Shown: one piece after another, positions 1 through 64,000 of the stretch
Position numbering within the stretch: the stretch's first letter is position 1
How the letters are laid out: every line of letters begins with the position of its first letter
Origin: Flavobacterium glaciei
GTDB lineage: Bacteria; Bacteroidota; Bacteroidia; Flavobacteriales; Flavobacteriaceae
Reading direction: 5' to 3'
DNA length: 64,000 bases
NCBI RefSeq assembly: GCF_003350545.1
Contig: NZ_QQBA01000003.1
Coordinates: 1 to 64,000 of the forward strand
Program-made: the position numbers and the translations under genes
Notes under the pieces: model-generated
What the model was told of the DNA's origin: nothing
Databases searched by the model: none
Seen by the model: the letters and a program-made list of their open reading frames with translations, nothing else

Positions 1-43
1 CGCTTATAACGGATGTTTAAAATCCTGTTATAAGCGTTTCTTT
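1..43. terminator. Hairpin terminator at the left edge
   Basis: Ten-base arms CGCTTATAAC (1-10) and GTTATAAGCG (27-36) face each other and are followed by a T-rich run. It probably ends a gene lying left of the window. Positions 44-333 hold no gene or other structure that I can recognise. Confidence 0.6.
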
Positions 44-333
44 ATTGTCTAAAAAACGACTCTAATCAAAATAAGCGAAGTTTTTCAGTGCCCTCCATCA
101 CTGCAAAGTCTTTTTTAAAAAGGTTCTACCGATAGCTATTGAGATTTGTGCGGTTCATTTATTCGATGATTAACTTTTTATATGTTTTAAAGTAATTTCA
201 TTGAAATTTCAGGTTTCTGTATTAGGTTTTTAATATCAATTTTGCTTTGCATTTTCTTACTTTAAATTAAAGTTGTAACCAACTTAAAAGTGATTTAATA
301 GATGCGTGTATTTTTAATTTTAATTTTTTAAAA

Positions 334-1977
334 CTATTTATAGTCGTTAGGTAATTTTCTGGTTTTGGTTGCTTTTTCAAAGGCAAATCCCATTTTTAAA
401 AGGGCATCTTCTTGATAGGGTCTTGCTATGAAGGTAAGTCCCCAGGGTTCTCCTGTTGCTTTATACCCCATAGGGATCGTAAGGCAAGGATAGTTGGCCG
501 CAGCGGCATGGCCAGAGTTGTTATTGTTTATGGATAGGATGGCGTCGAGTTGGTATTTTACCATTGGTGTTTCAAAAAATTGGACACCTGCTTTTCTGAC
601 TTTGGCTATTATTTGCAATAATTCTGCGTCAGTGGTTTTGTCGGATAACATACCATCAAAACGGCCTTGACCGTAAGGAATTTTTAATGCTGCATCACTA
701 TTGTTGTAGGCTACAATTTCAGCAATAGACCGACTAGTGACTTCATTTGAAGCATAGGTATTCAAATAATTAGGGAGGTCGACTTTCATGTCGGCAGTAA
801 GTATGGTTCCAAAACCGTCAAAACTCATTGGTTCAGGTTCATATTCAACGACTGTACCACCCAATTTAATGATGGTATTGATACTTTGCTTATAAATGGA
901 ATCTGCTAAAAAGGTTGTAATGGCGCCAAAACGCAATCCTTTTAGTGTACCCGTTTTTAGATGATCGAGGTATTGTATGTTTTGTGGACTATTTTTGGTG
1001 GCGGGATCATTCTTGTCTTGTCCGCTCATAGCTGAGAGAAGGATGCCATTATCAGTAATGTTTTTTGTCATGGGTCCAGGCGTATCTAAGGTACTTGAGA
1101 TTGGAACGATACCTGTACGACTCAATAAACCCGTAGTTGGTTTTAGACCAATAAGTGCATGTTGCCAAGACGGAGAAATTATGGAGCCTGAAGTTTCGGT
1201 ACCCACTGCTGCTGCTGCATAATTAGCGGCTATTGCGGCTCCGCTTCCTGAGCTTGAACCTCCAGTATCAAATATTTTGCGTCCATAGGGATTAAGTGTT
1301 TGTCCTCCTACCGCGCTATAGCCATTAGGGCCTATCAAGAAAAGATAATTAGCCCATTCGCTGAGGTTTGTTTTTCCTAAAATGATAGCGCCTTTGTCTT
1401 TTATTTGGGTAATGATGAAGGCATCGGTAGCGGTATTGTTGCGCAGCAAGTGCGTTCCTGCGGTGGTAGGCATTCCCTCCACGTTGGTGTTGTCTTTTAT
1501 AAGTATTGGCATACCGTAAATAGCGTGGTCGTATTTAGATTTGTTATTATCTCTCTTTCGCGCTTCATTAACGGCCTCAGGGTTAACGGCAACAATCGCG
1601 TTGAGCATTTTGTCTTTGTCATTTTCAAATTTAGCAATACGGTACAAATACCATTTTGTCAATTTCTCGTAGTTGAGGTTGCACGATTGAATATGAGCTT
1701 GAATGGTAGGAATGTCTTGTTCTAATATTAAGGGTTTTAGTCTTTGATACTCGCTTTCGGAAAAAGTACCTAGCTGTTGTGCTATGTTTTTCAACATCGC
1801 ATTTTTATCCAGAATTTTTGACTGGATCAATTTGTATTGCATTCTTGGGGATGCGTTGGTAGCGTTTTTTGCTAGTTCTTCGGTTTCGTCATAAGGTGTC
1901 CATGCCGGAATAACGGTTTTTTGAGTAGGCTTACAAGCCAGTATAAAAAACAGGGAGAGGAAAAGAATTTTCTTCAT
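334..1977 (-). CDS. Amidase-signature family lipoprotein
   Basis: This is an amidase-signature (GatA/FAAH-like) amide hydrolase of 547 aa. The Ser-cisSer-Lys triad is visible as Lys161 in the IKDN motif, a Ser cluster at 241-243 after GG, and a nucleophile Ser near 265 in GTETSGS. A lipobox (FILAC, Cys15) ends a short hydrophobic signal, so it is probably lipid-anchored in the cell envelope. An N-terminal extension of about 100 residues precedes the catalytic domain, as in other secreted Bacteroidetes amidases. That localisation and the lack of gatB/gatC neighbours argue against a role in Gln-tRNA formation. The substrate is unknown. It appears to be transcribed alone. Confidence 0.88.
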   Translation of the reverse strand: MKKILFLSLFFILACKPTQKTVIPAWTPYDETEELAKNATNASPRMQYKLIQSKILDKNAMLKNIAQQLGTFSESEYQRLKPLILEQDIPTIQAHIQSCNLNYEKLTKWYLYRIAKFENDKDKMLNAIVAVNPEAVNEARKRDNNKSKYDHAIYGMPILIKDNTNVEGMPTTAGTHLLRNNTATDAFIITQIKDKGAIILGKTNLSEWANYLFLIGPNGYSAVGGQTLNPYGRKIFDTGGSSSGSGAAIAANYAAAAVGTETSGSIISPSWQHALIGLKPTTGLLSRTGIVPISSTLDTPGPMTKNITDNGILLSAMSGQDKNDPATKNSPQNIQYLDHLKTGTLKGLRFGAITTFLADSIYKQSINTIIKLGGTVVEYEPEPMSFDGFGTILTADMKVDLPNYLNTYASNEVTSRSIAEIVAYNNSDAALKIPYGQGRFDGMLSDKTTDAELLQIIAKVRKAGVQFFETPMVKYQLDAILSINNNNSGHAAAANYPCLTIPMGYKATGEPWGLTFIARPYQEDALLKMGFAFEKATKTRKLPNDYK

Positions 1978-2366
1978 TAAAGCTAATTTTTAGGATTATG
2001 TATTGGGTTTTTTAGGTCAGGTTTAGTTCGTTTTTACACTATTTGCTTAATCGAAGCAACTATTAACAAAAGGTGTTGGATGTATATTCGAAAGGAAAGA
2101 CATTAAAATCCGCAAGTTCAAAACAGTATTAAGTGTCTTTATCTATTCCCGAACCTATTTGTAAATAATAGGTCATGTGATCGAAATTCAAAGATATACA
2201 ATTAATGTACTATTAGAGCAAAATTGTAGCAAAGGCAGGATAGGATTCTTCAAAAAAAAAGAGTTGGCTTTTTGGCAAGAGTCGTAATTAGAATTGTAGT
2301 TTATTTGCTTCATGTTTCCAATTGATTTTGAGTTAAACAATTGGCATAACAATTCGGAATTTTAAA

Positions 2367-2408
2367 ATGGGTACCTCGAGATTTTAGATGGGTACCGCAA
2401 TGGGTACC
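2367..2408 (+). repeat. Three direct copies of ATGGGTACC
   Basis: ATGGGTACC occurs at 2367-2375, 2388-2396 and 2400-2408, with starts 21 and 12 bp apart. The last copy is followed by a T-run. The cluster lies about 140 bp beyond the 3' end of tRNA-Asn, the side on which elements that insert into tRNA genes sit. Function unknown. Confidence 0.5.
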
Positions 2409-2505
2409 TTTTTTTATCAAAAAACATGTCAAACATGTCAAATGACAAAATTTCCATTTTATAATAAAACATCGTTAAGTACTGATTTCACTACCGCTTT
2501 AAAAC

Positions 2506-2537
2506 AAAAAAGACCTTACATTGCTGTAAAGTCTTTT
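2506..2537 (-). terminator. Probable terminator of tRNA-Asn
   Basis: Read on the minus strand just after the tRNA 3' end, an imperfect hairpin pairs AAAAGACTTTACA with TGTAAGGTCTTTT and ends in a T-run. Confidence 0.6.
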
Positions 2538-2543
2538 AAAAAG

Positions 2544-2617
2544 CTCCCTCTCTTGGGCTCGAACCAAGGACCCTCTGATTAACAGTCAGATGCTCTAACC
2601 AACTGAGCTAAGAAGGA
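2544..2617 (-). tRNA. tRNA-Asn (GTT)
   Basis: The minus strand folds into a full cloverleaf of 74 nt. The acceptor stem TCCTTCT pairs with AGAGGGA (one G-U), the discriminator base is G, the D arm is GCTCAGTTGGTTAGAGC, the anticodon loop is CTGTTAA with anticodon GTT, and the T loop is GGTTCGAGCC. No CCA is encoded. A near-consensus Bacteroidetes promoter lies about 80 bp upstream. Confidence 0.97.
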
Positions 2618-2696
2618 AACTGTATATTTTTATTCTGGTGTGAATGAACGTTTTTGTTTGCTTTATTATGATATGCGTTTCAGTTGTAAAGCGGTG

Positions 2697-2727
2697 CAAA
2701 GATAGGCTATCATTTGGTTTTTGCAAA
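2697..2727 (-). promoter_or_regulatory. Bacteroidetes promoter for tRNA-Asn
   Basis: On the minus strand a -33 TTTG (2724-2727), an exact 19-bp spacer and a -7 box TATCTTTG (2697-2704) match the TTTG-N19-TAnnTTTG consensus. It would give an RNA leader of roughly 70 nt before the tRNA. Confidence 0.75.
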
Positions 2728-2754
2728 TAAAAATCAAACTTTTTTTATTTTTTT

Positions 2755-4098
2755 TTACTTCCCTACAATTGCCTTGTAAATGTCATTTCCATTAGCAAAT
2801 AGTAGCAGTGTTATAAGTAATACGAAACCAACCATTTGAGCATTCTCTAGGAATTTATCACTTGGTTTTTTACCACTAATGATTTCATATAATAAAAACA
2901 TTACGTGACCACCATCTAGTGCAGGAATAGGCAATAAGTTCATTACACCAAGCATAATTGATAGCAAAGCGGTGATGTTCCAGAAAACTTCCCAGCTCCA
3001 AGTTTTAGGGAAAATATCAAATATTGCCTTAAAACCACCTACTTGTTTGTAAGCACCAGTACTTGGACTGAAAATCATTTTTAATTGTTTTCCGTATCCT
3101 ACTAATTGGTCTTTTCCTTTAGTAATTCCTACCGGGATAGATTCCAATAAGCTAAATTCTTGTTTACTGATTTTATAGTAACCTAATTTTTCTAATGATT
3201 CCATGCCTAAACCTCCGGGTTGAACGCCAAGTTTCCCATCTTTAGAAATAACAACAGGAACTTGAACTTCTTTTTGATCTCTTAAAACAGTAGCAGTAAT
3301 CGATTTGTTTTTGTTGTTCTCCAGAACAGTTTTTGCTTGGTCAAAATATTTTGTTGGTTGGCCGTCAAGCGCAACAACAATATCCTTTGGTTGTAACAAA
3401 GTATTTTTAGATTCATCAGAAACAGCTCCTATTACAAAAGGTCTTCTGATATCTAGCAACATACTTTTTTCTTGTTTCGACAATTGGTCTACAAAATCAT
3501 TCGGCATTTTAATTGCTTGTTCCGTTCCATTTCGTACAATTAGTACCTCTTTTGCCATGATAACTTTCATAGTCAAGTCATTGTCAAATTTGACGATTTT
3601 TTCACCATCTACCGATACGATTTGGTCTCCAGTTCTGAAACCAACATTTTGCATGGTTTTGTTTTCTACTAATAATCCGTCCTTCAAATCTTCATTAGCA
3701 ATATAAGTTTCGCCATACGCAAATGCCATTCCTATATATATGATGAAAGCCAAAATAAAATTTACGGTAACACCACCCAACATAATAATCAAACGTTGCC
3801 AAGCCGGTTTAGAGCGGAATTCCCATGGCTGCGGAGGAAGTGCCATTTGTTCCTTGTCCATACTTTCGTCAATCATTCCGGAAATTTTTACATAACCACC
3901 TAAAGGCAACCAACCGATACCGTATTCAGTTTCGCCAATTTTCTTTTTGATAAGGGAATATTTAACATCAAAAAATAAGTAGAATTTTTCGACTCTGGTT
4001 TTAAACAATTTAGCAGGAATAAAATGTCCTAATTCGTGAAGTATAATCAGTAATGATAAGCTCAATAAAAATTGAGAAAGCTTGATAACTATGTCCAT
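2755..4098 (-). CDS. rseP: RseP-like site-2 (M50) intramembrane protease
   Basis: This membrane-embedded zinc metalloprotease carries HELGH at 21-25 in its first transmembrane segment. A PDZ-like region fills the middle, and the third zinc ligand lies in the C-terminal LLPIPALDGGH motif. The length, 447 aa, is normal for RseP. In this family the enzyme cleaves anti-sigma factors and leftover signal peptides within the inner membrane, releasing envelope-stress sigma factors. It stands alone between tRNA-Asn and the Old Yellow Enzyme gene, with no anti-sigma factor gene next to it, so the local substrate cannot be named. Confidence 0.95.
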   Translation of the reverse strand: MDIVIKLSQFLLSLSLLIILHELGHFIPAKLFKTRVEKFYLFFDVKYSLIKKKIGETEYGIGWLPLGGYVKISGMIDESMDKEQMALPPQPWEFRSKPAWQRLIIMLGGVTVNFILAFIIYIGMAFAYGETYIANEDLKDGLLVENKTMQNVGFRTGDQIVSVDGEKIVKFDNDLTMKVIMAKEVLIVRNGTEQAIKMPNDFVDQLSKQEKSMLLDIRRPFVIGAVSDESKNTLLQPKDIVVALDGQPTKYFDQAKTVLENNKNKSITATVLRDQKEVQVPVVISKDGKLGVQPGGLGMESLEKLGYYKISKQEFSLLESIPVGITKGKDQLVGYGKQLKMIFSPSTGAYKQVGGFKAIFDIFPKTWSWEVFWNITALLSIMLGVMNLLPIPALDGGHVMFLLYEIISGKKPSDKFLENAQMVGFVLLITLLLFANGNDIYKAIVGK

Positions 4099-4321
4099 TT
4101 ATTTGTCATTGCGAGGAATGAAGCAATCTAATCCTCTTATTAATTTAATTTTTAACTCACAAAAGTAAGGTTTTCTATTTGTATATTTTACAATAATTGT
4201 TCCATACCATTTTAAATGTTTGTTAATTAATGTAAATTGAATTCTCAGTTTGAGTTGTGAATCTTAACTTTACTTTTTTGAAATGAGTATTTCTTGTTTC
4301 TTTCACTTTTAAAATAAAGAT

Positions 4322-5389
4322 ATGTCTTCAAAGTTATTTTCTCCTCTAACAATAAAAAGCATCACGCTCAAAAATAGAATAGCCATTTCACCAATGTGCC
4401 AATATTCAGCCCAAGACGGCTTTGCCAATGACTGGCATCTCGTACATCTGGGAAGTCGCGCCAGCGGTGGAGCAGGATTAATCATTCAGGAGGCGACTTC
4501 AGTTTCTCCCGAAGGCCGAATTTCACCAGAGGATTTAGGACTTTGGAAAGACGAGCAAATCGAAAAAATGCAACAGATTAATCAATTCATCATCAGTCAG
4601 AAATCGGTTCCCGGAATCCAATTGGCGCATGCCGGAAGAAAAGCGAGTGCCGCATCACCATGGAACGGAGGTCGAAAACTAGACGCTACACAAGGCGGCT
4701 GGGACACCGTGGCACCAAGTGCAGTTGCGTACCATCATACTGAAAACGCTCCAGTCGCATTAGACGAAGCAGGAATTCAAAAAGTAATTTCCGACTTTAA
4801 AGCAGCCACAAAAAGAGCTGTTCAAGCCGGTTTTCAAGTAATGGAAATTCATGCCGCACATGGGTATTTGTTGCATCAGTTTCTTTCGCCATTATCTAAT
4901 TTTAGAACCGATGCTTATGGCGGAACTTTCGAAAGCCGAATCCGTTTAACACTCGAAGTTGTGGATGCTGTTCAATCTGAATGGCCTGAAAACTTGCCTT
5001 TATTCGTTAGAATTTCGGCTACAGATTGGGCAGAAGGCGGATGGAATACTGAAGAATCTGTACAACTTTCGAAAATATTAAAAGAAAAAGGAGTGGATTT
5101 AATTGATGTTTCTTCGGGAGGATTAGTGTCGCATCAACAAATTCCGTTGGGTCCAAATTATCAAGTTCCTTTTGCGGAAAGCATAAAAAATGAAACTGGA
5201 ATCCTGACAGGAGCTGTAGGTTTAATTACTGATGCCACTCAAGCTGAGGAAATAGTAGCTTCAGGAAAGGCGGATTTAGTGTTAATTGCTAGAGAATCCC
5301 TTAGGAATCCGAATCTTGGATTGACATTTGCCCATGATTTACAAGCAGATATCGAATGGCCAAAACAATACGAAAGAGCTAAAAAGTAA
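4322..5389 (+). CDS. NADH:flavin oxidoreductase, Old Yellow Enzyme family (YqjM/NamA-like)
   Basis: This is an FMN-dependent ene-reductase of 355 aa that reduces activated C=C bonds using NAD(P)H. Cys26 and Tyr28 in SPMCQYS match the YqjM-class flavin-tuning Cys and substrate Tyr. The paired His ligands appear in HAAHGYLLHQFLSP, and QLAHAGRK is also conserved. It belongs to the thermophilic-like rather than the classical OYE branch. The natural substrate is unknown. A Gfo/Idh/MocA oxidoreductase follows 335 bp downstream, beyond a repeat-filled gap. Confidence 0.93.
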   Translation: MSSKLFSPLTIKSITLKNRIAISPMCQYSAQDGFANDWHLVHLGSRASGGAGLIIQEATSVSPEGRISPEDLGLWKDEQIEKMQQINQFIISQKSVPGIQLAHAGRKASAASPWNGGRKLDATQGGWDTVAPSAVAYHHTENAPVALDEAGIQKVISDFKAATKRAVQAGFQVMEIHAAHGYLLHQFLSPLSNFRTDAYGGTFESRIRLTLEVVDAVQSEWPENLPLFVRISATDWAEGGWNTEESVQLSKILKEKGVDLIDVSSGGLVSHQQIPLGPNYQVPFAESIKNETGILTGAVGLITDATQAEEIVASGKADLVLIARESLRNPNLGLTFAHDLQADIEWPKQYERAKK

Positions 5390-5401
5390 GATTTTGATTT
5401 T

Positions 5402-5696
5402 GAAACATATAAGTCATGTAAGTTTTACTTTTAAAAATTATAAAACAACTATATAAAAATATTCCAATTCTTATATGAACTTATATGCCTTATATGTTAA
5501 ATAAATAGGTTTCAGTCTCCATTTTGAAAAAAAAGAAAAGACAAAAAGTTGACTACTTGTTTAATTTTTTAAAACTTACATGACTTATATGTTTAAAAAA
5601 AAATATGATTCTCTATTTTTGAAAGAAAATAAATGACAAAAACTTCACTACTTATTAAATTTTTAAAAACTTATGTGGCTTATATGTTTAAAAAAC
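5402..5696. repeat. Degenerate repeat array around ACTTATATG motifs
   Basis: Almost all of this gap consists of related copies. Two direct units of about 80 bp (about 5522-5601 and 5617-5695) share the end AACTTACATGACTTATATG or a variant. A shorter copy lies at 5478-5500 and an inverted copy at 5402-5437. No gene is present. Confidence 0.7.
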
Positions 5697-5724
5697 ACAC
5701 GCCAATAATTTGAAAAATAATACC

Positions 5725-6765
5725 ATGCAAAAAATAAAAACAGCTTTGCTTTCCTTCGGAATGTCTGGAAAAGTATTTCATGCTCCGTTCATCACATTTC
5801 ATCCGGGATTTGAACTTCTTGGTTCTTGGGAACGAACAAAAAAATTAATCCACCAAGATTTTCCTACGGTAAAAAGTTACGCCACGATAGAAGAGTTATT
5901 GCAAGATGATGTAGATTTAGTTATCGTAAATACGCCGGTGGAAACGCATTATGAATACGCAAAACAAGTACTTCTTGCCGGAAAGCATGCCATTGTCGAA
6001 AAAGCTTTTACCACAACGGTTGCCCAAGCACAGGAATTAGCTGCTATCGCCAAAGAAAAAGGATTGAAACTGGCTGTTTTCCAAAACAGAAGATGGGACA
6101 GCGATTTTAAAACCGTCCAGAAAATAATTTCAGATAAAGTAGTAGGTGACATTGTGGAAGCCGAATTCCATTTCGACCGCTACAATCCTATTTTGAGTCC
6201 AAAACAACACAAAGAAACGGCTAATTCTGGCGCTGGAATTCTGAAGGATTTAGGACCTCATTTGATAGACCAGGCTTTATGCTTGTTTGGTTTGCCGCAA
6301 GCGGTTTTTGCGGATATTCGTATCACACGGGAACATTCTTTGGTAGATGATTACATTGATATTTTACTGTATTATTCCAATTTCCGTGTCCGCCTCAAAG
6401 CAGGATTTTTTGTTCGAGAAGCGATTCCAGCCTTTGTTATTCATGGTAAGAAAGGCTCGTTCCTAAAACCGCGTGGCGATGTGCAGGAAGACGAATTAAA
6501 ACTAGGAAATAAACCAAATTTGGATACTTGGGGAACGGAATCTTTAGATAAAAAAGGGCTTTTACACACTGAAATTAGTGGAGAAATTGTCCGTGAAATT
6601 ATCCCAACACTTCAAGGGAATTATTATGAATTTTTTGATGGTGTACATCAATCGATTATTAATGACTCAACTGAGCCTGTGACGGCACAAGAAGGTGTTC
6701 ATGTAATGCAAATTATTGAAGCGGCTATACAAAGCAGTGCCCAGAAAAAAGCAATTGACCTATAA
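5725..6765 (+). CDS. Gfo/Idh/MocA family NAD(P)-dependent oxidoreductase
   Basis: The N-terminal Rossmann fold begins KTALLSFGMSGKVFHAPFI, the glycine-rich dinucleotide loop of this family. An EKAFTTT segment corresponds to the conserved EKP region with the catalytic-site Lys. The C-terminal half is the usual alpha/beta substrate domain. I chose ATG 5725 (346 aa), because the upstream TTG at 5710 would add five residues before a standard family start. Such enzymes usually oxidise sugars, inositols or related polyols, and YdgJ/YvaA-like members are the closest in form. The substrate is unknown. Confidence 0.9.
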   Translation: MQKIKTALLSFGMSGKVFHAPFITFHPGFELLGSWERTKKLIHQDFPTVKSYATIEELLQDDVDLVIVNTPVETHYEYAKQVLLAGKHAIVEKAFTTTVAQAQELAAIAKEKGLKLAVFQNRRWDSDFKTVQKIISDKVVGDIVEAEFHFDRYNPILSPKQHKETANSGAGILKDLGPHLIDQALCLFGLPQAVFADIRITREHSLVDDYIDILLYYSNFRVRLKAGFFVREAIPAFVIHGKKGSFLKPRGDVQEDELKLGNKPNLDTWGTESLDKKGLLHTEISGEIVREIIPTLQGNYYEFFDGVHQSIINDSTEPVTAQEGVHVMQIIEAAIQSSAQKKAIDL

Positions 6766-6770
6766 AATAT

Positions 6771-6821
6771 ACCGCAAATTCGCCAATTTCTATATTTTTT
6801 AAAAATTCGCGAATTTGCGGT
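6771..6821. repeat. Inverted repeat, CGCAAATTCGC family
   Basis: ACCGCAAATTCGC and its near reverse complement (GCGAATTTGCGGT at 6809-6821) flank an AT-rich loop directly after the oxidoreductase stop. It may work as a terminator. A related palindrome with a longer stem is at 59009-59058. Confidence 0.6.
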
Positions 6822-6932
6822 AATCACTTTTTATAAACAATAACGTTGTATTTCTCCTCAAATGTGTTGTTTTGACACAACAAATGATTGCTTTTTGTAA
6901 TTTTGACACCTTAAATGCTAAAATAAATCACT

Positions 6933-8144
6933 TTGATAGATTTAAACTTTTTAGGAAGGTCAAAAACGAAAGCCAAACTTAAGAAAACATATACAGAAGC
7001 CAAGGTTTCTTATTTAAACCGTATTCGTTGGGCAGTTTCTATGTTCTACTTTGGGATGGGATTGTGTTTTGCCACTTGGGCCAGCCGAATCCCTGATATT
7101 AAAACTGCTTTACACCTCAGCGAAGGTGATTTAGGAAGTATTTTATTCGCTTTGCCATTGGGACAATTAGTGATAATGCCTTTTTCTGGAAAATTAGTCA
7201 CCCGTTTTGGCAGTCACAGGATTTTGATATTCGCCCTTTTATTTTATGTTTTTAGCATGACGAATTTAGGCTTGGCCAGTCAGGCTTGGCAGTTGTCATT
7301 GGGATTATTCGTGTTTGGAATCTTTGGAAACCTATCTAATATCGCTGTAAACACACAAGGTGTATATACTGAAGTGCTTTTCAAAAAAACCATCATGTCT
7401 TCCTTTCACGGGATGTGGAGTTTTGCCGGATTCATGGGAGCATTAGTAGGACTTGGAATGCTAGCTTTTGAGCTTACACCATACATTCACTTTCTTATAG
7501 TGGCTGTAATCGTATTTTTGATGGTGGCTTTCAATTATAAATTTTTAATAAAAGCCAAAGAAACTATACAAACCGAAAAGAAAAAAATGTTCTCAAAACC
7601 GGATAGCGCTTTGATTTGGTTGGGAATAATCGGGTTTTGTTGCATGGCAAGCGAAGGCGTCATGTTTGACTGGAGCGGTGTTTATTTCAAAGATGTTATC
7701 AAAGCACCTGGACCATTAGTGATTTTGGGATACACTTCTTTTATGATTATGATGGCTGGCGGACGTTTCTTAGGTGACGGTCTGATTCGTAAATTTGGTC
7801 GAAAAACCGTCTTGCAAATCAGCGGTATCATGATATCAGCAGGGCTTTTTACAGCCGTATTCTTCCCGTTTGTCATTCCCGCAACCATCGCGTTTATGTT
7901 CGTTGGTTTAGGAGTTTCCACCATCGTTCCCACAGTGTATAGTGTGGCCGGAAAAACCCCAAATGTATCGCCCAGCGTAGCCTTAACGACCGTTTCCAGC
8001 GTCAGTTTTCTGGGTTTTCTTATGGGGCCGCCCATCATCGGATACATAGCGGAGCTGTCAAGCCTTAGATTTTCATTCGCATTTATCGGCGTTTTTGGGA
8101 TTCTAATCGCCCTTATGGTGTCCCGAATCAAAGCAATCGAATAA
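6933..8144 (+). CDS. MFS transporter
   Basis: This is a major facilitator superfamily membrane protein of 403 aa with about 12 hydrophobic helices. The first helix carries GMGLCFATWASRIPDIK, and a loop 2-3 motif-A-like GKLVTRFGSHR follows. This group is often annotated as a sugar or drug efflux MFS, but the sequence does not fix the substrate. The start is uncertain: TTG 6933 gives a basic 34-residue cytoplasmic leader, and no ATG occurs before the first membrane helix. It follows the oxidoreductase on the same strand, separated by 167 bp and a palindrome. Confidence 0.88.
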   Translation: MIDLNFLGRSKTKAKLKKTYTEAKVSYLNRIRWAVSMFYFGMGLCFATWASRIPDIKTALHLSEGDLGSILFALPLGQLVIMPFSGKLVTRFGSHRILIFALLFYVFSMTNLGLASQAWQLSLGLFVFGIFGNLSNIAVNTQGVYTEVLFKKTIMSSFHGMWSFAGFMGALVGLGMLAFELTPYIHFLIVAVIVFLMVAFNYKFLIKAKETIQTEKKKMFSKPDSALIWLGIIGFCCMASEGVMFDWSGVYFKDVIKAPGPLVILGYTSFMIMMAGGRFLGDGLIRKFGRKTVLQISGIMISAGLFTAVFFPFVIPATIAFMFVGLGVSTIVPTVYSVAGKTPNVSPSVALTTVSSVSFLGFLMGPPIIGYIAELSSLRFSFAFIGVFGILIALMVSRIKAIE

Positions 8145-8190
8145 TTATATATTTTAGGAGCACTACATTTTGTTTCCATAAAAACATTTT

Positions 8191-8250
8191 CTCCCGCTGT
8201 TCGCAGTATCCACGCCCAAAAGCGTGGGATACTTGCTGCCATCGGGGCTA
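8191..8250. repeat. REP-like element
   Basis: CCCGCTGTTCGCAGTATCC faces GGATACTTGCTGCCATCGGGG across a GC-rich hairpin (8206-8232) in an otherwise AT-rich gap. Related elements with the same CCGCT... / ...CCGCTGCCATC style occur at about 21268-21375 and 51659-51745. Confidence 0.55.
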
Positions 8251-8395
8251 CTGAAATCGTTCTGATTTTCTAAGAACTTTCCCCAAAACGGATTCATTAA
8301 AAATATTTTCATCAAAAATTTATCTGCTACTATTTTTTTAATATATTTAACATTATAATTCTTTCAAGCAGAAATTCCATTTAATGCTGAATCTC

Positions 8396-8445
8396 AAATA
8401 CCACTTTTTCAGCTGTATTTTAATTAGGTTAAATACCACTTTTCC
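8396..8445 (+). promoter_or_regulatory. Paired AAATACCACTTTT direct repeats upstream of the TonB receptor
   Basis: AAATACCACTTTT occurs at 8396-8408 and again at 8431-8443, starts 35 bp apart, about 150-200 bp before the receptor gene. The core ACCACTTTTTT is also paired upstream of the GH97 gene (16129-16163, minus strand). This suggests a shared operator, but no binding data exist. Confidence 0.4.
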
Positions 8446-8504
8446 AAAATTCACTTTTAATTATTTAATGTTATTCCATTTAGGATAACGTTTGCCTTTT
8501 ATTT

Positions 8505-8540
8505 AGTTCAACCGTTACATTTTATTGTAACGGTTGAACT
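8505..8540. promoter_or_regulatory. Perfect 15-bp palindrome before the TonB receptor
   Basis: AGTTCAACCGTTACA (8505-8519) and its exact reverse complement (8526-8540) flank a 6-nt loop. The structure lies 51 bp before the chosen start and could be an operator, an mRNA leader hairpin or a terminator. The right arm is not followed by a long T-run, which weakens the terminator reading. Confidence 0.55.
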
Positions 8541-8591
8541 TCTTATTGGATGTCCAGTTTCAAAAAATATAAACCATCATCCGTTGTATCT

Positions 8592-11429
8592 ATGAATAAA
8601 TTTTACTTTGTTTTCTTTTTTATCATTCAACTAGGTTGTATTACAGCACAAAACAAAACAGGATTTTTAGGAAAAGTCGTGGATTCTAAAACCCAAAATC
8701 CATTAGGTTTTGTTGTCGTCAGTATTCAAAATACGACCTTGATGCAACTCACTAAAGAGGATGGAAATTTCAGTTTTGATGCCGTTCCCACAGGAAACAT
8801 TTTGTTTTTGGTACACAGTCAGGGTTTCAAAGATGGCTTGTATCCAGTCGAAATTACCGAAGGACAAATGCTGGATTTAGGAACCATAACTTTAGAAGAA
8901 GACCAAACCACAGAACAACAAAATAGTATTATTACACTAATCGAAAGCGATTTTGGCGAGGACAATAGCAATTCCGAAAGTACTTCCGGACTCCTGCAAT
9001 CCTCCCGGGATGCTTTCTTGCAAGCCGCTGCCTTCAACTGGGGACAAGCTCGTTTTAGAGTTCGGGGATTAGACAGCGAACATTCCACAATGATGATCAA
9101 TGGCGTTTCCATGAACAAAATGTATGACGGAAGACCACAATGGGGTGAGTGGGGCGGATTGAATGATGCGCTCCGCAATCAGGAATTTACATTAGGAACT
9201 GCTCCTTCAGATTACACGTTTGGTGGGATTTTAGGAACACAGGAAATCAATACGCGGGCTTCCATTTACAGACCTGGTTCCCGAATCTCATTTTCATCAA
9301 CCAATACCAATTACAGTTGGCGCACGATGGCAACACATGCCTCTGGTATGAATTCCCGCGGTTGGGCTTTTGTAGTTTCGGCAGGAAAACGCTGGGCACA
9401 AGAAGGTTATTTTGAAGGGACTAACTATGATGCGAATTCCTTTTTTATAAGCCTCGAAAAAAAATTAAGTGAGAAACATTCCTTGAATCTAACCGCGCTT
9501 TATACTCCGAATTCCAGAGCCAAAAATTCTCCAAACACTGCCGAAGTTACGCAGCTGACAAACGTAAAATACAATTCGTATTGGGGTTTTCAAGATGGTA
9601 AAAAGAGGAATGCCCGCATAAAAACGATTGAAGAACCTACGATGATGCTGAATCATTATTTTAAAATCAATGATAAAACCAATTTGAATTCGAGTGTGAT
9701 GTATCAATTTGGAAAAATTGCCAACAGCAACATCGATTATCAAAATGCCAATAGTCCAGACCCAACATATTACAGAAAAATGCCCAGTTTTTACAGTTCA
9801 CTTTATGCGCCGGATAACGGAGAGTTTTCAGGAGCATTTACTCCAGATTATGAAAACGCGGAAAAAAGTAAAGAGAGATTTTTAGCAAATTCTCAAATCG
9901 ATTGGACGGCTTTGTACCAAGCCAATCAAAATCCAGTTCTAGATGCTAATGGAACAATTACGGGCTACGAACCCACAAAAAGCAAGTACGTTTTGTATGA
10001 AGATCAAGTAGAAGATGAAACGGCGGTGGCTACAACAAATTTGAGTGCGCAATTATCAGAAAATATTTTTATGAATGCCGGAGCATCTTTCAAAAAACTA
10101 AAATCGCATAATTCACAAAAGTTATTGGACTTGCTTGGCGGTTCTTATTTTGAAGATATCGATGCTTTTTACAGCGGGAATCAATCGCAATCTGACCTCA
10201 ACAATCCAGACCGTCAAGTAGTTGTTGGCGATACGTATGGCTACAACTATAATTTTTTTGCTAATACTTTAGAAGCTTTTACCCAATTCAAATTCAGCTA
10301 TAATAAAGTAGATTTTTATCTGGCACAAAATTTTTCAAGCGCTACTTATCAAAGGGAAGGTTTATACAAAAATGGGATTTATGAAACCAATTCCTTTGGT
10401 AAAAGTGAAAAAGTTGCGTTTGAAAACTTTGGCTTCAAAGCCGGATTCAATTTGAAAATATCTGGAAAACAATTGGTGACTTTTAATGCGGCACATTTGA
10501 CCAAAGCACCCTCTTTAAAAAATACGTTTGCGAATTCCCGATTGAATAATGCAATTGTAAACGGAATCGAAAGTGAGAACATCAGCAGTTTAGATGCGAG
10601 TTATGTGTATAGGTCTCCACAATTGAAGGCCCGACTAACTGCCTATTATTCTTTAATTAGAAATGCGACTCAAATTTCTTTCTTTTATGCCGAAGGAATT
10701 TTTGATGATGGCGCGGGTTATTTAAACACCGATGCTTTTGTGAGCCAAACATTAACAAAATTGAATAAGAAGAATATGGGCGCTGAATTTAGTTTAGAAT
10801 ACCAATTGACGCAAACATTTAAAACTACTTTTTCAGCCGCTTTTGGCGAATATACTTTTGACAGTAATCCCCATGTGACATTGACAAACGATGCCGAAGC
10901 AACTCCAGAAAATAGCAGTCCGGTTTTTGATTTTGGAACAGCTTCTCTCAAAAATTACAAGCAAGCGGGAATGCCACAACGTGCGTATTCTGTAGGAATT
11001 GAGTATCGAGATCCTAAATTTTGGTGGATTAGCGCCAATGTAAATTACCTCACAAATAGTTACATTGATATTTCACCCATTTCAAGAACCGAAATATTTT
11101 ATAAAAATCCAGCAAGCGGTTTCAATTTTCCTGAGGCAACTGAGGAGCGGGCAGCCATTCTAATTAAACAAGAAAAATTTGATCCAACTATGTTGCTCAA
11201 TCTTGTAGGTGGAAAATCATGGCGCATTTATGGAAAGAATGTTGGAGTTTTTGCCAGCATCAACAATGTGCTTGATGTTACCTATAAAACGGGTGGTTAC
11301 GAACAAGCCCGGAAAGCTAATTTTAGAAAAATAAATCAAGATGTTTCCAGCGGCACTCCTTCTTTTGGACCAAAATATTTTTACGGATACGGCAGAACGT
11401 ATTTTGTGAACCTTTATATCAATCTATAA
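8592..11429 (+). CDS. TonB-dependent outer-membrane receptor with carboxypeptidase-regulatory-like domain
   Basis: This is an outer-membrane active transporter of 945 aa. A signal peptide (MNKFYFVFFFIIQLGCITAQ) precedes a CarboxypepD_reg-like beta-sandwich that starts GFLGKVVDSKTQNPLG. A plug region (RFRVRGLDSEHSTMMINGVSMN) and a long C-terminal barrel follow. I chose ATG 8592, because the ATG at 8550 lies only 10 bp beyond a palindrome and adds a polar leader before the signal peptide. The next gene, a DUF5689 lipoprotein 10 bp downstream, is a recurring partner of such receptors and probably acts at the cell surface. The ligand is unknown. Confidence 0.93.
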   Translation: MNKFYFVFFFIIQLGCITAQNKTGFLGKVVDSKTQNPLGFVVVSIQNTTLMQLTKEDGNFSFDAVPTGNILFLVHSQGFKDGLYPVEITEGQMLDLGTITLEEDQTTEQQNSIITLIESDFGEDNSNSESTSGLLQSSRDAFLQAAAFNWGQARFRVRGLDSEHSTMMINGVSMNKMYDGRPQWGEWGGLNDALRNQEFTLGTAPSDYTFGGILGTQEINTRASIYRPGSRISFSSTNTNYSWRTMATHASGMNSRGWAFVVSAGKRWAQEGYFEGTNYDANSFFISLEKKLSEKHSLNLTALYTPNSRAKNSPNTAEVTQLTNVKYNSYWGFQDGKKRNARIKTIEEPTMMLNHYFKINDKTNLNSSVMYQFGKIANSNIDYQNANSPDPTYYRKMPSFYSSLYAPDNGEFSGAFTPDYENAEKSKERFLANSQIDWTALYQANQNPVLDANGTITGYEPTKSKYVLYEDQVEDETAVATTNLSAQLSENIFMNAGASFKKLKSHNSQKLLDLLGGSYFEDIDAFYSGNQSQSDLNNPDRQVVVGDTYGYNYNFFANTLEAFTQFKFSYNKVDFYLAQNFSSATYQREGLYKNGIYETNSFGKSEKVAFENFGFKAGFNLKISGKQLVTFNAAHLTKAPSLKNTFANSRLNNAIVNGIESENISSLDASYVYRSPQLKARLTAYYSLIRNATQISFFYAEGIFDDGAGYLNTDAFVSQTLTKLNKKNMGAEFSLEYQLTQTFKTTFSAAFGEYTFDSNPHVTLTNDAEATPENSSPVFDFGTASLKNYKQAGMPQRAYSVGIEYRDPKFWWISANVNYLTNSYIDISPISRTEIFYKNPASGFNFPEATEERAAILIKQEKFDPTMLLNLVGGKSWRIYGKNVGVFASINNVLDVTYKTGGYEQARKANFRKINQDVSSGTPSFGPKYFYGYGRTYFVNLYINL

Positions 11430-11439
11430 ATTAAAGTAT

Positions 11440-12795
11440 ATGAAATCAACATTTTACAAATCGTTTTCATTAGTGTTATTGACAATTTTATTTGGTAGTT
11501 GTGTTACGGATGAGGTTTTGCCTCCAAAACTAGTTTGTACCCAACCGGATTTGATTACAAATAAATCAGTCAGCGAAGTTCATGCTACTGCTAATGCTAT
11601 TGTGACGCAATACAAATACGATGATATCATCGAGGCTTATGTAGTTTCCAGCGATGAATCGGGGAATTTTTTCAAGTCGATTTCTTTTCAGACTTTGGCA
11701 ACAGCCACAAAGCCAGCCACAGGATTTAGCGTTCCTGTGGATGCTACAAACCTTTATATTGACTATAGGTTGGGTAACAAAGTATACATAAAATTGAAAG
11801 ACCAATACACGGATATTTTATTCGGTGGAATGCGTATCGGGAGTATTTTCGTGAATTCCTATAATGAAGGCGGAGTAGGGCGGCTTTCGCAAAATGAGTA
11901 CAAAAAGGTGTTGAATGCGTCTTGTACAAACGTAAAGGAAGACGTTCTTGTTCGGTCGTTAACTATGTCGGAACTATTAAATGACTCTAATTTAAATACA
12001 TTGGTCGAATTGTCAGATGTTCAATTTTCAGCTGCTGCAATAGGGCGTCGTTATTTTGAAGAAACTAATAATGTTGGCGGTGCGACGAATTGGGGATTGA
12101 TGGATAAATTGGGGAATCAAGTCTATTTTAGAACGAGTAGTTTTTCTGATTTTGCTACTAAAGTTGTCCCTAATGGAAGCGGAAAAGTGAGAGGAATTTT
12201 GACCAAATATGGAACGGATTACCAATTATTACCCCGCTCCGAAAAAGATGTAGTGATGACAGGACCAAGATCAGTTCCTTTTTTCTCAGAAGATTTTGAA
12301 AAAGTGGTCGACAAGTCGAATTTGAGTCTTCCAGGTTGGGCAAATATGGTTCAAAAAGGAACACTTTTCTGGAAAGGCAGAGTGTATTCCGGAAACGGGT
12401 ATGCAGAGTTTGCCATTAGTGGAACCAAAGTAGTTTCAAATATTGCTTGGTTGATTTCACCAAAAATTGACATGGATACTCATACAAACGAAGTCTTGAC
12501 TTTTAGAAGTGCTCAGCATCATTTAGATGTTGATTCGCCATTAAATTCTCTCGAAGTTTATGTTTCTACTAATTTTGATGGGTTAAATTTTGCTACTGCA
12601 AATTGGACACCGTTGGTTGTCAATTTACCTAAACAAGCCACGCCTTGGTATCAGTTTGTGGGAAGTGGCGCCGTAGATTTATCTTCATATAAGGGTAAAA
12701 TCAATATTGCTTTTAAGTATACGGGCTCTGGAAGAAATCTGGCTCTGGATGGCGCTTTTCAAGTAGATGATGTTCAAATTTTTGGGGAAAAATAA
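11440..12795 (+). CDS. DUF5689 / choice-of-anchor J lipoprotein
   Basis: This is a 451-aa lipoprotein with a lipobox ending in FGSC (Cys21). The first two thirds resemble the DUF5689 OB-like domain found in Bacteroidetes. The C-terminal part, starting FFSEDFEKV and ending ALDGAFQVDDVQIFGEK, matches the choice-of-anchor J (jelly-roll) type. It lies 10 bp after the TonB receptor and is very likely co-transcribed. I infer a surface ligand-binding role analogous to SusD-like partners. There is no direct evidence for a ligand. Confidence 0.85.
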   Translation: MKSTFYKSFSLVLLTILFGSCVTDEVLPPKLVCTQPDLITNKSVSEVHATANAIVTQYKYDDIIEAYVVSSDESGNFFKSISFQTLATATKPATGFSVPVDATNLYIDYRLGNKVYIKLKDQYTDILFGGMRIGSIFVNSYNEGGVGRLSQNEYKKVLNASCTNVKEDVLVRSLTMSELLNDSNLNTLVELSDVQFSAAAIGRRYFEETNNVGGATNWGLMDKLGNQVYFRTSSFSDFATKVVPNGSGKVRGILTKYGTDYQLLPRSEKDVVMTGPRSVPFFSEDFEKVVDKSNLSLPGWANMVQKGTLFWKGRVYSGNGYAEFAISGTKVVSNIAWLISPKIDMDTHTNEVLTFRSAQHHLDVDSPLNSLEVYVSTNFDGLNFATANWTPLVVNLPKQATPWYQFVGSGAVDLSSYKGKINIAFKYTGSGRNLALDGAFQVDDVQIFGEK

Positions 12796-12822
12796 TTTTA
12801 TAAAAGGTTCTACTTGAATTGC

Positions 12823-12830
12823 TATATTTG
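12823..12830 (+). promoter_or_regulatory. Probable -7 promoter box of the FKBP gene
   Basis: TATATTTG fits the Bacteroidetes -7 consensus and lies 25 bp before the FKBP start. The -33 region is only TTTA-like with a slightly long spacer. The FKBP gene may therefore be transcribed separately from the receptor operon. Confidence 0.5.
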
Positions 12831-12854
12831 CAGTCTTAACCTTTAAATTAAATT

Positions 12855-13316
12855 ATGAAATCTACTTTATTAGCATTTGTTTCTTTATTATTTGTTTCTT
12901 GTTTATCGGATAACGAAGCATCTAAACCTGTTGATTACACGGTTCAAAACGAAAAAGAAATCGTGGATTACATTGAAAAAAATAAATTGACTGCCACAAA
13001 AACCGATTCAGGTTTGTATTATGTGGTTAATGAAGCGGGAACTGGCGCTCAACCAACAGCTTCATCGAATGTGACAGTGGCGTACAAAGGATATTTTACG
13101 AATGGGAATGTTTTTGATCAAAGTAATGCTGCAGGAATTTCTTTTGGTTTAAACCAAGTAATAAAAGGATGGACAGAAGGTATTCCTTATTTTAAAGAAG
13201 GTGGAAACGGAATTCTTTTAATCCCCTCTCATTTAGGGTATGGAAGCAATGGTAGCGGACCAATTCCGGGAGGTTCTGTTCTTATTTTCGATGTCAAACT
13301 GATTAAAGTAAATTAG
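12855..13316 (+). CDS. FKBP-type peptidyl-prolyl cis-trans isomerase lipoprotein
   Basis: This 153-aa lipoprotein (lipobox FVSC, Cys16) has a single FKBP domain in its C-terminal two thirds. Visible signatures are VAYKGYFTNGNVFDQS, the VIKGWTEGI segment containing the conserved Trp, IPSHLGYGSNG and GSVLIFDVKLI. It should catalyse proline isomerisation of proteins in the periplasm or at the surface. It follows the TonB receptor and DUF5689 genes and has its own -7 box. A hairpin terminator lies 23 bp beyond the stop. Confidence 0.93.
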   Translation: MKSTLLAFVSLLFVSCLSDNEASKPVDYTVQNEKEIVDYIEKNKLTATKTDSGLYYVVNEAGTGAQPTASSNVTVAYKGYFTNGNVFDQSNAAGISFGLNQVIKGWTEGIPYFKEGGNGILLIPSHLGYGSNGSGPIPGGSVLIFDVKLIKVN

Positions 13317-13339
13317 TTTTAAAACTCTTATAAAATCAT

Positions 13340-13367
13340 AAAAGGCTGTCTAGTTGGACAGCCTTTT
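13340..13367 (+). terminator. Terminator of the FKBP gene
   Basis: AAAAGGCTGTC and GACAGCCTTTT pair across the loop TAGTTG. The same hairpin recurs at 13547-13574 and 13753-13780 as part of a tandem duplication. Confidence 0.75.
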
Positions 13368-13752
13368 ATAGTTAATTACTTTTTATCTGAATTCGATTAT
13401 TATTTTAGAATTATTTGAATCTCATTAATTTGAGATAAACTGGTTTTCCTGCAAGGTTTTTTTTTGACCTTGTAGGTATATAAATCTAATAAAAATGATA
13501 CCTACGAGGTTTTAGAAACCTTGCAGGATTTTATAATACCAAAATAAAAAGGCTGTCTAGTTGGACAGCCTTTTATAATTAATTACTTTTTATCTGAATT
13601 TGATTATTATTTTAGAATTATTTGAATCTCATTAATTTGAGATAAACTGGTTTTCCTGCAAGGTTTTTTTTGACCTTGTAGGTATATAAATCTAATAAAA
13701 ATGATACCTACAAGGTTTTAGAAACCTTGCAGGATTTTATAATACCAAAATA

Positions 13753-13780
13753 TAAAGGCTGTCTAGTTGGACAGCCTTTT
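13753..13780 (-). terminator. Terminator of the GH97 gene
   Basis: This is the third copy of the GGCTGTC/GACAGCC hairpin. It lies 8 bp beyond the GH97 stop on the minus strand and is followed by T residues in that direction. Confidence 0.65.
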
Positions 13781-13788
13781 GTAGTTAG

Positions 13789-15936
<2,148 letters not shown>

Positions 15937-16128
15937 TTAGGTTTAGTAATAGATTGTGATTTTCACGAAATGAATGTATTGAAGAACGCAGTGTTTTCCA
16001 CATTTCGAAAAGGTAAAAGTAAACGCTTTATACACTACATATTTTTGTCATCATAAAAAAGTAGATTGCGTTTCTCATTTTTAAACACAAGATACTGAAT
16101 AACTGTTTATTATATAAATTTAGTGTTT

Positions 16129-16163
16129 AAAAAAAGTGGTAGATTTATACTAAAAAAGTGGTC
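16129..16163 (-). promoter_or_regulatory. Paired ACCACTTTTTT repeats upstream of GH97
   Basis: On the minus strand the core ACCACTTTTTT appears twice (complement of 16129-16140 and 16152-16162), spaced 22 bp, about 230 bp before the GH97 start. The same core is paired upstream of the TonB receptor. It is a candidate binding site for the neighbouring regulator. Confidence 0.35.
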
Positions 16164-16211
16164 ATTGAGATGGTTTTAATCCCAAAGACCTTCTAGAAAA
16201 ACAGTATTTTT

Positions 16212-17858
16212 CTATTTTAAATTGGTTCCAATTCGCATTACGTTAGCTTCAAAATCTTCTCGTGGACCTGCTGCTTTGTTTTTGAGTTGCGAACGGTAAT
16301 TGTAAATTGTGGACACCGAATACCGAAGGAAAGTCGAAATTTTTGCGCTGTCCTTGATGCCCAAACGAATGAGTGCAAAAATCCGTAGTTCCGTATTTAG
16401 CAGTTCGCCTTCTTTCAATTGTATGGCTTCGTCATCAATCAATAAAGAGCTGAATTCTGCTATGAAGTTAGGAAAGAGTTGCAGGAACGTCTTGTCGAAA
16501 TTCGTTAGAAATGTTGCGAGTTCATTTTCGACAAACTGTTTTGACTTTACGGCACTTATCAGGTCGTTCATTTTTCCTGTTGTTGCCATGACATTCAATT
16601 TTCGGCGGTATTCGTCTAGTTTTCCAATGTAGTCTGAACACTGATCCATGTAACGGCCGATATATATTTCTTTCAAAAAATTGGCTTCGGTCAGCGTATA
16701 ATTGGTTTCGTTCAATTTCTCATTGAAAGTGTTCAATTCTGCATTTAATTCTGAAAGCTTACTGTTAGCCAAACTTAAATCCTGCTTTGCTTTGGACAAT
16801 TTTTTCATTTGCTTAAAAAATAAAAAAAGCACCGCCAACAGGAACACGGATAATATACTCGCACTTATTAAAAACAGTACCAACTGAAATCGATTGGTTT
16901 CATTTTGTTTTTGATATGCTTCGTTGATAATGGGCAACATCTTCGATATTTCATAGGTTCGTAAGCGTGCATTACAAAAAAGAGCATCTTCAAGCGAGCG
17001 TTTTATGTATTTGTAAGCGCGGTCAATATCCCCATTTTCATACATTAGAAAAGCCAACGAACGCAACGAAATATATTCTTTTTTGGCCAACTGCAAATCG
17101 GAAATAGCCGAAATAGTTAACCATTTTTTTTCCTGCTCAGCATCTTTTTTTTGGCGATAAGCCTGTGAAATAATGTAGGCAATAACCGCTCGATCATCAC
17201 TGTTTTGCGAAATTTTTGGGAAATAGTTCAGTAATAAAACCAGTGTTTCCTTGTGTTTTCCTGCATCAAGAAGCGTACTGGATTTCGCCATAATATAGGC
17301 GCTTGATTGCGGTTTGTAATAATTTAAAGAAGAATCACGGTACTTTTTTGTTAAAATAATATACTTCTTTTTTTCCTGAAGTGAAGCCGCATAATCAGAC
17401 ATATAGCCATAAACGACGCTATTTACGGTAAAATAATAGCCTTTTAATTCGGGTGAAGTTGTGATGTTGATATGATTAAGAATATCCGTAGCTTCCTTGT
17501 ACATTCCTAATGTTCCCATGATGGAAGCTAGATTTAATCGGGCATGATTTAGCTTTTCAATATCATTTAGTTTTTCGGCAATTTGAAAACTCTTTCGAGC
17601 GTAGATCAAAGCAGAATCTGATTGATACGATTTATATTCCGCATACAACTTTCCGTAAACATCATATTTTTGAATATCGGAAGAAGTAGAAATTAGCAGT
17701 TCTTTGAGTTTGTTGATTTGAACCTCTTTTTTATCAGAATACAATTGGTAATCAGCAACTGTTTCATCTAATTCCTGCAATAATTGTTCAGAATTATTTT
17801 GGGCAAAAAGAAAAAGAGGAGCCAAGAATGCAATAAGTATTGTCAAAAAGCGATTCAT
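16212..17858 (-). CDS. TPR and transmembrane regulator with C-terminal LuxR-like HTH (DUF6377-type)
   Basis: This protein of 548 aa has, in order, a signal peptide (ends LFLFAQ), a TPR-like helical region (about 25-320), one transmembrane helix (about 325-348), a coiled coil of about 45 residues, a DUF6377-like stretch and a C-terminal helix-turn-helix (LRIFALIRLGIKDSAKISTFLRYSVSTIYNYRSQ). The layout fits a periplasmic sensor coupled through the inner membrane to a cytoplasmic DNA-binding domain, as in SusR-like regulators. Its position beside a SusB-like GH97 gene suggests that it controls alpha-glucan use. That link is inferred from context. Confidence 0.82.
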   Translation of the reverse strand: MNRFLTILIAFLAPLFLFAQNNSEQLLQELDETVADYQLYSDKKEVQINKLKELLISTSSDIQKYDVYGKLYAEYKSYQSDSALIYARKSFQIAEKLNDIEKLNHARLNLASIMGTLGMYKEATDILNHINITTSPELKGYYFTVNSVVYGYMSDYAASLQEKKKYIILTKKYRDSSLNYYKPQSSAYIMAKSSTLLDAGKHKETLVLLLNYFPKISQNSDDRAVIAYIISQAYRQKKDAEQEKKWLTISAISDLQLAKKEYISLRSLAFLMYENGDIDRAYKYIKRSLEDALFCNARLRTYEISKMLPIINEAYQKQNETNRFQLVLFLISASILSVFLLAVLFLFFKQMKKLSKAKQDLSLANSKLSELNAELNTFNEKLNETNYTLTEANFLKEIYIGRYMDQCSDYIGKLDEYRRKLNVMATTGKMNDLISAVKSKQFVENELATFLTNFDKTFLQLFPNFIAEFSSLLIDDEAIQLKEGELLNTELRIFALIRLGIKDSAKISTFLRYSVSTIYNYRSQLKNKAAGPREDFEANVMRIGTNLK

Positions 17859-17970
17859 TCAAATGGGATTAAATTCTGGTAAAAATAATTAAAAATCCAA
17901 TGGAACTGCTAAAGTAAGCAAGGCAAACGTATGAGGTTTTAAAACAACCGCAAATTCACCACTATTTTTT

Positions 17971-18012
17971 AGCCACAGATTTCACAGATTAACACAGATT
18001 AACACAGATTAA
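17971..18012. repeat. Tandem AACACAGATT repeats
   Basis: The decamer AACACAGATT is repeated in tandem with a variant copy in front (CCACAGATTTCACAGATT). It lies in the 434-bp gap between the regulator and hflX. The rest of that gap (17859-18292) shows no gene. Confidence 0.7.
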
Positions 18013-18292
18013 TTTGTTATTTAACTTTTATAACTTTTTAATCGTTACAGTATTTAGTAAAATATCTTTTGATTTATTGTGAGTTGTCTGTCTCTATATT
18101 TAGATATATCAAAACGAGAAAAATCCTTTTAAACTGTGGCAGAATACTTTTTATTAATGACGAAATTTTCTCCTTAACTTAATTTTTGGCTCGACCAAAA
18201 TACTATCATTATTCACACGTTATGATTTTTTTATAAACCCAGAACCCAATAAGTCCCTTACAAATCATTAAATTTGTAACTTATTCAAAAAT

Positions 18293-19543
18293 ATGTTAGA
18301 AAAAGAAGTAATAAATTTCGAAAAAACGGCTATAGTTGGTATTGTAACTCAAAACCAAAGTGAAGAGAAACTAAACGAATATCTTGACGAATTGGAGTTT
18401 TTGACTTTTACCGCAGGAGGTCAAGTGGTGAAACGTTTTTCGCAAAAAATGGAACGTCCTAATCCTAAGACTTTTGTAGGAACTGGAAAAATTGAAGAGA
18501 TTCATCATTTTGTAAAAGAAAATGATATTTCGACTTTGGTATTTGATGATGAATTATCGCCTTCACAGCAAAAAAATATATCTAAAATCATTACTGAATG
18601 TAAAATTCTGGACAGAACGCACCTTATCTTGGATATTTTTGCGCAACGTGCCGAAACTTCGTATGCAAGAACGCAGGTAGAGTTAGCACAATGTATCTAT
18701 ATGTTGCCTCGATTATCGGGATTGTGGACACACCTTGAGCGTCAAAAAGGGGGAATTGGAATGCGTGGACCTGGAGAGACAGAGATTGAAACAGACAGAC
18801 GTATTGTACGAGATAGAATCGCTTTATTGAAAGATAAAATCAAAGCAATCGACAAGCAAATGGGAACGCAAAGAGGCAATCGCGGTTCCATGGTACGCGT
18901 CGCTTTGGTGGGGTATACCAATGTGGGGAAATCGACTTTGATGAATGCCGTTGGGAAAAGTGACGTTTTTGTAGAGAATAAACTTTTTGCTACGTTGGAC
19001 ACCACCGTTAGAAAAGTAGTTATCAAAAACCTGCCTTTCCTGCTTTCGGATACCGTAGGATTTATCAGGAAATTGCCAACACAACTGGTTGATTCTTTCA
19101 AAAGTACGCTGGATGAGGTTCGCGAAGCAGATTTGTTATTGCACGTTGTTGATATTTCGCATCCGGAATTTGAGGATCATATTGCATCCGTAAACCAAAC
19201 GTTATTGGACATCAAGGCAAATGACAAACCGGTTATTATGGTTTTCAACAAAATCGATGCCTACAAGCATTTGACTATTGATGAAGATGATTTAATGACC
19301 GAAAAAACGCCAAGACATTACACGCTAGAAGAATGGAAAGCGACTTGGATGAGTCGAGTAGGAGAGCAAAATGCGTTATTTATTTCCGCTACCGAGAAAG
19401 AAAATTTTGAGGAGTTCAGAGAGCGCGTTTACGAATCCGTAAGACAAATTCACATAACCCGTTTTCCGTACAATAAATTTTTATATCCCGATTATAAAGA
19501 CGCGGTGGAAAAAGAAGACAAAGACGAAGAAGAAAACGAATAA
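18293..19543 (+). CDS. hflX: GTPase HflX
   Basis: This ribosome-associated GTPase of 416 aa has a GTP_bdg_N domain (about 15-200) with GGIGMRGPGETEIE. The G domain follows, with Walker A GYTNVGKSTL, switch and G3 region LSDTVGFIRKLP, G4 NKID and a SATEKE segment at G5. HflX binds the 50S subunit and can split or rescue stalled ribosomes, especially under heat stress. The C-terminal tail is strongly acidic and lysine-rich (EKEDKDEEENE). The length and all G motifs are normal. It appears monocistronic with a terminator 67 bp downstream. Confidence 0.96.
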   Translation: MLEKEVINFEKTAIVGIVTQNQSEEKLNEYLDELEFLTFTAGGQVVKRFSQKMERPNPKTFVGTGKIEEIHHFVKENDISTLVFDDELSPSQQKNISKIITECKILDRTHLILDIFAQRAETSYARTQVELAQCIYMLPRLSGLWTHLERQKGGIGMRGPGETEIETDRRIVRDRIALLKDKIKAIDKQMGTQRGNRGSMVRVALVGYTNVGKSTLMNAVGKSDVFVENKLFATLDTTVRKVVIKNLPFLLSDTVGFIRKLPTQLVDSFKSTLDEVREADLLLHVVDISHPEFEDHIASVNQTLLDIKANDKPVIMVFNKIDAYKHLTIDEDDLMTEKTPRHYTLEEWKATWMSRVGEQNALFISATEKENFEEFRERVYESVRQIHITRFPYNKFLYPDYKDAVEKEDKDEEENE

Positions 19544-19610
19544 TTTTCAATTTATTAATATACAGCTGTCAGTTCGAGCGCAGTCGAGAACAGCGCTAGT
19601 GAAGCAACAG

Positions 19611-19645
19611 AATCCCTTTTGATGTTTTCAAGAGGGATTTTTTTT
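19611..19645 (+). terminator. Terminator of hflX
   Basis: AATCCCTTTTGA and its partner TCAAGAGGGATT form a hairpin followed by eight Ts. A nearly identical hairpin lies after nhaA at 21231-21265. Confidence 0.75.
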
Positions 19646-20009
19646 CAATTCTTAATATAGATGTTATATTTTCTTTAGGCTTTTAATAACCTTGTTGCAG
19701 AGTCTCTTAGTCTATAAATATATATTTTAGCTACAAACGATACTAAAGAAGACATGTTTAAACTAAACAGTGTATAATTCCGTGGAAGTCGAGTTCGCTT
19801 ATCATTAAAGCGAAGGCCTGTTTCTAAATATTAAACGCCAAATTATTGGATTATTTTTTTATATTAGGTGTTTCGGAAATTTGATACTTAGTATGATAAA
19901 ATACTATATACTAGAAACCGACAAGTAGTGAAGTAGAACAGGAACTGAAGCGAGGTATTCATTCCACTAAAAACAACCGATTAAATAATTAACAGTAAGA
20001 GCAAATTAA
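19646..20009. other. Gene-free leader region before nhaA
   Basis: No open frame that looks real occurs here. The region has several local inverted segments, for example AGTTCGCTTATC followed by a partner near AAAGCGAAGGC, so a structured nhaA leader is possible. I could not match it to a known riboswitch class. Confidence 0.4.
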
Positions 20010-21161
20010 ATGAAAGCAACTAAACTATTTAAAGAATTTTTTGACAGTGAAAAAGCAGGTGGATTAGTTTTAATAGCTTGTACAATTGTATCATTAATTC
20101 TTGCAAACTCTATTTTTGGCACAGATTATAGTAACTTTTTTCAAATCAAAGTAGTAGGTTTGACCATAGAGCATTGGATTAATGATGGGCTGATGGCAAT
20201 CTTTTTTTTGCTAATAGGCCTAGAATTGGAACGAGAAATTTATAGGGGTGAGCTTTCAAATTTCAAAAATGCTTTGTTTCCTATATTTGGGGCGATTGGT
20301 GGATTATTGCTTCCCGCCGGAATTTATTTGGTGTTCAATTATGGAACAGCAACACAATCGGGAATTGGAATTCCAATGGCAACAGATATTGCCTTTGCAT
20401 TAGGTATTTTATCGTTGTTGGGAAATAAAGTTCCGCTTTCTCTGAAAATATTTTTGACTGCATTAGCTGTTATTGATGATTTATTTGCAATGATATTTAT
20501 TGCAGTATTTTACACAAAAACATTAATATTTACAAATCTTTTTATAGCATTAGGAATTTTTGGATTACTGTTGATTTTTAATAGAATGAAGGTCAGAAAC
20601 CTGATACCGTACTTGGTTGGCGGAATTGCCATGTGGTATTTTATGTTGCAGTCAGGCGTTCACGCTACAATTACAGGTGTTCTATTGGCATTTGCCATTC
20701 CGTTTGGTAATGGAGATGAAAAATCTACTTCCTATGTTTTACAGCATTTTTTACACAAGCCAGTAGCTTTTATCATTTTACCAATTTTTGCATTAGCTAA
20801 CACAATAATTATTTTTAGTGGTGACCTTTCGCAAACCCTTACTGAAAACTATAGTCTGGGAATTGCATTTGGACTTGTTGTTGGCAAACCACTAGGGATA
20901 TTTATTTTGACATTTCTAGCAGTATCTTTTGGATTTTGCAAACTTCCTGCTGGACTAAATTGGAAATCAATTTTGGGTGTTGGATTACTTGGTGGTATTG
21001 GATTTACGATGTCTATATTTATAACATTACTGGCATTTGAAAGTAATATAATCATCAATAATTCTAAATTAGTAATTTTAATTTCTTCACTAATTGCAGG
21101 ATTACTGGGGTTTTTAACCTTAAAGTTAACCTTGAAAACTGAAACTAATGACGAAATTTAA
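20010..21161 (+). CDS. nhaA: Na+/H+ antiporter NhaA
   Basis: This inner-membrane antiporter of 383 aa has about 12 transmembrane helices. It exchanges external protons for internal Na+ or Li+. Signatures include GLMAIFFLLIGLELEREI, ATDIAFALGIL and the ion-binding ALAVIDDLFAMIFIAVFY, where the two adjacent Asp of IDD correspond to E. coli Asp163/Asp164. TMGVHATITG-like SGVHATITG and GGIGFTMSIFI are also present. The gene stands alone between near-identical terminator hairpins. Confidence 0.96.
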   Translation: MKATKLFKEFFDSEKAGGLVLIACTIVSLILANSIFGTDYSNFFQIKVVGLTIEHWINDGLMAIFFLLIGLELEREIYRGELSNFKNALFPIFGAIGGLLLPAGIYLVFNYGTATQSGIGIPMATDIAFALGILSLLGNKVPLSLKIFLTALAVIDDLFAMIFIAVFYTKTLIFTNLFIALGIFGLLLIFNRMKVRNLIPYLVGGIAMWYFMLQSGVHATITGVLLAFAIPFGNGDEKSTSYVLQHFLHKPVAFIILPIFALANTIIIFSGDLSQTLTENYSLGIAFGLVVGKPLGIFILTFLAVSFGFCKLPAGLNWKSILGVGLLGGIGFTMSIFITLLAFESNIIINNSKLVILISSLIAGLLGFLTLKLTLKTETNDEI

Positions 21162-21230
21162 AAAAAGGTTAGTAGTAAATTACTAGAATTACCACATAGT
21201 AAGCCCAAATATATAGTACCTGCTTTACAA

Positions 21231-21265
21231 ACTCCCTTTCGATATTTTCAAGAGGGATTTTTTTT
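21231..21265 (+). terminator. Terminator of nhaA
   Basis: ACTCCCTTTCGA and TCAAGAGGGATT form a hairpin followed by a run of Ts. It is nearly identical to the hflX terminator. Confidence 0.75.
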
Positions 21266-21267
21266 GG

Positions 21268-21375
21268 GCATGTCCCAGCTTTCTCTGCGTTACAGCTGCG
21301 TCAGGCTGTTCGTTGCAATCTCCCGAAGAAAAATCGGGAGGATTTCCGCTGCCATCCTTCATGCGGAGTAACGAT
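21268..21375. repeat. REP-like GC-rich element
   Basis: This GC-rich stretch in an AT-rich gap holds the hairpin ATCTCCCGA...TCGGGAGGAT (21318-21343) and the phrase CCGCTGCCATCC. It resembles the elements at 8191 and 51659. Confidence 0.55.
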
Positions 21376-21410
21376 AACGATTATTTACGAATAAAAAGTC
21401 CATTTGATGA

Positions 21411-21441
21411 TTTGTAAGATAATTATTAAAGTGTATATTTG
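21411..21441 (+). promoter_or_regulatory. Consensus Bacteroidetes promoter for the WG-repeat gene
   Basis: TTTG (21411-21414), a 19-bp spacer and TATATTTG (21434-21441) match the Bacteroidetes consensus exactly. The GTG start is 62 bp downstream. Confidence 0.75.
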
Positions 21442-21503
21442 AAAGTAATACGCTATGAAGTAGTGCCTTCATACAAGTTATGTAACATTTTAAAAAGACA
21501 ACA

Positions 21504-22391
21504 GTGAAAAAAACTATTCCAACTATATTGTTTCTACTTTTATCAATATTAATTTATTCTCAAGATTCTAAAATGAAGATTGAGGAAAATCGATTTATTG
21601 AAAGAAGGAATAACAAATTCGGTATAACGGACAGTTTACAAAACATTATAATTCCATTTAAATATGATTTCATAGAGTATGAAAATCAACGATTGATTGT
21701 ACGTAAAAATAGCTTGAATGGACTTTTTTCTCTTGAAAATACAGAACTAGTACCGATAGAATTTAGATTTATTTTACCACGCAAAAATGATAGATTTATT
21801 CTCTGGAAAAATAATTCAACAGATGGATTATGTGATGCGAATGGAAAAATTATTATACCTGTAAAATATAAAAATGTTTCATCAACAGAAAATGATGACT
21901 TTTATATAACCGAAAATGAAAATAATCTGAATGGCATTTATGATTATAATGGGAAAAATATAATTCTAGAAGAATATAAATTTTTCGCAGTTGACGGGTA
22001 TAAAATATTTGCTACAAAACATAATAAAGCGCAAATTATTGATCTCCAAAATTCAAAAAACAATATTGACTTAGATGAAAAAATTGAATTAATTGAAACT
22101 CTAAGACACCACGCAATGGGTGAAAATATATTTCAAATTATAAAAAAGGGAAATAAATTTGGCATTATAAACTCCAAAAATGAAACAATAATTCCAATCA
22201 TTTATGATGAAATTAAATCGTCACAAAATTGGAGATATTTTATAATCAAGCAGAACAACAAAATTGGATTGATAAATGTTAATGGAACTTTAACTAAAGA
22301 ACCAATTTATGATAGCATTGAATTACGAAAAGAATTTATTGTGCTAAAAAGAAAAAACATCAAAGACGAAATTTACTCTTACGAATATTAA
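21504..22391 (+). CDS. WG-repeat (KFGI...IPxxYD) secreted protein
   Basis: This 295-aa protein has a signal peptide (ends LIYSQ). It is built of degenerate WG-type repeats, each reading roughly N/K-K-F/L-N/G-G-I/L followed by a turn and I-I-P-x-x-Y/F-D/K. Clear copies begin near residues 33, 65, 100, 137, 219 and 250. It probably forms a repetitive beta-structure outside the cytoplasm, with unknown function. The start is GTG. The gene is more AT-rich than its neighbours and is bordered by cassette-like sequences, which suggests an accessory origin. Confidence 0.8.
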   Translation: MKKTIPTILFLLLSILIYSQDSKMKIEENRFIERRNNKFGITDSLQNIIIPFKYDFIEYENQRLIVRKNSLNGLFSLENTELVPIEFRFILPRKNDRFILWKNNSTDGLCDANGKIIIPVKYKNVSSTENDDFYITENENNLNGIYDYNGKNIILEEYKFFAVDGYKIFATKHNKAQIIDLQNSKNNIDLDEKIELIETLRHHAMGENIFQIIKKGNKFGIINSKNETIIPIIYDEIKSSQNWRYFIIKQNNKIGLINVNGTLTKEPIYDSIELRKEFIVLKRKNIKDEIYSYEY

Positions 22392-22399
22392 AAACGTTG

Positions 22400-22525
22400 C
22401 ATAACCGCCATTTTGAATTTACCGAAATTTAGTGGAATTATCGTTCCACATCAAGTTTTCGTTAAGCCGAAAGCTAAGCGTTTATGAACTTCTAGCCATC
22501 TCAATGCAGCAAAAAGGTAACAAAT
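22400..22525. repeat. Cassette-border-like sequence (ACGTTGCATAAC)
   Basis: The stop codon is followed within 5 bp by ACGTTGCATAACCGCC, and the gap ends with TCAATGCAGC. I recall small hypothetical Bacteroidetes genes separated by similar decayed attC-like blocks, but the canonical integron cores GTTRRRY and RYYYAAC are not matched exactly. Confidence 0.3.
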
Positions 22526-22540
22526 ATTTAAAAAAAAACT

Positions 22541-23089
22541 ATGAAAGAAACTTTATTGATAATCTCATTATTTTTAATTTTTAGTTGTTCAACTTCTCAA
22601 AAAATAGTTGATAAAGCTATATGTTCACAATACTTCGAGAATAAGTATACAGAAATATTAGATAAAAAATATGAAACTATTTATAACAAAGATACAATCA
22701 CATATAATGAAATAAGATTCGAATGTGTTTATTCTGCATTATATACACATAAAGTGATGTTTGATAAATTCGGAAAATGGGATAAAACTATTTATCCAAA
22801 TAATAAAAAATATCCAATTTTAGTTTGGGAAAAAGTTGACTTATACTCAAATGGAAAAAAATATAACGTGTACACTAATGGAACTGAAGAATGGAAACAT
22901 ATTTACGCATCTGTTATGGTTTTTGACGAAAATGGTACAGATTTGCTTTTTAAAGAATCACCTGAAAAAGAAAACCTTAAAAATTATTTTTCCGAACTAA
23001 TTAAGAAACAGAATTCGAAAAAGAAAGATTTCTACAAAGTTTATTGGACAATGGTTGACCCAGAACGCGCGAAATCTATAAATTATTAA
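22541..23089 (+). CDS. Hypothetical lipoprotein
   Basis: This is a 182-aa protein with a lipobox (FLIFSC, Cys16). I do not recognise the family. The mature part is rich in Lys, Tyr and Asn, with a core containing WEKVDLYSNGKKYNVYTNGTEEW that suggests a small beta-rich envelope protein. It is AT-rich like the WG-repeat gene before it, and both lie between cassette-border-like sequences. No operon partner is obvious. Confidence 0.7.
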   Translation: MKETLLIISLFLIFSCSTSQKIVDKAICSQYFENKYTEILDKKYETIYNKDTITYNEIRFECVYSALYTHKVMFDKFGKWDKTIYPNNKKYPILVWEKVDLYSNGKKYNVYTNGTEEWKHIYASVMVFDENGTDLLFKESPEKENLKNYFSELIKKQNSKKKDFYKVYWTMVDPERAKSINY

Positions 23090-23092
23090 AAG

Positions 23093-23200
23093 CCTTGCTA
23101 ACAGCAATATTGCTGGACTCAACTGTCGCTCGTTTGTCCACATTCTCTGGCGCTTGTTTGCAACGAGTACGAACTTAAATTAAGAAACAAATTATAGCGT
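23093..23200. repeat. Cassette-border-like palindromic stretch
   Basis: The gene end is followed by AAGCCTTGCTAACAGCAATA. This contains the perfect palindrome CAGCAATATTGCTG (23102-23115). Further on, TTTGCAACGAG and GCGTTTGCAAC occur. It resembles the border at 22400 in position and style. Confidence 0.3.
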
Positions 23201-23245
23201 TTGCAACAAAGATTAAAAAAAGCTATATCAATCTGCTACAGAACA

Positions 23246-23280
23246 AAAAAGACCTTTAGAAATTTTCTAAAGGTCTTTTT
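23246..23280. terminator. Bidirectional terminator
   Basis: GACCTTTAGAAA and TTTCTAAAGGTC are exact reverse complements, with A-run and T-run flanks. It can serve the DUF3078 gene on the minus strand and the lipoprotein gene on the plus strand. Confidence 0.85.
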
Positions 23281-23298
23281 ATATAAAAATTTATTTTT

Positions 23299-24147
23299 TT
23301 AGAAACCGTAGTTTACGCCTAATCCAAATACTTCTCTAACCTGAACGGCTTGAATCGAATTGTCATCATAAATGGCTTGTAACGCTACGTTAGCCGACAA
23401 GTATTTGTTTATCTTCATAATGACATTCATTTGGTAATCAATATCAACGTTTTGAGGATTATCTAAATAATTGGAATATAAATTCAGTCGGTTTTCTACA
23501 GATACATTCGTCATGATATTGAATTTATAGTATGCCGTAATACTGGCTCCAAACTCAAATCGAGTAGAATCGCCTTGCAATACTCCAAACGAAGGTCCAA
23601 ATTCAGTAAAGTGAGGATGAACAACAACTAGTTTTGCTGTCGCCGGAGAAAAATTGACACTCAAATTATCACTCTTTTTCCAAAGTATTCCTGGTCCCAA
23701 CTGGAAATAAGCCGGAGAGAAAAAATGGGATATTTTATCATCATTTTTGTCTAATCCAGTGTCCATTTGAGTCTTGAAATTGAAAAACATAGAATAATAC
23801 CACTGTCCTTTGGCTTTCTTTCCCCAAAGAGAATTCAGTTCCAGACGATCGTCTGTTTTTGCAGTTTTTTCGTCTCCTTTTATTTTGGTTAAACCATATG
23901 CTAATATGAATTTGTTGTCCCAAACGATATCCTCTTTTTTATAATTGAAGTCATAATTCAGTCCAAAATTCCCCGCAATATTCGAAGTTCCACCACCCAG
24001 CCATTGCTTATTGTAAGCCGATTGATTAAAAAGCAGTGATATATTTCCCTTTTTGGTCCAATATTTTATCGTGTCTGTTGCCATTTCTTGCGCAGTAGCA
24101 GAAAGCATTGCAAAAAGAAACACTACAGAAAAAGCTATTTTTTTCAT
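23299..24147 (-). CDS. DUF3078 outer-membrane beta-barrel-like protein
   Basis: This 282-aa protein has signal peptide MKKIAFSVVFLFAMLSATAQ. The sequence is dominated by alternating amphipathic strands and ends in an aromatic residue (GLGVNYGF), as in outer-membrane barrels. YWTKKGNISLLFNQSAYNKQWLGGG is the typical DUF3078 opening. The function is unknown. It closes a minus-strand cluster of suf-related genes, but this position does not show that it takes part in Fe-S assembly. Confidence 0.82.
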   Translation of the reverse strand: MKKIAFSVVFLFAMLSATAQEMATDTIKYWTKKGNISLLFNQSAYNKQWLGGGTSNIAGNFGLNYDFNYKKEDIVWDNKFILAYGLTKIKGDEKTAKTDDRLELNSLWGKKAKGQWYYSMFFNFKTQMDTGLDKNDDKISHFFSPAYFQLGPGILWKKSDNLSVNFSPATAKLVVVHPHFTEFGPSFGVLQGDSTRFEFGASITAYYKFNIMTNVSVENRLNLYSNYLDNPQNVDIDYQMNVIMKINKYLSANVALQAIYDDNSIQAVQVREVFGLGVNYGF

Positions 24148-24194
24148 GTTTTTTCTCTAAAATATATTTTAAACTATTCTAAATAGTAGATTTT

Positions 24195-24707
24195 TTATCC
24201 CTTTTTGGGTGCTTTGTACAACGGAACGGCAGAGCACGCTTCGCCATACATAATACTTCGTGCAAAAGGTTGCAAGTAATGCGCTGCTAATACATAAGCC
24301 CTCATAGGAACCGGTTTTCTGGAGCATCCTTTTATGATAATTGGCTTATCTTTATAAACCGAGTAGTCTATTTTAGGCAACAATTCTTCATAGAGTGAAG
24401 CGTCTAAATCTTCTAAAGTTCCATTGATGATTTTCTTTGCAAACGGCGCTAATTGAATCGCAACCAAAATGGAAGCCCAAGCCGGAACTATAGCATCTGT
24501 ACTGCAATGAATAGCCACAAATTGATCTTGGTATTGTGACCAATCATGATTTTTTAATTCCTCTCTAAAGTCTTTTTCTTTCAATAAAAAACCTTCTAAA
24601 AGCCATTTCGAAATATCGATTTGCGTACGAATCCCTTTTGGATAATAATCTTCGAGGTCGAAAACTTCCAAAACACTATTTGCAACTTTATTTATTATTT
24701 CTTCCAT
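24195..24707 (-). CDS. DUF2480 family protein
   Basis: This cytoplasmic protein of 170 aa has the DUF2480 signatures IDISKWL, VAIHCSTDAIVPAWASILVA and IIKGCSRKPVPMRAYV. Two conserved Cys (in HCSTD and KGCS) are visible and could be functional. In Bacteroidetes this family recurs in suf loci, as here next to the DUF59 and sufE genes. I infer a link to Fe-S cluster biogenesis from context only. Confidence 0.85.
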   Translation of the reverse strand: MEEIINKVANSVLEVFDLEDYYPKGIRTQIDISKWLLEGFLLKEKDFREELKNHDWSQYQDQFVAIHCSTDAIVPAWASILVAIQLAPFAKKIINGTLEDLDASLYEELLPKIDYSVYKDKPIIIKGCSRKPVPMRAYVLAAHYLQPFARSIMYGEACSAVPLYKAPKKG

Positions 24708-24715
24708 TTTTGAAG

Positions 24716-24785
24716 TCTTAAAGTCGAAAGTCGAAAGTCATAAAGTCAACTATTTTGAGACTTTATGACTTTTGACATTAGGACT
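24716..24785. repeat. Inverted repeat of AAAGTC motifs
   Basis: GTCTTAAAGTCGAAAGTCG... is mirrored by ...GACTTTATGACTTTTGAC, filling the gap between the DUF2480 and DUF59 genes. It could fold as a long imperfect hairpin in the mRNA. Confidence 0.65.
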
Positions 24786-24788
24786 AAT

Positions 24789-25112
24789 TTAAAGCATTCC
24801 CAATTCTAATTTAGCTTCTTCGCTCATTAAATCTTTGCTCCAAGGCGGATCAAAAGTAATTTCTACTTCAGCATCTTTTACATTCTCTAATGATTTTACT
24901 TTTTCTTCCACTTCTCTTGGTAAACTTTCTGCAACCGGGCAGTTTGGAGAGGTAAGTGTCATCAAGATTTTTACTTCGTAATCAGTATTGACCATTACGT
25001 CATAAATTAATCCTAATTCGTAAATATCTACAGGAATCTCCGGATCGTATATAGTCTTTAATATTTTTACGATTGATTCTCCTAACTCGGTGGTGTCTAT
25101 TTCTTGTGTCAT
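24789..25112 (-). CDS. DUF59 / MIP18 family Fe-S assembly protein (SufT-like)
   Basis: This 107-aa single-domain protein begins with IVKILKTIYDPEIPVDIYELGLIY and contains TLTSPNCPVAESLP, whose Cys is the conserved reactive residue of the family. VEITFDPPWSKDLMSEEAK near the end is also characteristic. Members assist Fe-S cluster maturation, and the gene lies in the suf cluster between sufE and DUF2480. The length is normal and the protein is cytoplasmic. Confidence 0.92.
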   Translation of the reverse strand: MTQEIDTTELGESIVKILKTIYDPEIPVDIYELGLIYDVMVNTDYEVKILMTLTSPNCPVAESLPREVEEKVKSLENVKDAEVEITFDPPWSKDLMSEEAKLELGML

Positions 25113-25133
25113 TTTTTTAATTTTTAATTTTTA

Positions 25134-25850
25134 TTATTCGTAAATAACTGATATTAATGTGGTTGTGTCAAATAAGGAAACAATTTCACTAACTCCAAAA
25201 TTAGTATTTGAAAATATAGTACCAGGGGTAATTTTATTGTTGTACTGTTTATTTAGAGTGACTGTATTGGTGTAATAACCTTTATTGGTTTGAAAAGTGT
25301 ATGTTCCTAAGCAGTTATTGCCATTTATAAAATTGATTTTTTTTAATTGTGAATCAAATGATTCTGAATAATTTTTCCTCGGATAGTTTGTATCAATTTG
25401 TTTTGAATTGTAATCAACAATAATATTGAATAGGAATGTATTATAATTACCACCAAAATATTTTTTGAAAATTTCGGTTAAAGCTTTATTTCCTCTCTTG
25501 AAGAATAGTTTCGTTTTATTCTTTTTCAAATCATAGGTTCCTTCTATAGTGTTAGTGGTATGGTATAAAGTACTTTCTAGTATTTTTTTATCTTCGTAAT
25601 TAAAATTTTTAATTTCAATAAATCCAACAATTTTTGTCGAATCAAGAGGACTTATTACTTTTGAAAATTTTAATTTTGGGTATTGAAATTGGAGTAATAA
25701 TGTGTCTGCATACACTTTGTCATTCTCAATGAAAAAGTTTGATTTTTGTTCATAAACAAATTTTATTTTTGAATATTTTTCCGGTATTACTGTTTGTGAG
25801 AAAACAATATTACAGGCCAAAATTATCATTGTAAAAAATATTTTTTTCAT
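25134..25850 (-). CDS. Hypothetical secreted protein
   Basis: The start at 25850 gives 238 aa with a signal peptide (MKKIFFTMIILACNIVFSQ). An upstream in-frame ATG at 25892 would overlap sufE and add a polar leader. I do not recognise the family. The mature part is rich in Lys, Asn, Thr and aromatic residues, with few motifs. It is more AT-rich than the surrounding suf genes and probably entered the cluster later, between sufE and the DUF59 gene. Confidence 0.72.
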   Translation of the reverse strand: MKKIFFTMIILACNIVFSQTVIPEKYSKIKFVYEQKSNFFIENDKVYADTLLLQFQYPKLKFSKVISPLDSTKIVGFIEIKNFNYEDKKILESTLYHTTNTIEGTYDLKKNKTKLFFKRGNKALTEIFKKYFGGNYNTFLFNIIVDYNSKQIDTNYPRKNYSESFDSQLKKINFINGNNCLGTYTFQTNKGYYTNTVTLNKQYNNKITPGTIFSNTNFGVSEIVSLFDTTTLISVIYE

Positions 25851-25863
25851 ACGAATATCGAAA

Positions 25864-26283
25864 TTAATTCTGCGTGTTGAACGCCAATGCATACATTTTT
25901 ATGTTTTTTATCATCGATACCAAACCGTTAGCGCGAGTGGGTGATAAGTGTTCTTTCAAACCTATTTCATCAATAAAATTCATGTCGGCTTCGAGAATAT
26001 CAGACGCTTTTTGATTGGAAAAAGCACGAATTAATATCGCAATAATCCCTTTAGTTAAAATGGCATCGCTATCGGCAGTAAAAACAATTTTGTCATCCGT
26101 TTGTTCTCCTTGCAACCACACTTTAGACTGGCAGCCTTTAATCAGATTGTTTTCGGTTTTGAATTCTTCTTTGATTAAAGGAAGTTTTTTCCCTAATTCG
26201 ATGATGTATTCATAACGCTCCATCCAGTCGTCAAACATGGAGAACTCGTCAACAATTTCTTCTTGTATTTCTTTAATTTTCAT
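25864..26283 (-). CDS. sufE: SufE family cysteine-desulfurase activator
   Basis: This 139-aa protein contains LIKGCQSKVWL, where the Cys accepts persulfide sulfur from SufS. DADAILTKGI-like SDAILTKGIIAILI and HLSPTRANGLVSMI are also conserved. It stimulates SufS and relays sulfur to SufB for Fe-S cluster assembly in the cytoplasm. sufS lies about 480 bp upstream on the same strand, separated by a small lipoprotein gene. Confidence 0.95.
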   Translation of the reverse strand: MKIKEIQEEIVDEFSMFDDWMERYEYIIELGKKLPLIKEEFKTENNLIKGCQSKVWLQGEQTDDKIVFTADSDAILTKGIIAILIRAFSNQKASDILEADMNFIDEIGLKEHLSPTRANGLVSMIKNIKMYALAFNTQN

Positions 26284-26301
26284 ACTATGCTGAATTTATT
26301 T

Positions 26302-26739
26302 TCAGTTTTTTTCTTTAGCTAATAAAGTTATCGTATTCACGAATTTCTTAATTTCTTTTGGTGGAAAACCATGATCAAAACTATTCGTTTCATAGTTTTT
26401 ATCTTTGATGATGATTTTCAAATTGGCAATAGCCGCACCGTCATGAAAACGTTTTTCTGTTGGTGCTTTAAATTTGGATAAACTATCTAATTCCACTTTT
26501 TTAAAACAATCTAGTAACTCTTTCCAGTCTGCATCCGATATTTTTGTTGGTATCGGTTTATCATTTCCATCTCTGTCTTTTGACACCGTCAACATCTGAT
26601 TTTTCACTGTTATTTTTTGATAAAAACCTCTAGTGTTGGCTGTGTATTCAATAGCAGCGGTTTCAATATCTTGCGCTTTTGCGCTATCACAACCGTTGCC
26701 TAGGAAAATAGTCAGAAATAATAAGGATAGAATTTTCAT
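26302..26739 (-). CDS. Hypothetical lipoprotein between sufS and sufE
   Basis: I use ATG 26739, giving 145 aa with signal MKILSLLFLTIFLGNGC and a lipobox-like LGNGC. An upstream in-frame ATG at 26796 would overlap the sufS end and hide the signal. I do not recognise a named family. DADWKELLDCFKKV and KNYETNSFDHGFPPKEIKKFV are the most distinctive stretches. Its place inside the suf cluster is probably only co-transcription. Confidence 0.75.
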   Translation of the reverse strand: MKILSLLFLTIFLGNGCDSAKAQDIETAAIEYTANTRGFYQKITVKNQMLTVSKDRDGNDKPIPTKISDADWKELLDCFKKVELDSLSKFKAPTEKRFHDGAAIANLKIIIKDKNYETNSFDHGFPPKEIKKFVNTITLLAKEKN

Positions 26740-26758
26740 GTGTTGATATTTGTGATTT

Positions 26759-27973
26759 TTAGGACAACATGAGTTGCGCTCTTTTAATAGCTTCAACCAT
26801 TACGTCAATTTCTTCTTTGGTATTATAAAAGGCAAATGACGCTCTTATAGTTCCAGGAATTTTAAAGAAATCCATAATGGGTTGTGCACAATGATGACCT
26901 GTTCGTACGGCTATTCCTAATTTGTCAATTATGGTGCCAATGTCGTACGGATGAATACCTTCAATATTAAACGAAATTACGGAAGTTTTTTCTTTGGCGG
27001 TACCAAAAATCTTTAAACCTTCAACTTCTAATAATCGTTTCGTTCCGTATTCTAATAATTCCTTTTCTTGCTGTTGAATGTTGTCAAAACCAACTTCATT
27101 CATATAATCCACAGCGGTTCCTAGTACAATTCCTCCGGCAATATTTGGTGTTCCAGCTTCAAATTTATGAGGCAACTCTGCATAAGTAGTTTTCTCGAAA
27201 GTCACTTCCTTAATCATTTCGCCTCCACCTTGATAGGGCGGTAATTTGTTCAACCACGCTTCTTTTCCGTATAAAATTCCAGTTCCTGTTGGTCCACATA
27301 TTTTATGTCCTGAAAATACATAAAAATCACAATCTAATTCCTGAACATCTGGTTTTAAATGTGGAACAGCTTGCGCTCCGTCAATCAAAATTGCCGCGCC
27401 AACTGCATGTGCTTTGTCAATCATATATTTAATTGGATTGACAGTTCCCAATGCATTCGAAATATGATTTACGGTAACAACTTTGGTTTTATCCGAAAGT
27501 AATTTGTCATACTCTGACATAATCAATTCGCCATCAAGATTCATGGGAATCACGCGCAAAGTTGCTCCCGTTTTCTCGCATAACATTTGCCAAGGCACAA
27601 TATTGCTGTGGTGTTCCAATGCAGAAACTAAAACTTCATCGCCTGGTTTCAAAATCGAAGCAAATCCATTAGTAACTAAATTTATTCCATGCGTTGTTCC
27701 CGAAGTAAAAAGCACTTCATAAGCAAACTTAGCATTAATGTGATTTTGAATTTTCCCACGAGAAACCTCATACGCATCGGTTGCTAATTGACTCAACGTG
27801 TGAACACCACGATGGATATTAGCGTTGATTTCCTGATAATATTTTGAAATTGCATCAATCACCACTTGTGGTTTCTGCGAAGTGGCTCCATTGTCAAAAT
27901 AAACCAATGGTTTTCCGTTTACTTTTTGCGAAAGTATAGGGAAGTCGGCTCTAATCTTATTGATATCTAACAT
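26759..27973 (-). CDS. sufS: Cysteine desulfurase SufS
   Basis: This PLP-dependent group II cysteine desulfurase of 404 aa has the PLP lysine in FSGHKICGPTG. The catalytic Cys lies in VRTGHHCAQP, the SufS form rather than the IscS form. It removes sulfur from cysteine as a persulfide and passes it to SufE and SufB. It is separated from sufBCD by two plus-strand genes, so in this genome it needs its own promoter. Confidence 0.96.
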   Translation of the reverse strand: MLDINKIRADFPILSQKVNGKPLVYFDNGATSQKPQVVIDAISKYYQEINANIHRGVHTLSQLATDAYEVSRGKIQNHINAKFAYEVLFTSGTTHGINLVTNGFASILKPGDEVLVSALEHHSNIVPWQMLCEKTGATLRVIPMNLDGELIMSEYDKLLSDKTKVVTVNHISNALGTVNPIKYMIDKAHAVGAAILIDGAQAVPHLKPDVQELDCDFYVFSGHKICGPTGTGILYGKEAWLNKLPPYQGGGEMIKEVTFEKTTYAELPHKFEAGTPNIAGGIVLGTAVDYMNEVGFDNIQQQEKELLEYGTKRLLEVEGLKIFGTAKEKTSVISFNIEGIHPYDIGTIIDKLGIAVRTGHHCAQPIMDFFKIPGTIRASFAFYNTKEEIDVMVEAIKRAQLMLS

Positions 27974-28235
27974 TTTTCGGCTTGTTTTTAATGTTTGTAT
28001 TGGTCCATTTGAACAATATAAGCAAACATTTTTTTTGAGAAACTAATTTGGAATTAGCTCTTCATTATTTAGAATTTTTCTAAATACAAAAGTAGTGAAA
28101 TTGGAATTAATTTTTGGCAAACACTTGTTAATAAAAGTTATTACTATTCACGATTTAGAAAAATATAATACAACTTCAAATCTTACTTTTTTGTAAATCG
28201 GAAGATTTTATGAAACAATTTCTCTTTATAAATTT

Positions 28236-28300
28236 AACCATTAAGAAATTAAGAAAAATTAAGGTATTAGTTCTTAATGAAACTTAATTTCTTAATGGTT
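28236..28300. repeat. Inverted repeat AACCATTAAGAAATTAAG
   Basis: AACCATTAAGAAATTAAG (28236-28253) and its exact reverse complement (28283-28300) flank 29 bp. It lies in the divergent gap between sufS and the serine hydrolase gene. A shorter relative (AAACCATTAAGG) occurs near 32170. Otherwise the 424-bp gap (27974-28396) contains no gene. Confidence 0.8.
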
Positions 28301-28396
28301 TAAAAAAATTTGTTCACAGAAAAATGATTTTTCAGTAGTACAATGTATTTCAAGAATGTGGTTCTTTTTTATTAAATTGCTTCAAATTAATTTTCT

Positions 28397-29743
28397 ATGA
28401 AAAAAATCTTCAAGCTCGTTGTTTTTGCGTCTTTAATCGGAATCTTTTACTTGGGGTTCACCACTTATCCAAAACTGGATTTAATTTCTGGCTTTTCGGC
28501 CAAAAGTATGGCTTCAGGACATTTTATTGATAATCGCTCGCAGGAAATGATTGAGAAGGGCGACAATGATATCGACATGATTGATTTGGCCAAAAACAAT
28601 ATTGAAGAAGCCGGAAAGTTTGCCGTTGCTTCAGTTTATGGTTTGAAAGAGCGAAAAGCAATTTACCGCGAGGGTTTGGGAGCCACTTTAATCAATGATG
28701 ATTTTGATGTTTCAAAACCGTATTTAGTTCCCAAAAGAACAAAATTGAATAACAATTTACCTTTTCCGTTTGGAAATAACGAACCTAAAGACACCATTTT
28801 TGCTAATGTTGATTATGCTAAATTGAATGCGGCTGTCGCCAATGCTTTCGATAAAAAAGGAGAATTGAAAAAGAGAACGCGTTCCCTTTTAGTGATTTAT
28901 AAAGATAAAATTATTGCCGAAAAGTATGATACAGGTTTCGATAAAAACAGTAAAATTCTGGGTTGGTCAATGACAAAAAGTATCACGAGCGCTATGTTTG
29001 GAGTTTTGGAAAAACAAAGAAAATTTGACATTGATGATCCTGCTCCAATTCCAGAATGGGCAAATGACAACCGAAAATTGATAACCACAAGTGATTTGCT
29101 GCACATGAATTCCGGTCTACAATGGGTAGAGGATTACGCTTCTATATGTGATGCTACAAAAATGCTTTTTCAAGCCGAAGACATGACTCGCGCGCAACTT
29201 GAGAAACCGGCAGAATATAAACCCAATATGCGATGGAACTACTCCTCTGGAACTTCTAATTTGCTTTCGGGAATTTTGCGTAAGCAGTTCAAAACGCATC
29301 AGGAATATTTAGATTTTTGGTACAGCGCTTTGATTGATAAAATAGGAATGAACTCTATGGTTATCGAAACCGATATGGCGGGAAATTATGTGGGTTCATC
29401 TTACGGTTGGGCTACAACGAGGGATTGGTCTAAATTTGGGTTGTTGTATTTACATAACGGTAATTGGAACGGTGAACAAATTTTCAACGAAAGTTGGGTA
29501 AAATACACTGTAACTCCTACCAATAGATCTGAGGGAAGATATGGTGGTCATTTTTGGCTTAATGCCGGCGGATCATTCCGTGATGTGCCTAGAGATATGT
29601 ATTATTGCAGCGGTTTTCAGGGGCAAATGGTGGCGATTATTCCATCACTTGATTTAGTAGTTGTAAGAATGGGATTGAAAGAAGATCCTGAATTCGACTT
29701 TAATGGAATGTTGAGAGATATAATTGAAAGTGTGAAGAAATAA
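28397..29743 (+). CDS. Serine hydrolase, class C beta-lactamase / penicillin-binding-like
   Basis: This 448-aa envelope protein has an N-terminal hydrophobic signal or anchor (about 5-23). The SxxK motif appears in GWSMTKSITSAMFG and the YxN-type motif as WNYSSGTSN. The third motif is probably GGHFWLNAGG near residue 385. The family covers esterases, D-peptidases and beta-lactamases, and nothing here identifies the substrate. It is a plus-strand gene wedged between sufD and sufS, which are both on the minus strand. Confidence 0.9.
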   Translation: MKKIFKLVVFASLIGIFYLGFTTYPKLDLISGFSAKSMASGHFIDNRSQEMIEKGDNDIDMIDLAKNNIEEAGKFAVASVYGLKERKAIYREGLGATLINDDFDVSKPYLVPKRTKLNNNLPFPFGNNEPKDTIFANVDYAKLNAAVANAFDKKGELKKRTRSLLVIYKDKIIAEKYDTGFDKNSKILGWSMTKSITSAMFGVLEKQRKFDIDDPAPIPEWANDNRKLITTSDLLHMNSGLQWVEDYASICDATKMLFQAEDMTRAQLEKPAEYKPNMRWNYSSGTSNLLSGILRKQFKTHQEYLDFWYSALIDKIGMNSMVIETDMAGNYVGSSYGWATTRDWSKFGLLYLHNGNWNGEQIFNESWVKYTVTPTNRSEGRYGGHFWLNAGGSFRDVPRDMYYCSGFQGQMVAIIPSLDLVVVRMGLKEDPEFDFNGMLRDIIESVKK

Positions 29744-29748
29744 TATTC

Positions 29749-29925
29749 ATGATAAAGAATAAAGTTATACAATCAGTTTTAATGATAATTGGAGGTTGGT
29801 TTTTAATAGGTTTAGGTTATTCTACGAATTTAGGTTACTCAATAATAAATACATTTTGTTTCTTGGGAGGTCTTGTGTTGTTTTTTATAGGAATTATAAT
29901 GTTTATTATTGCAGTAAGAGACTAA
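29749..29925 (+). CDS. Small two-helix membrane protein
   Basis: A 58-aa frame starts 5 bp after the serine hydrolase stop with MIKNKVIQSVLMIIGGWFLIG. It ends FIGIIMFIIAVRD and contains two hydrophobic helices separated by a short polar turn. The spacing and the terminator directly after it suggest an operon with the hydrolase. Family unknown. Confidence 0.6.
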   Translation: MIKNKVIQSVLMIIGGWFLIGLGYSTNLGYSIINTFCFLGGLVLFFIGIIMFIIAVRD

Positions 29926-29935
29926 AATTTAACCG

Positions 29936-29974
29936 AAAAGGGCACAAAGTTTAGAAAAAAACCTTGTGCCCTTT
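29936..29974 (+). terminator. Hairpin after the small membrane protein gene
   Basis: AAAAGGGCACAAAG and CCTTGTGCCCTTT pair around an A-rich loop. The right arm continues into CTTTGTGCGTAAATC, a phrase common in flavobacterial intergenic repeats, so it may double as a repeat element. Confidence 0.55.
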
Positions 29975-30007
29975 GTGCGTAAATCTTTGCGATTTTTGTG
30001 TTAAAAA

Positions 30008-31324
30008 CTACAAATCAAATCCCAATTTCACCCCTAATTTTGTGGCGATGATTTTGGTAATTCGTTGTTTTAATTCTGGTATTTTGATGTTTTCTATAAC
30101 GGCATTCGAGAATGCATACATCAATAACGCCTTGGCTTCTTTTTTAGGAATTCCGCGTTGTTGCATGTAGAACATTGCCGTTTCGTCTAATTGTCCAACG
30201 GTACAACCGTGAGAACATTTTACGTCATCAGCAAAAATCTCTAATTGCGGTTTAGCATTTATTGTCGCTTTGTCGCTCAATAAAATATTATTGCTTTTTT
30301 GGAACGCATTCGTTTTTTGAGCGTCTTTTTCTACGTATACTTTTCCGTTGAAAACACCTGTAGAGCGATCAGCATAGATTCCTTTATAATCTTGGAAACT
30401 TTCGCAATTTGGAGCCGCATGTTTCACTAATGTATAATGATCTACGTGTTGTTTTTCACCAATAATCGTGATTCCGTTTAACGTACTTGTCAATCGTTCT
30501 CCAAAATGATAAAAATTCAAGTTATTTCTCGTTAAGTTTCCTCCAAAAGAGAAGGTGTGAACCGAAACGTGACTTTCTTTTTGTTGAGAAACGTAGGTGT
30601 TATCTATTAAATTAGCTTCAAGCGTATCGTTTTGGATTTTGTAATAATCAACTATAGCACGTTTTTGAGCAAAAATCTCGGTAACAGAATTCGTTAACAC
30701 TGGATTTTCGTTTAAACTTTGATGACGCTCAATAATTTGGACATGTGAATTTTCACCCACAACCACTAAGTTTCGTGGTTGAACCAAAAGAGCCGCTTCG
30801 TTTCCTGTTGAGAAATACATGATTTCAATAGGCTTGTCTGCTACTTTGCTTTTTGGAATGTTGATATACGCTCCTTCAATAGCAAAAGCTGTATTCAAGG
30901 AAGTTAAGCTTTCTTCTTTGTTGGCAATTTGGTTAAAATATGCATCAATAACCATTTTGTATTTTGGTTTTGTCAATGCCGATGACATCAAGCAAACATC
31001 AATTCCTTCGTGTGTGGTTGACGATAAATGTGAACTGAAAACACCATCAATAAACACTACTTTATAGGTGTCTATTTCGTGTAAAAAATATTTTTTTACA
31101 TGGTTGAATTCAACTGCATTTTCTTGTTTAGGAAAAACGGTAAAGTCATTTTTTAAGATGGCGTTTAGCGAAGTGTATTTCCAAGCTTCGTCTTTTTTGG
31201 TTGGGAAACCTTTATTTTCAAAGTTTTTTATGGCGGCAGTTCTCACGTCATGAAGTTCAGAATGAACATCGACGCGCTCTTCGAAAGCCATAAAAGACGA
31301 TAGTAATTTTTCTTTTAATTCCAT
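30008..31324 (-). CDS. sufD: Fe-S cluster assembly protein SufD
   Basis: This 438-aa protein is a paralogue of SufB and forms the SufBC2D scaffold. Signatures are GVFNGKVYVEKDAQKTNAFQ, NNILLSDKATINAKPQLEIFADDVKCSHGCTVGQLD and MQQRGIPKKEAKALL. The conserved His/Cys-containing CSHG segment belongs to the SufD/SufB beta-helix core. It lies downstream of sufC in the order sufB-sufC-sufD. The 81-bp gap to sufC is filled by a repeat. Confidence 0.96.
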   Translation of the reverse strand: MELKEKLLSSFMAFEERVDVHSELHDVRTAAIKNFENKGFPTKKDEAWKYTSLNAILKNDFTVFPKQENAVEFNHVKKYFLHEIDTYKVVFIDGVFSSHLSSTTHEGIDVCLMSSALTKPKYKMVIDAYFNQIANKEESLTSLNTAFAIEGAYINIPKSKVADKPIEIMYFSTGNEAALLVQPRNLVVVGENSHVQIIERHQSLNENPVLTNSVTEIFAQKRAIVDYYKIQNDTLEANLIDNTYVSQQKESHVSVHTFSFGGNLTRNNLNFYHFGERLTSTLNGITIIGEKQHVDHYTLVKHAAPNCESFQDYKGIYADRSTGVFNGKVYVEKDAQKTNAFQKSNNILLSDKATINAKPQLEIFADDVKCSHGCTVGQLDETAMFYMQQRGIPKKEAKALLMYAFSNAVIENIKIPELKQRITKIIATKLGVKLGFDL

Positions 31325-31331
31325 TTTTATA

Positions 31332-31400
31332 TTGTTTAAAGTTTAAGGTTTAAAAGTTTAAAGTTATCTCGAGGCAACTTTAAACTTTAAACTTCAAACA
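31332..31400. repeat. Inverted repeat of GTTTAAAGTTT motifs between sufC and sufD
   Basis: TTGTTTAAAGTTTAAGG... is mirrored by ...AACTTTAAACTTTAAAC around CTCGAGG. Similar elements lie at 48676-48716 and 62036-62110, so this is a dispersed family in the genome. Confidence 0.7.
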
Positions 31401-31405
31401 AAATT

Positions 31406-32158
31406 TTAAGCTTCTTGTTCTTGTTTAATCCAGTCGTATCCTTTTTCTTCCAGTTCGTGTGCTAGTTCTTTTCCGCCGGATTTTACAATTTTTCCGTTGT
31501 AAAGTACGTGAACAAAATCAGGAACGATATAATCTAATAAACGTTGGTAGTGTGTAATTACTACGATGGCGTTTTTGTCGCTTTTTAGTTTATTAACCCC
31601 ATTAGCAACAATTCGTAACGCATCAATATCCAATCCAGAATCAGTTTCATCAAGAATAGCCAATTTTGGTTCTAGCATTGCCATTTGGAAAATTTCGTTA
31701 CGTTTTTTCTCTCCACCAGAAAAACCTTCGTTTAGAGAACGAGACAAAAATTTACGGTCGATTTCTAATAATTCTGATTTTTCACGGATCACTTTTAGCA
31801 TTTCATTTGCAGGCATTTCTTCCTGACCGTTTGCTTTACGCGTTTCGTTGATAGCGGTTCTCATGAAGTTCGTAACTGAAACTCCTGGAATTTCAACCGG
31901 ATATTGGAACGAGAGAAAAACACCTTTGTGTGCTCTTTCTTCTGGTGCCAATTCCGAAAGGTCTTCTCCGTCTAAAGAGATTTCTCCTCCGGTTACTTCG
32001 TAGTTTTCGTTTCCTGCAATGATAGACGCCAGTGTACTTTTTCCAGCACCGTTTGGTCCCATAATCGCGTGAATTTCTCCTGCTTTTACTTCAAGATTAA
32101 TTCCTTTTAATATTTCTTTGTCACCTATCGAGGCGTGTAAATTTTTTATTGATAACAT
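31406..32158 (-). CDS. sufC: Fe-S assembly ATPase SufC
   Basis: This ABC-type ATPase of 250 aa has Walker [10 protein letters not shown]. The signature loop is [12 protein letters not shown] and Walker B is [12 protein letters not shown], followed by an H-loop ITHYQR. SufC drives conformational change of the SufB-SufD scaffold during cluster assembly. The gene sits between sufB and sufD in the expected order. Confidence 0.97.
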
Positions 32159-32219
32159 GTTTCTATTTTTAAACCATTAAGGTATTAAGATTCATTAAGT
32201 TTTGTTTTGTAATCAGAGA

Positions 32220-33668
32220 TTACCCTACACTTCCTTCTAACGAAATTTCTAATAATTTTTGTGCTTCTACTGCAAATTCCATTGGTAACTTATTCAATAC
32301 ATCTTTACTGAAACCGTTTACGATTAAAGCAATTGCTTTTTCAGTTGGAATTCCACGTTGGTTGCAATAGAAAACTTGGTCTTCGCCAATTTTACTTGTC
32401 GTAGCCTCATGTTCTATTTTTGCCGATGGATTTTTACTTTCGATGTAAGGGAATGTATGTGCGCCACAATTGTTCCCCATTAATAACGAGTCACATTGCG
32501 AAAAGTTTCTGGCGTTGTCTGCGTTTGGTGAAATTCGGACTAAACCTCTGTAACTGTTCTGTGATCTTCCGGCAGAAATTCCTTTAGAAATAATGGTCGA
32601 TTTAGTGTTTTTACCTAAATGAATCATTTTGGTTCCAGTATCGGCTTGTTGGAAATTATTGGTAACAGCAATTGAATAAAATTCTCCTGTTGAATTATCT
32701 CCTTTTAAGATAACAGAAGGATATTTCCAAGTTATCGCTGAGCCAGTTTCTACTTGTGTCCAAGAAATTTTTGCGTTTTTCTCGCAGATTCCTCTTTTAG
32801 TCACAAAGTTGAAAACGCCACCTTTTCCTTCTTTGTTTCCAGGATACCAGTTTTGTACAGTTGAATATTTGATTTCTGCATCGTCTAAAGCGATTAGTTC
32901 CACTACAGCAGCGTGTAATTGATTTTCATCACGACTTGGAGCCGTACAACCTTCAAGGTAAGAAACATAACTGCCTTCGTCAGCAACTAATAATGTTCTT
33001 TCAAATTGTCCTGTTCCTGCTTGATTGATTCTGAAATAAGTCGAAAGTTCCATTGGGCAACGAACGCCTTTTGGAATATAACAGAAAGATCCATCAGAGA
33101 AAACTGCTGAATTTAGCGCCGCATAAAAGTTGTCTTTTTGCGGTACAACTGTTCCTAAATATTTACGAACTAATTCTGGATGCTCCTTGATGGCTTCAGA
33201 AATACTCATGAAGATAATTCCTTTTTCGCCTAATGTTTTCTTAAATGTAGTCGCTACAGAAACTGAATCGACTACGATATCCATTGCTACATTATTCATC
33301 ATTTTTTGCTCATCGACAGAGATACCTAACTTTTTATACATTTCTAAAAGTTCCGGATCTACATCGTCCAATGTTTTATTGGGATCTACCGCTTTTGGAG
33401 CTGAATAATAAGAAATAGCCTGAAAATCAGGTTTAGTGTAATGCACATTTGCCCATTCCGGTTCTGTCATTTGCTCCCAAGCACGAAAAGCCTCTAGACG
33501 CCAATCCGTCATCCATTGTGGCTCTCCTTTTTTGTTCGAAATTGCGCGAACGATATCTTCATTTAAACCAATAGGAAACGTTTCTGATTCTAATTCGGTG
33601 TAAAATCCGTATTCGTATTCTTTAGTTTCGAGTTCGATTTTTAAGTCGTCTTCTGTATATTTGCTCAT
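32220..33668 (-). CDS. sufB: Fe-S cluster assembly protein SufB
   Basis: This scaffold subunit of 482 aa carries [45 protein letters not shown] and [19 protein letters not shown]. The last contains the conserved cysteine region used for cluster building. It accepts sulfur from SufE and assembles the cluster with SufC and SufD. It starts the sufBCD run. Directly upstream lies a four-helix-bundle gene that separates it from sufA. Confidence 0.97.
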
Positions 33669-33672
33669 TCTG

Positions 33673-33712
33673 ATTTAAAGATTTAAAGATTTAAAAATTC
33701 AAAAATTGAAAA
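33673..33712. repeat. AT-rich flank of the four-helix gene (left)
   Basis: GATTTAAAGATTTAAAAATTC-like sequence here is an imperfect inverted match to 34085-34124. The two copies bracket the four-helix-bundle gene. Confidence 0.5.
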
Positions 33713-34081
33713 TTAAACTTTATTATTTGTATCTAAATATTTAATAAAATTAGAAAGGTTTTGAGAAATTTCAATAGTTAAATTATAACTTTTTTGAATT
33801 TCTTCGTGATTGCAAAAACCTAACTCTCTGGATAATATCAACATATTTCTAACCTCAGCACAACTGCCTTTGGAGATTTTTAAATATCTTGTAAATTGTC
33901 TATTATTGTTGTATTCTGAACCTTCTGCAATGTTATTTGTTATTGAAACTACTGCTCTTTTTATTTGGTCCTTAAAACCAAATTCTTTTTCCAAGGATTT
34001 ATTATTTAATAATTCAAAAACTAATTTAGTTAAGACAATACCTTTTTTATGGACATCAAATTCTTCAAATGATTTTGTCAT
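33713..34081 (-). CDS. Four-helix-bundle protein (23S rRNA intervening-sequence family)
   Basis: This 122-aa protein is predicted to be almost entirely alpha-helical. The family signature is KRAVVSITNNIAEGSEYNNNRQFTRYLKISKGSCAEVRNML. Members are encoded in 23S rRNA intervening sequences or scattered in genomes, with no settled function. Here the gene is inserted between sufA and sufB, on the operon strand, and is flanked by inverted AT-rich repeats. This suggests that it moved in as a unit. The suf mRNA would have to read through it. Confidence 0.9.
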   Translation of the reverse strand: MTKSFEEFDVHKKGIVLTKLVFELLNNKSLEKEFGFKDQIKRAVVSITNNIAEGSEYNNNRQFTRYLKISKGSCAEVRNMLILSRELGFCNHEEIQKSYNLTIEISQNLSNFIKYLDTNNKV

Positions 34082-34084
34082 ACT

Positions 34085-34124
34085 ATCATTAATCTTTTAA
34101 TTTTTAAATTTTTCAATCTTTAAA
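34085..34124. repeat. AT-rich flank of the four-helix gene (right)
   Basis: ATCTTTTAATTTTTAAATTTT with CAATCTTTAAATT is the imperfect inverted counterpart of 33673-33712. Confidence 0.5.
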
Positions 34125-34454
34125 TTAAAGAGAGAAACTCTCTCCGCAACCACATGTTCTATTGGCATTAGGATTATTGAAAACAAACCCTTTACCATTA
34201 ATTCCTCCTGAGAATTCTAATATTGTCCCAGCTAAGTACAGAAAAGATTTTTTTTCAACAGCGATAGTGATATCGTTGTCTACAAAAATTTTATCGTCTT
34301 CGTTTTTTGTTTTATCAAATTTTAAATCATAAGACAATCCAGAACATCCGCCGCTTTTTACACCCACTCTTACATAGTCGATTGCAGCGTCAAAACCATC
34401 ATCTTTCATTAAATCGATGATTTTTTTTCTTGCTGTGTCAGAAACTTTTATCAT
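34125..34454 (-). CDS. sufA: HesB/IscA-type iron-sulfur carrier (SufA-like)
   Basis: This 109-aa A-type carrier has the three conserved Cys: one in GVKSGGCSGLSY and two in the terminal CGCGESF. It would receive or deliver Fe-S clusters from the SufBCD scaffold. It is the first gene of the suf cluster, with a -7 box 31 bp upstream. Sequence alone does not separate SufA from IscA or ErpA. The symbol is based on context. Confidence 0.92.
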   Translation of the reverse strand: MIKVSDTARKKIIDLMKDDGFDAAIDYVRVGVKSGGCSGLSYDLKFDKTKNEDDKIFVDNDITIAVEKKSFLYLAGTILEFSGGINGKGFVFNNPNANRTCGCGESFSL

Positions 34455-34484
34455 AGCTTATATTGATTTTGTCTAAATTAAGGA

Positions 34485-34492
34485 CAAAGATA
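34485..34492 (-). promoter_or_regulatory. -7 promoter box of the suf operon
   Basis: On the minus strand TATCTTTG fits the TAnnTTTG consensus and lies 31 bp before the sufA start. The -33 element is weak. Confidence 0.6.
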
Positions 34493-34589
34493 GTGTATAA
34501 AATGCTTTTTCCATAATTGATAACATTTTTATAACCAATGCAAAAATAGAAAAAAGCTATTTGAAACCTTAAAAAGCATTTGAATTCCC

Positions 34590-34597
34590 TAACTTTG
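34590..34597 (+). promoter_or_regulatory. -7 promoter box of the metallo-hydrolase gene
   Basis: TAACTTTG lies 23 bp before ATG 34620. No TTTG is found at the ideal 19-bp spacing. Confidence 0.5.
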
Positions 34598-34619
34598 AAA
34601 CGGCTCAAAAAACAAAAAC

Positions 34620-35480
34620 ATGAAACTATATCCCATTGAAACTGGAAATTTTAAACTCGACGGCGGCGCAATGTTTGGCGTGGTGCCAAAAACCATTTGG
34701 AACAAAACCAATCCCGCTGATGAAAACAATTTGATTGATATTGCGGCACGCTGTTTATTGATTGAAGACGGCAACCGATTAATTTTGATTGATACAGGAA
34801 TGGGAAACAAGCAATCCGAGAAATTTTATGGGTATTACTCGCTTTGGGGAACACATTCCATGGATAAATCATTAGGTAAATATGGTTTTCATCGGGATGA
34901 TATTACCGATGTTTTTATGACGCATTTGCATTTTGACCATTGTGGCGGTAGTGTACAATGGAATGCTGACAAAACAGGATACGAACCCGCTTTTAAAAAT
35001 GCTAAATTCTGGTCTAATGAAAATCATTGGGAATGGGCGACAAAACCTAATGTCAGAGAAAAAGCATCTTTTTTATCTGAAAATATTTTACCGATGCAGG
35101 AAAGCGGACAGCTGAATTTCATTCAAAGACCGGAAGGAGATTTTCTTGCAACTTCAGAGTTGGGTTTTGGTATTTTCTTTGCTGATGGGCATACCGAAAA
35201 GCAAATGATTCCGCACATTAAATATAAGGACAAAACAATCGTCTTTTGCGCTGATTTATTGGCGACAGCCGGACACATTCCTGTTCCGTATGTGATGGGA
35301 TACGATACCAGACCTTTATTGACGATGCCAGAAAAAGAAAAATTCATGAATGCGGCCGCAGATAATAATTACTATTTGTTCTTAGAACATGACGCACATA
35401 ATGAAATCATTACTGTACAAAGAACAGAAAAAGGGGTACGACTGAAAGAAGTTTATAAATGTGACGAAGTCTTAACTTAG
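34620..35480 (+). CDS. MBL-fold metallo-hydrolase
   Basis: This 286-aa cytoplasmic metallo-beta-lactamase-fold hydrolase has motif HLHFDHCGG (HxHxDH). Further metal ligands appear in FADGHTEKQ and FCADLLATAGH, with a final His in FLEHDAHNE. The early strand RLILIDTGMG is typical. This branch resembles lactonase or glyoxalase II relatives, but the substrate is unknown. It is divergent from sufA and has its own -7 box. Confidence 0.92.
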   Translation: MKLYPIETGNFKLDGGAMFGVVPKTIWNKTNPADENNLIDIAARCLLIEDGNRLILIDTGMGNKQSEKFYGYYSLWGTHSMDKSLGKYGFHRDDITDVFMTHLHFDHCGGSVQWNADKTGYEPAFKNAKFWSNENHWEWATKPNVREKASFLSENILPMQESGQLNFIQRPEGDFLATSELGFGIFFADGHTEKQMIPHIKYKDKTIVFCADLLATAGHIPVPYVMGYDTRPLLTMPEKEKFMNAAADNNYYLFLEHDAHNEIITVQRTEKGVRLKEVYKCDEVLT

Positions 35481-35556
35481 TGTTAATCACAATGCATTTT
35501 GTAACAAAAAAAAATTATTTTAGACAAATATTTCAAAAACTAAATAAAAATTCAAA

Positions 35557-37185
35557 ATGAATACCATCAAACCTATTTACATTTCTGCTTTTGCTTTTTT
35601 AGCATTAGTAGGATGTGGCGCTTCAAAACAAGTTTCAAATACTTCTAATTCAGGACTCGTTGCTATTAGCGCTCCTTTGAATATTACAAAAAAGACACCT
35701 ATAACTGAAAATGACTTAAAACGTTGGAGTCATTTAGATATTGTAACGGATACCATTCCTGGAATGAGTGTTGATAAGGCTTACGCCGAATTGTTAAAAG
35801 GTAAAACAGGCGTTCCAGTTATCGTTGGAATAGTAGATTCTGGTGTGGATATCGAACACGAGGATTTAAAATCAGTACTTTGGACCAATAAGAAAGAAAT
35901 TGCCGGAAACGGAATTGACGATGACAAAAACGGATATATTGATGATATTTACGGTTGGAATTTTCTTGGTGATATTACCAAAGAAAATCTAGAATACGAA
36001 AGAATTCTAAAAGACAAAAGTTTAGTTAATGAAGCTACTTATTTAGAAGCAAAAGCACTAAATGACAAAAAAGTAGCTGATGCAACTACAGGAAAAGCAC
36101 GTTCAGAGCAAATGCTAGAGGCTATTGCTACAGATGATGCTGTACTAGTAAAACATTTTGGAAAACCTGTTTATACAGTCGAAGAGGTAAATGCAATTGA
36201 ATCACAAGATCCTGCAATACAAAACAGCAAAGCGGTTATGCAACAAATGCTTTCTTATGGATTGCCAGTTGCGGATTTAAAGGTGGCTGTTCAAAAACAA
36301 TTAGAAGATCAAATTGCACTTATCAATGGGGATCATCTTAAAACGGATTACCGTAAAGTAGTAGGAGATAATCCAAATGATATTACCGATACTAAATACG
36401 GAAACAACAATGTAATGGGACCAGACAAGAACGAAATTCTTCACGGAACCCACGTTGCTGGTATTGTAGCTCAATCAAGAAACAATACACTTGGTGGAGA
36501 TGGAGTTGCTAATAATGTTCAAATTCTTACCGTTCGTGCAGTGCCAGACGGTGATGAGTACGATAAAGATATTGCACTTGGAATTCGTTACGCTGTTGAT
36601 AATGGTGCCAAAGTAATCAACGGTAGTTTTGGAAAAAGTTTTTCTCCACACAAGCAATGGGTTTATGATGCTATAAAATATGCTGAGAAAAAAGATGTAT
36701 TAATCGTTCACGCAGCGGGTAATGATGCAAAAGATATTGATTATGCAGAGAATTTCCCTAACGATTCTGAAGATAAAGTAACCGAGTTTGCGGATAATTT
36801 AATCACAATTGGAGCTTTAAATTTTGAATACGGAAACAAAGTTGTAGCTCGTTTTTCTAATATCGGAAAAATCAATGTAGACGTTTTTGCTCCCGGAGTA
36901 AAAATCTACGCAACAACTCCAAACAATACATACAAGTACTTACAAGGAACTTCAATGGCTGCGCCAAATGCTGCCGGAGTTGCTGCTTTGATTCGTTCGT
37001 ACTATCCAAAATTATCTGCTAAACAAGTGAAGCATATTTTAATGGATTCTGGAATTGCAATCATTACAGATGTTATTGTAGGAGGAAAGGCAAATGACAC
37101 ACGTTCTTTTACTACTTTGTCTAAATCAGGTAAAATAGTTAATGCATATAACGCTTTACTAATGGCTGAAAAAATGTCTAAATAA
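35557..37185 (+). CDS. S8 (subtilisin-like) serine peptidase lipoprotein
   Basis: This 542-aa exported protease has a lipobox (LVGC, Cys20). The catalytic triad is Asp94 in GIVDSGVDIEHED, His in LHGTHVAGIVA and Ser in QGTSMAAPNAAG. An insertion of roughly 200 residues separates Asp from His, longer than in classical subtilisins but common in Bacteroidetes members. It probably acts at the cell surface or in the periplasm. An M1 peptidase gene follows after a hairpin terminator, and the two may cooperate in protein digestion. Confidence 0.94.
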   Translation: MNTIKPIYISAFAFLALVGCGASKQVSNTSNSGLVAISAPLNITKKTPITENDLKRWSHLDIVTDTIPGMSVDKAYAELLKGKTGVPVIVGIVDSGVDIEHEDLKSVLWTNKKEIAGNGIDDDKNGYIDDIYGWNFLGDITKENLEYERILKDKSLVNEATYLEAKALNDKKVADATTGKARSEQMLEAIATDDAVLVKHFGKPVYTVEEVNAIESQDPAIQNSKAVMQQMLSYGLPVADLKVAVQKQLEDQIALINGDHLKTDYRKVVGDNPNDITDTKYGNNNVMGPDKNEILHGTHVAGIVAQSRNNTLGGDGVANNVQILTVRAVPDGDEYDKDIALGIRYAVDNGAKVINGSFGKSFSPHKQWVYDAIKYAEKKDVLIVHAAGNDAKDIDYAENFPNDSEDKVTEFADNLITIGALNFEYGNKVVARFSNIGKINVDVFAPGVKIYATTPNNTYKYLQGTSMAAPNAAGVAALIRSYYPKLSAKQVKHILMDSGIAIITDVIVGGKANDTRSFTTLSKSGKIVNAYNALLMAEKMSK

Positions 37186-37207
37186 TATTAAAAATAAATC
37201 ATTTCTT

Positions 37208-37238
37208 GGAAGGGCAATTTGTCCTTCCATTTTTATTT
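37208..37238 (+). terminator. Terminator of the S8 peptidase gene
   Basis: GGAAGG and CCTTCC pair around GGCAATTTGT and are followed by a T-rich run. The hairpin overlaps a possible upstream TTG start of the next gene and so supports the later ATG. Confidence 0.65.
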
Positions 37239-37247
37239 AAGTCAAAT

Positions 37248-39119
37248 ATGAAAAAATTACTTTTAGTTTCTATTTTATCCTTGAGTTTTGGAAGTCTTTT
37301 GGCTCAAAACGGCACGTATTGGCAACAGCATGTTGATTACAAAATGGATGTTTCTATGGATGTAAAAACGTACCAATACAAAGGAAAACAGGAGTTGGTT
37401 TACACTAATAATTCTCCTGATACTTTGAGAAAAGTATATTATCACTTATTTAATAATGCTTTTCAACCTGGAAGCGAAATGGATGCAAGAATCCAAAGCA
37501 TCAAAGACCCAGACGGGAGAATGGTCACTAAAATAAAAGTTGGTGATAAAGAAGTAAAAGAAAGCCGCATTAAAAATTTGAAACCAAACGAAATAGGCTA
37601 TTTACGAATTTCTAATTTCAAACAAGACGGAGCAGTTGCTAATGCAAAAGAGGTTGGGACTATTCTTGAAGTGACTTTGGCTAAGCCAATACTACCCAAT
37701 TCAAAAACTACATTTACATTAGATTTTGACGGTCAGGTTCCCATTCAGATTCGTCGTTCTGGAAGAAATAATGCCGAAGGCGTAGAATTATCAATGGCGC
37801 AATGGTATCCAAAACTTGCTGAATTTGATTTTGAAGGTTGGCATGCTGATCCGTATATAGCTAGAGAATTTCATGGCGTTTGGGGAAATTTTGACGTAAA
37901 TATTACTATTGATAAAGATTACGTTTTAGGTGGTACCGGTTATTTACAAAACAAAAACGAGATAGGTCATGGTTATCAAGACCAAGGTGTCGTTGTGTCT
38001 GTTCCAAAGAAAACAAAAACATTAACCTGGCATTTTAATGCGCCTATGGTTCATGATTTTACTTGGGCTGCTGATAAGAATTACATTCATGATATTGCCA
38101 AAGGTCCAAATGGGGTTGATATTCACTTTTTGTACAAAAACAATCCAAAATTTGTACAAAACTGGAAAGATCTGCAACCAAAAACAGTTCAGTTGATGGA
38201 AATTTATAACAAAACTGTTGGAGAGTATCCGTACAAACAATATTCTGTGATTCAAGGTGGTGATGGTGGAATGGAATATGCCATGTGCACATTAATATTA
38301 GGTCAAGGAAGTTTTGAAGGATTATTAGGAGTAACTGCTCACGAAATGGCGCACTCTTGGTTCCAGCATGTTTTGGCTTCTAATGAATCAAAACACGGAT
38401 GGATGGACGAAGGATTTACATCGTTCCTAGAAGATTTTGGACTGAATGAAATTGCCGATAAAAAAGTAGAAAACCCATTTACAGGAGCGTATGCAGGCTA
38501 TTTTTCGATGGTAAATTCAGGTAAAGAATTACCACAAGGAACACATGCGGATCGTTTTGACGAAAATAGAGTGTACAGCATTACTTCTTATAGTAAAGGA
38601 GAACTATTCTTGACACAATTGATGTATTTGATAGGCAAGGAAAATCTGATGAAAACTTTAAAAAAGTATTACAGCGATTTCAAATTCAAACATCCTACGC
38701 CAAATGATATCAAAAGATCTGCCGAAAGAATTACAGGAGCAAATCTGGATTGGTATTTGACGGATTGGACACAAACCACAAATACTATTGATTATGCAAT
38801 CAATGATGTAAAAGAAAATACAGATAAAACAACCGTTACTTTAGGGAGAATAGGCAGAATGCCAATGCCAATTGATTTATTAGTGGAGTACACAGATGGT
38901 ACAACAGAAAGTTTTTACATTCCGTTGCGAATGATGAGTTTCGAAAAAGAGAATCCAAATCCAGCTGTAAAAAGAACGGTTTTGAATGATTGGGCTTGGG
39001 CGTTTCCTACTTACGAGTTGAATATAGCTAAACCAAAATCATCCATAAAAAGTATTACCATTGACCCAAGTACTTTAATGGCTGATATTAAAAAGGAAAA
39101 TAACGTTTTTAAACAGTAG
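37248..39119 (+). CDS. M1 family metallopeptidase (aminopeptidase N-like)
   Basis: ATG 37248 gives 623 aa with signal peptide MKKLLLVSILSLSFGSLLAQ. The TTG at 37206 would lie inside the terminator hairpin and was rejected. The zinc site is HEMAHSWFQH followed by the distal Glu in GWMDEGFTSFLED. GGDGGMEYAMC corresponds to the GAMEN substrate motif, here altered to GGMEY as in some M1 members. It should remove N-terminal residues from peptides in the periplasm or outside. Confidence 0.92.
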   Translation: MKKLLLVSILSLSFGSLLAQNGTYWQQHVDYKMDVSMDVKTYQYKGKQELVYTNNSPDTLRKVYYHLFNNAFQPGSEMDARIQSIKDPDGRMVTKIKVGDKEVKESRIKNLKPNEIGYLRISNFKQDGAVANAKEVGTILEVTLAKPILPNSKTTFTLDFDGQVPIQIRRSGRNNAEGVELSMAQWYPKLAEFDFEGWHADPYIAREFHGVWGNFDVNITIDKDYVLGGTGYLQNKNEIGHGYQDQGVVVSVPKKTKTLTWHFNAPMVHDFTWAADKNYIHDIAKGPNGVDIHFLYKNNPKFVQNWKDLQPKTVQLMEIYNKTVGEYPYKQYSVIQGGDGGMEYAMCTLILGQGSFEGLLGVTAHEMAHSWFQHVLASNESKHGWMDEGFTSFLEDFGLNEIADKKVENPFTGAYAGYFSMVNSGKELPQGTHADRFDENRVYSITSYSKGELFLTQLMYLIGKENLMKTLKKYYSDFKFKHPTPNDIKRSAERITGANLDWYLTDWTQTTNTIDYAINDVKENTDKTTVTLGRIGRMPMPIDLLVEYTDGTTESFYIPLRMMSFEKENPNPAVKRTVLNDWAWAFPTYELNIAKPKSSIKSITIDPSTLMADIKKENNVFKQ

Positions 39120-39130
39120 TTAATTTTCAC

Positions 39131-39523
39131 ATGAAATTCAAATACAATGAAGCAACTGCTTCACTTGAAATTAAGGACGGTTTAAATAGCCATTTTCTTA
39201 TCATGAAATCACTTTTGATAATCACTTTTGTCAATGCAGTCTTAAACCTATCCAATGCTCAAGTTGCTTTTGGATTTATGAAATTGATTTGGTTGGTTTT
39301 AGGTATGGTAGCCGCAATAGGATTGTATCTCTATTATTTCAAAAAAACGGCTACAGAAAACATTCCCTTAAATCAAATAATAGAAATTAAGGAACGTGTT
39401 TCGTTTGGTAGAAAAAAATATTTTCTAGCGTTGAAAAACGGAAAAACAAGGGATTTGCTCGAAGTACACTCTGCATCCGATTGTAAGCAGATCAACACGA
39501 TACTCACTAAACATCAAAAATAA
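39131..39523 (+). CDS. Small membrane protein with PH-like C-terminal region
   Basis: This 130-aa protein starts 11 bp after the M1 peptidase stop, so co-transcription is likely. Two hydrophobic helices (about 22-42 and 50-69) are followed by IPLNQIIEIKERVSFGRKKYFLALKNGKTRDLL, a beta-rich stretch resembling bacterial PH domains. The function is unknown. Confidence 0.75.
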   Translation: MKFKYNEATASLEIKDGLNSHFLIMKSLLIITFVNAVLNLSNAQVAFGFMKLIWLVLGMVAAIGLYLYYFKKTATENIPLNQIIEIKERVSFGRKKYFLALKNGKTRDLLEVHSASDCKQINTILTKHQK

Positions 39524-39570
39524 CCCATTCTTTAAATGCCGCAAAACTTTCATTTTGCATATCATTTTCG

Positions 39571-39996
39571 ATGATGGGTCAATCTCAAGAAAGTGATTTG
39601 TTCAACTTTTATAAAGGTGGGAATAAGTATAAGAAACCTGTGAGATATGTCCTTTTTGATAGCTCTGTAGGAGATAGTAAAAAAGAAGTTGATAATAAAA
39701 CCTATTTTTATATGGGAGGAGAAACTTTTATTTTTGATGCTAAAATCAATAAAATGGATACTTGCTTAGTTGACAAGTCTAAATTCACCTTCGATAAATC
39801 AGAAGATTTACAACAAAAAGCGTATCAGTTTTACAAGGAAAAAAAGCAAATGGAGGAAAGAAAAATGAAGTTAAAAAATCCAATACCGTATCCGGTAACT
39901 GATTTTAGTCCATACTTTAAAATTTATGTATTAGAAAAAACGCATAAAAACACGTTATTAAAATATGAAGTAGATTGGATATATTATACTTTTTGA
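39571..39996 (+). pseudogene. Probably 5'-truncated gene for a secreted protein
   Basis: The open frame from ATG 39571 encodes 141 aa (ESDLFNFYKGG... to ...VDWIYYTF) of no family that I recognise. In-frame codons directly upstream read KLSFCISFS before MMGQSQ, which looks like the end of a signal peptide, yet no start codon precedes them. The 5' part of the signal seems to be lost next to a hairpin-like remnant (GCCGCAAAAC...). It could still be expressed from 39571 as a cytoplasmic protein, so pseudogene status is likely but unproven. Confidence 0.55.
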
Positions 39997-40319
39997 AACT
40001 TAACATTGTCAAGAATTTTAATGCCCCCCGCTGGTGCTGGTGGAATGTCATTAAGTTAAGAGTTTATTTGTCATTCCGACGAAGGAGGAACCTCTGTTTG
40101 TTGCTCACGTTTGTTGCCATTCCTCCTTCGTCGGAAGGACAAAATCATGGCGATTATTCCTTAACTTAATAACATTGGGCGCTGGCGTCCCGCTCGTGAT
40201 AATTGCTGACTAGCACTATTATTTTAGTTTGTGCTACTACGTATTTTTTTATAAGTATATTACAATTTAGTTTATGTTCACTAGCGGGACGATCGCGCAG
40301 TAGGAATAATTAAAAATTT
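39997..40319. other. Gene-free accessory gap with palindromic element
   Basis: This gap holds a MITE-like element (40050-40170), followed by GGCGCTGGCGTCCCGCTCGTG and, 110 bp on, the partly complementary CACTAGCGGGACGATCGCGC. The latter pair resembles cassette-border elements of other flavobacteria. No gene was found. Confidence 0.5.
40050..40170. mobile_element. MITE-like palindromic element
   Basis: Terminal inverted repeats ATTAAGTTAAG (40050-40060) and CTTAACTTAAT (40160-40170) enclose a second inverted pair, TTCCGACGAAGGAGGAA (40074-40090) and TTCCTCCTTCGTCGGAA (40120-40136). There is no coding capacity. The structure fits a non-autonomous palindromic element or large REP-type repeat. 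Confidence 0.6.
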
Positions 40320-40772
40320 ATGAAAAAAACACTTCTAATGGTATTGTTAATTGCAATATCAATTCTAGCATTTTATTGTAATTCGCAAAGAGATGAAAAT
40401 GTAGTAAAGAATTTTGCTTTCGAACTTGTTGATGAATCCATACCTTTAGAGCAAGTTTTGAAAAAGAGAATTAACTATTCTGAAAAACAAAAGGATCTTT
40501 GTCTGTTTTTCTTAAAAACAGTCCGAGAGGAGTATAATAAAAATCCCGAAAAAATAGAAGTAAAGCAATCGAGGGACAATAATGCATCTATGAAAGGTGA
40601 TACAATTAAATTGAACACGGATGAACATTTATTATATGTGCAGTTTAATAAATCATTGACATTGCCATTCATACTAAACAAAAAATCAGAAATAATTATC
40701 TTATTCAACCTTACAAAAGGTGGAGGAGGTAATTTAAATAACTCTCGATCTGATGAAAGAATACTTAAATGA
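40320..40772 (+). CDS. Hypothetical lipoprotein
   Basis: This 150-aa protein has a hydrophobic signal (MKKTLLMVLLIAISILAFYC) with a lipobox-like end at Cys20. I do not recognise the family. The mature part is charged and Asn/Lys-rich, with QFNKSLTLPFILNKKSEIIILFNLTKGGGG near the end. It belongs to a patch of small AT-rich accessory genes (39.5-41.6 kb) that have no known partners. Confidence 0.65.
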   Translation: MKKTLLMVLLIAISILAFYCNSQRDENVVKNFAFELVDESIPLEQVLKKRINYSEKQKDLCLFFLKTVREEYNKNPEKIEVKQSRDNNASMKGDTIKLNTDEHLLYVQFNKSLTLPFILNKKSEIIILFNLTKGGGGNLNNSRSDERILK

Positions 40773-40801
40773 TTTTTTAAGTATAAATTAGAATTCAAAA
40801 A

Positions 40802-41086
40802 ATGCCAAAAAACATCAATTTTGCGGATTTAGTCATTTAATTTGCTAAAACACAAGATTTAAATTCGGCGCATCATGAAGAATTTGTTCGTAAGTTTAGT
40901 TCGGATATTTCTATATCATTGCAAGAATATGGTATTTCTAAAGGATATAATTTGACAAAGCAATTTTACGATGATATGTTTTGGGCTGGGTTATATAAAA
41001 CAGCAGCATTTGAAAAATTTGATAATGCAATAAAAGAAAGGATAATCAATGTTATCGCTCATGAAGCAATTGGAAAAATTTTTTAA
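40802..41086 (+). pseudogene. Short gene interrupted by an in-frame TAA
   Basis: From ATG 40802 the frame reads MPKNINFADLVI, a TAA at 40838-40840, then FAKTQDLNSAHHEEFVRKF and onward for about 80 residues to ...IINVIAHEAIGKIF. The downstream part is a convincing helical protein sequence. One stop mutation in an otherwise open 95-codon frame suggests a recently inactivated gene. The family is unknown. Restart from an internal non-ATG codon cannot be excluded. Confidence 0.55.
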
Positions 41087-41127
41087 CAACGATAGTGTAA
41101 TTCAAAATGGAACAAAAATAATTTATA

Positions 41128-41559
41128 ATGAATAAATTAATTAAAATAAATAAGTATTTACTTGTATTACTGTGTACAATTATATTTAGCTGCGATGTTA
41201 AAAAGAAGCTCCCAACTTACAATGATTCTTTTTATACAATTGCATTACATAAAAGGCACACAAAATCAAATAATAATAATGTTACGATTAATGTAAAGGC
41301 ATTAAACGGCAAACCTTTAAGCAATTTGACTTATTGGATTAAAAGAGATTGTGAAAATATCCGTATTGATAATGCCAGCACTTATAGTCTAAAAGTCGAT
41401 TATGAATTGTTAAGAATGGAGGTAACAGGTTTTGGCTACAGAACAATTGAAATTAAGCCAATAAAACTTAACCCAAATGATTCAATTGTTTTTGATTTCT
41501 ATATGGTGCAAGATGATAGGCCATTGTTAGAATGCATTACAAAAGCTGTAAAAAATTAG
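41128..41559 (+). CDS. Hypothetical lipoprotein with carboxypeptidase-regulatory-like fold
   Basis: This 143-aa lipoprotein (FSC, Cys22) has mature sequence with VTINVKALNGKPLSNLTYWIKR and KVDYELLRMEVTGFGYRTIEIKPIKLNPND. These resemble the beta-sandwich segments of carboxypeptidase regulatory-like domains, in which a loop presents a modified side chain. No partner protein is encoded nearby. It is the last gene of the small accessory patch. Confidence 0.65.
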   Translation: MNKLIKINKYLLVLLCTIIFSCDVKKKLPTYNDSFYTIALHKRHTKSNNNNVTINVKALNGKPLSNLTYWIKRDCENIRIDNASTYSLKVDYELLRMEVTGFGYRTIEIKPIKLNPNDSIVFDFYMVQDDRPLLECITKAVKN

Positions 41560-41625
41560 ATGGTTATTTTCAAAAAACAATGTATTGAATTTAAATGATT
41601 TCAAATTTTACCATTTCAAAAAATA

Positions 41626-41657
41626 CCGCAAAACATCGATTTTGCGGCATTTTTTTA
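41626..41657. terminator. Bidirectional terminator
   Basis: CCGCAAAA and TTTTGCGG pair across CATCGA, with A-rich and T-rich flanks, between the convergent lipoprotein and dehydrogenase genes. Partial relatives of this hairpin occur at 39536-39560 and 40802-40826. Confidence 0.75.
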
Positions 41658-41659
41658 TT

Positions 41660-42607
41660 CTAAATATTGTACTTCAAATGCTCCAGCATATCTGTAGTCA
41701 TCGTCTCCAAATCAAATTCATGTTTCCATCCCCAATCTTTTCTGGCTTCAGCATCATCAATACTTGCAGGCCAACTGTCAGCTATTTTTTGACGGAAGTC
41801 AGGCTCATAAGTGATGGTAAATTCAGGAATGTGTTTCTTGATTTCGGCAGCAATCTCCGTTGGCGTAAAGCTCATGGCGGCTAAGTTGTACGAAGAGTGA
41901 ATTTTTATTTGGTCAGCCGGCGCTTGCATAATTTGGATGGTCGCAGCAATCGCATCGTCCATATACATCATCGGCATTTTAGTTTCTGAGGATAAAAAAC
42001 ATTCGTATTTTTTGTCGGAAAGTGCTTTGTGAAAAATATCTACCGCATAATCTGTAGTTCCACCACCAGGAGGAGATGACCAGCTGATTAAACCCGGATA
42101 ACGGATGCTTCTTACATCTACACCAAAGATATTGTGGTAGTATTCACACCATCTTTCGCCCGCTTGTTTGCTGATTCCGTACACCGTTGAAGGTTCCATA
42201 ATCGTGTATTGTGGCGTGTTCTCTTTAGGAGTTGTTGGTCCAAAAACGGCAATACTCGAAGGCCAGAATATTTTTTTTATTTTTCCGGCTTTCGCCAAAT
42301 TCAAAACGTGAAACAACGAATTCATATTTAAATCCCAAGCAAATGCAGGATTTTTTTCCGCTGTTGCCGATAACAATGCAGCCATCAAATATACTTCGTC
42401 AATTTGGTGTACTTCGACCAAATGTTCAATTTGATTGAAATCTAAAGCGTTTACCACTTCAAATGGACCAGAATTTACCACTTCAATATTTAACTTTCGG
42501 ATATCAGAAGCGATTACATTTTCAGTTCCGTATAATTTTCGTAGTTTCTGTGTAAGCTCTGTACCTATTTGGCCACAAGCGCCAATAATCAATATTTTTG
42601 TACTCAT
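41660..42607 (-). CDS. tdh: L-threonine 3-dehydrogenase, SDR (epimerase-like) type
   Basis: This 315-aa NAD-dependent extended short-chain dehydrogenase has nucleotide-binding GACGQIGTEL near the N-terminus and catalytic YGISK (Tyr and Lys). SIRYPGLISW and MMYMDDAIAATI are typical of the Flavobacterium frigidimaris-type threonine dehydrogenase rather than of sugar epimerases. It oxidises threonine to 2-amino-3-ketobutyrate. No kbl gene lies in the neighbourhood. The N-terminus has no signal, so it is cytoplasmic. Confidence 0.88.
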   Translation of the reverse strand: MSTKILIIGACGQIGTELTQKLRKLYGTENVIASDIRKLNIEVVNSGPFEVVNALDFNQIEHLVEVHQIDEVYLMAALLSATAEKNPAFAWDLNMNSLFHVLNLAKAGKIKKIFWPSSIAVFGPTTPKENTPQYTIMEPSTVYGISKQAGERWCEYYHNIFGVDVRSIRYPGLISWSSPPGGGTTDYAVDIFHKALSDKKYECFLSSETKMPMMYMDDAIAATIQIMQAPADQIKIHSSYNLAAMSFTPTEIAAEIKKHIPEFTITYEPDFRQKIADSWPASIDDAEARKDWGWKHEFDLETMTTDMLEHLKYNI

Positions 42608-42627
42608 TTTTGTCTGTTTTGAAAAAA

Positions 42628-42635
42628 CAAAGATA
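42628..42635 (-). promoter_or_regulatory. -7 promoter box of tdh
   Basis: TATCTTTG on the minus strand, 21 bp before the tdh start, matches the Bacteroidetes -7 consensus. Confidence 0.55.
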
Positions 42636-42805
42636 ACGTTTTCGTAAATAACATAACTTTGATGAAAATGATTATTAAATTCTTAAAATAACATTTATAA
42701 ATAGGCTGAATTTCTTAATTTATCATGTTTTTAGATATAAAAATCAGTGAAGCAATATTAGATTGTTATTCCAATGCTGGAATTCATTATTGTAAATTTA
42801 CTTTG

Positions 42806-42813
42806 TAACTTTG
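42806..42813 (+). promoter_or_regulatory. -7 promoter box of the lipoprotein-mfd unit
   Basis: TAACTTTG lies only 7 bp before ATG 42821, so transcription would start near 42820. This favours ATG 42833 as the translation start. Confidence 0.5.
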
Positions 42814-42832
42814 TGCTTTAATGAAATTAAAA

Positions 42833-43438
42833 ATGAAATACAATTTAGCCGTGTGCTTTTCGCTGATTTTCCTTTTGTTATCCTGTAAAAATGACAATGA
42901 AAAACGCATTGTGGAAAACAAAAAAGAGATTCAAAAAAGAGAAGTCATATTATCAAACATACAAAAAGGGTGGGTTTTCTATGACACACCAGTGACTGAG
43001 GCTGCTGAAAAAAGTATCGCATCATGGAACGAATGGCGTATGATCTTGGCTGAATTAGCACAAAAGCCTAAAAAAACGATTCCAGCTTTTCAGCAAAAAT
43101 CAAAAGCAATTTCTAAAAAAGCAATGGCTTTGAACGATAATATTCCTTACGATTACAATAAACCTCAAATAAAAAGTAGGATTTCTACTTTGATTACTAA
43201 AGTACGATTGTTGGATTTATTTATTCATTTGGATAACATTCCAGATAAAAAAGTGACCAAATTAGTCGCGGAAATAAACCTTGAATTAGTCTCTCTCCAA
43301 AGGCAAATGGACAAAATCGTTGAGAAAAGTAAAATTCCAATTGAAGAAGGTGAATCTGAATTAAGGAGAATGATGGACACCGCAAGAGCCATTCCCAATA
43401 CACCAGTTATAGATCCAAATATCCCACGCGTTGAGTAA
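42833..43438 (+). CDS. Hypothetical lipoprotein upstream of mfd
   Basis: ATG 42833 gives 201 aa with signal MKYNLAVCFSLIFLLLSC, where LLLSC is the lipobox. The earlier ATG at 42821 is unlikely, because the -7 box is too close. The mature protein is helical and charged, with no recognised domain; SWNEWRMILAELAQKPKKT and a C-terminal Pro-rich tail stand out. The stop overlaps the mfd start by 8 bp, so the two are translationally close, though a functional link is not evident. Confidence 0.78.
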   Translation: MKYNLAVCFSLIFLLLSCKNDNEKRIVENKKEIQKREVILSNIQKGWVFYDTPVTEAAEKSIASWNEWRMILAELAQKPKKTIPAFQQKSKAISKKAMALNDNIPYDYNKPQIKSRISTLITKVRLLDLFIHLDNIPDKKVTKLVAEINLELVSLQRQMDKIVEKSKIPIEEGESELRRMMDTARAIPNTPVIDPNIPRVE

Positions 43439-46400
43439 AAAAGTCTTATTTCATACCTACGATAATTCACCAAAAACCCAGCAAATTGTTGCTCGATTAT
43501 TAGAAAACAATCAAGTAAAAATGCAGTTGTCGGGACTTTTGGGTTCTGCAGTTTCGTTTATAATTCGTTCTGTTTTTAAACAATCAGAGCTTCCTTTTTT
43601 AGTTGTTTTAAACAATAAAGAAGAAGCTGCTTATTATTTGAATGATTTGGAACAAATGATTGGCGATCAAGATGTTTTGTTTTATCCAGGTTCATTTCGT
43701 CGTCCGTATCAAATTGAGGAAACAGATAACGCGAATGTTTTACTTCGTGCTGAGGTTTTAAACCGAATCAATTCCCGAAAGAAACCCGCCGTTATTGTCA
43801 CGTATCCCGAAGCATTATTCGAGAAAGTAGTGACTAGAAAAGAATTGGATAAAAACACGTTGAAAGTAGCTGTTGGGGATAAGATTTCCATCGACTTTAT
43901 CAATGAAGTTTTATTCGAATACGAGTTCAAAAGAGTTGATTTTATTACAGAACCAGGAGAATTTTCGGTTCGTGGAGGAATCGTGGATGTTTTTTCATTT
44001 TCGAATGATAATCCGTACCGAATCGAGTTTTTTGGGGACGAAGTAGAGAGCATCCGTACGTTTGATGTTGCGACCCAATTGTCTATTGAAACACAAAAGA
44101 AAATCACGATAATCCCAAATGTGGAAAACAAAGTTTTTCAGGAAAACCGAGAAAGCTTCTTGGATTATATTTCGCAGAAAACGGTAATTTTCATTCAGAA
44201 CACTGAAGATTTTTTAGCACAATTAGACAAACAATTTGGCAAAGCCGAAGAAGCTTTTGCAAAATTATCGCAGGAAATAAAACGTTCTACGCCAGAACAA
44301 TTGTTTTTGAATCAAGCGGAATTTATAAAAAGAGCGTTGGATTTTTCGATTGTTGAATTGAGTTCAAAAGCTATTTTTAGAACCGCAAAAAAATTCGAAT
44401 TTCACATTCAGCCTCAACCGTCGTTCAACAAACAATTTGATTTGTTGCTGAATAATCTTAATGAAAATCATTTTAACGGCTACAAGAATTATTTGTTTTG
44501 TTCGAATGATGCCCAAGCCAAACGATTTCATGATATTTTTGAAACGTTGGACGAAGCGAATTCTGAGAATATCCGAAAGCAATACCACACCGTTGTTTTG
44601 CCTTTGTACCAAGGATTTATTGATGAAGAAAATCAAATAACCTGTTACACCGACCACCAGATTTTTGAACGCTATCATAAATTCAGTATCAAAAATGGCT
44701 ATTCGAAAAAACAAAACATTACTTTAAAAGAACTCACGACACTATCGGTTGGGGATTATGTGACGCACATTGATCATGGAATCGGACGTTTTGGAGGATT
44801 ACAAAAAATACAAGTTGAAGGCAAAACACAAGAAGCCATTAAACTTGTTTATGCCGATAATGATATTGTGTATGTGAGTATTCACTCGTTGCACAAAATT
44901 TCTAAATACAACGGAAAAGACGGAACGCCACCCAAAATATACAAATTGGGTTCGAATGCCTGGAAGATTTTAAAACAAAAAACTAAGGCACGCGTCAAAC
45001 ATATTGCATTCAATTTGATTCAATTGTATGCCAAAAGAAGACTGGAAAAAGGATTCCAGTTTGCGCCCGACAGTTATTTGCAAAACGAACTGGAAAGCTC
45101 TTTCATTTATGAAGATACGCCGGATCAAACTAAATCTACAGCTGAGGTAAAAGCCGATATGGAAAGCGACCGACCAATGGATCGATTGGTTTGTGGAGAT
45201 GTTGGTTTTGGTAAAACCGAAGTTGCCATTCGTGCGGCTTTCAAAGCAGTCGATAATAGCAAACAAGTGGCGATATTAGTTCCTACGACTATTTTGGCCT
45301 ACCAACATTATAGAACTTTTACCGAACGATTGAAAGACATGCCGGTTTCTGTGGGGTATTTAAACCGTTTTAGAACCGCCAAACAGAAAGCAGAAACACT
45401 AAAACAATTGGCGGAAGGAAAACTGGACATTGTGATTGGAACACATCAATTAGTTAACAAAAATGTAGTTTTCAAAGACCTTGGATTGTTGATTGTAGAT
45501 GAGGAACAAAAATTTGGTGTCAACGTAAAAGACAAACTAAAAACCATTGCGGCGAATGTGGACACGCTAACTTTAACGGCAACGCCAATTCCGAGAACTT
45601 TACAGTTTTCATTGATGGCAGCGCGTGATTTATCCGTGATTACAACGCCTCCGCCAAACAGATATCCTATTGAGACCAATGTAGTTGGTTTTAGTGAAGA
45701 GTTGATTCGGGATGCGATTTCGTATGAAATTCAGCGTAACGGACAGGTTTTCTTCATTAATAACCGAATAGAAAACATCAAGGAAGTAGCCGGAATGATT
45801 CAGCGTTTGGTACCCAATGCAAGAGTTGGAATTGGTCACGGCCAAATGGATGGAAAAAAACTCGAGGAATTGATGTTGGCTTTCATGAATGGAGAATTTG
45901 ATGTTTTGGTGGCAACAACCATTATCGAAAGCGGATTAGATGTTCCTAATGCGAATACGATTTTCATCAACAATGCGAATAATTTCGGATTGTCAGATTT
46001 GCATCAAATGCGCGGTCGAGTAGGGCGTAGCAACAAGAAAGCATTCTGTTATTTTATTTGTCCGCCTTATTCAGCCATGACCGATGACGCCAGAAAGAGA
46101 ATTCAAGCTTTGGAACAGTTTAGCGAATTGGGAAGCGGATTTAATATTGCAATGAAAGATTTAGAGATTCGTGGAGCGGGAGATTTATTAGGCGGTGAGC
46201 AAAGTGGTTTCATCAACGAAATTGGTTTTGATACGTATCAAAAAATCATGAATGAGGCTATTGATGAGTTGAAAGAAAATGAATTCAAGGATTTGTATCC
46301 AGAGGAAAACAATTTGGAAACCAAAGAGTACGTCAAAGACTTACAAATCGATACTGATTTTGAGTTGTTGTTTTCAGATGAATATATCAATAATGTTTCG

Positions 46401-46799
46401 GAGCGATTGAGTTTGTATAATGAATTAGGTGCTGTGAAAAATGAAGAAGAATTGATCGTTTTCCAAAATAAATTGATTGACCGTTTTGGTCCAATGCCAC
46501 CTCGAGCCAAAGCTTTGATGAATAGTATTCGAATCAAATGGATTGCAACCCGTATTGGAATCGAAAAATTAGTGATGAAGCAAGGCAAGATGATTGGGTA
46601 TTTCATTTCAGATCAACAATCCGATTATTATCAATCGAAACGTTTTCAAGATGTGTTACAGTTTGTGCAAAAACACAGTTCTATTTGTAAAATGAAAGAG
46701 AAACAAACGCCAGCTGGCTTGCGGCTTTTGTTGACTTTTGATAATGTGAAGAATACTAGAACTGCTTTGGAATTGATGGAGAAGTTGGGTGGGGAATAA
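43431..46799 (+). CDS. mfd: Transcription-repair coupling factor Mfd
   Basis: This SF2 DNA translocase of 1122 aa displaces stalled RNA polymerase and recruits UvrA. The UvrB-like N-terminal part includes GEFSVRGGIVDVFSF. The RNA polymerase interaction domain begins near VGDYVTHIDHGIGRFGG. The helicase core has Walker A GDVGFGKTEVA, Walker B LLIVDEEQKFG, TATPIPRTL and QMRGRVGRS, and the TRCF C-terminal domain follows. The start is TTG, overlapping the upstream lipoprotein gene. Confidence 0.97.
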   Translation: MSKKVLFHTYDNSPKTQQIVARLLENNQVKMQLSGLLGSAVSFIIRSVFKQSELPFLVVLNNKEEAAYYLNDLEQMIGDQDVLFYPGSFRRPYQIEETDNANVLLRAEVLNRINSRKKPAVIVTYPEALFEKVVTRKELDKNTLKVAVGDKISIDFINEVLFEYEFKRVDFITEPGEFSVRGGIVDVFSFSNDNPYRIEFFGDEVESIRTFDVATQLSIETQKKITIIPNVENKVFQENRESFLDYISQKTVIFIQNTEDFLAQLDKQFGKAEEAFAKLSQEIKRSTPEQLFLNQAEFIKRALDFSIVELSSKAIFRTAKKFEFHIQPQPSFNKQFDLLLNNLNENHFNGYKNYLFCSNDAQAKRFHDIFETLDEANSENIRKQYHTVVLPLYQGFIDEENQITCYTDHQIFERYHKFSIKNGYSKKQNITLKELTTLSVGDYVTHIDHGIGRFGGLQKIQVEGKTQEAIKLVYADNDIVYVSIHSLHKISKYNGKDGTPPKIYKLGSNAWKILKQKTKARVKHIAFNLIQLYAKRRLEKGFQFAPDSYLQNELESSFIYEDTPDQTKSTAEVKADMESDRPMDRLVCGDVGFGKTEVAIRAAFKAVDNSKQVAILVPTTILAYQHYRTFTERLKDMPVSVGYLNRFRTAKQKAETLKQLAEGKLDIVIGTHQLVNKNVVFKDLGLLIVDEEQKFGVNVKDKLKTIAANVDTLTLTATPIPRTLQFSLMAARDLSVITTPPPNRYPIETNVVGFSEELIRDAISYEIQRNGQVFFINNRIENIKEVAGMIQRLVPNARVGIGHGQMDGKKLEELMLAFMNGEFDVLVATTIIESGLDVPNANTIFINNANNFGLSDLHQMRGRVGRSNKKAFCYFICPPYSAMTDDARKRIQALEQFSELGSGFNIAMKDLEIRGAGDLLGGEQSGFINEIGFDTYQKIMNEAIDELKENEFKDLYPEENNLETKEYVKDLQIDTDFELLFSDEYINNVSERLSLYNELGAVKNEEELIVFQNKLIDRFGPMPPRAKALMNSIRIKWIATRIGIEKLVMKQGKMIGYFISDQQSDYYQSKRFQDVLQFVQKHSSICKMKEKQTPAGLRLLLTFDNVKNTRTALELMEKLGGE

Positions 46800-46808
46800 G
46801 GTATTTTT

Positions 46809-46841
46809 AAAGCTTCCAGCCTTTTGAAGGCTTCAAGCTTT
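46809..46841. repeat. REP hairpin, left copy
   Basis: AAAGCTTCCAGCCTT and AAGGCTTCAAGCTTT pair across TTG with two mismatches. The first 23 bases are identical to the right copy at 47493-47525, and the two bracket the transposase gene. Confidence 0.8.
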
Positions 46842-46848
46842 TATAAAC

Positions 46849-47457
46849 TTACTCCATAATCAATCCTTCAATTTCATCTAAATTTGGATTACTAGAATGA
46901 TAGTATTTAAAATTTTCTAAATCATGAAAATATTCTATAACCTTTTCTCTTTGTAGTTTTGTCTTCTTGTTTGAGGTAACTGTTCCATAAGAAGTCCAAG
47001 GATACTCTATGATGTTTTCTGTAAACTTATGTTGAACCGGATTATTGTGGATATAAAAAATAAGTTTTTGGAAGTAAGTTTCTGAATTAACTACTTTTCG
47101 TCTAAAGTTTTTTTCAAATAAACTACCTGTCCTTTTATATCGTTTATTCATCGCTAAAGTATAAGCATTGAATAAATTTGAAAACTGTTTTGAAGCACTA
47201 ACTATTTTTGGCTTATCAGTTGAAGAGTATTCTAATTTTGTACTATCAATTTCTTCAGTTTCTTTGATGTAGACCAAAATGTGAAAATGATTTTTCATCA
47301 AACACCAAGCATAGGTTTCTGCTACGGGGTCAATGTATTTCTCGTATAACCTCAAAAAATGTTTATAGTTCTCTATTTCATAAAACAAATCAATTCCATT
47401 ATTACCTCTGTTGTAAATGTGATAATATTTACCGTTCTCGAGAGGAATTGGATTCAT
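46849..47457 (-). CDS. REP-associated tyrosine transposase (RAYT, IS200-like Y1)
   Basis: This 202-aa HUH single-strand transposase family protein starts YYHIYNRGNNGIDLFYEIENYKHFL-like. It carries the HUH motif in MKNHFHILV and the catalytic Tyr region in LIFYIHNNPVQHKF. RAYTs are domesticated IS200 relatives thought to spread REP palindromes. The gene is bracketed by two matching REP hairpins in direct orientation. It is intact, with all key residues visible. Confidence 0.93.
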   Translation of the reverse strand: MNPIPLENGKYYHIYNRGNNGIDLFYEIENYKHFLRLYEKYIDPVAETYAWCLMKNHFHILVYIKETEEIDSTKLEYSSTDKPKIVSASKQFSNLFNAYTLAMNKRYKRTGSLFEKNFRRKVVNSETYFQKLIFYIHNNPVQHKFTENIIEYPWTSYGTVTSNKKTKLQREKVIEYFHDLENFKYYHSSNPNLDEIEGLIME

Positions 47458-47492
47458 AATGTTTTTTTTAGTTTAAAAACTTCTTCCCTTTT

Positions 47493-47525
47493 AAAGCTTC
47501 CAGCCTTTTGAAGGCTGGAAGCTTT
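47493..47525. repeat. REP hairpin, right copy
   Basis: AAAGCTTCCAGCCTT pairs perfectly with AAGGCTGGAAGCTTT across a TTG loop. Confidence 0.85.
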
Positions 47526-47543
47526 GTTGATTAACAGAATTTT

Positions 47544-48200
47544 CTAATTCTTCAAATCTTTTATCACTTTAAAAGCAACATCAACTTGTTCTTCACTTAC
47601 TAAAATAGTGAATTCGTTTGATGTCGAAATTACCTCGTTGATAATAATTCCTTCCCAAGCCAAACGCTGAAAGATAAAATAGTAAATTCCAGGAACGACA
47701 ATGTTTTCTTTGGGTAATTTTACCGTAATCGAAGCCAGATTGTCTAGTTTCTGAATCAATTTCTCATTTGCAAAATGTTTGTCCACTAAGTGATTGATAC
47801 TGTTACTAACCACAATGTTTGTTTCATTTACACCTCTGGAGGAAGTGTAAAAAATATCTGGCAGTGAATTGATATCGGTAATTAAATCGGCTTGTTTGTT
47901 TAAAACCGTGTCTGACGCAGCAAAAGTATAATCCGTTAACGCAGAACGAACGGTGATTTCCCCGATGTTCTTAATGACTTTATTAATCTTATGATTTAAC
48001 CTGAAATCCAGTTCCTCTGTTAGTCTTTTTAAAGCCATAACAACCGCTCCTTGTTTTACTTCCTTGCCAAATTCACTTTCTAATTCGGTCATTATATTTC
48101 GGGATAATGAGGTCAAATTAATAATGCCTAGTGATAATGCATTCAGTAAAAAAGGCTTTGTTTTAATGTAGTTTTCTACAATGGAAGAAACAGTTTTCAT
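47544..48200 (-). CDS. ACT-domain protein (aspartokinase-like regulatory domain)
   Basis: This 218-aa cytoplasmic protein has an N-terminal half that looks helical, with an HTH-like segment around residues 8-70. The C-terminal half resembles tandem ACT domains of aspartate kinases (LDNLASITVKLPKENIVVPGIYYFIFQRLAWEGIIINEVIST). It has no kinase domain, although such proteins are sometimes annotated as aspartate kinase. I infer amino-acid sensing, with the regulated process unknown. It sits next to yraN on the minus strand. Confidence 0.72.
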   Translation of the reverse strand: MKTVSSIVENYIKTKPFLLNALSLGIINLTSLSRNIMTELESEFGKEVKQGAVVMALKRLTEELDFRLNHKINKVIKNIGEITVRSALTDYTFAASDTVLNKQADLITDINSLPDIFYTSSRGVNETNIVVSNSINHLVDKHFANEKLIQKLDNLASITVKLPKENIVVPGIYYFIFQRLAWEGIIINEVISTSNEFTILVSEEQVDVAFKVIKDLKN

Positions 48201-48308
48201 GATGTGATTTTTTTAGTTGGTTGTTGTTTTACGCGTAGTCAGTGTGTAAATAGGACGCAAATATAAATAAAAAACAATTTGTTACAAATATAACATCGAT
48301 AAAATGCG

Positions 48309-48668
48309 CTAAAAGTGATAAAAAGCATCGATAAGATGCTCAATTACAAAAGATTTCCCTTCTTTATGGATGGCTATTATGTCAAAACGTACTTCAATAT
48401 CCAAATTTCTTTCGTTAACAAAAGCATCCACGGCTTTTACAAGAAGTTGGATTTTTTTTGGTTTTACAAAATCCTGAGGCAAACCAAATTCTAACGAAGA
48501 ACGGGTTTTGACCTCAACTATAGCAAGTGTATTTCCTTTTTGGGCAATAATGTCTATTTCTGCTTTTTGGAAAGTCCAGTTGGTTTGCAAAATAGTGTAT
48601 CCGTCTTTCTGCAAAAATTCGACTGCCATTTCTTCTCCAAGTTTTCCGAGTTCGTTGTGTTCCGCCAT
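48309..48668 (-). CDS. YraN family (UPF0102) nuclease-like protein
   Basis: This 119-aa protein has the restriction-endonuclease-like fold. The signatures are LGKLGEEMAVEFLQKDGY, NWTFQKAEIDIIAQ and IVEVKTRSSLEFG, which supply the D...ExK metal site. The family is widespread, often beside ribonuclease HII or Dpr genes, and its role is unsettled. The length is normal. It is separated from the LD-carboxypeptidase gene by a GTTTAAG-type repeat. Confidence 0.92.
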   Translation of the reverse strand: MAEHNELGKLGEEMAVEFLQKDGYTILQTNWTFQKAEIDIIAQKGNTLAIVEVKTRSSLEFGLPQDFVKPKKIQLLVKAVDAFVNERNLDIEVRFDIIAIHKEGKSFVIEHLIDAFYHF

Positions 48669-48736
48669 TCAAAAATTTTGTTTTAAGTTTAAGGTTTCAA
48701 GTTTTTAAACTTCTGCAATCTTAAATTGAATTGTCT

Positions 48737-49738
48737 TTATTCAAAAACCAACGTACTGCATTTTTCATTGACATTTAAAGTGACATTATTCCCTAAAATC
48801 AATGCTCTATTATCTTGAATATGACCTGCAGGAAAATTATATAACACGGGAATATTGTATTTTTTAGTAACATCCTCAATAATTTCAATGGCATTTTTAC
48901 CCCACGGAATATCATTATCTTTCATTTTTGTCATGGAACCCACAACAATTCCCTTGATACTTTCTAAACAACCGTTTCTTTTTAAGTTCATCATCATGCG
49001 GTCTACATGATACAAGTATTCGTCTAAATCTTCGATAAACAAGATTTTATCCGTACAATCAATCGCGGATGGAGAACCAAACAAACTGTATAGAATCGAT
49101 AAATTACCGCCCACTAATTCTCCTGTGGCTTTCCCGGGTCTGTTCATCAGGAAAGGATCTATTTCGTAAGACAATTTTTCGCCAAATAAAGCAATGCGCA
49201 ATGTTTCTATGGCTTGTGGTGTTGCTCTTGGAGCGGTTATCGGCATTATTCCGTGAATGGATTTGTAACCCATTGTGTTCAAATGATTGTGTAAAACTGT
49301 CACATCGCTGAAACCTACAATCCATTTCGGATTTTTTTTGAAGGCAGTAAAATCCAGTAAATCAATCATTCGTACGGTTCCATATCCGCCTTTTACACAC
49401 CATATTGCTTTAATATTTGGATTGTCTAATTGTTGCTGAAAATCGGCGGCACGTTGTTCGTCGGTTCCGGCTAATTGATTGTTGTCTAAACCTATTGTAC
49501 TTCCAATAACTACTTCTAAACCCCAACTTTTCAATAAAGCAATAGCGGGTTTCAAGTTGTCATCTGTGTTTTTTCTGGCTGTTGCCAAAATTGCTACGGT
49601 ATCTCCTTTTTGTAAACTTGGCGGTGTAATCATGTTTTTTTGGGCTTGGCTGTTAAAAGATTGTAAAACAAAAATAAGCAATAGAAATTGATATAATATA
49701 GGAAGGCGTGTTGTAACAGTTGATCGGTTTTTGTTCAT
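48737..49738 (-). CDS. LD-carboxypeptidase (S66 family)
   Basis: ATG 49738 gives 333 aa with a signal peptide (MNKNRSTVTTRLPILYQFLLLIFVLQSFNSQAQ). An upstream frame to 49834 was rejected, because the promoter box lies inside it. The S66 signatures are WCVKGGYGTVR, IVGFSDVTVLH (nucleophile Ser in GFSD), VGGNLSILYSLFGSP and FPAGHIQDN (His). It trims the terminal D-alanine from tetrapeptides of peptidoglycan. The signal suggests a periplasmic location, whereas the E. coli enzyme is cytoplasmic. Confidence 0.92.
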   Translation of the reverse strand: MNKNRSTVTTRLPILYQFLLLIFVLQSFNSQAQKNMITPPSLQKGDTVAILATARKNTDDNLKPAIALLKSWGLEVVIGSTIGLDNNQLAGTDEQRAADFQQQLDNPNIKAIWCVKGGYGTVRMIDLLDFTAFKKNPKWIVGFSDVTVLHNHLNTMGYKSIHGIMPITAPRATPQAIETLRIALFGEKLSYEIDPFLMNRPGKATGELVGGNLSILYSLFGSPSAIDCTDKILFIEDLDEYLYHVDRMMMNLKRNGCLESIKGIVVGSMTKMKDNDIPWGKNAIEIIEDVTKKYNIPVLYNFPAGHIQDNRALILGNNVTLNVNEKCSTLVFE

Positions 49739-49792
49739 GCTTGAATACTTTTCAGAAAAAATTCTAACGGTAAGGTCTTTGAAAGATAAAAA

Positions 49793-49800
49793 CAAAGATA
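49793..49800 (-). promoter_or_regulatory. -7 promoter box of the LD-carboxypeptidase gene
   Basis: TATCTTTG on the minus strand, 55 bp before ATG 49738. Confidence 0.5.
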
Positions 49801-49894
49801 GACAATTAGAAAATAATTCTAAGTTCAGGTTCAAATGACTATTTTTACAATAATCTGATTTTTAAAATAGAATCTAATTAATTACTGGAAATAA

Positions 49895-51013
49895 ATGACA
49901 CTTATGAGAATTACCCACTGGATATTGGTTCTTTTTTTATTTTTTCCAATAGTAAGTTCTACTGCACAGCAGAAAAAATATGTTATTCACACCGTTGCGT
50001 TTTATAATTTCGAAAATCTTTTTGATACGATAAATGATCCTGATACTTTTGATGAAGAATGGACTCCAAAGGGACTACAGCGTTGGACTTATGATAAATA
50101 TGAAAAGAAACTGGGGAATTTAGCCCGTGTTTTATCTGAAATTGGCTCTGCGGAAAACACTGATTCACCTACATTTATTGGCGGATGCGAAATAGAAAAC
50201 CGAGGTGTTTTGGAAGATTTAGTCAAACAACCCAAACTAATCGAGAAAGACTTCGGAATCATCCATTTTGATTCTCCTGACAAAAGAGGAATTGATGTGG
50301 CACTGTTGTATCAAAAAAAGAAATTTCAGCCCACGAGTTATAGCAATATTCCATTATACATTTATAAACAAGGAAGCACTGCGAACGAAAGTTCCAAGGC
50401 CAGTTCCGAAGAAAAAATAGATGATGAATTACAAATAAGTTCCAAAAATTATCGAGTTTACACACGTGATCAGCTTTTAGTTACTGGATTTCTGGATGGA
50501 GAGGAAATTAATCTTATCGTTAATCACTGGCCGTCGCGTTCAGGAGGCGAAAAAAAATCTAGTCCGTTTCGCGAAGCCGCCGGTGCATTAAACCGAAAAA
50601 TAATTGACTCTTTACAACGAATAAATCCAAATGCAAAAGTGATTACTTTGGGTGATTTTAATGATGGACCGTATAATAAAAGCGTCAAAATAGGGCTTGG
50701 CGCCAAAGCAAAAAAGACTGAGGTGCTTCCGTTTGGAATTTACAATCCATTCGAAGAAATGGCCAAAAAGGGATTGGGAACCATCGCATTTCGGGATGCC
50801 TGGGATATTTTTGATCAAATAATGGTTTCCGAAACCTTACTGCAAACGGATTATTCGAGTTTTCGATATTGGAAAGCAGGAATTTACAATAAGTCCTTCC
50901 TAATACAAAACAGCGGACAATATAAAGGATATCCACTGCGTCATTCCACTACCGAAATAGGATTTAGTGACCATTTTCCGGTCTATATCTATTTGATTAA
51001 AGAAAAAAGATAA
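49895..51013 (+). CDS. Endonuclease/exonuclease/phosphatase family secreted protein
   Basis: This 372-aa protein has a signal peptide (about 1-25, ends SSTAQ). It has the DNase I-like fold motifs FYNFENLFDTINDPDTFDEEW, IGGCEIENRGVLEDL (Glu metal ligand), NLIVNHWPSRSGG and TLGDFNDGP, with a final SDHFPVYIY His. Bacteroidetes members of this type are exported and often near DUF5689 proteins. They may process extracellular nucleic acids or phosphoesters. The substrate is unknown. The start may also be ATG 49904. Confidence 0.9.
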   Translation: MTLMRITHWILVLFLFFPIVSSTAQQKKYVIHTVAFYNFENLFDTINDPDTFDEEWTPKGLQRWTYDKYEKKLGNLARVLSEIGSAENTDSPTFIGGCEIENRGVLEDLVKQPKLIEKDFGIIHFDSPDKRGIDVALLYQKKKFQPTSYSNIPLYIYKQGSTANESSKASSEEKIDDELQISSKNYRVYTRDQLLVTGFLDGEEINLIVNHWPSRSGGEKKSSPFREAAGALNRKIIDSLQRINPNAKVITLGDFNDGPYNKSVKIGLGAKAKKTEVLPFGIYNPFEEMAKKGLGTIAFRDAWDIFDQIMVSETLLQTDYSSFRYWKAGIYNKSFLIQNSGQYKGYPLRHSTTEIGFSDHFPVYIYLIKEKR

Positions 51014-51021
51014 TAAGCACT

Positions 51022-51105
51022 CAGGTTCCATGCTATTGAGAAAATTATTATGTTCTATAATTTAAAATCTTAGTACCTTAGTAGCATAGAAACTTTGAAC
51101 CTCAG
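51022..51105. repeat. Inverted repeat around AGGTTCCATGCTAT
   Basis: AGGTTCCATGCTAT is mirrored by TAGCATAGAAACTTTGAACCT with an AT-rich interior. It fills the gap before haaO. Confidence 0.6.
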
Positions 51106-51110
51106 AAAAA

Positions 51111-51650
51111 ATGGCAATTGCAAAACCTTTCAACCTCAATAAATGGATTGACGAAAATCGTCATCTGCTCAAACCGCCTGTAGGAAATAGAAATTTGTAC
51201 AGAGAGTCCGGTGATTATATTGTGATGATTGTTGCCGGTCCAAACGCTCGAAAAGACTATCATTATAACGAAACCGAAGAGTTGTTTTACCAATTAGAAG
51301 GCTCTATAAAAGTGATTATTCAAGAGGACGGTGAGCGTAAAGAAATGGAATTACATCCTGGGGATATGTATCTCAATCCTGCCAAAATTCCGCATTCTCC
51401 GGTACGTTCGGAAGGATCTATTGGACTTGTCATCGAACGTAAAAGAGCTGGACAAGGATATTCAGATGGTTTATTGTGGTTTTGCGATAACTGCAATCAC
51501 AAGCTGCACGAGGTTTATTTTGAATTGCATAATATCGAGAATGATTTCTTGCCTCATTTCGAACATTTCTATAATTCGGAACACTTGAGAACCTGCGAAA
51601 AATGTGGAACTGTAATGGAAACGGACCCTCGATTTGTTGCCAAAAAATAA
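51111..51650 (+). CDS. haaO: 3-hydroxyanthranilate 3,4-dioxygenase
   Basis: This iron-dependent cupin enzyme of 179 aa opens the ring of 3-hydroxyanthranilate in the kynurenine pathway. The iron ligands His51, Glu57 and His95 sit at exactly the family positions (YHYNETEELF and PHSPVRS). A C-terminal rubredoxin-like pair of CxxC motifs (CDNC and CEKC) is typical of the bacterial form. No other kynurenine gene (kmo, kynU) is in the window. An ALDH gene follows 182 bp downstream. Confidence 0.96.
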   Translation: MAIAKPFNLNKWIDENRHLLKPPVGNRNLYRESGDYIVMIVAGPNARKDYHYNETEELFYQLEGSIKVIIQEDGERKEMELHPGDMYLNPAKIPHSPVRSEGSIGLVIERKRAGQGYSDGLLWFCDNCNHKLHEVYFELHNIENDFLPHFEHFYNSEHLRTCEKCGTVMETDPRFVAKK

Positions 51651-51658
51651 TTTTCAGG

Positions 51659-51745
51659 AGCTCATCCTGCTATCCGCTGTATCTTTAATAGTCCTCGTAA
51701 GAAACACTAACTGTAAAGGATGCCGCTTCGATCAGGGCTAAAAAA
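51659..51745. repeat. REP-like element
   Basis: GAGCTCATCCTGCTATCCGC and GGATGCCGCTTCGATCAGGG are arranged around an AT-rich interior. It is the same family style as 8191-8250. Confidence 0.55.
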
Positions 51746-51832
51746 TGAAAATATAAGTTGTAATGTTTAGTTTTTAACCTCAAATCAATATATTTGTAAA
51801 AAAATATAACAATTTTTAATAAAAAAGTTACA

Positions 51833-53386
51833 ATGATAACAATAGCAGATCAATTTGGAATGAAAGAAGCATTGGCGCAATTGGGTGTAAAAGCCATAAA
51901 TGAAGGAACGTCAACCGGGATAAACCATTTTTCAAACGGGGAAATTCTTGAAAGTTATTCACCAGTTGACGGTCAGCTAATCGGTAGTGTAAAAACAACT
52001 ACGGCTGCTGATTATGAAAAAGTAATGCAAACCGCTACCGAGGCTTTTAAAACTTTCAAAGTAATGCCTGCGCCACAACGTGGTGAAATCGTGCGTCAGT
52101 TTGGTGAAAAATTACGTAAAAACAAAGAAGCTTTAGGCAAATTAGTTTCCTACGAAATGGGGAAATCATTGCAAGAAGGATATGGCGAAGTTCAGGAAAT
52201 GATTGACATCTGTGATTTTGCAGTAGGACTATCGCGTCAATTACATGGGTTAACAATGCACTCTGAACGTCCAGGACATAGAATGTATGAGCAATATCAT
52301 CCTATGGGTGTCGTGGGAATCATTTCGGCCTTCAATTTTCCAGTTGCCGTTTGGGCTTGGAACACGGCTTTGGCTTGGATTTGTGGCGATGTTTGTGTTT
52401 GGAAACCATCTGAAAAAACACCACTTTGCGGAATTGCCTGTCAAAATATTATTGCCGAAGTAATTAAAGAAAATAACCTTCCTGAAGGAATTTCTTGTTT
52501 GATAAATGGAGATTATAAAGTGGGCGAAATGATGACTAACGACAAGCGTGTGCCATTAATTTCTGCAACGGGTTCTACTCGTATGGGGAAAATTGTTGCG
52601 CAAGCAGTTGCAGGTCGTCTAGGAAAATCATTATTGGAATTAGGCGGAAACAATGCCATCATTGTAACTCCGGATGCTGATATCAAAATGACGGTTATTG
52701 GTGCTGTTTTTGGTGCGGTAGGAACGGCAGGACAACGTTGTACATCTACACGTCGTTTGATTATTCATGAAAGTATTTACGATAAAGTAAAAGATGCAAT
52801 TGTATCGGCTTACAAACAACTACGTATTGGAAATCCTTTGGATGAAAATAACCATGTAGGTCCTGTAATTGATACACATGCTGTAGAAATGTACAATAAA
52901 GCATTAGAAAAAGTTGTTGCTGAAGGTGGAAAAATCCTCGTGGAAGGAGGCGTGCTTTCTGGTGAAGGATTTGAAAGTGGTTGCTACGTAAAACCAGCAA
53001 TTGCAGAAGCTGAAAATTCTTTTGAGATCGTGCAACACGAAACTTTTGCGCCTGTTTTATATTTATTAAAATATTCAGGAACTGTGGAGAATGCTATCGC
53101 AATTCAAAACGGAGTAGCACAAGGATTATCATCTGCTATTATGACAAACAATTTGCGTGAAGCAGAACTTTTCCTATCTGTTGTAGGTTCTGATTGTGGA
53201 ATTGCAAACGTAAACATAGGAACTTCGGGAGCAGAAATTGGAGGCGCTTTTGGTGGTGAAAAAGAAACTGGTGGTGGAAGAGAATCAGGTTCTGATGCTT
53301 GGAAAGTGTATATGAGAAGACAAACGAATACGATTAATTACACTACAAGTCTACCCTTGGCACAAGGAATCAAATTTGATTTGTAG
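51833..53386 (+). CDS. Aldehyde dehydrogenase, ALDH7 type (alpha-aminoadipic semialdehyde-like)
   Basis: This 517-aa NAD-dependent aldehyde dehydrogenase has a catalytic Cys in GTAGQRCTSTRR. The general-base Glu is in LLELGGNN and the nucleotide site is SATGSTRMGK. GGAFGGEKETGGGRESGSDAWK is characteristic of the ALDH7/AmaB group, which oxidises alpha-aminoadipic semialdehyde in lysine breakdown. Its last 17 codons and stop are duplicated downstream at 55229-55282, so the present 3' end probably came with an inserted element. The protein itself is intact. Confidence 0.93.
   Translation: MITIADQFGMKEALAQLGVKAINEGTSTGINHFSNGEILESYSPVDGQLIGSVKTTTAADYEKVMQTATEAFKTFKVMPAPQRGEIVRQFGEKLRKNKEALGKLVSYEMGKSLQEGYGEVQEMIDICDFAVGLSRQLHGLTMHSERPGHRMYEQYHPMGVVGIISAFNFPVAVWAWNTALAWICGDVCVWKPSEKTPLCGIACQNIIAEVIKENNLPEGISCLINGDYKVGEMMTNDKRVPLISATGSTRMGKIVAQAVAGRLGKSLLELGGNNAIIVTPDADIKMTVIGAVFGAVGTAGQRCTSTRRLIIHESIYDKVKDAIVSAYKQLRIGNPLDENNHVGPVIDTHAVEMYNKALEKVVAEGGKILVEGGVLSGEGFESGCYVKPAIAEAENSFEIVQHETFAPVLYLLKYSGTVENAIAIQNGVAQGLSSAIMTNNLREAELFLSVVGSDCGIANVNIGTSGAEIGGAFGGEKETGGGRESGSDAWKVYMRRQTNTINYTTSLPLAQGIKFDL
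53342..53386 (+). repeat. Direct repeat (att-like), left copy within the ALDH gene end
   Basis: This 45-bp stretch, from ACTACAAGTCTACCC to GATTTGTAG, is identical to 55238-55282. The two copies start 1896 bp apart and flank the HipA-like/HIRAN pair. Confidence 0.92.
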
Positions 53387-53414
53387 TAATATAGTTAACA
53401 ATAAATTTATATTT

Positions 53415-53449
53415 AAACGCTTTGTCTTATTTAGATAAAGCGTTTTTTT
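53415..53449 (+). terminator. Terminator after the left ALDH end
   Basis: AAACGCTTT (53415-53423) and AAAGCGTTT (53437-53445) pair and are followed by Ts. It differs from the terminator that follows the right copy, as expected if it belongs to the insert. Confidence 0.75.
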
Positions 53450-53472
53450 ATAAATTAGACAAAAAAATATTA

Positions 53473-54558
53473 ATGGCCAATTTAGGAGCAACATTTACAG
53501 ATATTTCAGGGTGGCATAAAAATGTTCATTACAGTACTGGAGGCACTCGAAGTAAATACATTGCTTTGCACCCCGACACAAATGAAGAGTATTTTTTTAA
53601 AGGATCAAAAGAAACACCTCAAGGAGAAATTCGCTATCCAACAGAGTTTTGGTCTGAAATTGTTTCTTCTAAAATTGGTCAATTTTTAGGTTTTCCAATG
53701 TTAGATTATAATATTGCTTATGACAGTAAGCATAAACAAAAAATAGGTTGTATTTCAAAGTCAATGGTTTTAAATTCGAAAAATAAATTGACGGAAGGGG
53801 TTGCTTATTTGACTGGTTTTAATTCAAAATACATTCCAAGTCAGGATAAAAAGGGTTATACATTTCAATTTATTTGTAATGCGTTGAATAAATTTTATTT
53901 AGGAGGTCATATTGATAATATTATTGAAATTATTGTTTTTGATTGTATAATTGGAAATTCTGACAGGCATCAAGAAAATTGGGGTACAATTGCTTACTAT
54001 CAAGAAATATTTGACACTATTGAAAGAGATTTTAAAAGTAATAAAATAGGTTTTTTTGGAAAAATCAAAAACAACTTCAATAAATTATTGGGAGAAATGT
54101 TAGTCCAAAAACACAATACTAACAATAAACTTAGTAAATCAGATTTAATTGCACAGGCAGATTTAGCCCCTCATAAATTTGCCCCCATTTATGATAGCGG
54201 TTGTTGTTTAGGAAGAGAACATACAGATGAAAAAGTTTTAAAAATGCTTGGTGATTCTCAAATGATAGAAGCATATGTTAGAAAGGGTGAGTCTGAGATT
54301 CATTGGGAAGGGAATACTAAAAAAAGGAAGCATTTTGAACTTATAGAATTATTGCTAGAATACTATCCAGCTGAAACGAAAAGATTTATAGGTAGAGTTA
54401 TGGAGAAATATAACTCCGATGCAATAGAAGATATAATTGAAAAAATTGATATAAATGTTCCAACGGATTTAATTAACTTTAAATTATCGGTTACAAGAAA
54501 ACAATTGATGTTTAAATTGGTAACTTTGCGCATTGAAAAATTAATCAAATATTTATGA
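53473..54558 (+). CDS. HipA-like serine/threonine kinase core
   Basis: ATG 53473 (361 aa) is preferred, because a start at TTG 53422 would lie inside the terminator. HipA-kinase features are ATP-site Lys43 in EYFFKGS, a Glu in the following helix (EFWSEI), catalytic loop FDCIIGNSDRHQENWG (Asp164, Asn169) and metal-binding APIYDSG (Asp241). The N-terminal subdomain that full HipA carries before the kinase is absent, as in HipT of HipBST systems. No HipB-like HTH gene is near. The partner gene overlaps the stop as ATGA. Toxin or defence activity is inferred. Confidence 0.82.
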   Translation: MANLGATFTDISGWHKNVHYSTGGTRSKYIALHPDTNEEYFFKGSKETPQGEIRYPTEFWSEIVSSKIGQFLGFPMLDYNIAYDSKHKQKIGCISKSMVLNSKNKLTEGVAYLTGFNSKYIPSQDKKGYTFQFICNALNKFYLGGHIDNIIEIIVFDCIIGNSDRHQENWGTIAYYQEIFDTIERDFKSNKIGFFGKIKNNFNKLLGEMLVQKHNTNNKLSKSDLIAQADLAPHKFAPIYDSGCCLGREHTDEKVLKMLGDSQMIEAYVRKGESEIHWEGNTKKRKHFELIELLLEYYPAETKRFIGRVMEKYNSDAIEDIIEKIDINVPTDLINFKLSVTRKQLMFKLVTLRIEKLIKYL

Positions 54559-55214
54559 AAGCAATAGGAAACATACACCTTATCTGGAGACCAGGTAAAG
54601 GCAGTAGAAGAATTTCTGTTGGTACTATTAAAAAAAGTGCCTCGGAAGGAATCCGCTTTCAATATAATCAGGATGGAGTTGAAGAAGCTAAGAAGTTAGG
54701 TTTTGTACATTACGAAGGCTTTCCGGACACAAGTAAAGATAAAATTTATACGGAAAATGTAATTGAAATTTTTGGTCAAAGATTAATGCGTAGTGAGAGA
54801 CCTGATTTACAAGATTTTTATGATTTTTGGAATATTGATTTAAGTAAAAAAGAAGATAAGTATTACATGTTAGCTTTTACTCAAGGACTATTACCGACAG
54901 ATAATTTTGAGTTTTTGGCTCATTTTAACCCTGTAGAAAATTTATCCTTTGTTACGGAAATAACTAATTTATTGGAAAGTCAAATACCTTCAGACAAGGT
55001 TGCGGTTGGAGATGTTTTAAGATATGAATTAGAACCGAATAATCAATACGATAATAAAGCTGTAAAAGTGTTCAAAGAAGATTTATATCTTGGACGTATT
55101 AAACTAATTCACTGTATTGTATTCCATAAAACAAGTAAGCAATTTGATTTAATCGTTCAAGGAACTGAAAAAAATGGCGTATTAAAACGAATTTTCGTTA
55201 AAGCAAGTCTTTAA
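54555..55214 (+). CDS. HIRAN-domain protein with HipA-N-like front half
   Basis: This 219-aa protein has residues 1-58 (HLIWRPGKGSRRISVGTIK... FQYNQDGVEEAKKLGF... GFPD) that resemble the HipA N-terminal coupling subdomain, with a G-T-I strand, a F-x-Y strand and a terminal FPD. Residues about 148-190 (VGDVLRYELEPNNQYDNKAVKVF...LGRI) match HIRAN, a domain that binds DNA ends in helicase-like proteins. The 4-bp overlap with the kinase gene implies coupled translation. By analogy with HipS it may restrain the kinase, with HIRAN acting as a sensor. This is inference. Confidence 0.78.
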   Translation: MKAIGNIHLIWRPGKGSRRISVGTIKKSASEGIRFQYNQDGVEEAKKLGFVHYEGFPDTSKDKIYTENVIEIFGQRLMRSERPDLQDFYDFWNIDLSKKEDKYYMLAFTQGLLPTDNFEFLAHFNPVENLSFVTEITNLLESQIPSDKVAVGDVLRYELEPNNQYDNKAVKVFKEDLYLGRIKLIHCIVFHKTSKQFDLIVQGTEKNGVLKRIFVKASL

Positions 55215-55228
55215 TGTGTATTTTCAGA

Positions 55229-55282
55229 ATCAACTATACTACAAGTCTACCCTTGGCACAAGGAATCAAATTTGATTTGTAG
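55229..55282 (+). pseudogene. Displaced 3' end of the ALDH gene (right att-like copy)
   Basis: The 18 codons read INYTTSLPLAQGIKFDL and stop, identical in protein to the ALDH C-terminus. The first three codons differ synonymously (ATC AAC TAT against ATT AAT TAC) and the other 45 bp are identical. It is followed by a strong terminator. It probably is the original gene end, cut off when the kinase/HIRAN module inserted. Confidence 0.88.
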
Positions 55283-55301
55283 CTACAAAATAGAATAAAC
55301 T

Positions 55302-55338
55302 AAAAAAGGCAATTTGAATGTTCAAATTGCCTTTTTTT
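55302..55338. terminator. Bidirectional terminator after the displaced ALDH end
   Basis: AAAAAAGGCAATTTGAA and TTCAAATTGCCTTTTTTT pair across two bases. It probably was the ALDH terminator, and on the minus strand it serves the DUF6646-like gene. Confidence 0.85.
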
Positions 55339-55374
55339 ATTTAAAATTCTTTGTGAATTCTCAGGATGATCTTT

Positions 55375-55872
55375 CTATAAATTGAAAGATGCGCCGATGT
55401 TAAATGTAAATTGATTATTTAATTTATCAAAACCTACAGCATTTGTTTTGTAACTAGCGATTGGGATACCTGCTTCAGTGAAAACACCAAAACCTTCTGT
55501 AAAGAAATAGCGGAAACCTAAATGCGTACCAAAATTTCTTAAACCTAAATTCAATCCTGGGTAAATATCCATTTTTGGATCTAATTTAAAAACATTTCCC
55601 AAGTTTGCATTAAATCGTGCCTTAGCATCTATTCTGTCTCCAAAATCAGGTTTGGCTCCTGAAAGATCTTTAGAAACGGATAACAAATAAGAAGTTACAA
55701 ATCCGAATGACATGTTTTCTCCAAGACCAAAATCAGAAGAAACACGAATTCCAGAACCTCCATTTTGAATGTTGGCTCCAACATCAAATTTAACATCTCC
55801 TTTTCCTTTGAAAGCCTGTGCATTGACCAAACCAATAGTCAATAACAATACTAATGTGGTAATCTTTTTCAT
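55375..55872 (-). CDS. DUF6646-like outer-membrane beta-barrel protein
   Basis: This 165-aa protein has signal peptide MKKITTLVLLLTIGLVNAQ. Its alternating strands, glycine- and aromatic-rich turns and terminal FNIGASFNL indicate a small eight-stranded outer-membrane barrel. The opening AFKGKGDVKFDVGANIQNGGSG is typical of the DUF6646 group. The function is unknown. A -7 box lies 24 bp upstream. Confidence 0.82.
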   Translation of the reverse strand: MKKITTLVLLLTIGLVNAQAFKGKGDVKFDVGANIQNGGSGIRVSSDFGLGENMSFGFVTSYLLSVSKDLSGAKPDFGDRIDAKARFNANLGNVFKLDPKMDIYPGLNLGLRNFGTHLGFRYFFTEGFGVFTEAGIPIASYKTNAVGFDKLNNQFTFNIGASFNL

Positions 55873-55895
55873 ACTTTTAATTATTTAAGTGGTTG

Positions 55896-55903
55896 CAAAA
55901 GTA
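55896..55903 (-). promoter_or_regulatory. -7 promoter box of the DUF6646-like gene
   Basis: TACTTTTG on the minus strand matches TAnnTTTG. Confidence 0.5.
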
Positions 55904-55915
55904 GTTCAATAAAAT

Positions 55916-56641
55916 CTAATTTCTTCCTTTCTCATCAAAATACAATTGGTTCAATGGTTCACTTTGCCAAAATTCTTTGGTGTCAACGTCCATAATTGTC
56001 AATGGACCTTTGAAAGCTGCTCCGGTATCTATGTTCCAAACATTTGCTTTTTGAATCGGGGTTGTTTCGCCAATACGGGTGACAGGCGTATGACCAATAT
56101 AAATTTCGTTGTATAGTGTAAATCGTTTCGGGTAGAAAATGTCATCGGTTTTCATAGTTTTGTCTAATGCCAAAGCCGTTTCCCATAAGGTTCTGTCCCA
56201 ATAGAAAAGCCCTGGAAAATATTCAAAATCGACACCATTCATATTAGTAAACCCGGCATGAACATACAAACGACGCTGCTCGTCCAAATGATAATTGTCT
56301 AAAGATTTCAGGAATTCAATATGTTTTTGCTTGGTTTCTTCACTGACAGATTCGTAGGCTAGTACCGTTGCTTCTCCGCCATGTTTGTACCACAACAGAT
56401 TGTCCTTGCTTTCGTCAAGCCATTCCAGCAACAAATCATCATGGTTTCCGCGAATGCAAATACAATTTTGTTTCGTTTTTAAATCAATGATAAAATCAAG
56501 TACCTGAGGAGATTGACTCCAGCCATCAACATAATCTCCCAGAAAAACAAGGGTGTCTTTTTTAGTAACATTGGCTCTTTCCATAATTTGGTGCAATGCT
56601 CGCAAACCACCGTGGATATCGCCTATAACAAGTGTTCTCAT
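55916..56641 (-). CDS. Metallophosphoesterase, PPP-like (ApaH/PrpA type)
   Basis: This 241-aa protein has the di-metal motifs GDIHGG near the N-terminus, GDYVDGW and RGNHDD. A later His lies in YVHAGF and another in GHTPV. This fits the bacterial protein phosphatase or diadenosine tetraphosphatase branch, and sequence does not separate the two. It is cytoplasmic and stands alone. The gap of 366 bp upstream (56642-57007) contains only a possible 26-residue frame. Confidence 0.9.
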   Translation of the reverse strand: MRTLVIGDIHGGLRALHQIMERANVTKKDTLVFLGDYVDGWSQSPQVLDFIIDLKTKQNCICIRGNHDDLLLEWLDESKDNLLWYKHGGEATVLAYESVSEETKQKHIEFLKSLDNYHLDEQRRLYVHAGFTNMNGVDFEYFPGLFYWDRTLWETALALDKTMKTDDIFYPKRFTLYNEIYIGHTPVTRIGETTPIQKANVWNIDTGAAFKGPLTIMDVDTKEFWQSEPLNQLYFDEKGRN

Positions 56642-56864
56642 GGACTTTTTCTCTTTTATTAATGTAAAAATAGCAGAAAATAAATACTATTTTTCAAGAT
56701 ATAAAATTAAGTAAAAGTGTGACTAACGAAGCTTTTTTAGTTTGTTTTTTTTTAAAAAAATTAAATAATCTGTATTTTAATATAAAGTTGAAATATCACT
56801 GTTTTAGGTGATTGTTTTATTTGTTTTTTCGGATTAGTTTTACAAAAAATTAAACTTTTTTCAG

Positions 56865-56945
56865 ATGAGTACACTTCTTGCGTTATCGTTACTTTTGGCT
56901 AAAATGATTTGTCAGGTTTTACAAGAATTGTTGGCTATGTTTTAA
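56865..56945 (+). CDS. Possible 26-residue hydrophobic peptide
   Basis: ATG 56865 opens a frame reading MSTLLALSLLLAKMICQVLQ, ending ELLAMF. It would form one amphipathic or membrane helix. It is the only candidate in the 366-bp gap before the alpha/beta hydrolase gene. It has no recognised family and could be chance. Confidence 0.25.
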   Translation: MSTLLALSLLLAKMICQVLQELLAMF

Positions 56946-57007
56946 TAAAAATCCAATAAATTTGTTTCAAAACTTTTTTTCAATCAGATAAATACTTAAA
57001 ATTTAGT

Positions 57008-57784
57008 ATGAAAATTCGCTTACAAATAATAGTTTGTTTGCTTTTCTTAAGTTGTACGTCCAATAAAAAAGCAACTAGTATTAAGGTAAGTAATCAAGAA
57101 TTTGAAGTAAAGTCAGAAAGCGCCAACTGGTTGGATAGTTCCAGAAACAGATTAATTCCGGTTGCGATTTATACACCAATTGTAAAGGAAAATATTAGAA
57201 ATCAACAATTGGTAATTGTAAGTCATGGCTATGGAGAAAATAAACCGGGCGCAAATAAATCGTATTCATACTTAACGAAAAAATTAGGGTCCAAAGGCTA
57301 TTATGTAGTTAGTATTCAACATGAATTACCAACCGATGATTTGTTGCCTTTGACAGGAATTCCTCAAGTTGTGAGACGATCGAATTGGGAAAGAGGAGCA
57401 GAGAATATCCTATTTGTGCTGAATGAATTGAAAAAAATAAAACCAGAATTAGATTTCAAACATGTAAACTTAATTGGACATTCTAATGGAGGTGATATGA
57501 CGGTTTTGTTTGCTCATAAGTACCCAAATTTGGCAGATAAAATAATTTCATTAGACAACCGTAGAATGGAATTGCCTAGAAATTCCCAGCCTAAAATATA
57601 CTCGCTTCGTTCCAGCGACCAGTCTGCTGATGAGGGAGTTTTGCCTACTGTTACAGAGCAGAAAAAGTTTGGAATAAAAATAATTAAACTCCCGAATACC
57701 ATTCATAACGATATGAATGACAGAGGAAATAAAAGACAAAAAAGAGAAATTAACACCTATATATTGGATTTTCTTAGGGAATAA
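57008..57784 (+). CDS. Alpha/beta hydrolase lipoprotein
   Basis: This 258-aa lipoprotein (LSC, Cys16) has the hydrolase nucleophile elbow GHSNGGD, the oxyanion-type strand LVIVSHGYGENKPG and a probable catalytic His in KLPNTIHNDM. It resembles secreted chlorophyllase- or lipase-type esterases in layout. The substrate is unknown. It converges with the AlbA_2 gene, whose stop lies only 20 bp away. Confidence 0.88.
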   Translation: MKIRLQIIVCLLFLSCTSNKKATSIKVSNQEFEVKSESANWLDSSRNRLIPVAIYTPIVKENIRNQQLVIVSHGYGENKPGANKSYSYLTKKLGSKGYYVVSIQHELPTDDLLPLTGIPQVVRRSNWERGAENILFVLNELKKIKPELDFKHVNLIGHSNGGDMTVLFAHKYPNLADKIISLDNRRMELPRNSQPKIYSLRSSDQSADEGVLPTVTEQKKFGIKIIKLPNTIHNDMNDRGNKRQKREINTYILDFLRE

Positions 57785-57803
57785 AATCTAAAAACAATTG
57801 TCG

Positions 57804-58943
57804 CTACTGCACATCATACTTCATCTTTCTCAAAATTCGCAAGGCTTCTTTAAACGATAAATACACTTGGTTGTAATGTTTTAAAAGCACTTTGGCATCT
57901 ATCAGTTTTTGTTTGGCTTCTTCAAAACCGTTGAGGTAACAAATCATGAAGGTCGAGGGTAAATTCTCCAAATCTTTGTGTTCTCTTTCGGATAACGAAA
58001 GCCCTTTTTGGAGTTTTTTCAGCAAAGCAATATTGGCATTATAAATGTGAAACAGCATTTTTTTATTGAATTTCGGCGGCTGAAATAGCATTTCTCTTTC
58101 AATTTTATAATAACCATTGTCATGAAAATGAATCGTTTGTTTTTCTAAAGGATAGTAACTTGTTTTGTCGTTTAAACCTAAGGGTACATACTCAACAATG
58201 GTAAAAGTATCTTCATCAAAAGTGATTTCAACCACATCCTGAGCCGAATAAAAAAGCTTGATTTGTTCGTTTATCAATTCAATATCTACGCGTGACAAAT
58301 ACGTTTTCTCACGAGATTTTTTGGCAATTCCAGCCCAGCAAATCACAAATAATTCTTTGAATACTTTATACTTTGGTGCCATATCCTTGTGCCGAAAATT
58401 CATGAAATCAATCACGCCATCAAGGGTGTTTTCGATGCTGTTTCGGGAATTATTTTCAATGCCAATTACGGTTTCTGTGTTTTGATAATTCTTTTCGATT
58501 TCGACTTCAATTGGCATCGTGTTGCTCCCTCGCCGTATAAAAACACTGTTGGCAAGAATCGTGTGAATTCCTTTTTTAAAATAGGACGTATTGCTCTTTG
58601 GTTTGATGGTTACCAATCCTACAACTTTATCTTTGGGTAAGTTTGGGAATGGCACATTTTCGTACTGAATTTTCGGAGGATTTTCTAGATAAGCATTTAC
58701 TAAATTCTGAATCCGACTGTCATCAAAAAAATCATCTCCCACGATAGTATTGTCTTGATCTTCAACTCCCACGACGATGTAGGAATTGTTTGTAGGATTC
58801 GAATTAGAGAGCGCACAAATGTGTTTAAGAAACTTGGCTTTTCCCTCCCGCGTGTGTAGATTCAACTGCCGCTTTTTATCATAAAAACTACTTTCATCGT
58901 TATGAGCGAGCAAGTTTTTAATAAGAAGGCGTTTGTTGATCAT
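57804..58943 (-). CDS. AlbA_2 (Schlafen-like) domain protein
   Basis: This 379-aa protein starts with the AlbA_2 domain: ESSFYDKKRQLNLHTREGKAKFLKHICALSNSNPTNNSYIVVGVEDQDN, then FIRRGSNTMPI. In the family this domain is described as ATP- or nucleic-acid-binding and is found in regulators, helicases and defence genes. The C-terminal two thirds is of unknown fold and contains MMLFQPPKFNKKMLFH-like segments. Without a wHTH or helicase attached, the role is open. Confidence 0.82.
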   Translation of the reverse strand: MINKRLLIKNLLAHNDESSFYDKKRQLNLHTREGKAKFLKHICALSNSNPTNNSYIVVGVEDQDNTIVGDDFFDDSRIQNLVNAYLENPPKIQYENVPFPNLPKDKVVGLVTIKPKSNTSYFKKGIHTILANSVFIRRGSNTMPIEVEIEKNYQNTETVIGIENNSRNSIENTLDGVIDFMNFRHKDMAPKYKVFKELFVICWAGIAKKSREKTYLSRVDIELINEQIKLFYSAQDVVEITFDEDTFTIVEYVPLGLNDKTSYYPLEKQTIHFHDNGYYKIEREMLFQPPKFNKKMLFHIYNANIALLKKLQKGLSLSEREHKDLENLPSTFMICYLNGFEEAKQKLIDAKVLLKHYNQVYLSFKEALRILRKMKYDVQ

Positions 58944-59008
58944 TACTATTTATTTTTTTATTGTTATTCAGGAAGTAATCATATTTCGATTCTTTTTAAA
59001 AATAAATT

Positions 59009-59058
59009 ACCGCGGATTCGCAGATTTAAAATTTATTATAAATCTGCGAATCTGCGGT
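59009..59058. repeat. Inverted repeat, CGGATTCGCAGATTTA family
   Basis: ACCGCGGATTCGCAGATTTA and TAAATCTGCGAATCTGCGGT form a 20-bp stem with one mismatch around an AT-rich loop. It is related to the palindrome at 6771-6821. Confidence 0.8.
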
Positions 59059-59141
59059 TAATTTTTGATCCATTAAATTGCTTATTATTTTCATTTTAAA
59101 AACAAATTGTAATTCGCCATGTTTGAAGGTTTTATAAATAT

Positions 59142-59894
59142 TTAATCTCTTTTCAAAATAGTTGCAGCAGCTTGTGCTGTGGGCAACACCATCAAATCGG
59201 CAATGTTTACGTGGTACGGTCTGGAAACTACAAAGTGAATAATATCAGCAATGTCTTCGGGATGTAATGGTTCAAACCCTTTGTAAACATTGGCAGCTTT
59301 CTCTGTGTCGCCTTTAAAACGCACTTCGCTAAACTCGGTTTCTACGGCGCCAGGATGAATGGCACCCACGCGAATTCCGTACGGATTCAAATCCATTCTC
59401 ATGGCTTGGTTCAGTGCATCAACAGCATGTTTGGAGGCGCAATAAACGTTTCCGTTTGGATATACTTCTTTTCCGGCAATAGAACCTATGTTGATAATAT
59501 GACCTGATTTCCGCTCGATCATTTGTGGGATTACAGCTTTTGAAACATATAAAAGGCCTTTGACATTGATGTCAATCATGGCGTCCCAATCGTCTAAATC
59601 TCCGTTTTGAATGGGATCTAAACCATGTGCATTTCCAGCATTATTGATTAAAACATCAATTTTAGCAAAGGCTTCTGGGATGGAATTGATACTATCAAAA
59701 ACCGCTTTTTTATCTCGAACATCAAATGACAAAGTATGCACTTCGGTAAATTTCGAAAGCTCCTTTTCAAGAACTTCTAAGCGGTCCTCACGGCGTCCGC
59801 AAAGAATAATTTTATAATTGTTTTTTGCTAATATTTGTGCTGTTGCTTTACCAATTCCACTGGTGGCTCCAGTTACTAAGGCTGTTTTAGTCAT
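59142..59894 (-). CDS. Short-chain dehydrogenase/reductase (YdfG-like)
   Basis: This 250-aa NADP-type SDR has nucleotide-binding TGATSGIG. NNAG appears in LINNAGNAHG, and the catalytic Ser, Tyr and Lys in NIGSIAG and YCASK. The closest branch is YdfG (3-hydroxy acid / serine / allo-threonine dehydrogenase). The Arg of CGRREDR after strand 2 suggests NADPH preference. An aldo/keto reductase gene lies 50 bp upstream on the same strand. Confidence 0.93.
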   Translation of the reverse strand: MTKTALVTGATSGIGKATAQILAKNNYKIILCGRREDRLEVLEKELSKFTEVHTLSFDVRDKKAVFDSINSIPEAFAKIDVLINNAGNAHGLDPIQNGDLDDWDAMIDINVKGLLYVSKAVIPQMIERKSGHIINIGSIAGKEVYPNGNVYCASKHAVDALNQAMRMDLNPYGIRVGAIHPGAVETEFSEVRFKGDTEKAANVYKGFEPLHPEDIADIIHFVVSRPYHVNIADLMVLPTAQAAATILKRD

Positions 59895-59944
59895 GAGTAT
59901 TTTTTCTGTTTTAGATTCTAAAGTTGCTGTGTTGCATACTAATT

Positions 59945-60817
59945 TTAGGCAACATCATGCCCCATACTTGCTGCCCAGATGGCAAACCAATCTTCTTTGT
60001 CTAAATCTAATTCGACAGCTTTCATGAGTGATTGAATTCTGGCTACATTTACTGTTCCTGCAATAGGAATTACTTGAGCCGGATGTTTTAAAACCCAAGA
60101 AAGTAAAATCGAATCCGATCCCAAATGGTATTTTGCAACTAAGGTCGCTAATAATTGTTTCAATCGTCTGGTTTGTGGAATATCTTTTCTAAAAATGGAT
60201 CCAAGTGGATTCCAGGACATTGGGCGAATGTTGTTGACTTGCATATAATCAAAACTTCCGTCCACCATAGGTTCAAAATTCGTTGCCGAAAACTGTACTT
60301 GATTGTATAAAACTTCTGTTTTTTGACGAATCAATTCTGTTTGCGAGGAAGTGAAGTTAGAGAGTCCGAAATCAATAATTTTACCGTCTGCTTTTAGTTT
60401 CAAAACCGCCTCTGCAATTTCATCCGCTTGCATTAATGGGCTGGGTCTGTGTAGTAAAAGAACGTCTAAATAATCCGTTTGTAGATTTTTTAAAGAGTTT
60501 TCAACTGACCAAATAATATATTCTTTTGAATATTCATAATGTTTAATGGTATTAACGCGGTTTTCAGTCACCATTTGGATACCACATTTGGATATTAATT
60601 GCATTTTTTCTCGTGCAATTTTACTCGAGGAAAAGGCTTTTCCAAAATCTGATTCGGTGGTGTAATCACCGTATATATCGGCATGATCGAAAGTAGTAAT
60701 TTTGTTTTCTAAGCATACATTAATCATGTTTTCCATTTCTTTGGTATTGAGATTTTTATCCCAAATCCCCCAATTCATGACACCCGCTACAATTGGCGAT
60801 AATTTTGTTTTATTCAT
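59945..60817 (-). CDS. Aldo/keto reductase (YdhF-like)
   Basis: This 290-aa TIM-barrel NADPH oxidoreductase has catalytic Asp and Tyr in TFDHADIYGDYT, Lys in LISKCGIQ and His in LLLHRPSPL. SNFTSSQ and IPIAGTVN are the usual NADPH-site segments. It belongs to the YdhF branch. The physiological substrate is unknown. It is probably co-transcribed with the SDR gene. Confidence 0.93.
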   Translation of the reverse strand: MNKTKLSPIVAGVMNWGIWDKNLNTKEMENMINVCLENKITTFDHADIYGDYTTESDFGKAFSSSKIAREKMQLISKCGIQMVTENRVNTIKHYEYSKEYIIWSVENSLKNLQTDYLDVLLLHRPSPLMQADEIAEAVLKLKADGKIIDFGLSNFTSSQTELIRQKTEVLYNQVQFSATNFEPMVDGSFDYMQVNNIRPMSWNPLGSIFRKDIPQTRRLKQLLATLVAKYHLGSDSILLSWVLKHPAQVIPIAGTVNVARIQSLMKAVELDLDKEDWFAIWAASMGHDVA

Positions 60818-61029
60818 GGTTTTTATTTTTTATTGAAATTCATATTTCTGCTATTTCTAAGTATATCGTTCAAAGTTCTTAAAAATATAAAAATTGTATC
60901 ATAATTCGTCCTTAAAATTAGGGTTTTTGTCGAAGTTTTAACCATTTTTTAACATCTTACTTCTAAAAAAAAATTCAATTTGCACCATCAAAACAGAGGC
61001 AATAAACGTAAGGTTTTAAAAACAATAAA

Positions 61030-62034
61030 ATGGAAGAAAATACAGCGACTTTAGACATCAGGGCAATCAATGAAAAAATTGAAAGAGAGAGTGCTTTTAT
61101 AGACCTTCTCACAATGGAAATGAACAAGGTTATCGTAGGTCAAAAGCACATGGTGGAGCGATTGTTAATTGGACTTTTAGGTCAAGGTCATATTTTGTTA
61201 GAAGGAGTTCCCGGATTAGCAAAAACCTTAGCGATAAATACTCTTTCGCAAGCTATACATGGATCTTTCAGCAGAATTCAATTTACTCCTGATTTATTGC
61301 CAGCCGATGTAGTGGGAACTATGATTTACAACATTAAAGCCAATGAATTTTCAATAAAAAAAGGACCAATCTTCGCTAATTTCGTCCTTGCCGATGAGAT
61401 TAACCGTGCGCCTGCCAAAGTACAATCAGCATTACTGGAAGCCATGCAGGAAAAGCAAGTGACTATTGGTGATACTACTTTCAAATTAGACAGACCATTT
61501 TTGGTTTTAGCTACTCAAAATCCAATTGAACAAGAAGGAACATATCAATTACCTGAAGCTCAGGTCGATCGTTTCATGTTGAAAACGGTTATTGATTATC
61601 CAAAAATGGAAGACGAGCGTTTAGTAATTCGTCAAAACCTAAAAGGAAGTTATGAAAAAGTAAATGCTGTAGTTTCAGTGGAACAAATTTTACGTGCTCA
61701 GGAAGCAGTTCGTGAAGTTTACATGGATGAAAAAATAGAAAAATACATACTTGATATCATTTTTGCCACGCGTTATCCAGAGAAATATAAATTAGCTGAT
61801 TTGAAACCATTAATCAGTTTTGGAGCATCACCACGAGGAAGTATCAATTTGGCCACTGCCGCAAAATGCTACGCTTTTATCAAACGTCGCGGTTATGTAA
61901 TTCCGGAAGATGTTCGTGCTGTAGTGCATGATGTATTACGTCACAGAATTGGAGTTACCTATGAAGCCGAAGCCGAAAATATTACTTCAGTAGACATTAT
62001 CAACAAAATCGTAAACGAAGTAGAAGTACCTTAA
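61030..62034 (+). CDS. MoxR-family AAA+ ATPase
   Basis: This 334-aa protein has Walker A in GVPGLAKTLAI, Walker B in FVLADEINRAPAK, sensor 1 ATQNPIEQEGTYQLPEAQ and DRF. MoxR ATPases act as chaperones that mature vWA-domain proteins. Here the DUF58 gene follows 81 bp downstream, and a Bat-type membrane protein gene comes next, the conserved bat (aerotolerance-like) layout of Bacteroidetes. The start codon is ATG and the length is normal. Confidence 0.95.
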   Translation: MEENTATLDIRAINEKIERESAFIDLLTMEMNKVIVGQKHMVERLLIGLLGQGHILLEGVPGLAKTLAINTLSQAIHGSFSRIQFTPDLLPADVVGTMIYNIKANEFSIKKGPIFANFVLADEINRAPAKVQSALLEAMQEKQVTIGDTTFKLDRPFLVLATQNPIEQEGTYQLPEAQVDRFMLKTVIDYPKMEDERLVIRQNLKGSYEKVNAVVSVEQILRAQEAVREVYMDEKIEKYILDIIFATRYPEKYKLADLKPLISFGASPRGSINLATAAKCYAFIKRRGYVIPEDVRAVVHDVLRHRIGVTYEAEAENITSVDIINKIVNEVEVP

Positions 62035-62035
62035 A

Positions 62036-62110
62036 GTTTGTTTAAGGTTTAAAGTTTCAAGTTGTTGGATTAAGAACTTGGAACGTTAAACTTTTAAACT
62101 TTAAACAAAT
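62036..62110. repeat. Inverted GTTTAAAGTTT repeat
   Basis: GTTTGTTTAAGGTTTAAAG is mirrored by CTTTTAAACTTTAAACAAA in the gap between moxR and DUF58. It is the same family as 31332-31400. Confidence 0.7.
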
Positions 62111-62115
62111 TAAAA

Positions 62116-62979
62116 ATGGATACAAAAGACCTCTTAAAAAAAGTCCGAAAAATAGAAATCAAAACCCGAAGATTGAGCGATCACATCTTTTCGGGTGAGT
62201 ATCATACGTCTTTTAAAGGACGAGGAATGACGTTTAGTGAAGTGCGTCAATACCAGTATGGAGATGATATTCGTGCGATTGACTGGAATGTAACTGCGCG
62301 GTACAACGAAGCACACGTAAAAGTTTTTGAGGAAGAACGCGAATTAACTATGATGTTAATGGTTGATATTTCGGGTTCAGAAAGTTTTGGTTCAAAAAAT
62401 CAATTCAAGAAAGACATTGTTACTGAGATTGCCGCAACAATGGCTTTTTCAGCAACTCAAAACAACGATAAAATAGGGTTGATTTTGTTTTCGGATGAAA
62501 TTGAATTATATATACCGCCAAAAAAAGGAAGATCACACGTTTTGAGAATTATTCGAGAATTGATAGAGTTTCAGCCTAAAAGCCATAAAACAGATATTGC
62601 TCAAGCCTTAAAATTTTTGTCGGGAACTCAAAAAAAGAAAGCAATTGTGTTTGTAATTTCTGATTTCATGTCACAAGATTATGAGCAAACATTAAAAATA
62701 GCATCTAAGAAACACGATATCACTGGTATTCGCGTGTACGACATTCGAGAAGAAAAAATGCCGGATTTAGGAATGGTTTCTATGCTTGATGCTGAAACTG
62801 GAGCAATCGAATTGATAAATACCGGTTCGAAAGCAGTGCGAATGAATTACGAAAAAAAATACCTTGATAAAGTAAATTATTTTAAAGAAACATTCAGCAA
62901 ATCAGGTTCCGGAGTTGTCAACACAAGAGTTGATGAAAGTTATGTGACGAAATTATTAAGTTACTTTAAATCGAGATAA
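62116..62979 (+). CDS. DUF58 domain protein
   Basis: This 287-aa protein carries the DUF58 signature REYQYGDDIRAIDWN-like RQYQYGDDIRAIDWNVTARYNEAHVKVFEEER. A vWA-like metal site DISGS follows in MMLMVDISGSESFGS. The family partners MoxR ATPases, which probably load metal or remodel it. The protein is cytoplasmic. It belongs to the moxR-DUF58-bat operon. Confidence 0.93.
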   Translation: MDTKDLLKKVRKIEIKTRRLSDHIFSGEYHTSFKGRGMTFSEVRQYQYGDDIRAIDWNVTARYNEAHVKVFEEERELTMMLMVDISGSESFGSKNQFKKDIVTEIAATMAFSATQNNDKIGLILFSDEIELYIPPKKGRSHVLRIIRELIEFQPKSHKTDIAQALKFLSGTQKKKAIVFVISDFMSQDYEQTLKIASKKHDITGIRVYDIREEKMPDLGMVSMLDAETGAIELINTGSKAVRMNYEKKYLDKVNYFKETFSKSGSGVVNTRVDESYVTKLLSYFKSR

Positions 62980-62980
62980 A

Positions 62981-63076
62981 TCCCCTCCCAGCCTCCCCAA
63001 AGAGGAGGAGTTGAAAGCGGACTATAATTTTCACGACACGGCTCCCTCTCCTTTGGAGAGGGTTGGGGAGAGGAAA
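62981..63076. repeat. CCCTCC/GGAGAGG inverted repeat
   Basis: CCCCTCCCAGCCTCCCCAAA and TTTGGAGAGGGTTGGGGAG pair around a 45-bp AT-rich interior. It is a GC-rich element inserted between DUF58 and the next gene, of a type widespread in Bacteroidetes. Confidence 0.75.
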
Positions 63077-63093
63077 AAATATTTAATATAAAA

Positions 63094-64000
63094 ATGAAAA
63101 TTAGACTTTACCTACTACTATTGCTGCTTTCGACTGCTGTTTTTGCACAACAAAAGCAAGTAGTCACGAGTATTGACACGATCAAAAATAAAATTGGTGC
63201 GGAATTTAAACTGTCCATAAAAACTACTGTTGATACTTCGTCTAAAGTGATTTTTCCAAAATTGAAAAACTTTGGTGCTTTAGAGGTGATTCAGTCATAT
63301 CCTATTGATACAGTCAAAATTGACGACCGTTATGAATTAATCAAAAAATACGGTTTAACCCAATTTGATTCTGGTCGATACGTGGTTTCTAGTATCAAGA
63401 TTTTTATCAATAACAAACCGTTTATGACGGATTCACTTTTGGTAGAAGTTTCTAATGTTCAAGTGGATACTTTAAAGCAAAAAATGTTCGACATCAAGGA
63501 CATTGCTCAAGCGGATAACTCAATTGGAGACTGGTGGAAATACCTGTTGATTATTGCTTTGATTATTGGAATTGGTGCATTTATTTATTGGTTTATAAAA
63601 AAACGCCAAGAAAAGAAACTACAGGAAGTAATTTATAAAACGCCAATCGAAAAAGCCACTAGTTTGCTGGATTCATTGGAGAAAAAAGAACTTTGGCAAA
63701 AAGGAGAAGTCAAAGCTTATTATAGCGAATTGACGGATATTGCCAGAAACTATATCGAAGAAGCCATAGAAATTCCAGCGATGGAAAGCACTACTTTTGA
63801 ACTGATTCAAGGACTTAGAGCTGCTTCTGTAAAAAAGAAAATGACGCTTTCGAAGGAAATTATTGAAAATTTGGAGCGTGTTTTGAAACAAGCCGATTTA
63901 GTGAAATTTGCCAAGTCAAAACCTTTGGATTTTGAAATCACAGAAGACCGAAATAAAATTCAAAAAGCAATTCTGACATTAGATAATTCCATTCCAGTGG
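63094..64000 (+). CDS. BatD-like / DUF4381-type membrane protein (3' end outside the window)
   Basis: Only the first 302 residues are present. A signal peptide (ends TAVFAQ) is followed by a BatD-like beta domain, a transmembrane helix (YLLIIALIIGIGAFIYWFI, about 149-167) and a cytoplasmic helical region with AYYSELTDIARNYIEEAIEI. In the bat operon such proteins form an envelope complex with vWA proteins. The frame is open to the window edge. Confidence 0.85.
   Translation, partial: MKIRLYLLLLLLSTAVFAQQKQVVTSIDTIKNKIGAEFKLSIKTTVDTSSKVIFPKLKNFGALEVIQSYPIDTVKIDDRYELIKKYGLTQFDSGRYVVSSIKIFINNKPFMTDSLLVEVSNVQVDTLKQKMFDIKDIAQADNSIGDWWKYLLIIALIIGIGAFIYWFIKKRQEKKLQEVIYKTPIEKATSLLDSLEKKELWQKGEVKAYYSELTDIARNYIEEAIEIPAMESTTFELIQGLRAASVKKKMTLSKEIIENLERVLKQADLVKFAKSKPLDFEITEDRNKIQKAILTLDNSIPV

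What the first reader, a model, noticed from the sequence alone, without database searches (positions are those of the whole stretch)
33673..34124. Four-helix-bundle gene inserted in the suf operon between inverted AT-rich repeats
The 23S-rRNA-IVS-type protein gene separates sufA from sufB. Its two borders are imperfect inverted copies of a TTTAAAGATTxAAAAATTxAAAA-like sequence. The clean borders suggest that the gene and flanks move as one unit. The family's function and mobility are poorly understood.
Basis: partly seen in the sequence, partly recalled or inferred. Interest (0 to 1): 0.52.

Follow-up and report, generated by a model that had tools for sequence, protein, structure and literature searches.

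The report
Hairpin-framed mobile gene in suf operon
A small four-helix protein gene sits inside an iron-sulphur operon between two matching, inverted stretches of short repeats, and the same arrangement, each with its own repeat, frames many of this gene's relatives in very different bacteria, which suggests a widespread and little-noticed kind of mobile unit.

Summary
In this Flavobacterium-like genome a 122-aa PF05635/TIGR02436 (23S-rRNA-IVS-type) gene, 33713-34081(-), lies between sufA and sufB, and its borders are inverted octamer arrays (47-nt arms, 81% complementary). It is no local oddity. Of all 66 such genes in 13 genomes of the genus, 41 have matching inverted arms (ordinary genes: 2 of 224). 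The arms are tandem 7-9-nt repeats whose unit differs between loci. The same arrangement occurs in other Bacteroidota, Mesorhizobium, Acidobacteriota and others, and with heptamers on cyanobacterial plasmids. Close relatives of the gene at different sites share the same arms (12 of 15 pairs against 32 of 1,764). Sites are gained and lost: among 30 sufA-sufB gaps only this genome has the gene, one keeps a remnant, two are clean. Units sit sense in operons (57 of 66 between co-directional genes; 0 antisense to both). Gene-less hairpins, some with clade-specific repeats, lie in operon gaps, three in this window. The anatomy (about 450 nt, ORF, terminal stem) matches 23S rRNA intervening sequences, but in mRNA. 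Best reading: an operon-borne, IVS-like mobile unit with non-autonomous derivatives. How it moves, and whether the protein binds its arms, is inferred, not shown.

The parts
33713..34081 (-). four-helix-bundle / 23S rRNA IVS-type protein gene, 122 aa, intact
   Evidence: dN/dS 0.15 against its closest relative at another site
34082..34124 (-). 5' arm: degenerate octamer array between the sufA stop codon and the gene
   Evidence: pairs with the 3' arm in the predicted RNA
33669..33712 (-). 3' arm: octamer array (units read GATTTAAA on the + strand) between the gene and the sufB start codon
   Evidence: retained in G007 after loss of most of the gene
34125..34454 (-). sufA, host gene upstream
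   Evidence: conserved in 100 of 101 genomes of the genus
32220..33668 (-). sufB, host gene downstream
31325..31405 (-). gene-less inverted array (AGTTTAA unit) in the sufC-sufD gap; long RNA hairpin
   Evidence: z -6.8
24708..24788 (-). gene-less inverted array (GTCATAAA unit) whose best matches among 66 IVP arm sets are the four members of one IVP clade
   Evidence: z -6.0
62035..62115 (+). gene-less inverted array, AGTTTAA unit, between co-directional genes
   Evidence: z -6.1

Best explanation
The 456-nt stretch between sufA and sufB is a small promoterless mobile unit: one IVP (four-helix) gene framed by two inverted arrays of a short repeat. It rides sense inside the host operon and is expressed from the operon transcript, where the two arrays pair into a long stem that closes the gene in a loop, as in the intervening sequences of 23S rRNA. 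Each IVP clade carries its own repeat family; gene-less hairpins of the same family are its non-autonomous derivatives, made by internal deletion or copied in trans. Shown here: anatomy, association, sense orientation, co-inheritance of arms and gene across sites, gain and loss at sites, purifying selection on the protein, and clade-matching gene-less copies for some families. Inferred: that the IVP protein recognises its own arms in RNA or single-stranded DNA and promotes their spread, and that RNase III-type processing at the stem makes insertion tolerable.
For: Association: inverted arms (score >=30) in 41 of 66 IVP copies of 13 genomes, 2 of 224 ordinary genes (Fisher 5.5e-30, and 25 of 42 site clusters counting one member each). 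Arms match within a locus, rarely across loci (84 of 4,290 cross pairs). Other lineages: 32 of 56 named Bacteroidota loci, 12 of 20 others, 1 of 110 neighbour genes; 7 of 14 plasmid loci (13 cyanobacterial, one Gemmatimonadota), with a strong array on at least one side in 13 of 14. Co-inheritance: IVPs similar at >=180 bits but at different sites share arms, 12 of 15 pairs against 32 of 1,764. Sense orientation: 57 of 66 between co-directional genes, 64 of 66 with a co-directional upstream gene, antisense to both 0 of 66 (ordinary genes 20 of 225). Gain and loss: sufA-sufB, nuoF-nuoG (2 of 16 filled, 3 clean), trpD-trpC (1 of 13 filled, 2 clean). Arms co-vary between orthologous units: within 33.8 against cross 27.8, 23 of 32 pairs. 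dN/dS 0.00-0.15 in 13 pairs. Gene-less arrays: 24708-24788 matches L099, L091, L098, L003 (58, 56, 46, 37; median 18), the whole of one IVP clade. Stem.
Against: 25 of 66 copies miss the arm threshold, and only 8 of 25 in the phylum sample pass it. Some arrays are in direct, not inverted, order (L150; L333). No target-site duplication or exact end was found. The AGTTTAA gene-less family, seen at several places in this genome, has no clear partner among the 66 IVPs (best 31-32). Enrichment of that unit is absent in several IVP-bearing genomes (G044, G050, G095, G041). No movement was observed directly; the closest copy pair in one genome is L076/L087 in G075, whose arrays do not align in register. 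Binding of the protein to the arms, transcription and processing are untested.
Confidence: 0.55

Rival explanations
1. Hairpin first: the inverted short-repeat arrays are host features of operon gaps (mRNA stability or processing hairpins that grow by slippage), and IVP genes insert into their loops, as rRNA IVSs replaced tetraloops; the arms then belong to the site, not to the gene.
For: Gene-less hairpin arrays are common in operon gaps, also at sites that elsewhere hold an IVP. rRNA IVSs replaced tetraloops (PMC4990558 passages). G044, whose single IVP is broken, still has arrays.
Against: Similar IVPs at different sites share arms (12 of 15 against 32 of 1,764). At nuoF-nuoG the filled G000 and G035 have another unit than the gene-less gaps of most relatives, and that unit recurs around the related IVP at sufC-sufD in G010. 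The AGTTTAA unit shows no excess over the reversed control in the two IVP-free genomes G072 and G040 (17/14, 8/10), though this is not decisive because units differ by genome.
Confidence: 0.2
2. A conventional transposon or REP system: the hairpins are moved by another enzyme (Y1/RAYT transposase or a reverse transcriptase) and the IVP gene is a passenger or accessory.
For: Architecture resembles REP-RAYT (recalled). The IVP family is related to Avd, a partner of DGR reverse transcriptases (PMC10053308 passages). 10 of 13 genomes have Y1 matches and 9 of 13 have RVT_1 matches.
Against: G000 has no PF01797 match at all. G041 and G095 have no RVT_1 match but 6 and 10 IVPs. No transposase or RT neighbours the unit.
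Confidence: 0.1
3. A domesticated operon gene: the IVP protein regulates its host operon (for example suf mRNA) by binding the flanking stem, and the unit is kept by selection for the host.
For: Low dN/dS, sense position inside core operons (suf, nuo, trp), some sites conserved across species.
Against: At the three sites surveyed the unit is sporadic: 1 of 30 at sufA-sufB, 2 of 16 at nuoF-nuoG, 1 of 13 at trpD-trpC. The same site can hold unrelated IVPs (L085, L101 against L113). The host operons seen have no common theme.
Confidence: 0.1

Closest known systems
23S rRNA intervening sequence with S23p ORF (Coxiella burnetii IVS, PMC4990558: abstract and passages seen)
   Same: Same protein family, length (428/444 nt against 456), one ORF closed by a terminal inverted-repeat stem (28 bp there), sense within a host transcript, no own mobility enzyme known.
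   Different: Sits between protein genes, not in rRNA; several different units per genome (7 here); arms are short-unit tandem arrays; gene-less derivatives; protein under purifying selection, whereas the Coxiella ORF is described as decaying.
REP-RAYT / REPIN systems (recalled; start of the abstract of PMC2817692 seen in a listing)
   Same: A gene between inverted palindrome-type repeats, with scattered gene-less copies of the matching repeat family.
   Different: Protein is a four-helix bundle, not a Y1 HUH transposase; none of the latter in G000; ends are arrays of 7-9-nt units.
Heptamer arrays of bacteria: cyanobacterial STRRs (recalled), GGGAATC in Xanthomonas and GGGGA(C/T)T in Nostoc (PMC4692102, passages), TAACTGA in Beggiatoaceae, Cyanobacteria and Bacteroidetes (PMC4679880, passages)
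   Same: Tandem 7-nt units in gaps, sometimes paired in inverted order (70 cases in X. campestris ATCC 33913); IVP genes on cyanobacterial plasmids are framed by heptamers of this kind.
   Different: The passages I saw do not link them to IVP genes, and no mobile unit around this protein was proposed in them.
Avd of diversity-generating retroelements
   Same: Related fold and family (PMC10053308 passages).
   Different: No reverse transcriptase beside the unit; template and variable repeats were not searched for.

Membership tests
PF05635 / TIGR02436 protein family | HMM score above the curated cut-off over the full domain | tested here: met
   99.7 bits against 33.8; 93.6 against 24
rRNA intervening sequence (IVS) | location inside an rRNA helix | tested here: not met
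   between sufA and sufB; so it works like an IVS but is not filed as an rRNA IVS
rRNA intervening sequence (IVS) | S23p-type ORF closed by a terminal complementary stem | tested here: met
rRNA intervening sequence (IVS) | excision from the transcript by RNase III | not testable with these tools
   needs RNA work
REP-RAYT | Y1 (HUH) transposase gene | tested here: not met
   0 matches to PF01797 in G000
REP-RAYT | scattered gene-less copies of the cognate repeat | tested here: inconclusive
   clear for the GTCATAAA family; no gene-less GATTTAAA copy, the window unit's own family, was seen elsewhere in the window and it was not sought genome-wide, though relatives carry such gene-less arrays at sufA-sufB; the AGTTTAA family has no partner
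DNA transposon / IS | transposase and target-site duplication | tested here: inconclusive
   only the IVP ORF lies inside the unit; no duplication seen in the filled/empty comparison at nuoF-nuoG, where target bases are replaced
Diversity-generating retroelement (Avd) | adjacent reverse transcriptase with template and variable repeats | tested here: not met
   no RT ORF next to the unit; the single RVT_1 match of G000 lies on another contig, C30; template and variable repeats were not searched for
Cyanobacterial-type short tandem repeats | tandem arrays of a 7-nt unit in intergenic DNA | tested here: inconclusive
   unit of 8 nt here, 7 in most other units; same kind of array, not the same sequence

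The most novel reading that the evidence does not exclude
IVP genes and short-repeat (heptamer/octamer) arrays together form one bacteria-wide class of mobile element, in which each IVP protein recognises and spreads its own repeat family as hairpins in sense orientation within transcripts. Scattered heptamer repeats described in Cyanobacteria, Xanthomonas and elsewhere, and the rRNA intervening sequences, would all be products of this one class, moved by neither a known transposase nor an element-encoded reverse transcriptase.
Probability: 0.35. Interest if true: 0.92.

Novelty: new variant of a known kind. Interest (0 to 1): 0.76.

Why it matters
The four-helix IVP family is annotated widely with no known role, and short heptamer arrays have been described in several bacterial groups without an accepted source. 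The link found here joins the two, gives rRNA intervening sequences a common non-rRNA counterpart, and yields direct tests: each protein should bind its own repeat. It also warns that IVP genes found inside operons (for example CRISPR operons) may be inserted units and not functional partners.

Tried and rejected
Not informative: single-sequence AlphaFold2 model (mean pLDDT 47), so no fold search was made; Rfam scan of 24600-34700, only weak microRNA-family matches far below gathering scores; IMG/VR scan with the window protein, no relative; IMG/VR loci were fetched but not analysed; first flank comparison on 37 loci, in which only 5 of 37 exceeded the 99th percentile of cross pairs because same-site orthologues sat in the cross set.

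Considered and dropped: a general G-rich 5' arm. It holds for gene-bearing units (30 positive, 7 negative, 4 zero of 41) but not for gene-less sufA-sufB gaps (14 of 27 positive). A claim that IVP-free genomes lack hairpin arrays: none in 18 co-directional gaps of G072 is too few to say. A claim that every sufA-sufB gap is a hairpin array: 16 of 27 gaps exceed the best of 20 shuffles (shuffles were scanned more coarsely), and three of these (L015, L020, L030) are a different, GC-rich palindrome. Own-promoter model: promoter-like sites not above shuffles and none on the gene strand. The count of 12 of 20 outside Bacteroidota includes L305, titled a Limnohabitans MAG, whose downstream gene start resembles that of the Flavobacterium site of L067/L083, so it may be a misbinned contig; without it 11 of 19. 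Most of those 20 are MAGs; L290 (Occallatibacter) and L309 (Mesorhizobium) are isolates with arms, and L271 (Cerasicoccus) is one without. Rows dropped before counts: L246, L255, L256, L296 (broken frames); five short or broken IVPs (L001, L109, L077, L078, L125) from the pair tests; of 24 plasmid hits I read 14.

Thresholds for the arm score were looked at after seeing the data; one search lists five of them (24-40), all with the same outcome. Loci are best-scoring matches, not random ones; the 66-copy set is complete for its 13 genomes, but those 12 besides G000 were chosen (nine single-contig, three near relatives). Site clusters overcount distinct sites slightly, since L001 shares the site of L068.

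Full report
What is there. The window lies in a 3.14-Mb genome, G000, called Flavobacterium here because named Flavobacterium records carry the same gene sites; the other genomes marked 'same genus' are meant by 'genus'. Between sufA (34125-34454) and sufB (32220-33668), all on the minus strand, lies an intact 122-aa gene of the PF05635/TIGR02436 family. The gap from sufA stop to sufB start is 456 nt. The stretches on both sides of the gene are octamer arrays, inverted relative to each other (47-nt arms, 81% complementary; period-8 scores 29 and 24 of 32). The RNA is predicted to pair end to end (10 and 15 bp at the base, z -3.0).

More than chance. G000 has seven copies of this gene family. 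Their flanks looked alike in kind but not in sequence: each has its own repeat unit, such as CAAAGNNN, YYTTAGT, AGTGGTC, GAATTAC, AGTTATG (read by eye). I then took every copy in 13 genomes, 66 in all. An inverted-arm score of at least 30 was reached by 41 of 66 against 2 of 224 ordinary genes; arrays on both sides (>=20 of 32) by 28 of 66 against 4 of 224. Arms match within a locus and rarely across loci (84 of 4,290 cross pairs). By site, 27 of 42 site clusters have at least one such unit.

Wider occurrence. PF05635 is found in 99 of 101 genomes of the genus and 116 of 148 genomes of the phylum. In 25 phylum loci outside the genus 8 of 25 pass the arm threshold. Among 80 named loci from the species collection, 76 usable, 32 of 56 Bacteroidota and 12 of 20 others pass, against 1 of 110 neighbouring genes; see Tried and rejected for one doubtful record. 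The Mesorhizobium case (L309) has perfect GGCAGTA heptamers on both sides. On plasmids, 13 cyanobacterial and one Gemmatimonadota locus were read (14 of 24 hits): 7 of 14 pass and 13 of 14 have a strong array on at least one side, with heptamers such as GGGAACA and GGGAGTA; 2 of 25 neighbour genes pass.

Gene and arms travel together. For pairs of IVPs at different sites, those at 180 bits or more share array sequence in 12 of 15 pairs; all other pairs in 32 of 1,764. The window's own element and L110, in the trpD-trpC gap of G017, are 77% identical in protein and share the arms. L003 (nuoF-nuoG, G000) and L091 (sufC-sufD, G010) are another such pair. L076 and L087 in G075 are 97.5% identical at two sites. 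Between orthologous units the two arms fit their own partner better than the other species' partner (33.8 against 27.8, 23 of 32 pairs; pairs are not independent).

Gain, loss and empty sites. Of the 30 genomes whose sufA-sufB gap I read (of 100 with sufA), only G000 has the gene. G007 has lost the 5' arm and most of the gene but keeps its last codons and the 3' arm almost unchanged; G044 and G017 have clean 18- and 20-nt gaps; 26 have gaps of 69-133 nt without the gene. At nuoF-nuoG, 2 of 16 genomes hold an IVP, 3 have a clean 17-18-nt gap; at trpD-trpC, 1 of 13 holds one and 2 have 1-3 nt. At nuoF-nuoG the G000 array has replaced the last codons of nuoF and the short gap, so insertion is not a simple cut-and-paste addition. 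One site can hold unrelated IVPs in different species (L085/L101/L105 against L113).

Sense orientation. 57 of 66 copies lie between two co-directional genes and 64 of 66 follow a co-directional gene. None is antisense to both neighbours, a position held by 20 of 225 ordinary genes. In the phylum sample 18 of 25 lie between two co-directional genes and one is antisense to both; in the named set 52 of 56 Bacteroidota and 12 of 20 others, with one antisense. Together with the lack of promoter-like sites on the gene strand this points to expression from the host operon.

Gene-less relatives. The window has at least three gene-less inverted arrays, all between co-directional genes: 24708-24788, 31325-31405 and 62035-62115 (z about -6 to -7). 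The first matches, among 66 arm sets, exactly the four members of the IVP clade of L003 (58, 56, 46, 37; median 18); L216 of G035 does the same. Of two arrays of G044, one has three members of one clade among its four best matches and the other has one clear best match (L123). The AGTTTAA unit of the other two window arrays is over-represented in G000 (65 against 22 for the reversed control) and in five relatives, but not in IVP-free G072 and G040; no IVP with that unit was found, and some IVP-bearing genomes show no excess of it.

How it most likely works. Shown: one gene under purifying selection (dN/dS 0.15 for this element, 0.00-0.13 in 12 other pairs), framed by matching arms, shared with them between operon gaps, nearly always sense. 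Inferred: the protein, related to the RT partner Avd (PMC10053308, passages), binds the stem or the single-stranded repeat and helps its copying; the stem lets the transcript be processed, as RNase III does with rRNA IVSs (PMC4990558, abstract and passages), so the host genes survive. A Y1/RAYT enzyme is absent from G000, and reverse transcriptase is absent from two IVP-rich genomes. The enzyme that moves the DNA is therefore unknown.

Comparison and novelty. The anatomy is that of an rRNA IVS moved out of rRNA, with REP-like gene-less copies; it fails a defining test for each (rRNA location; Y1 enzyme). Ten searches of the paper library listed no paper that, by title or opening of the abstract, links this family to short-repeat arrays, and the passages I read in six papers do not; the library lacks most subscription journals, so this is weak evidence of absence. 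PMC3936711 (passages) reports IVP genes in cas loci, which I also saw (L326, L328, L333). I file it as a new variant of a known kind; the bolder reading is in the section on the most novel reading.

Noticed in passing
L139, L154, L163 (three other Bacteroidota families), about 1450-1850 of each, in gene orientation: The IVP ORF lies inside a long gene (in L139 a DNA-methyltransferase-like one, judged by eye) that stays open through it in another frame, so the insert is read as two proteins at once; heptamer arrays flank it in L139 and L163.
   Followed up: partly
L326, L328, L333 (cyanobacterial plasmids): IVP genes sit between cas6 and cas4 or between cas10/cmr2 and cmr3; the reported cas association of this family (PMC3936711) may be plain operon insertion.
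   Followed up: partly
window 31325-31405 and 62035-62115; L136:19483-19553: A gene-less AGTTTAA hairpin family scattered in operon gaps of this genome, without a matching IVP among the 66 examined.
   Followed up: partly
L003 (G000:C23), nuoF-nuoG: The array supplies a new C-terminus for NuoF in G000 in place of the end seen in relatives.
   Followed up: partly
L001 (G000:C2:184719-185030) and L077 (G044): IVP copies with internal stop codons, so decaying copies exist beside intact ones.
   Followed up: no
L015, L020, L030 sufA-sufB gaps; L195 nuoF-nuoG gap: A different, GC-rich inverted repeat occupies the same gaps in some species.
   Followed up: no
window 33713-34081: Weak sub-threshold Pfam match to KwaB (PF16162, 20.4 bits against 26.3), probably the shared helical pattern.
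   Followed up: no
L305: A contig titled Limnohabitans MAG carries an IVP site that looks like a Flavobacterium site; possibly a misbinned contig.
   Followed up: no
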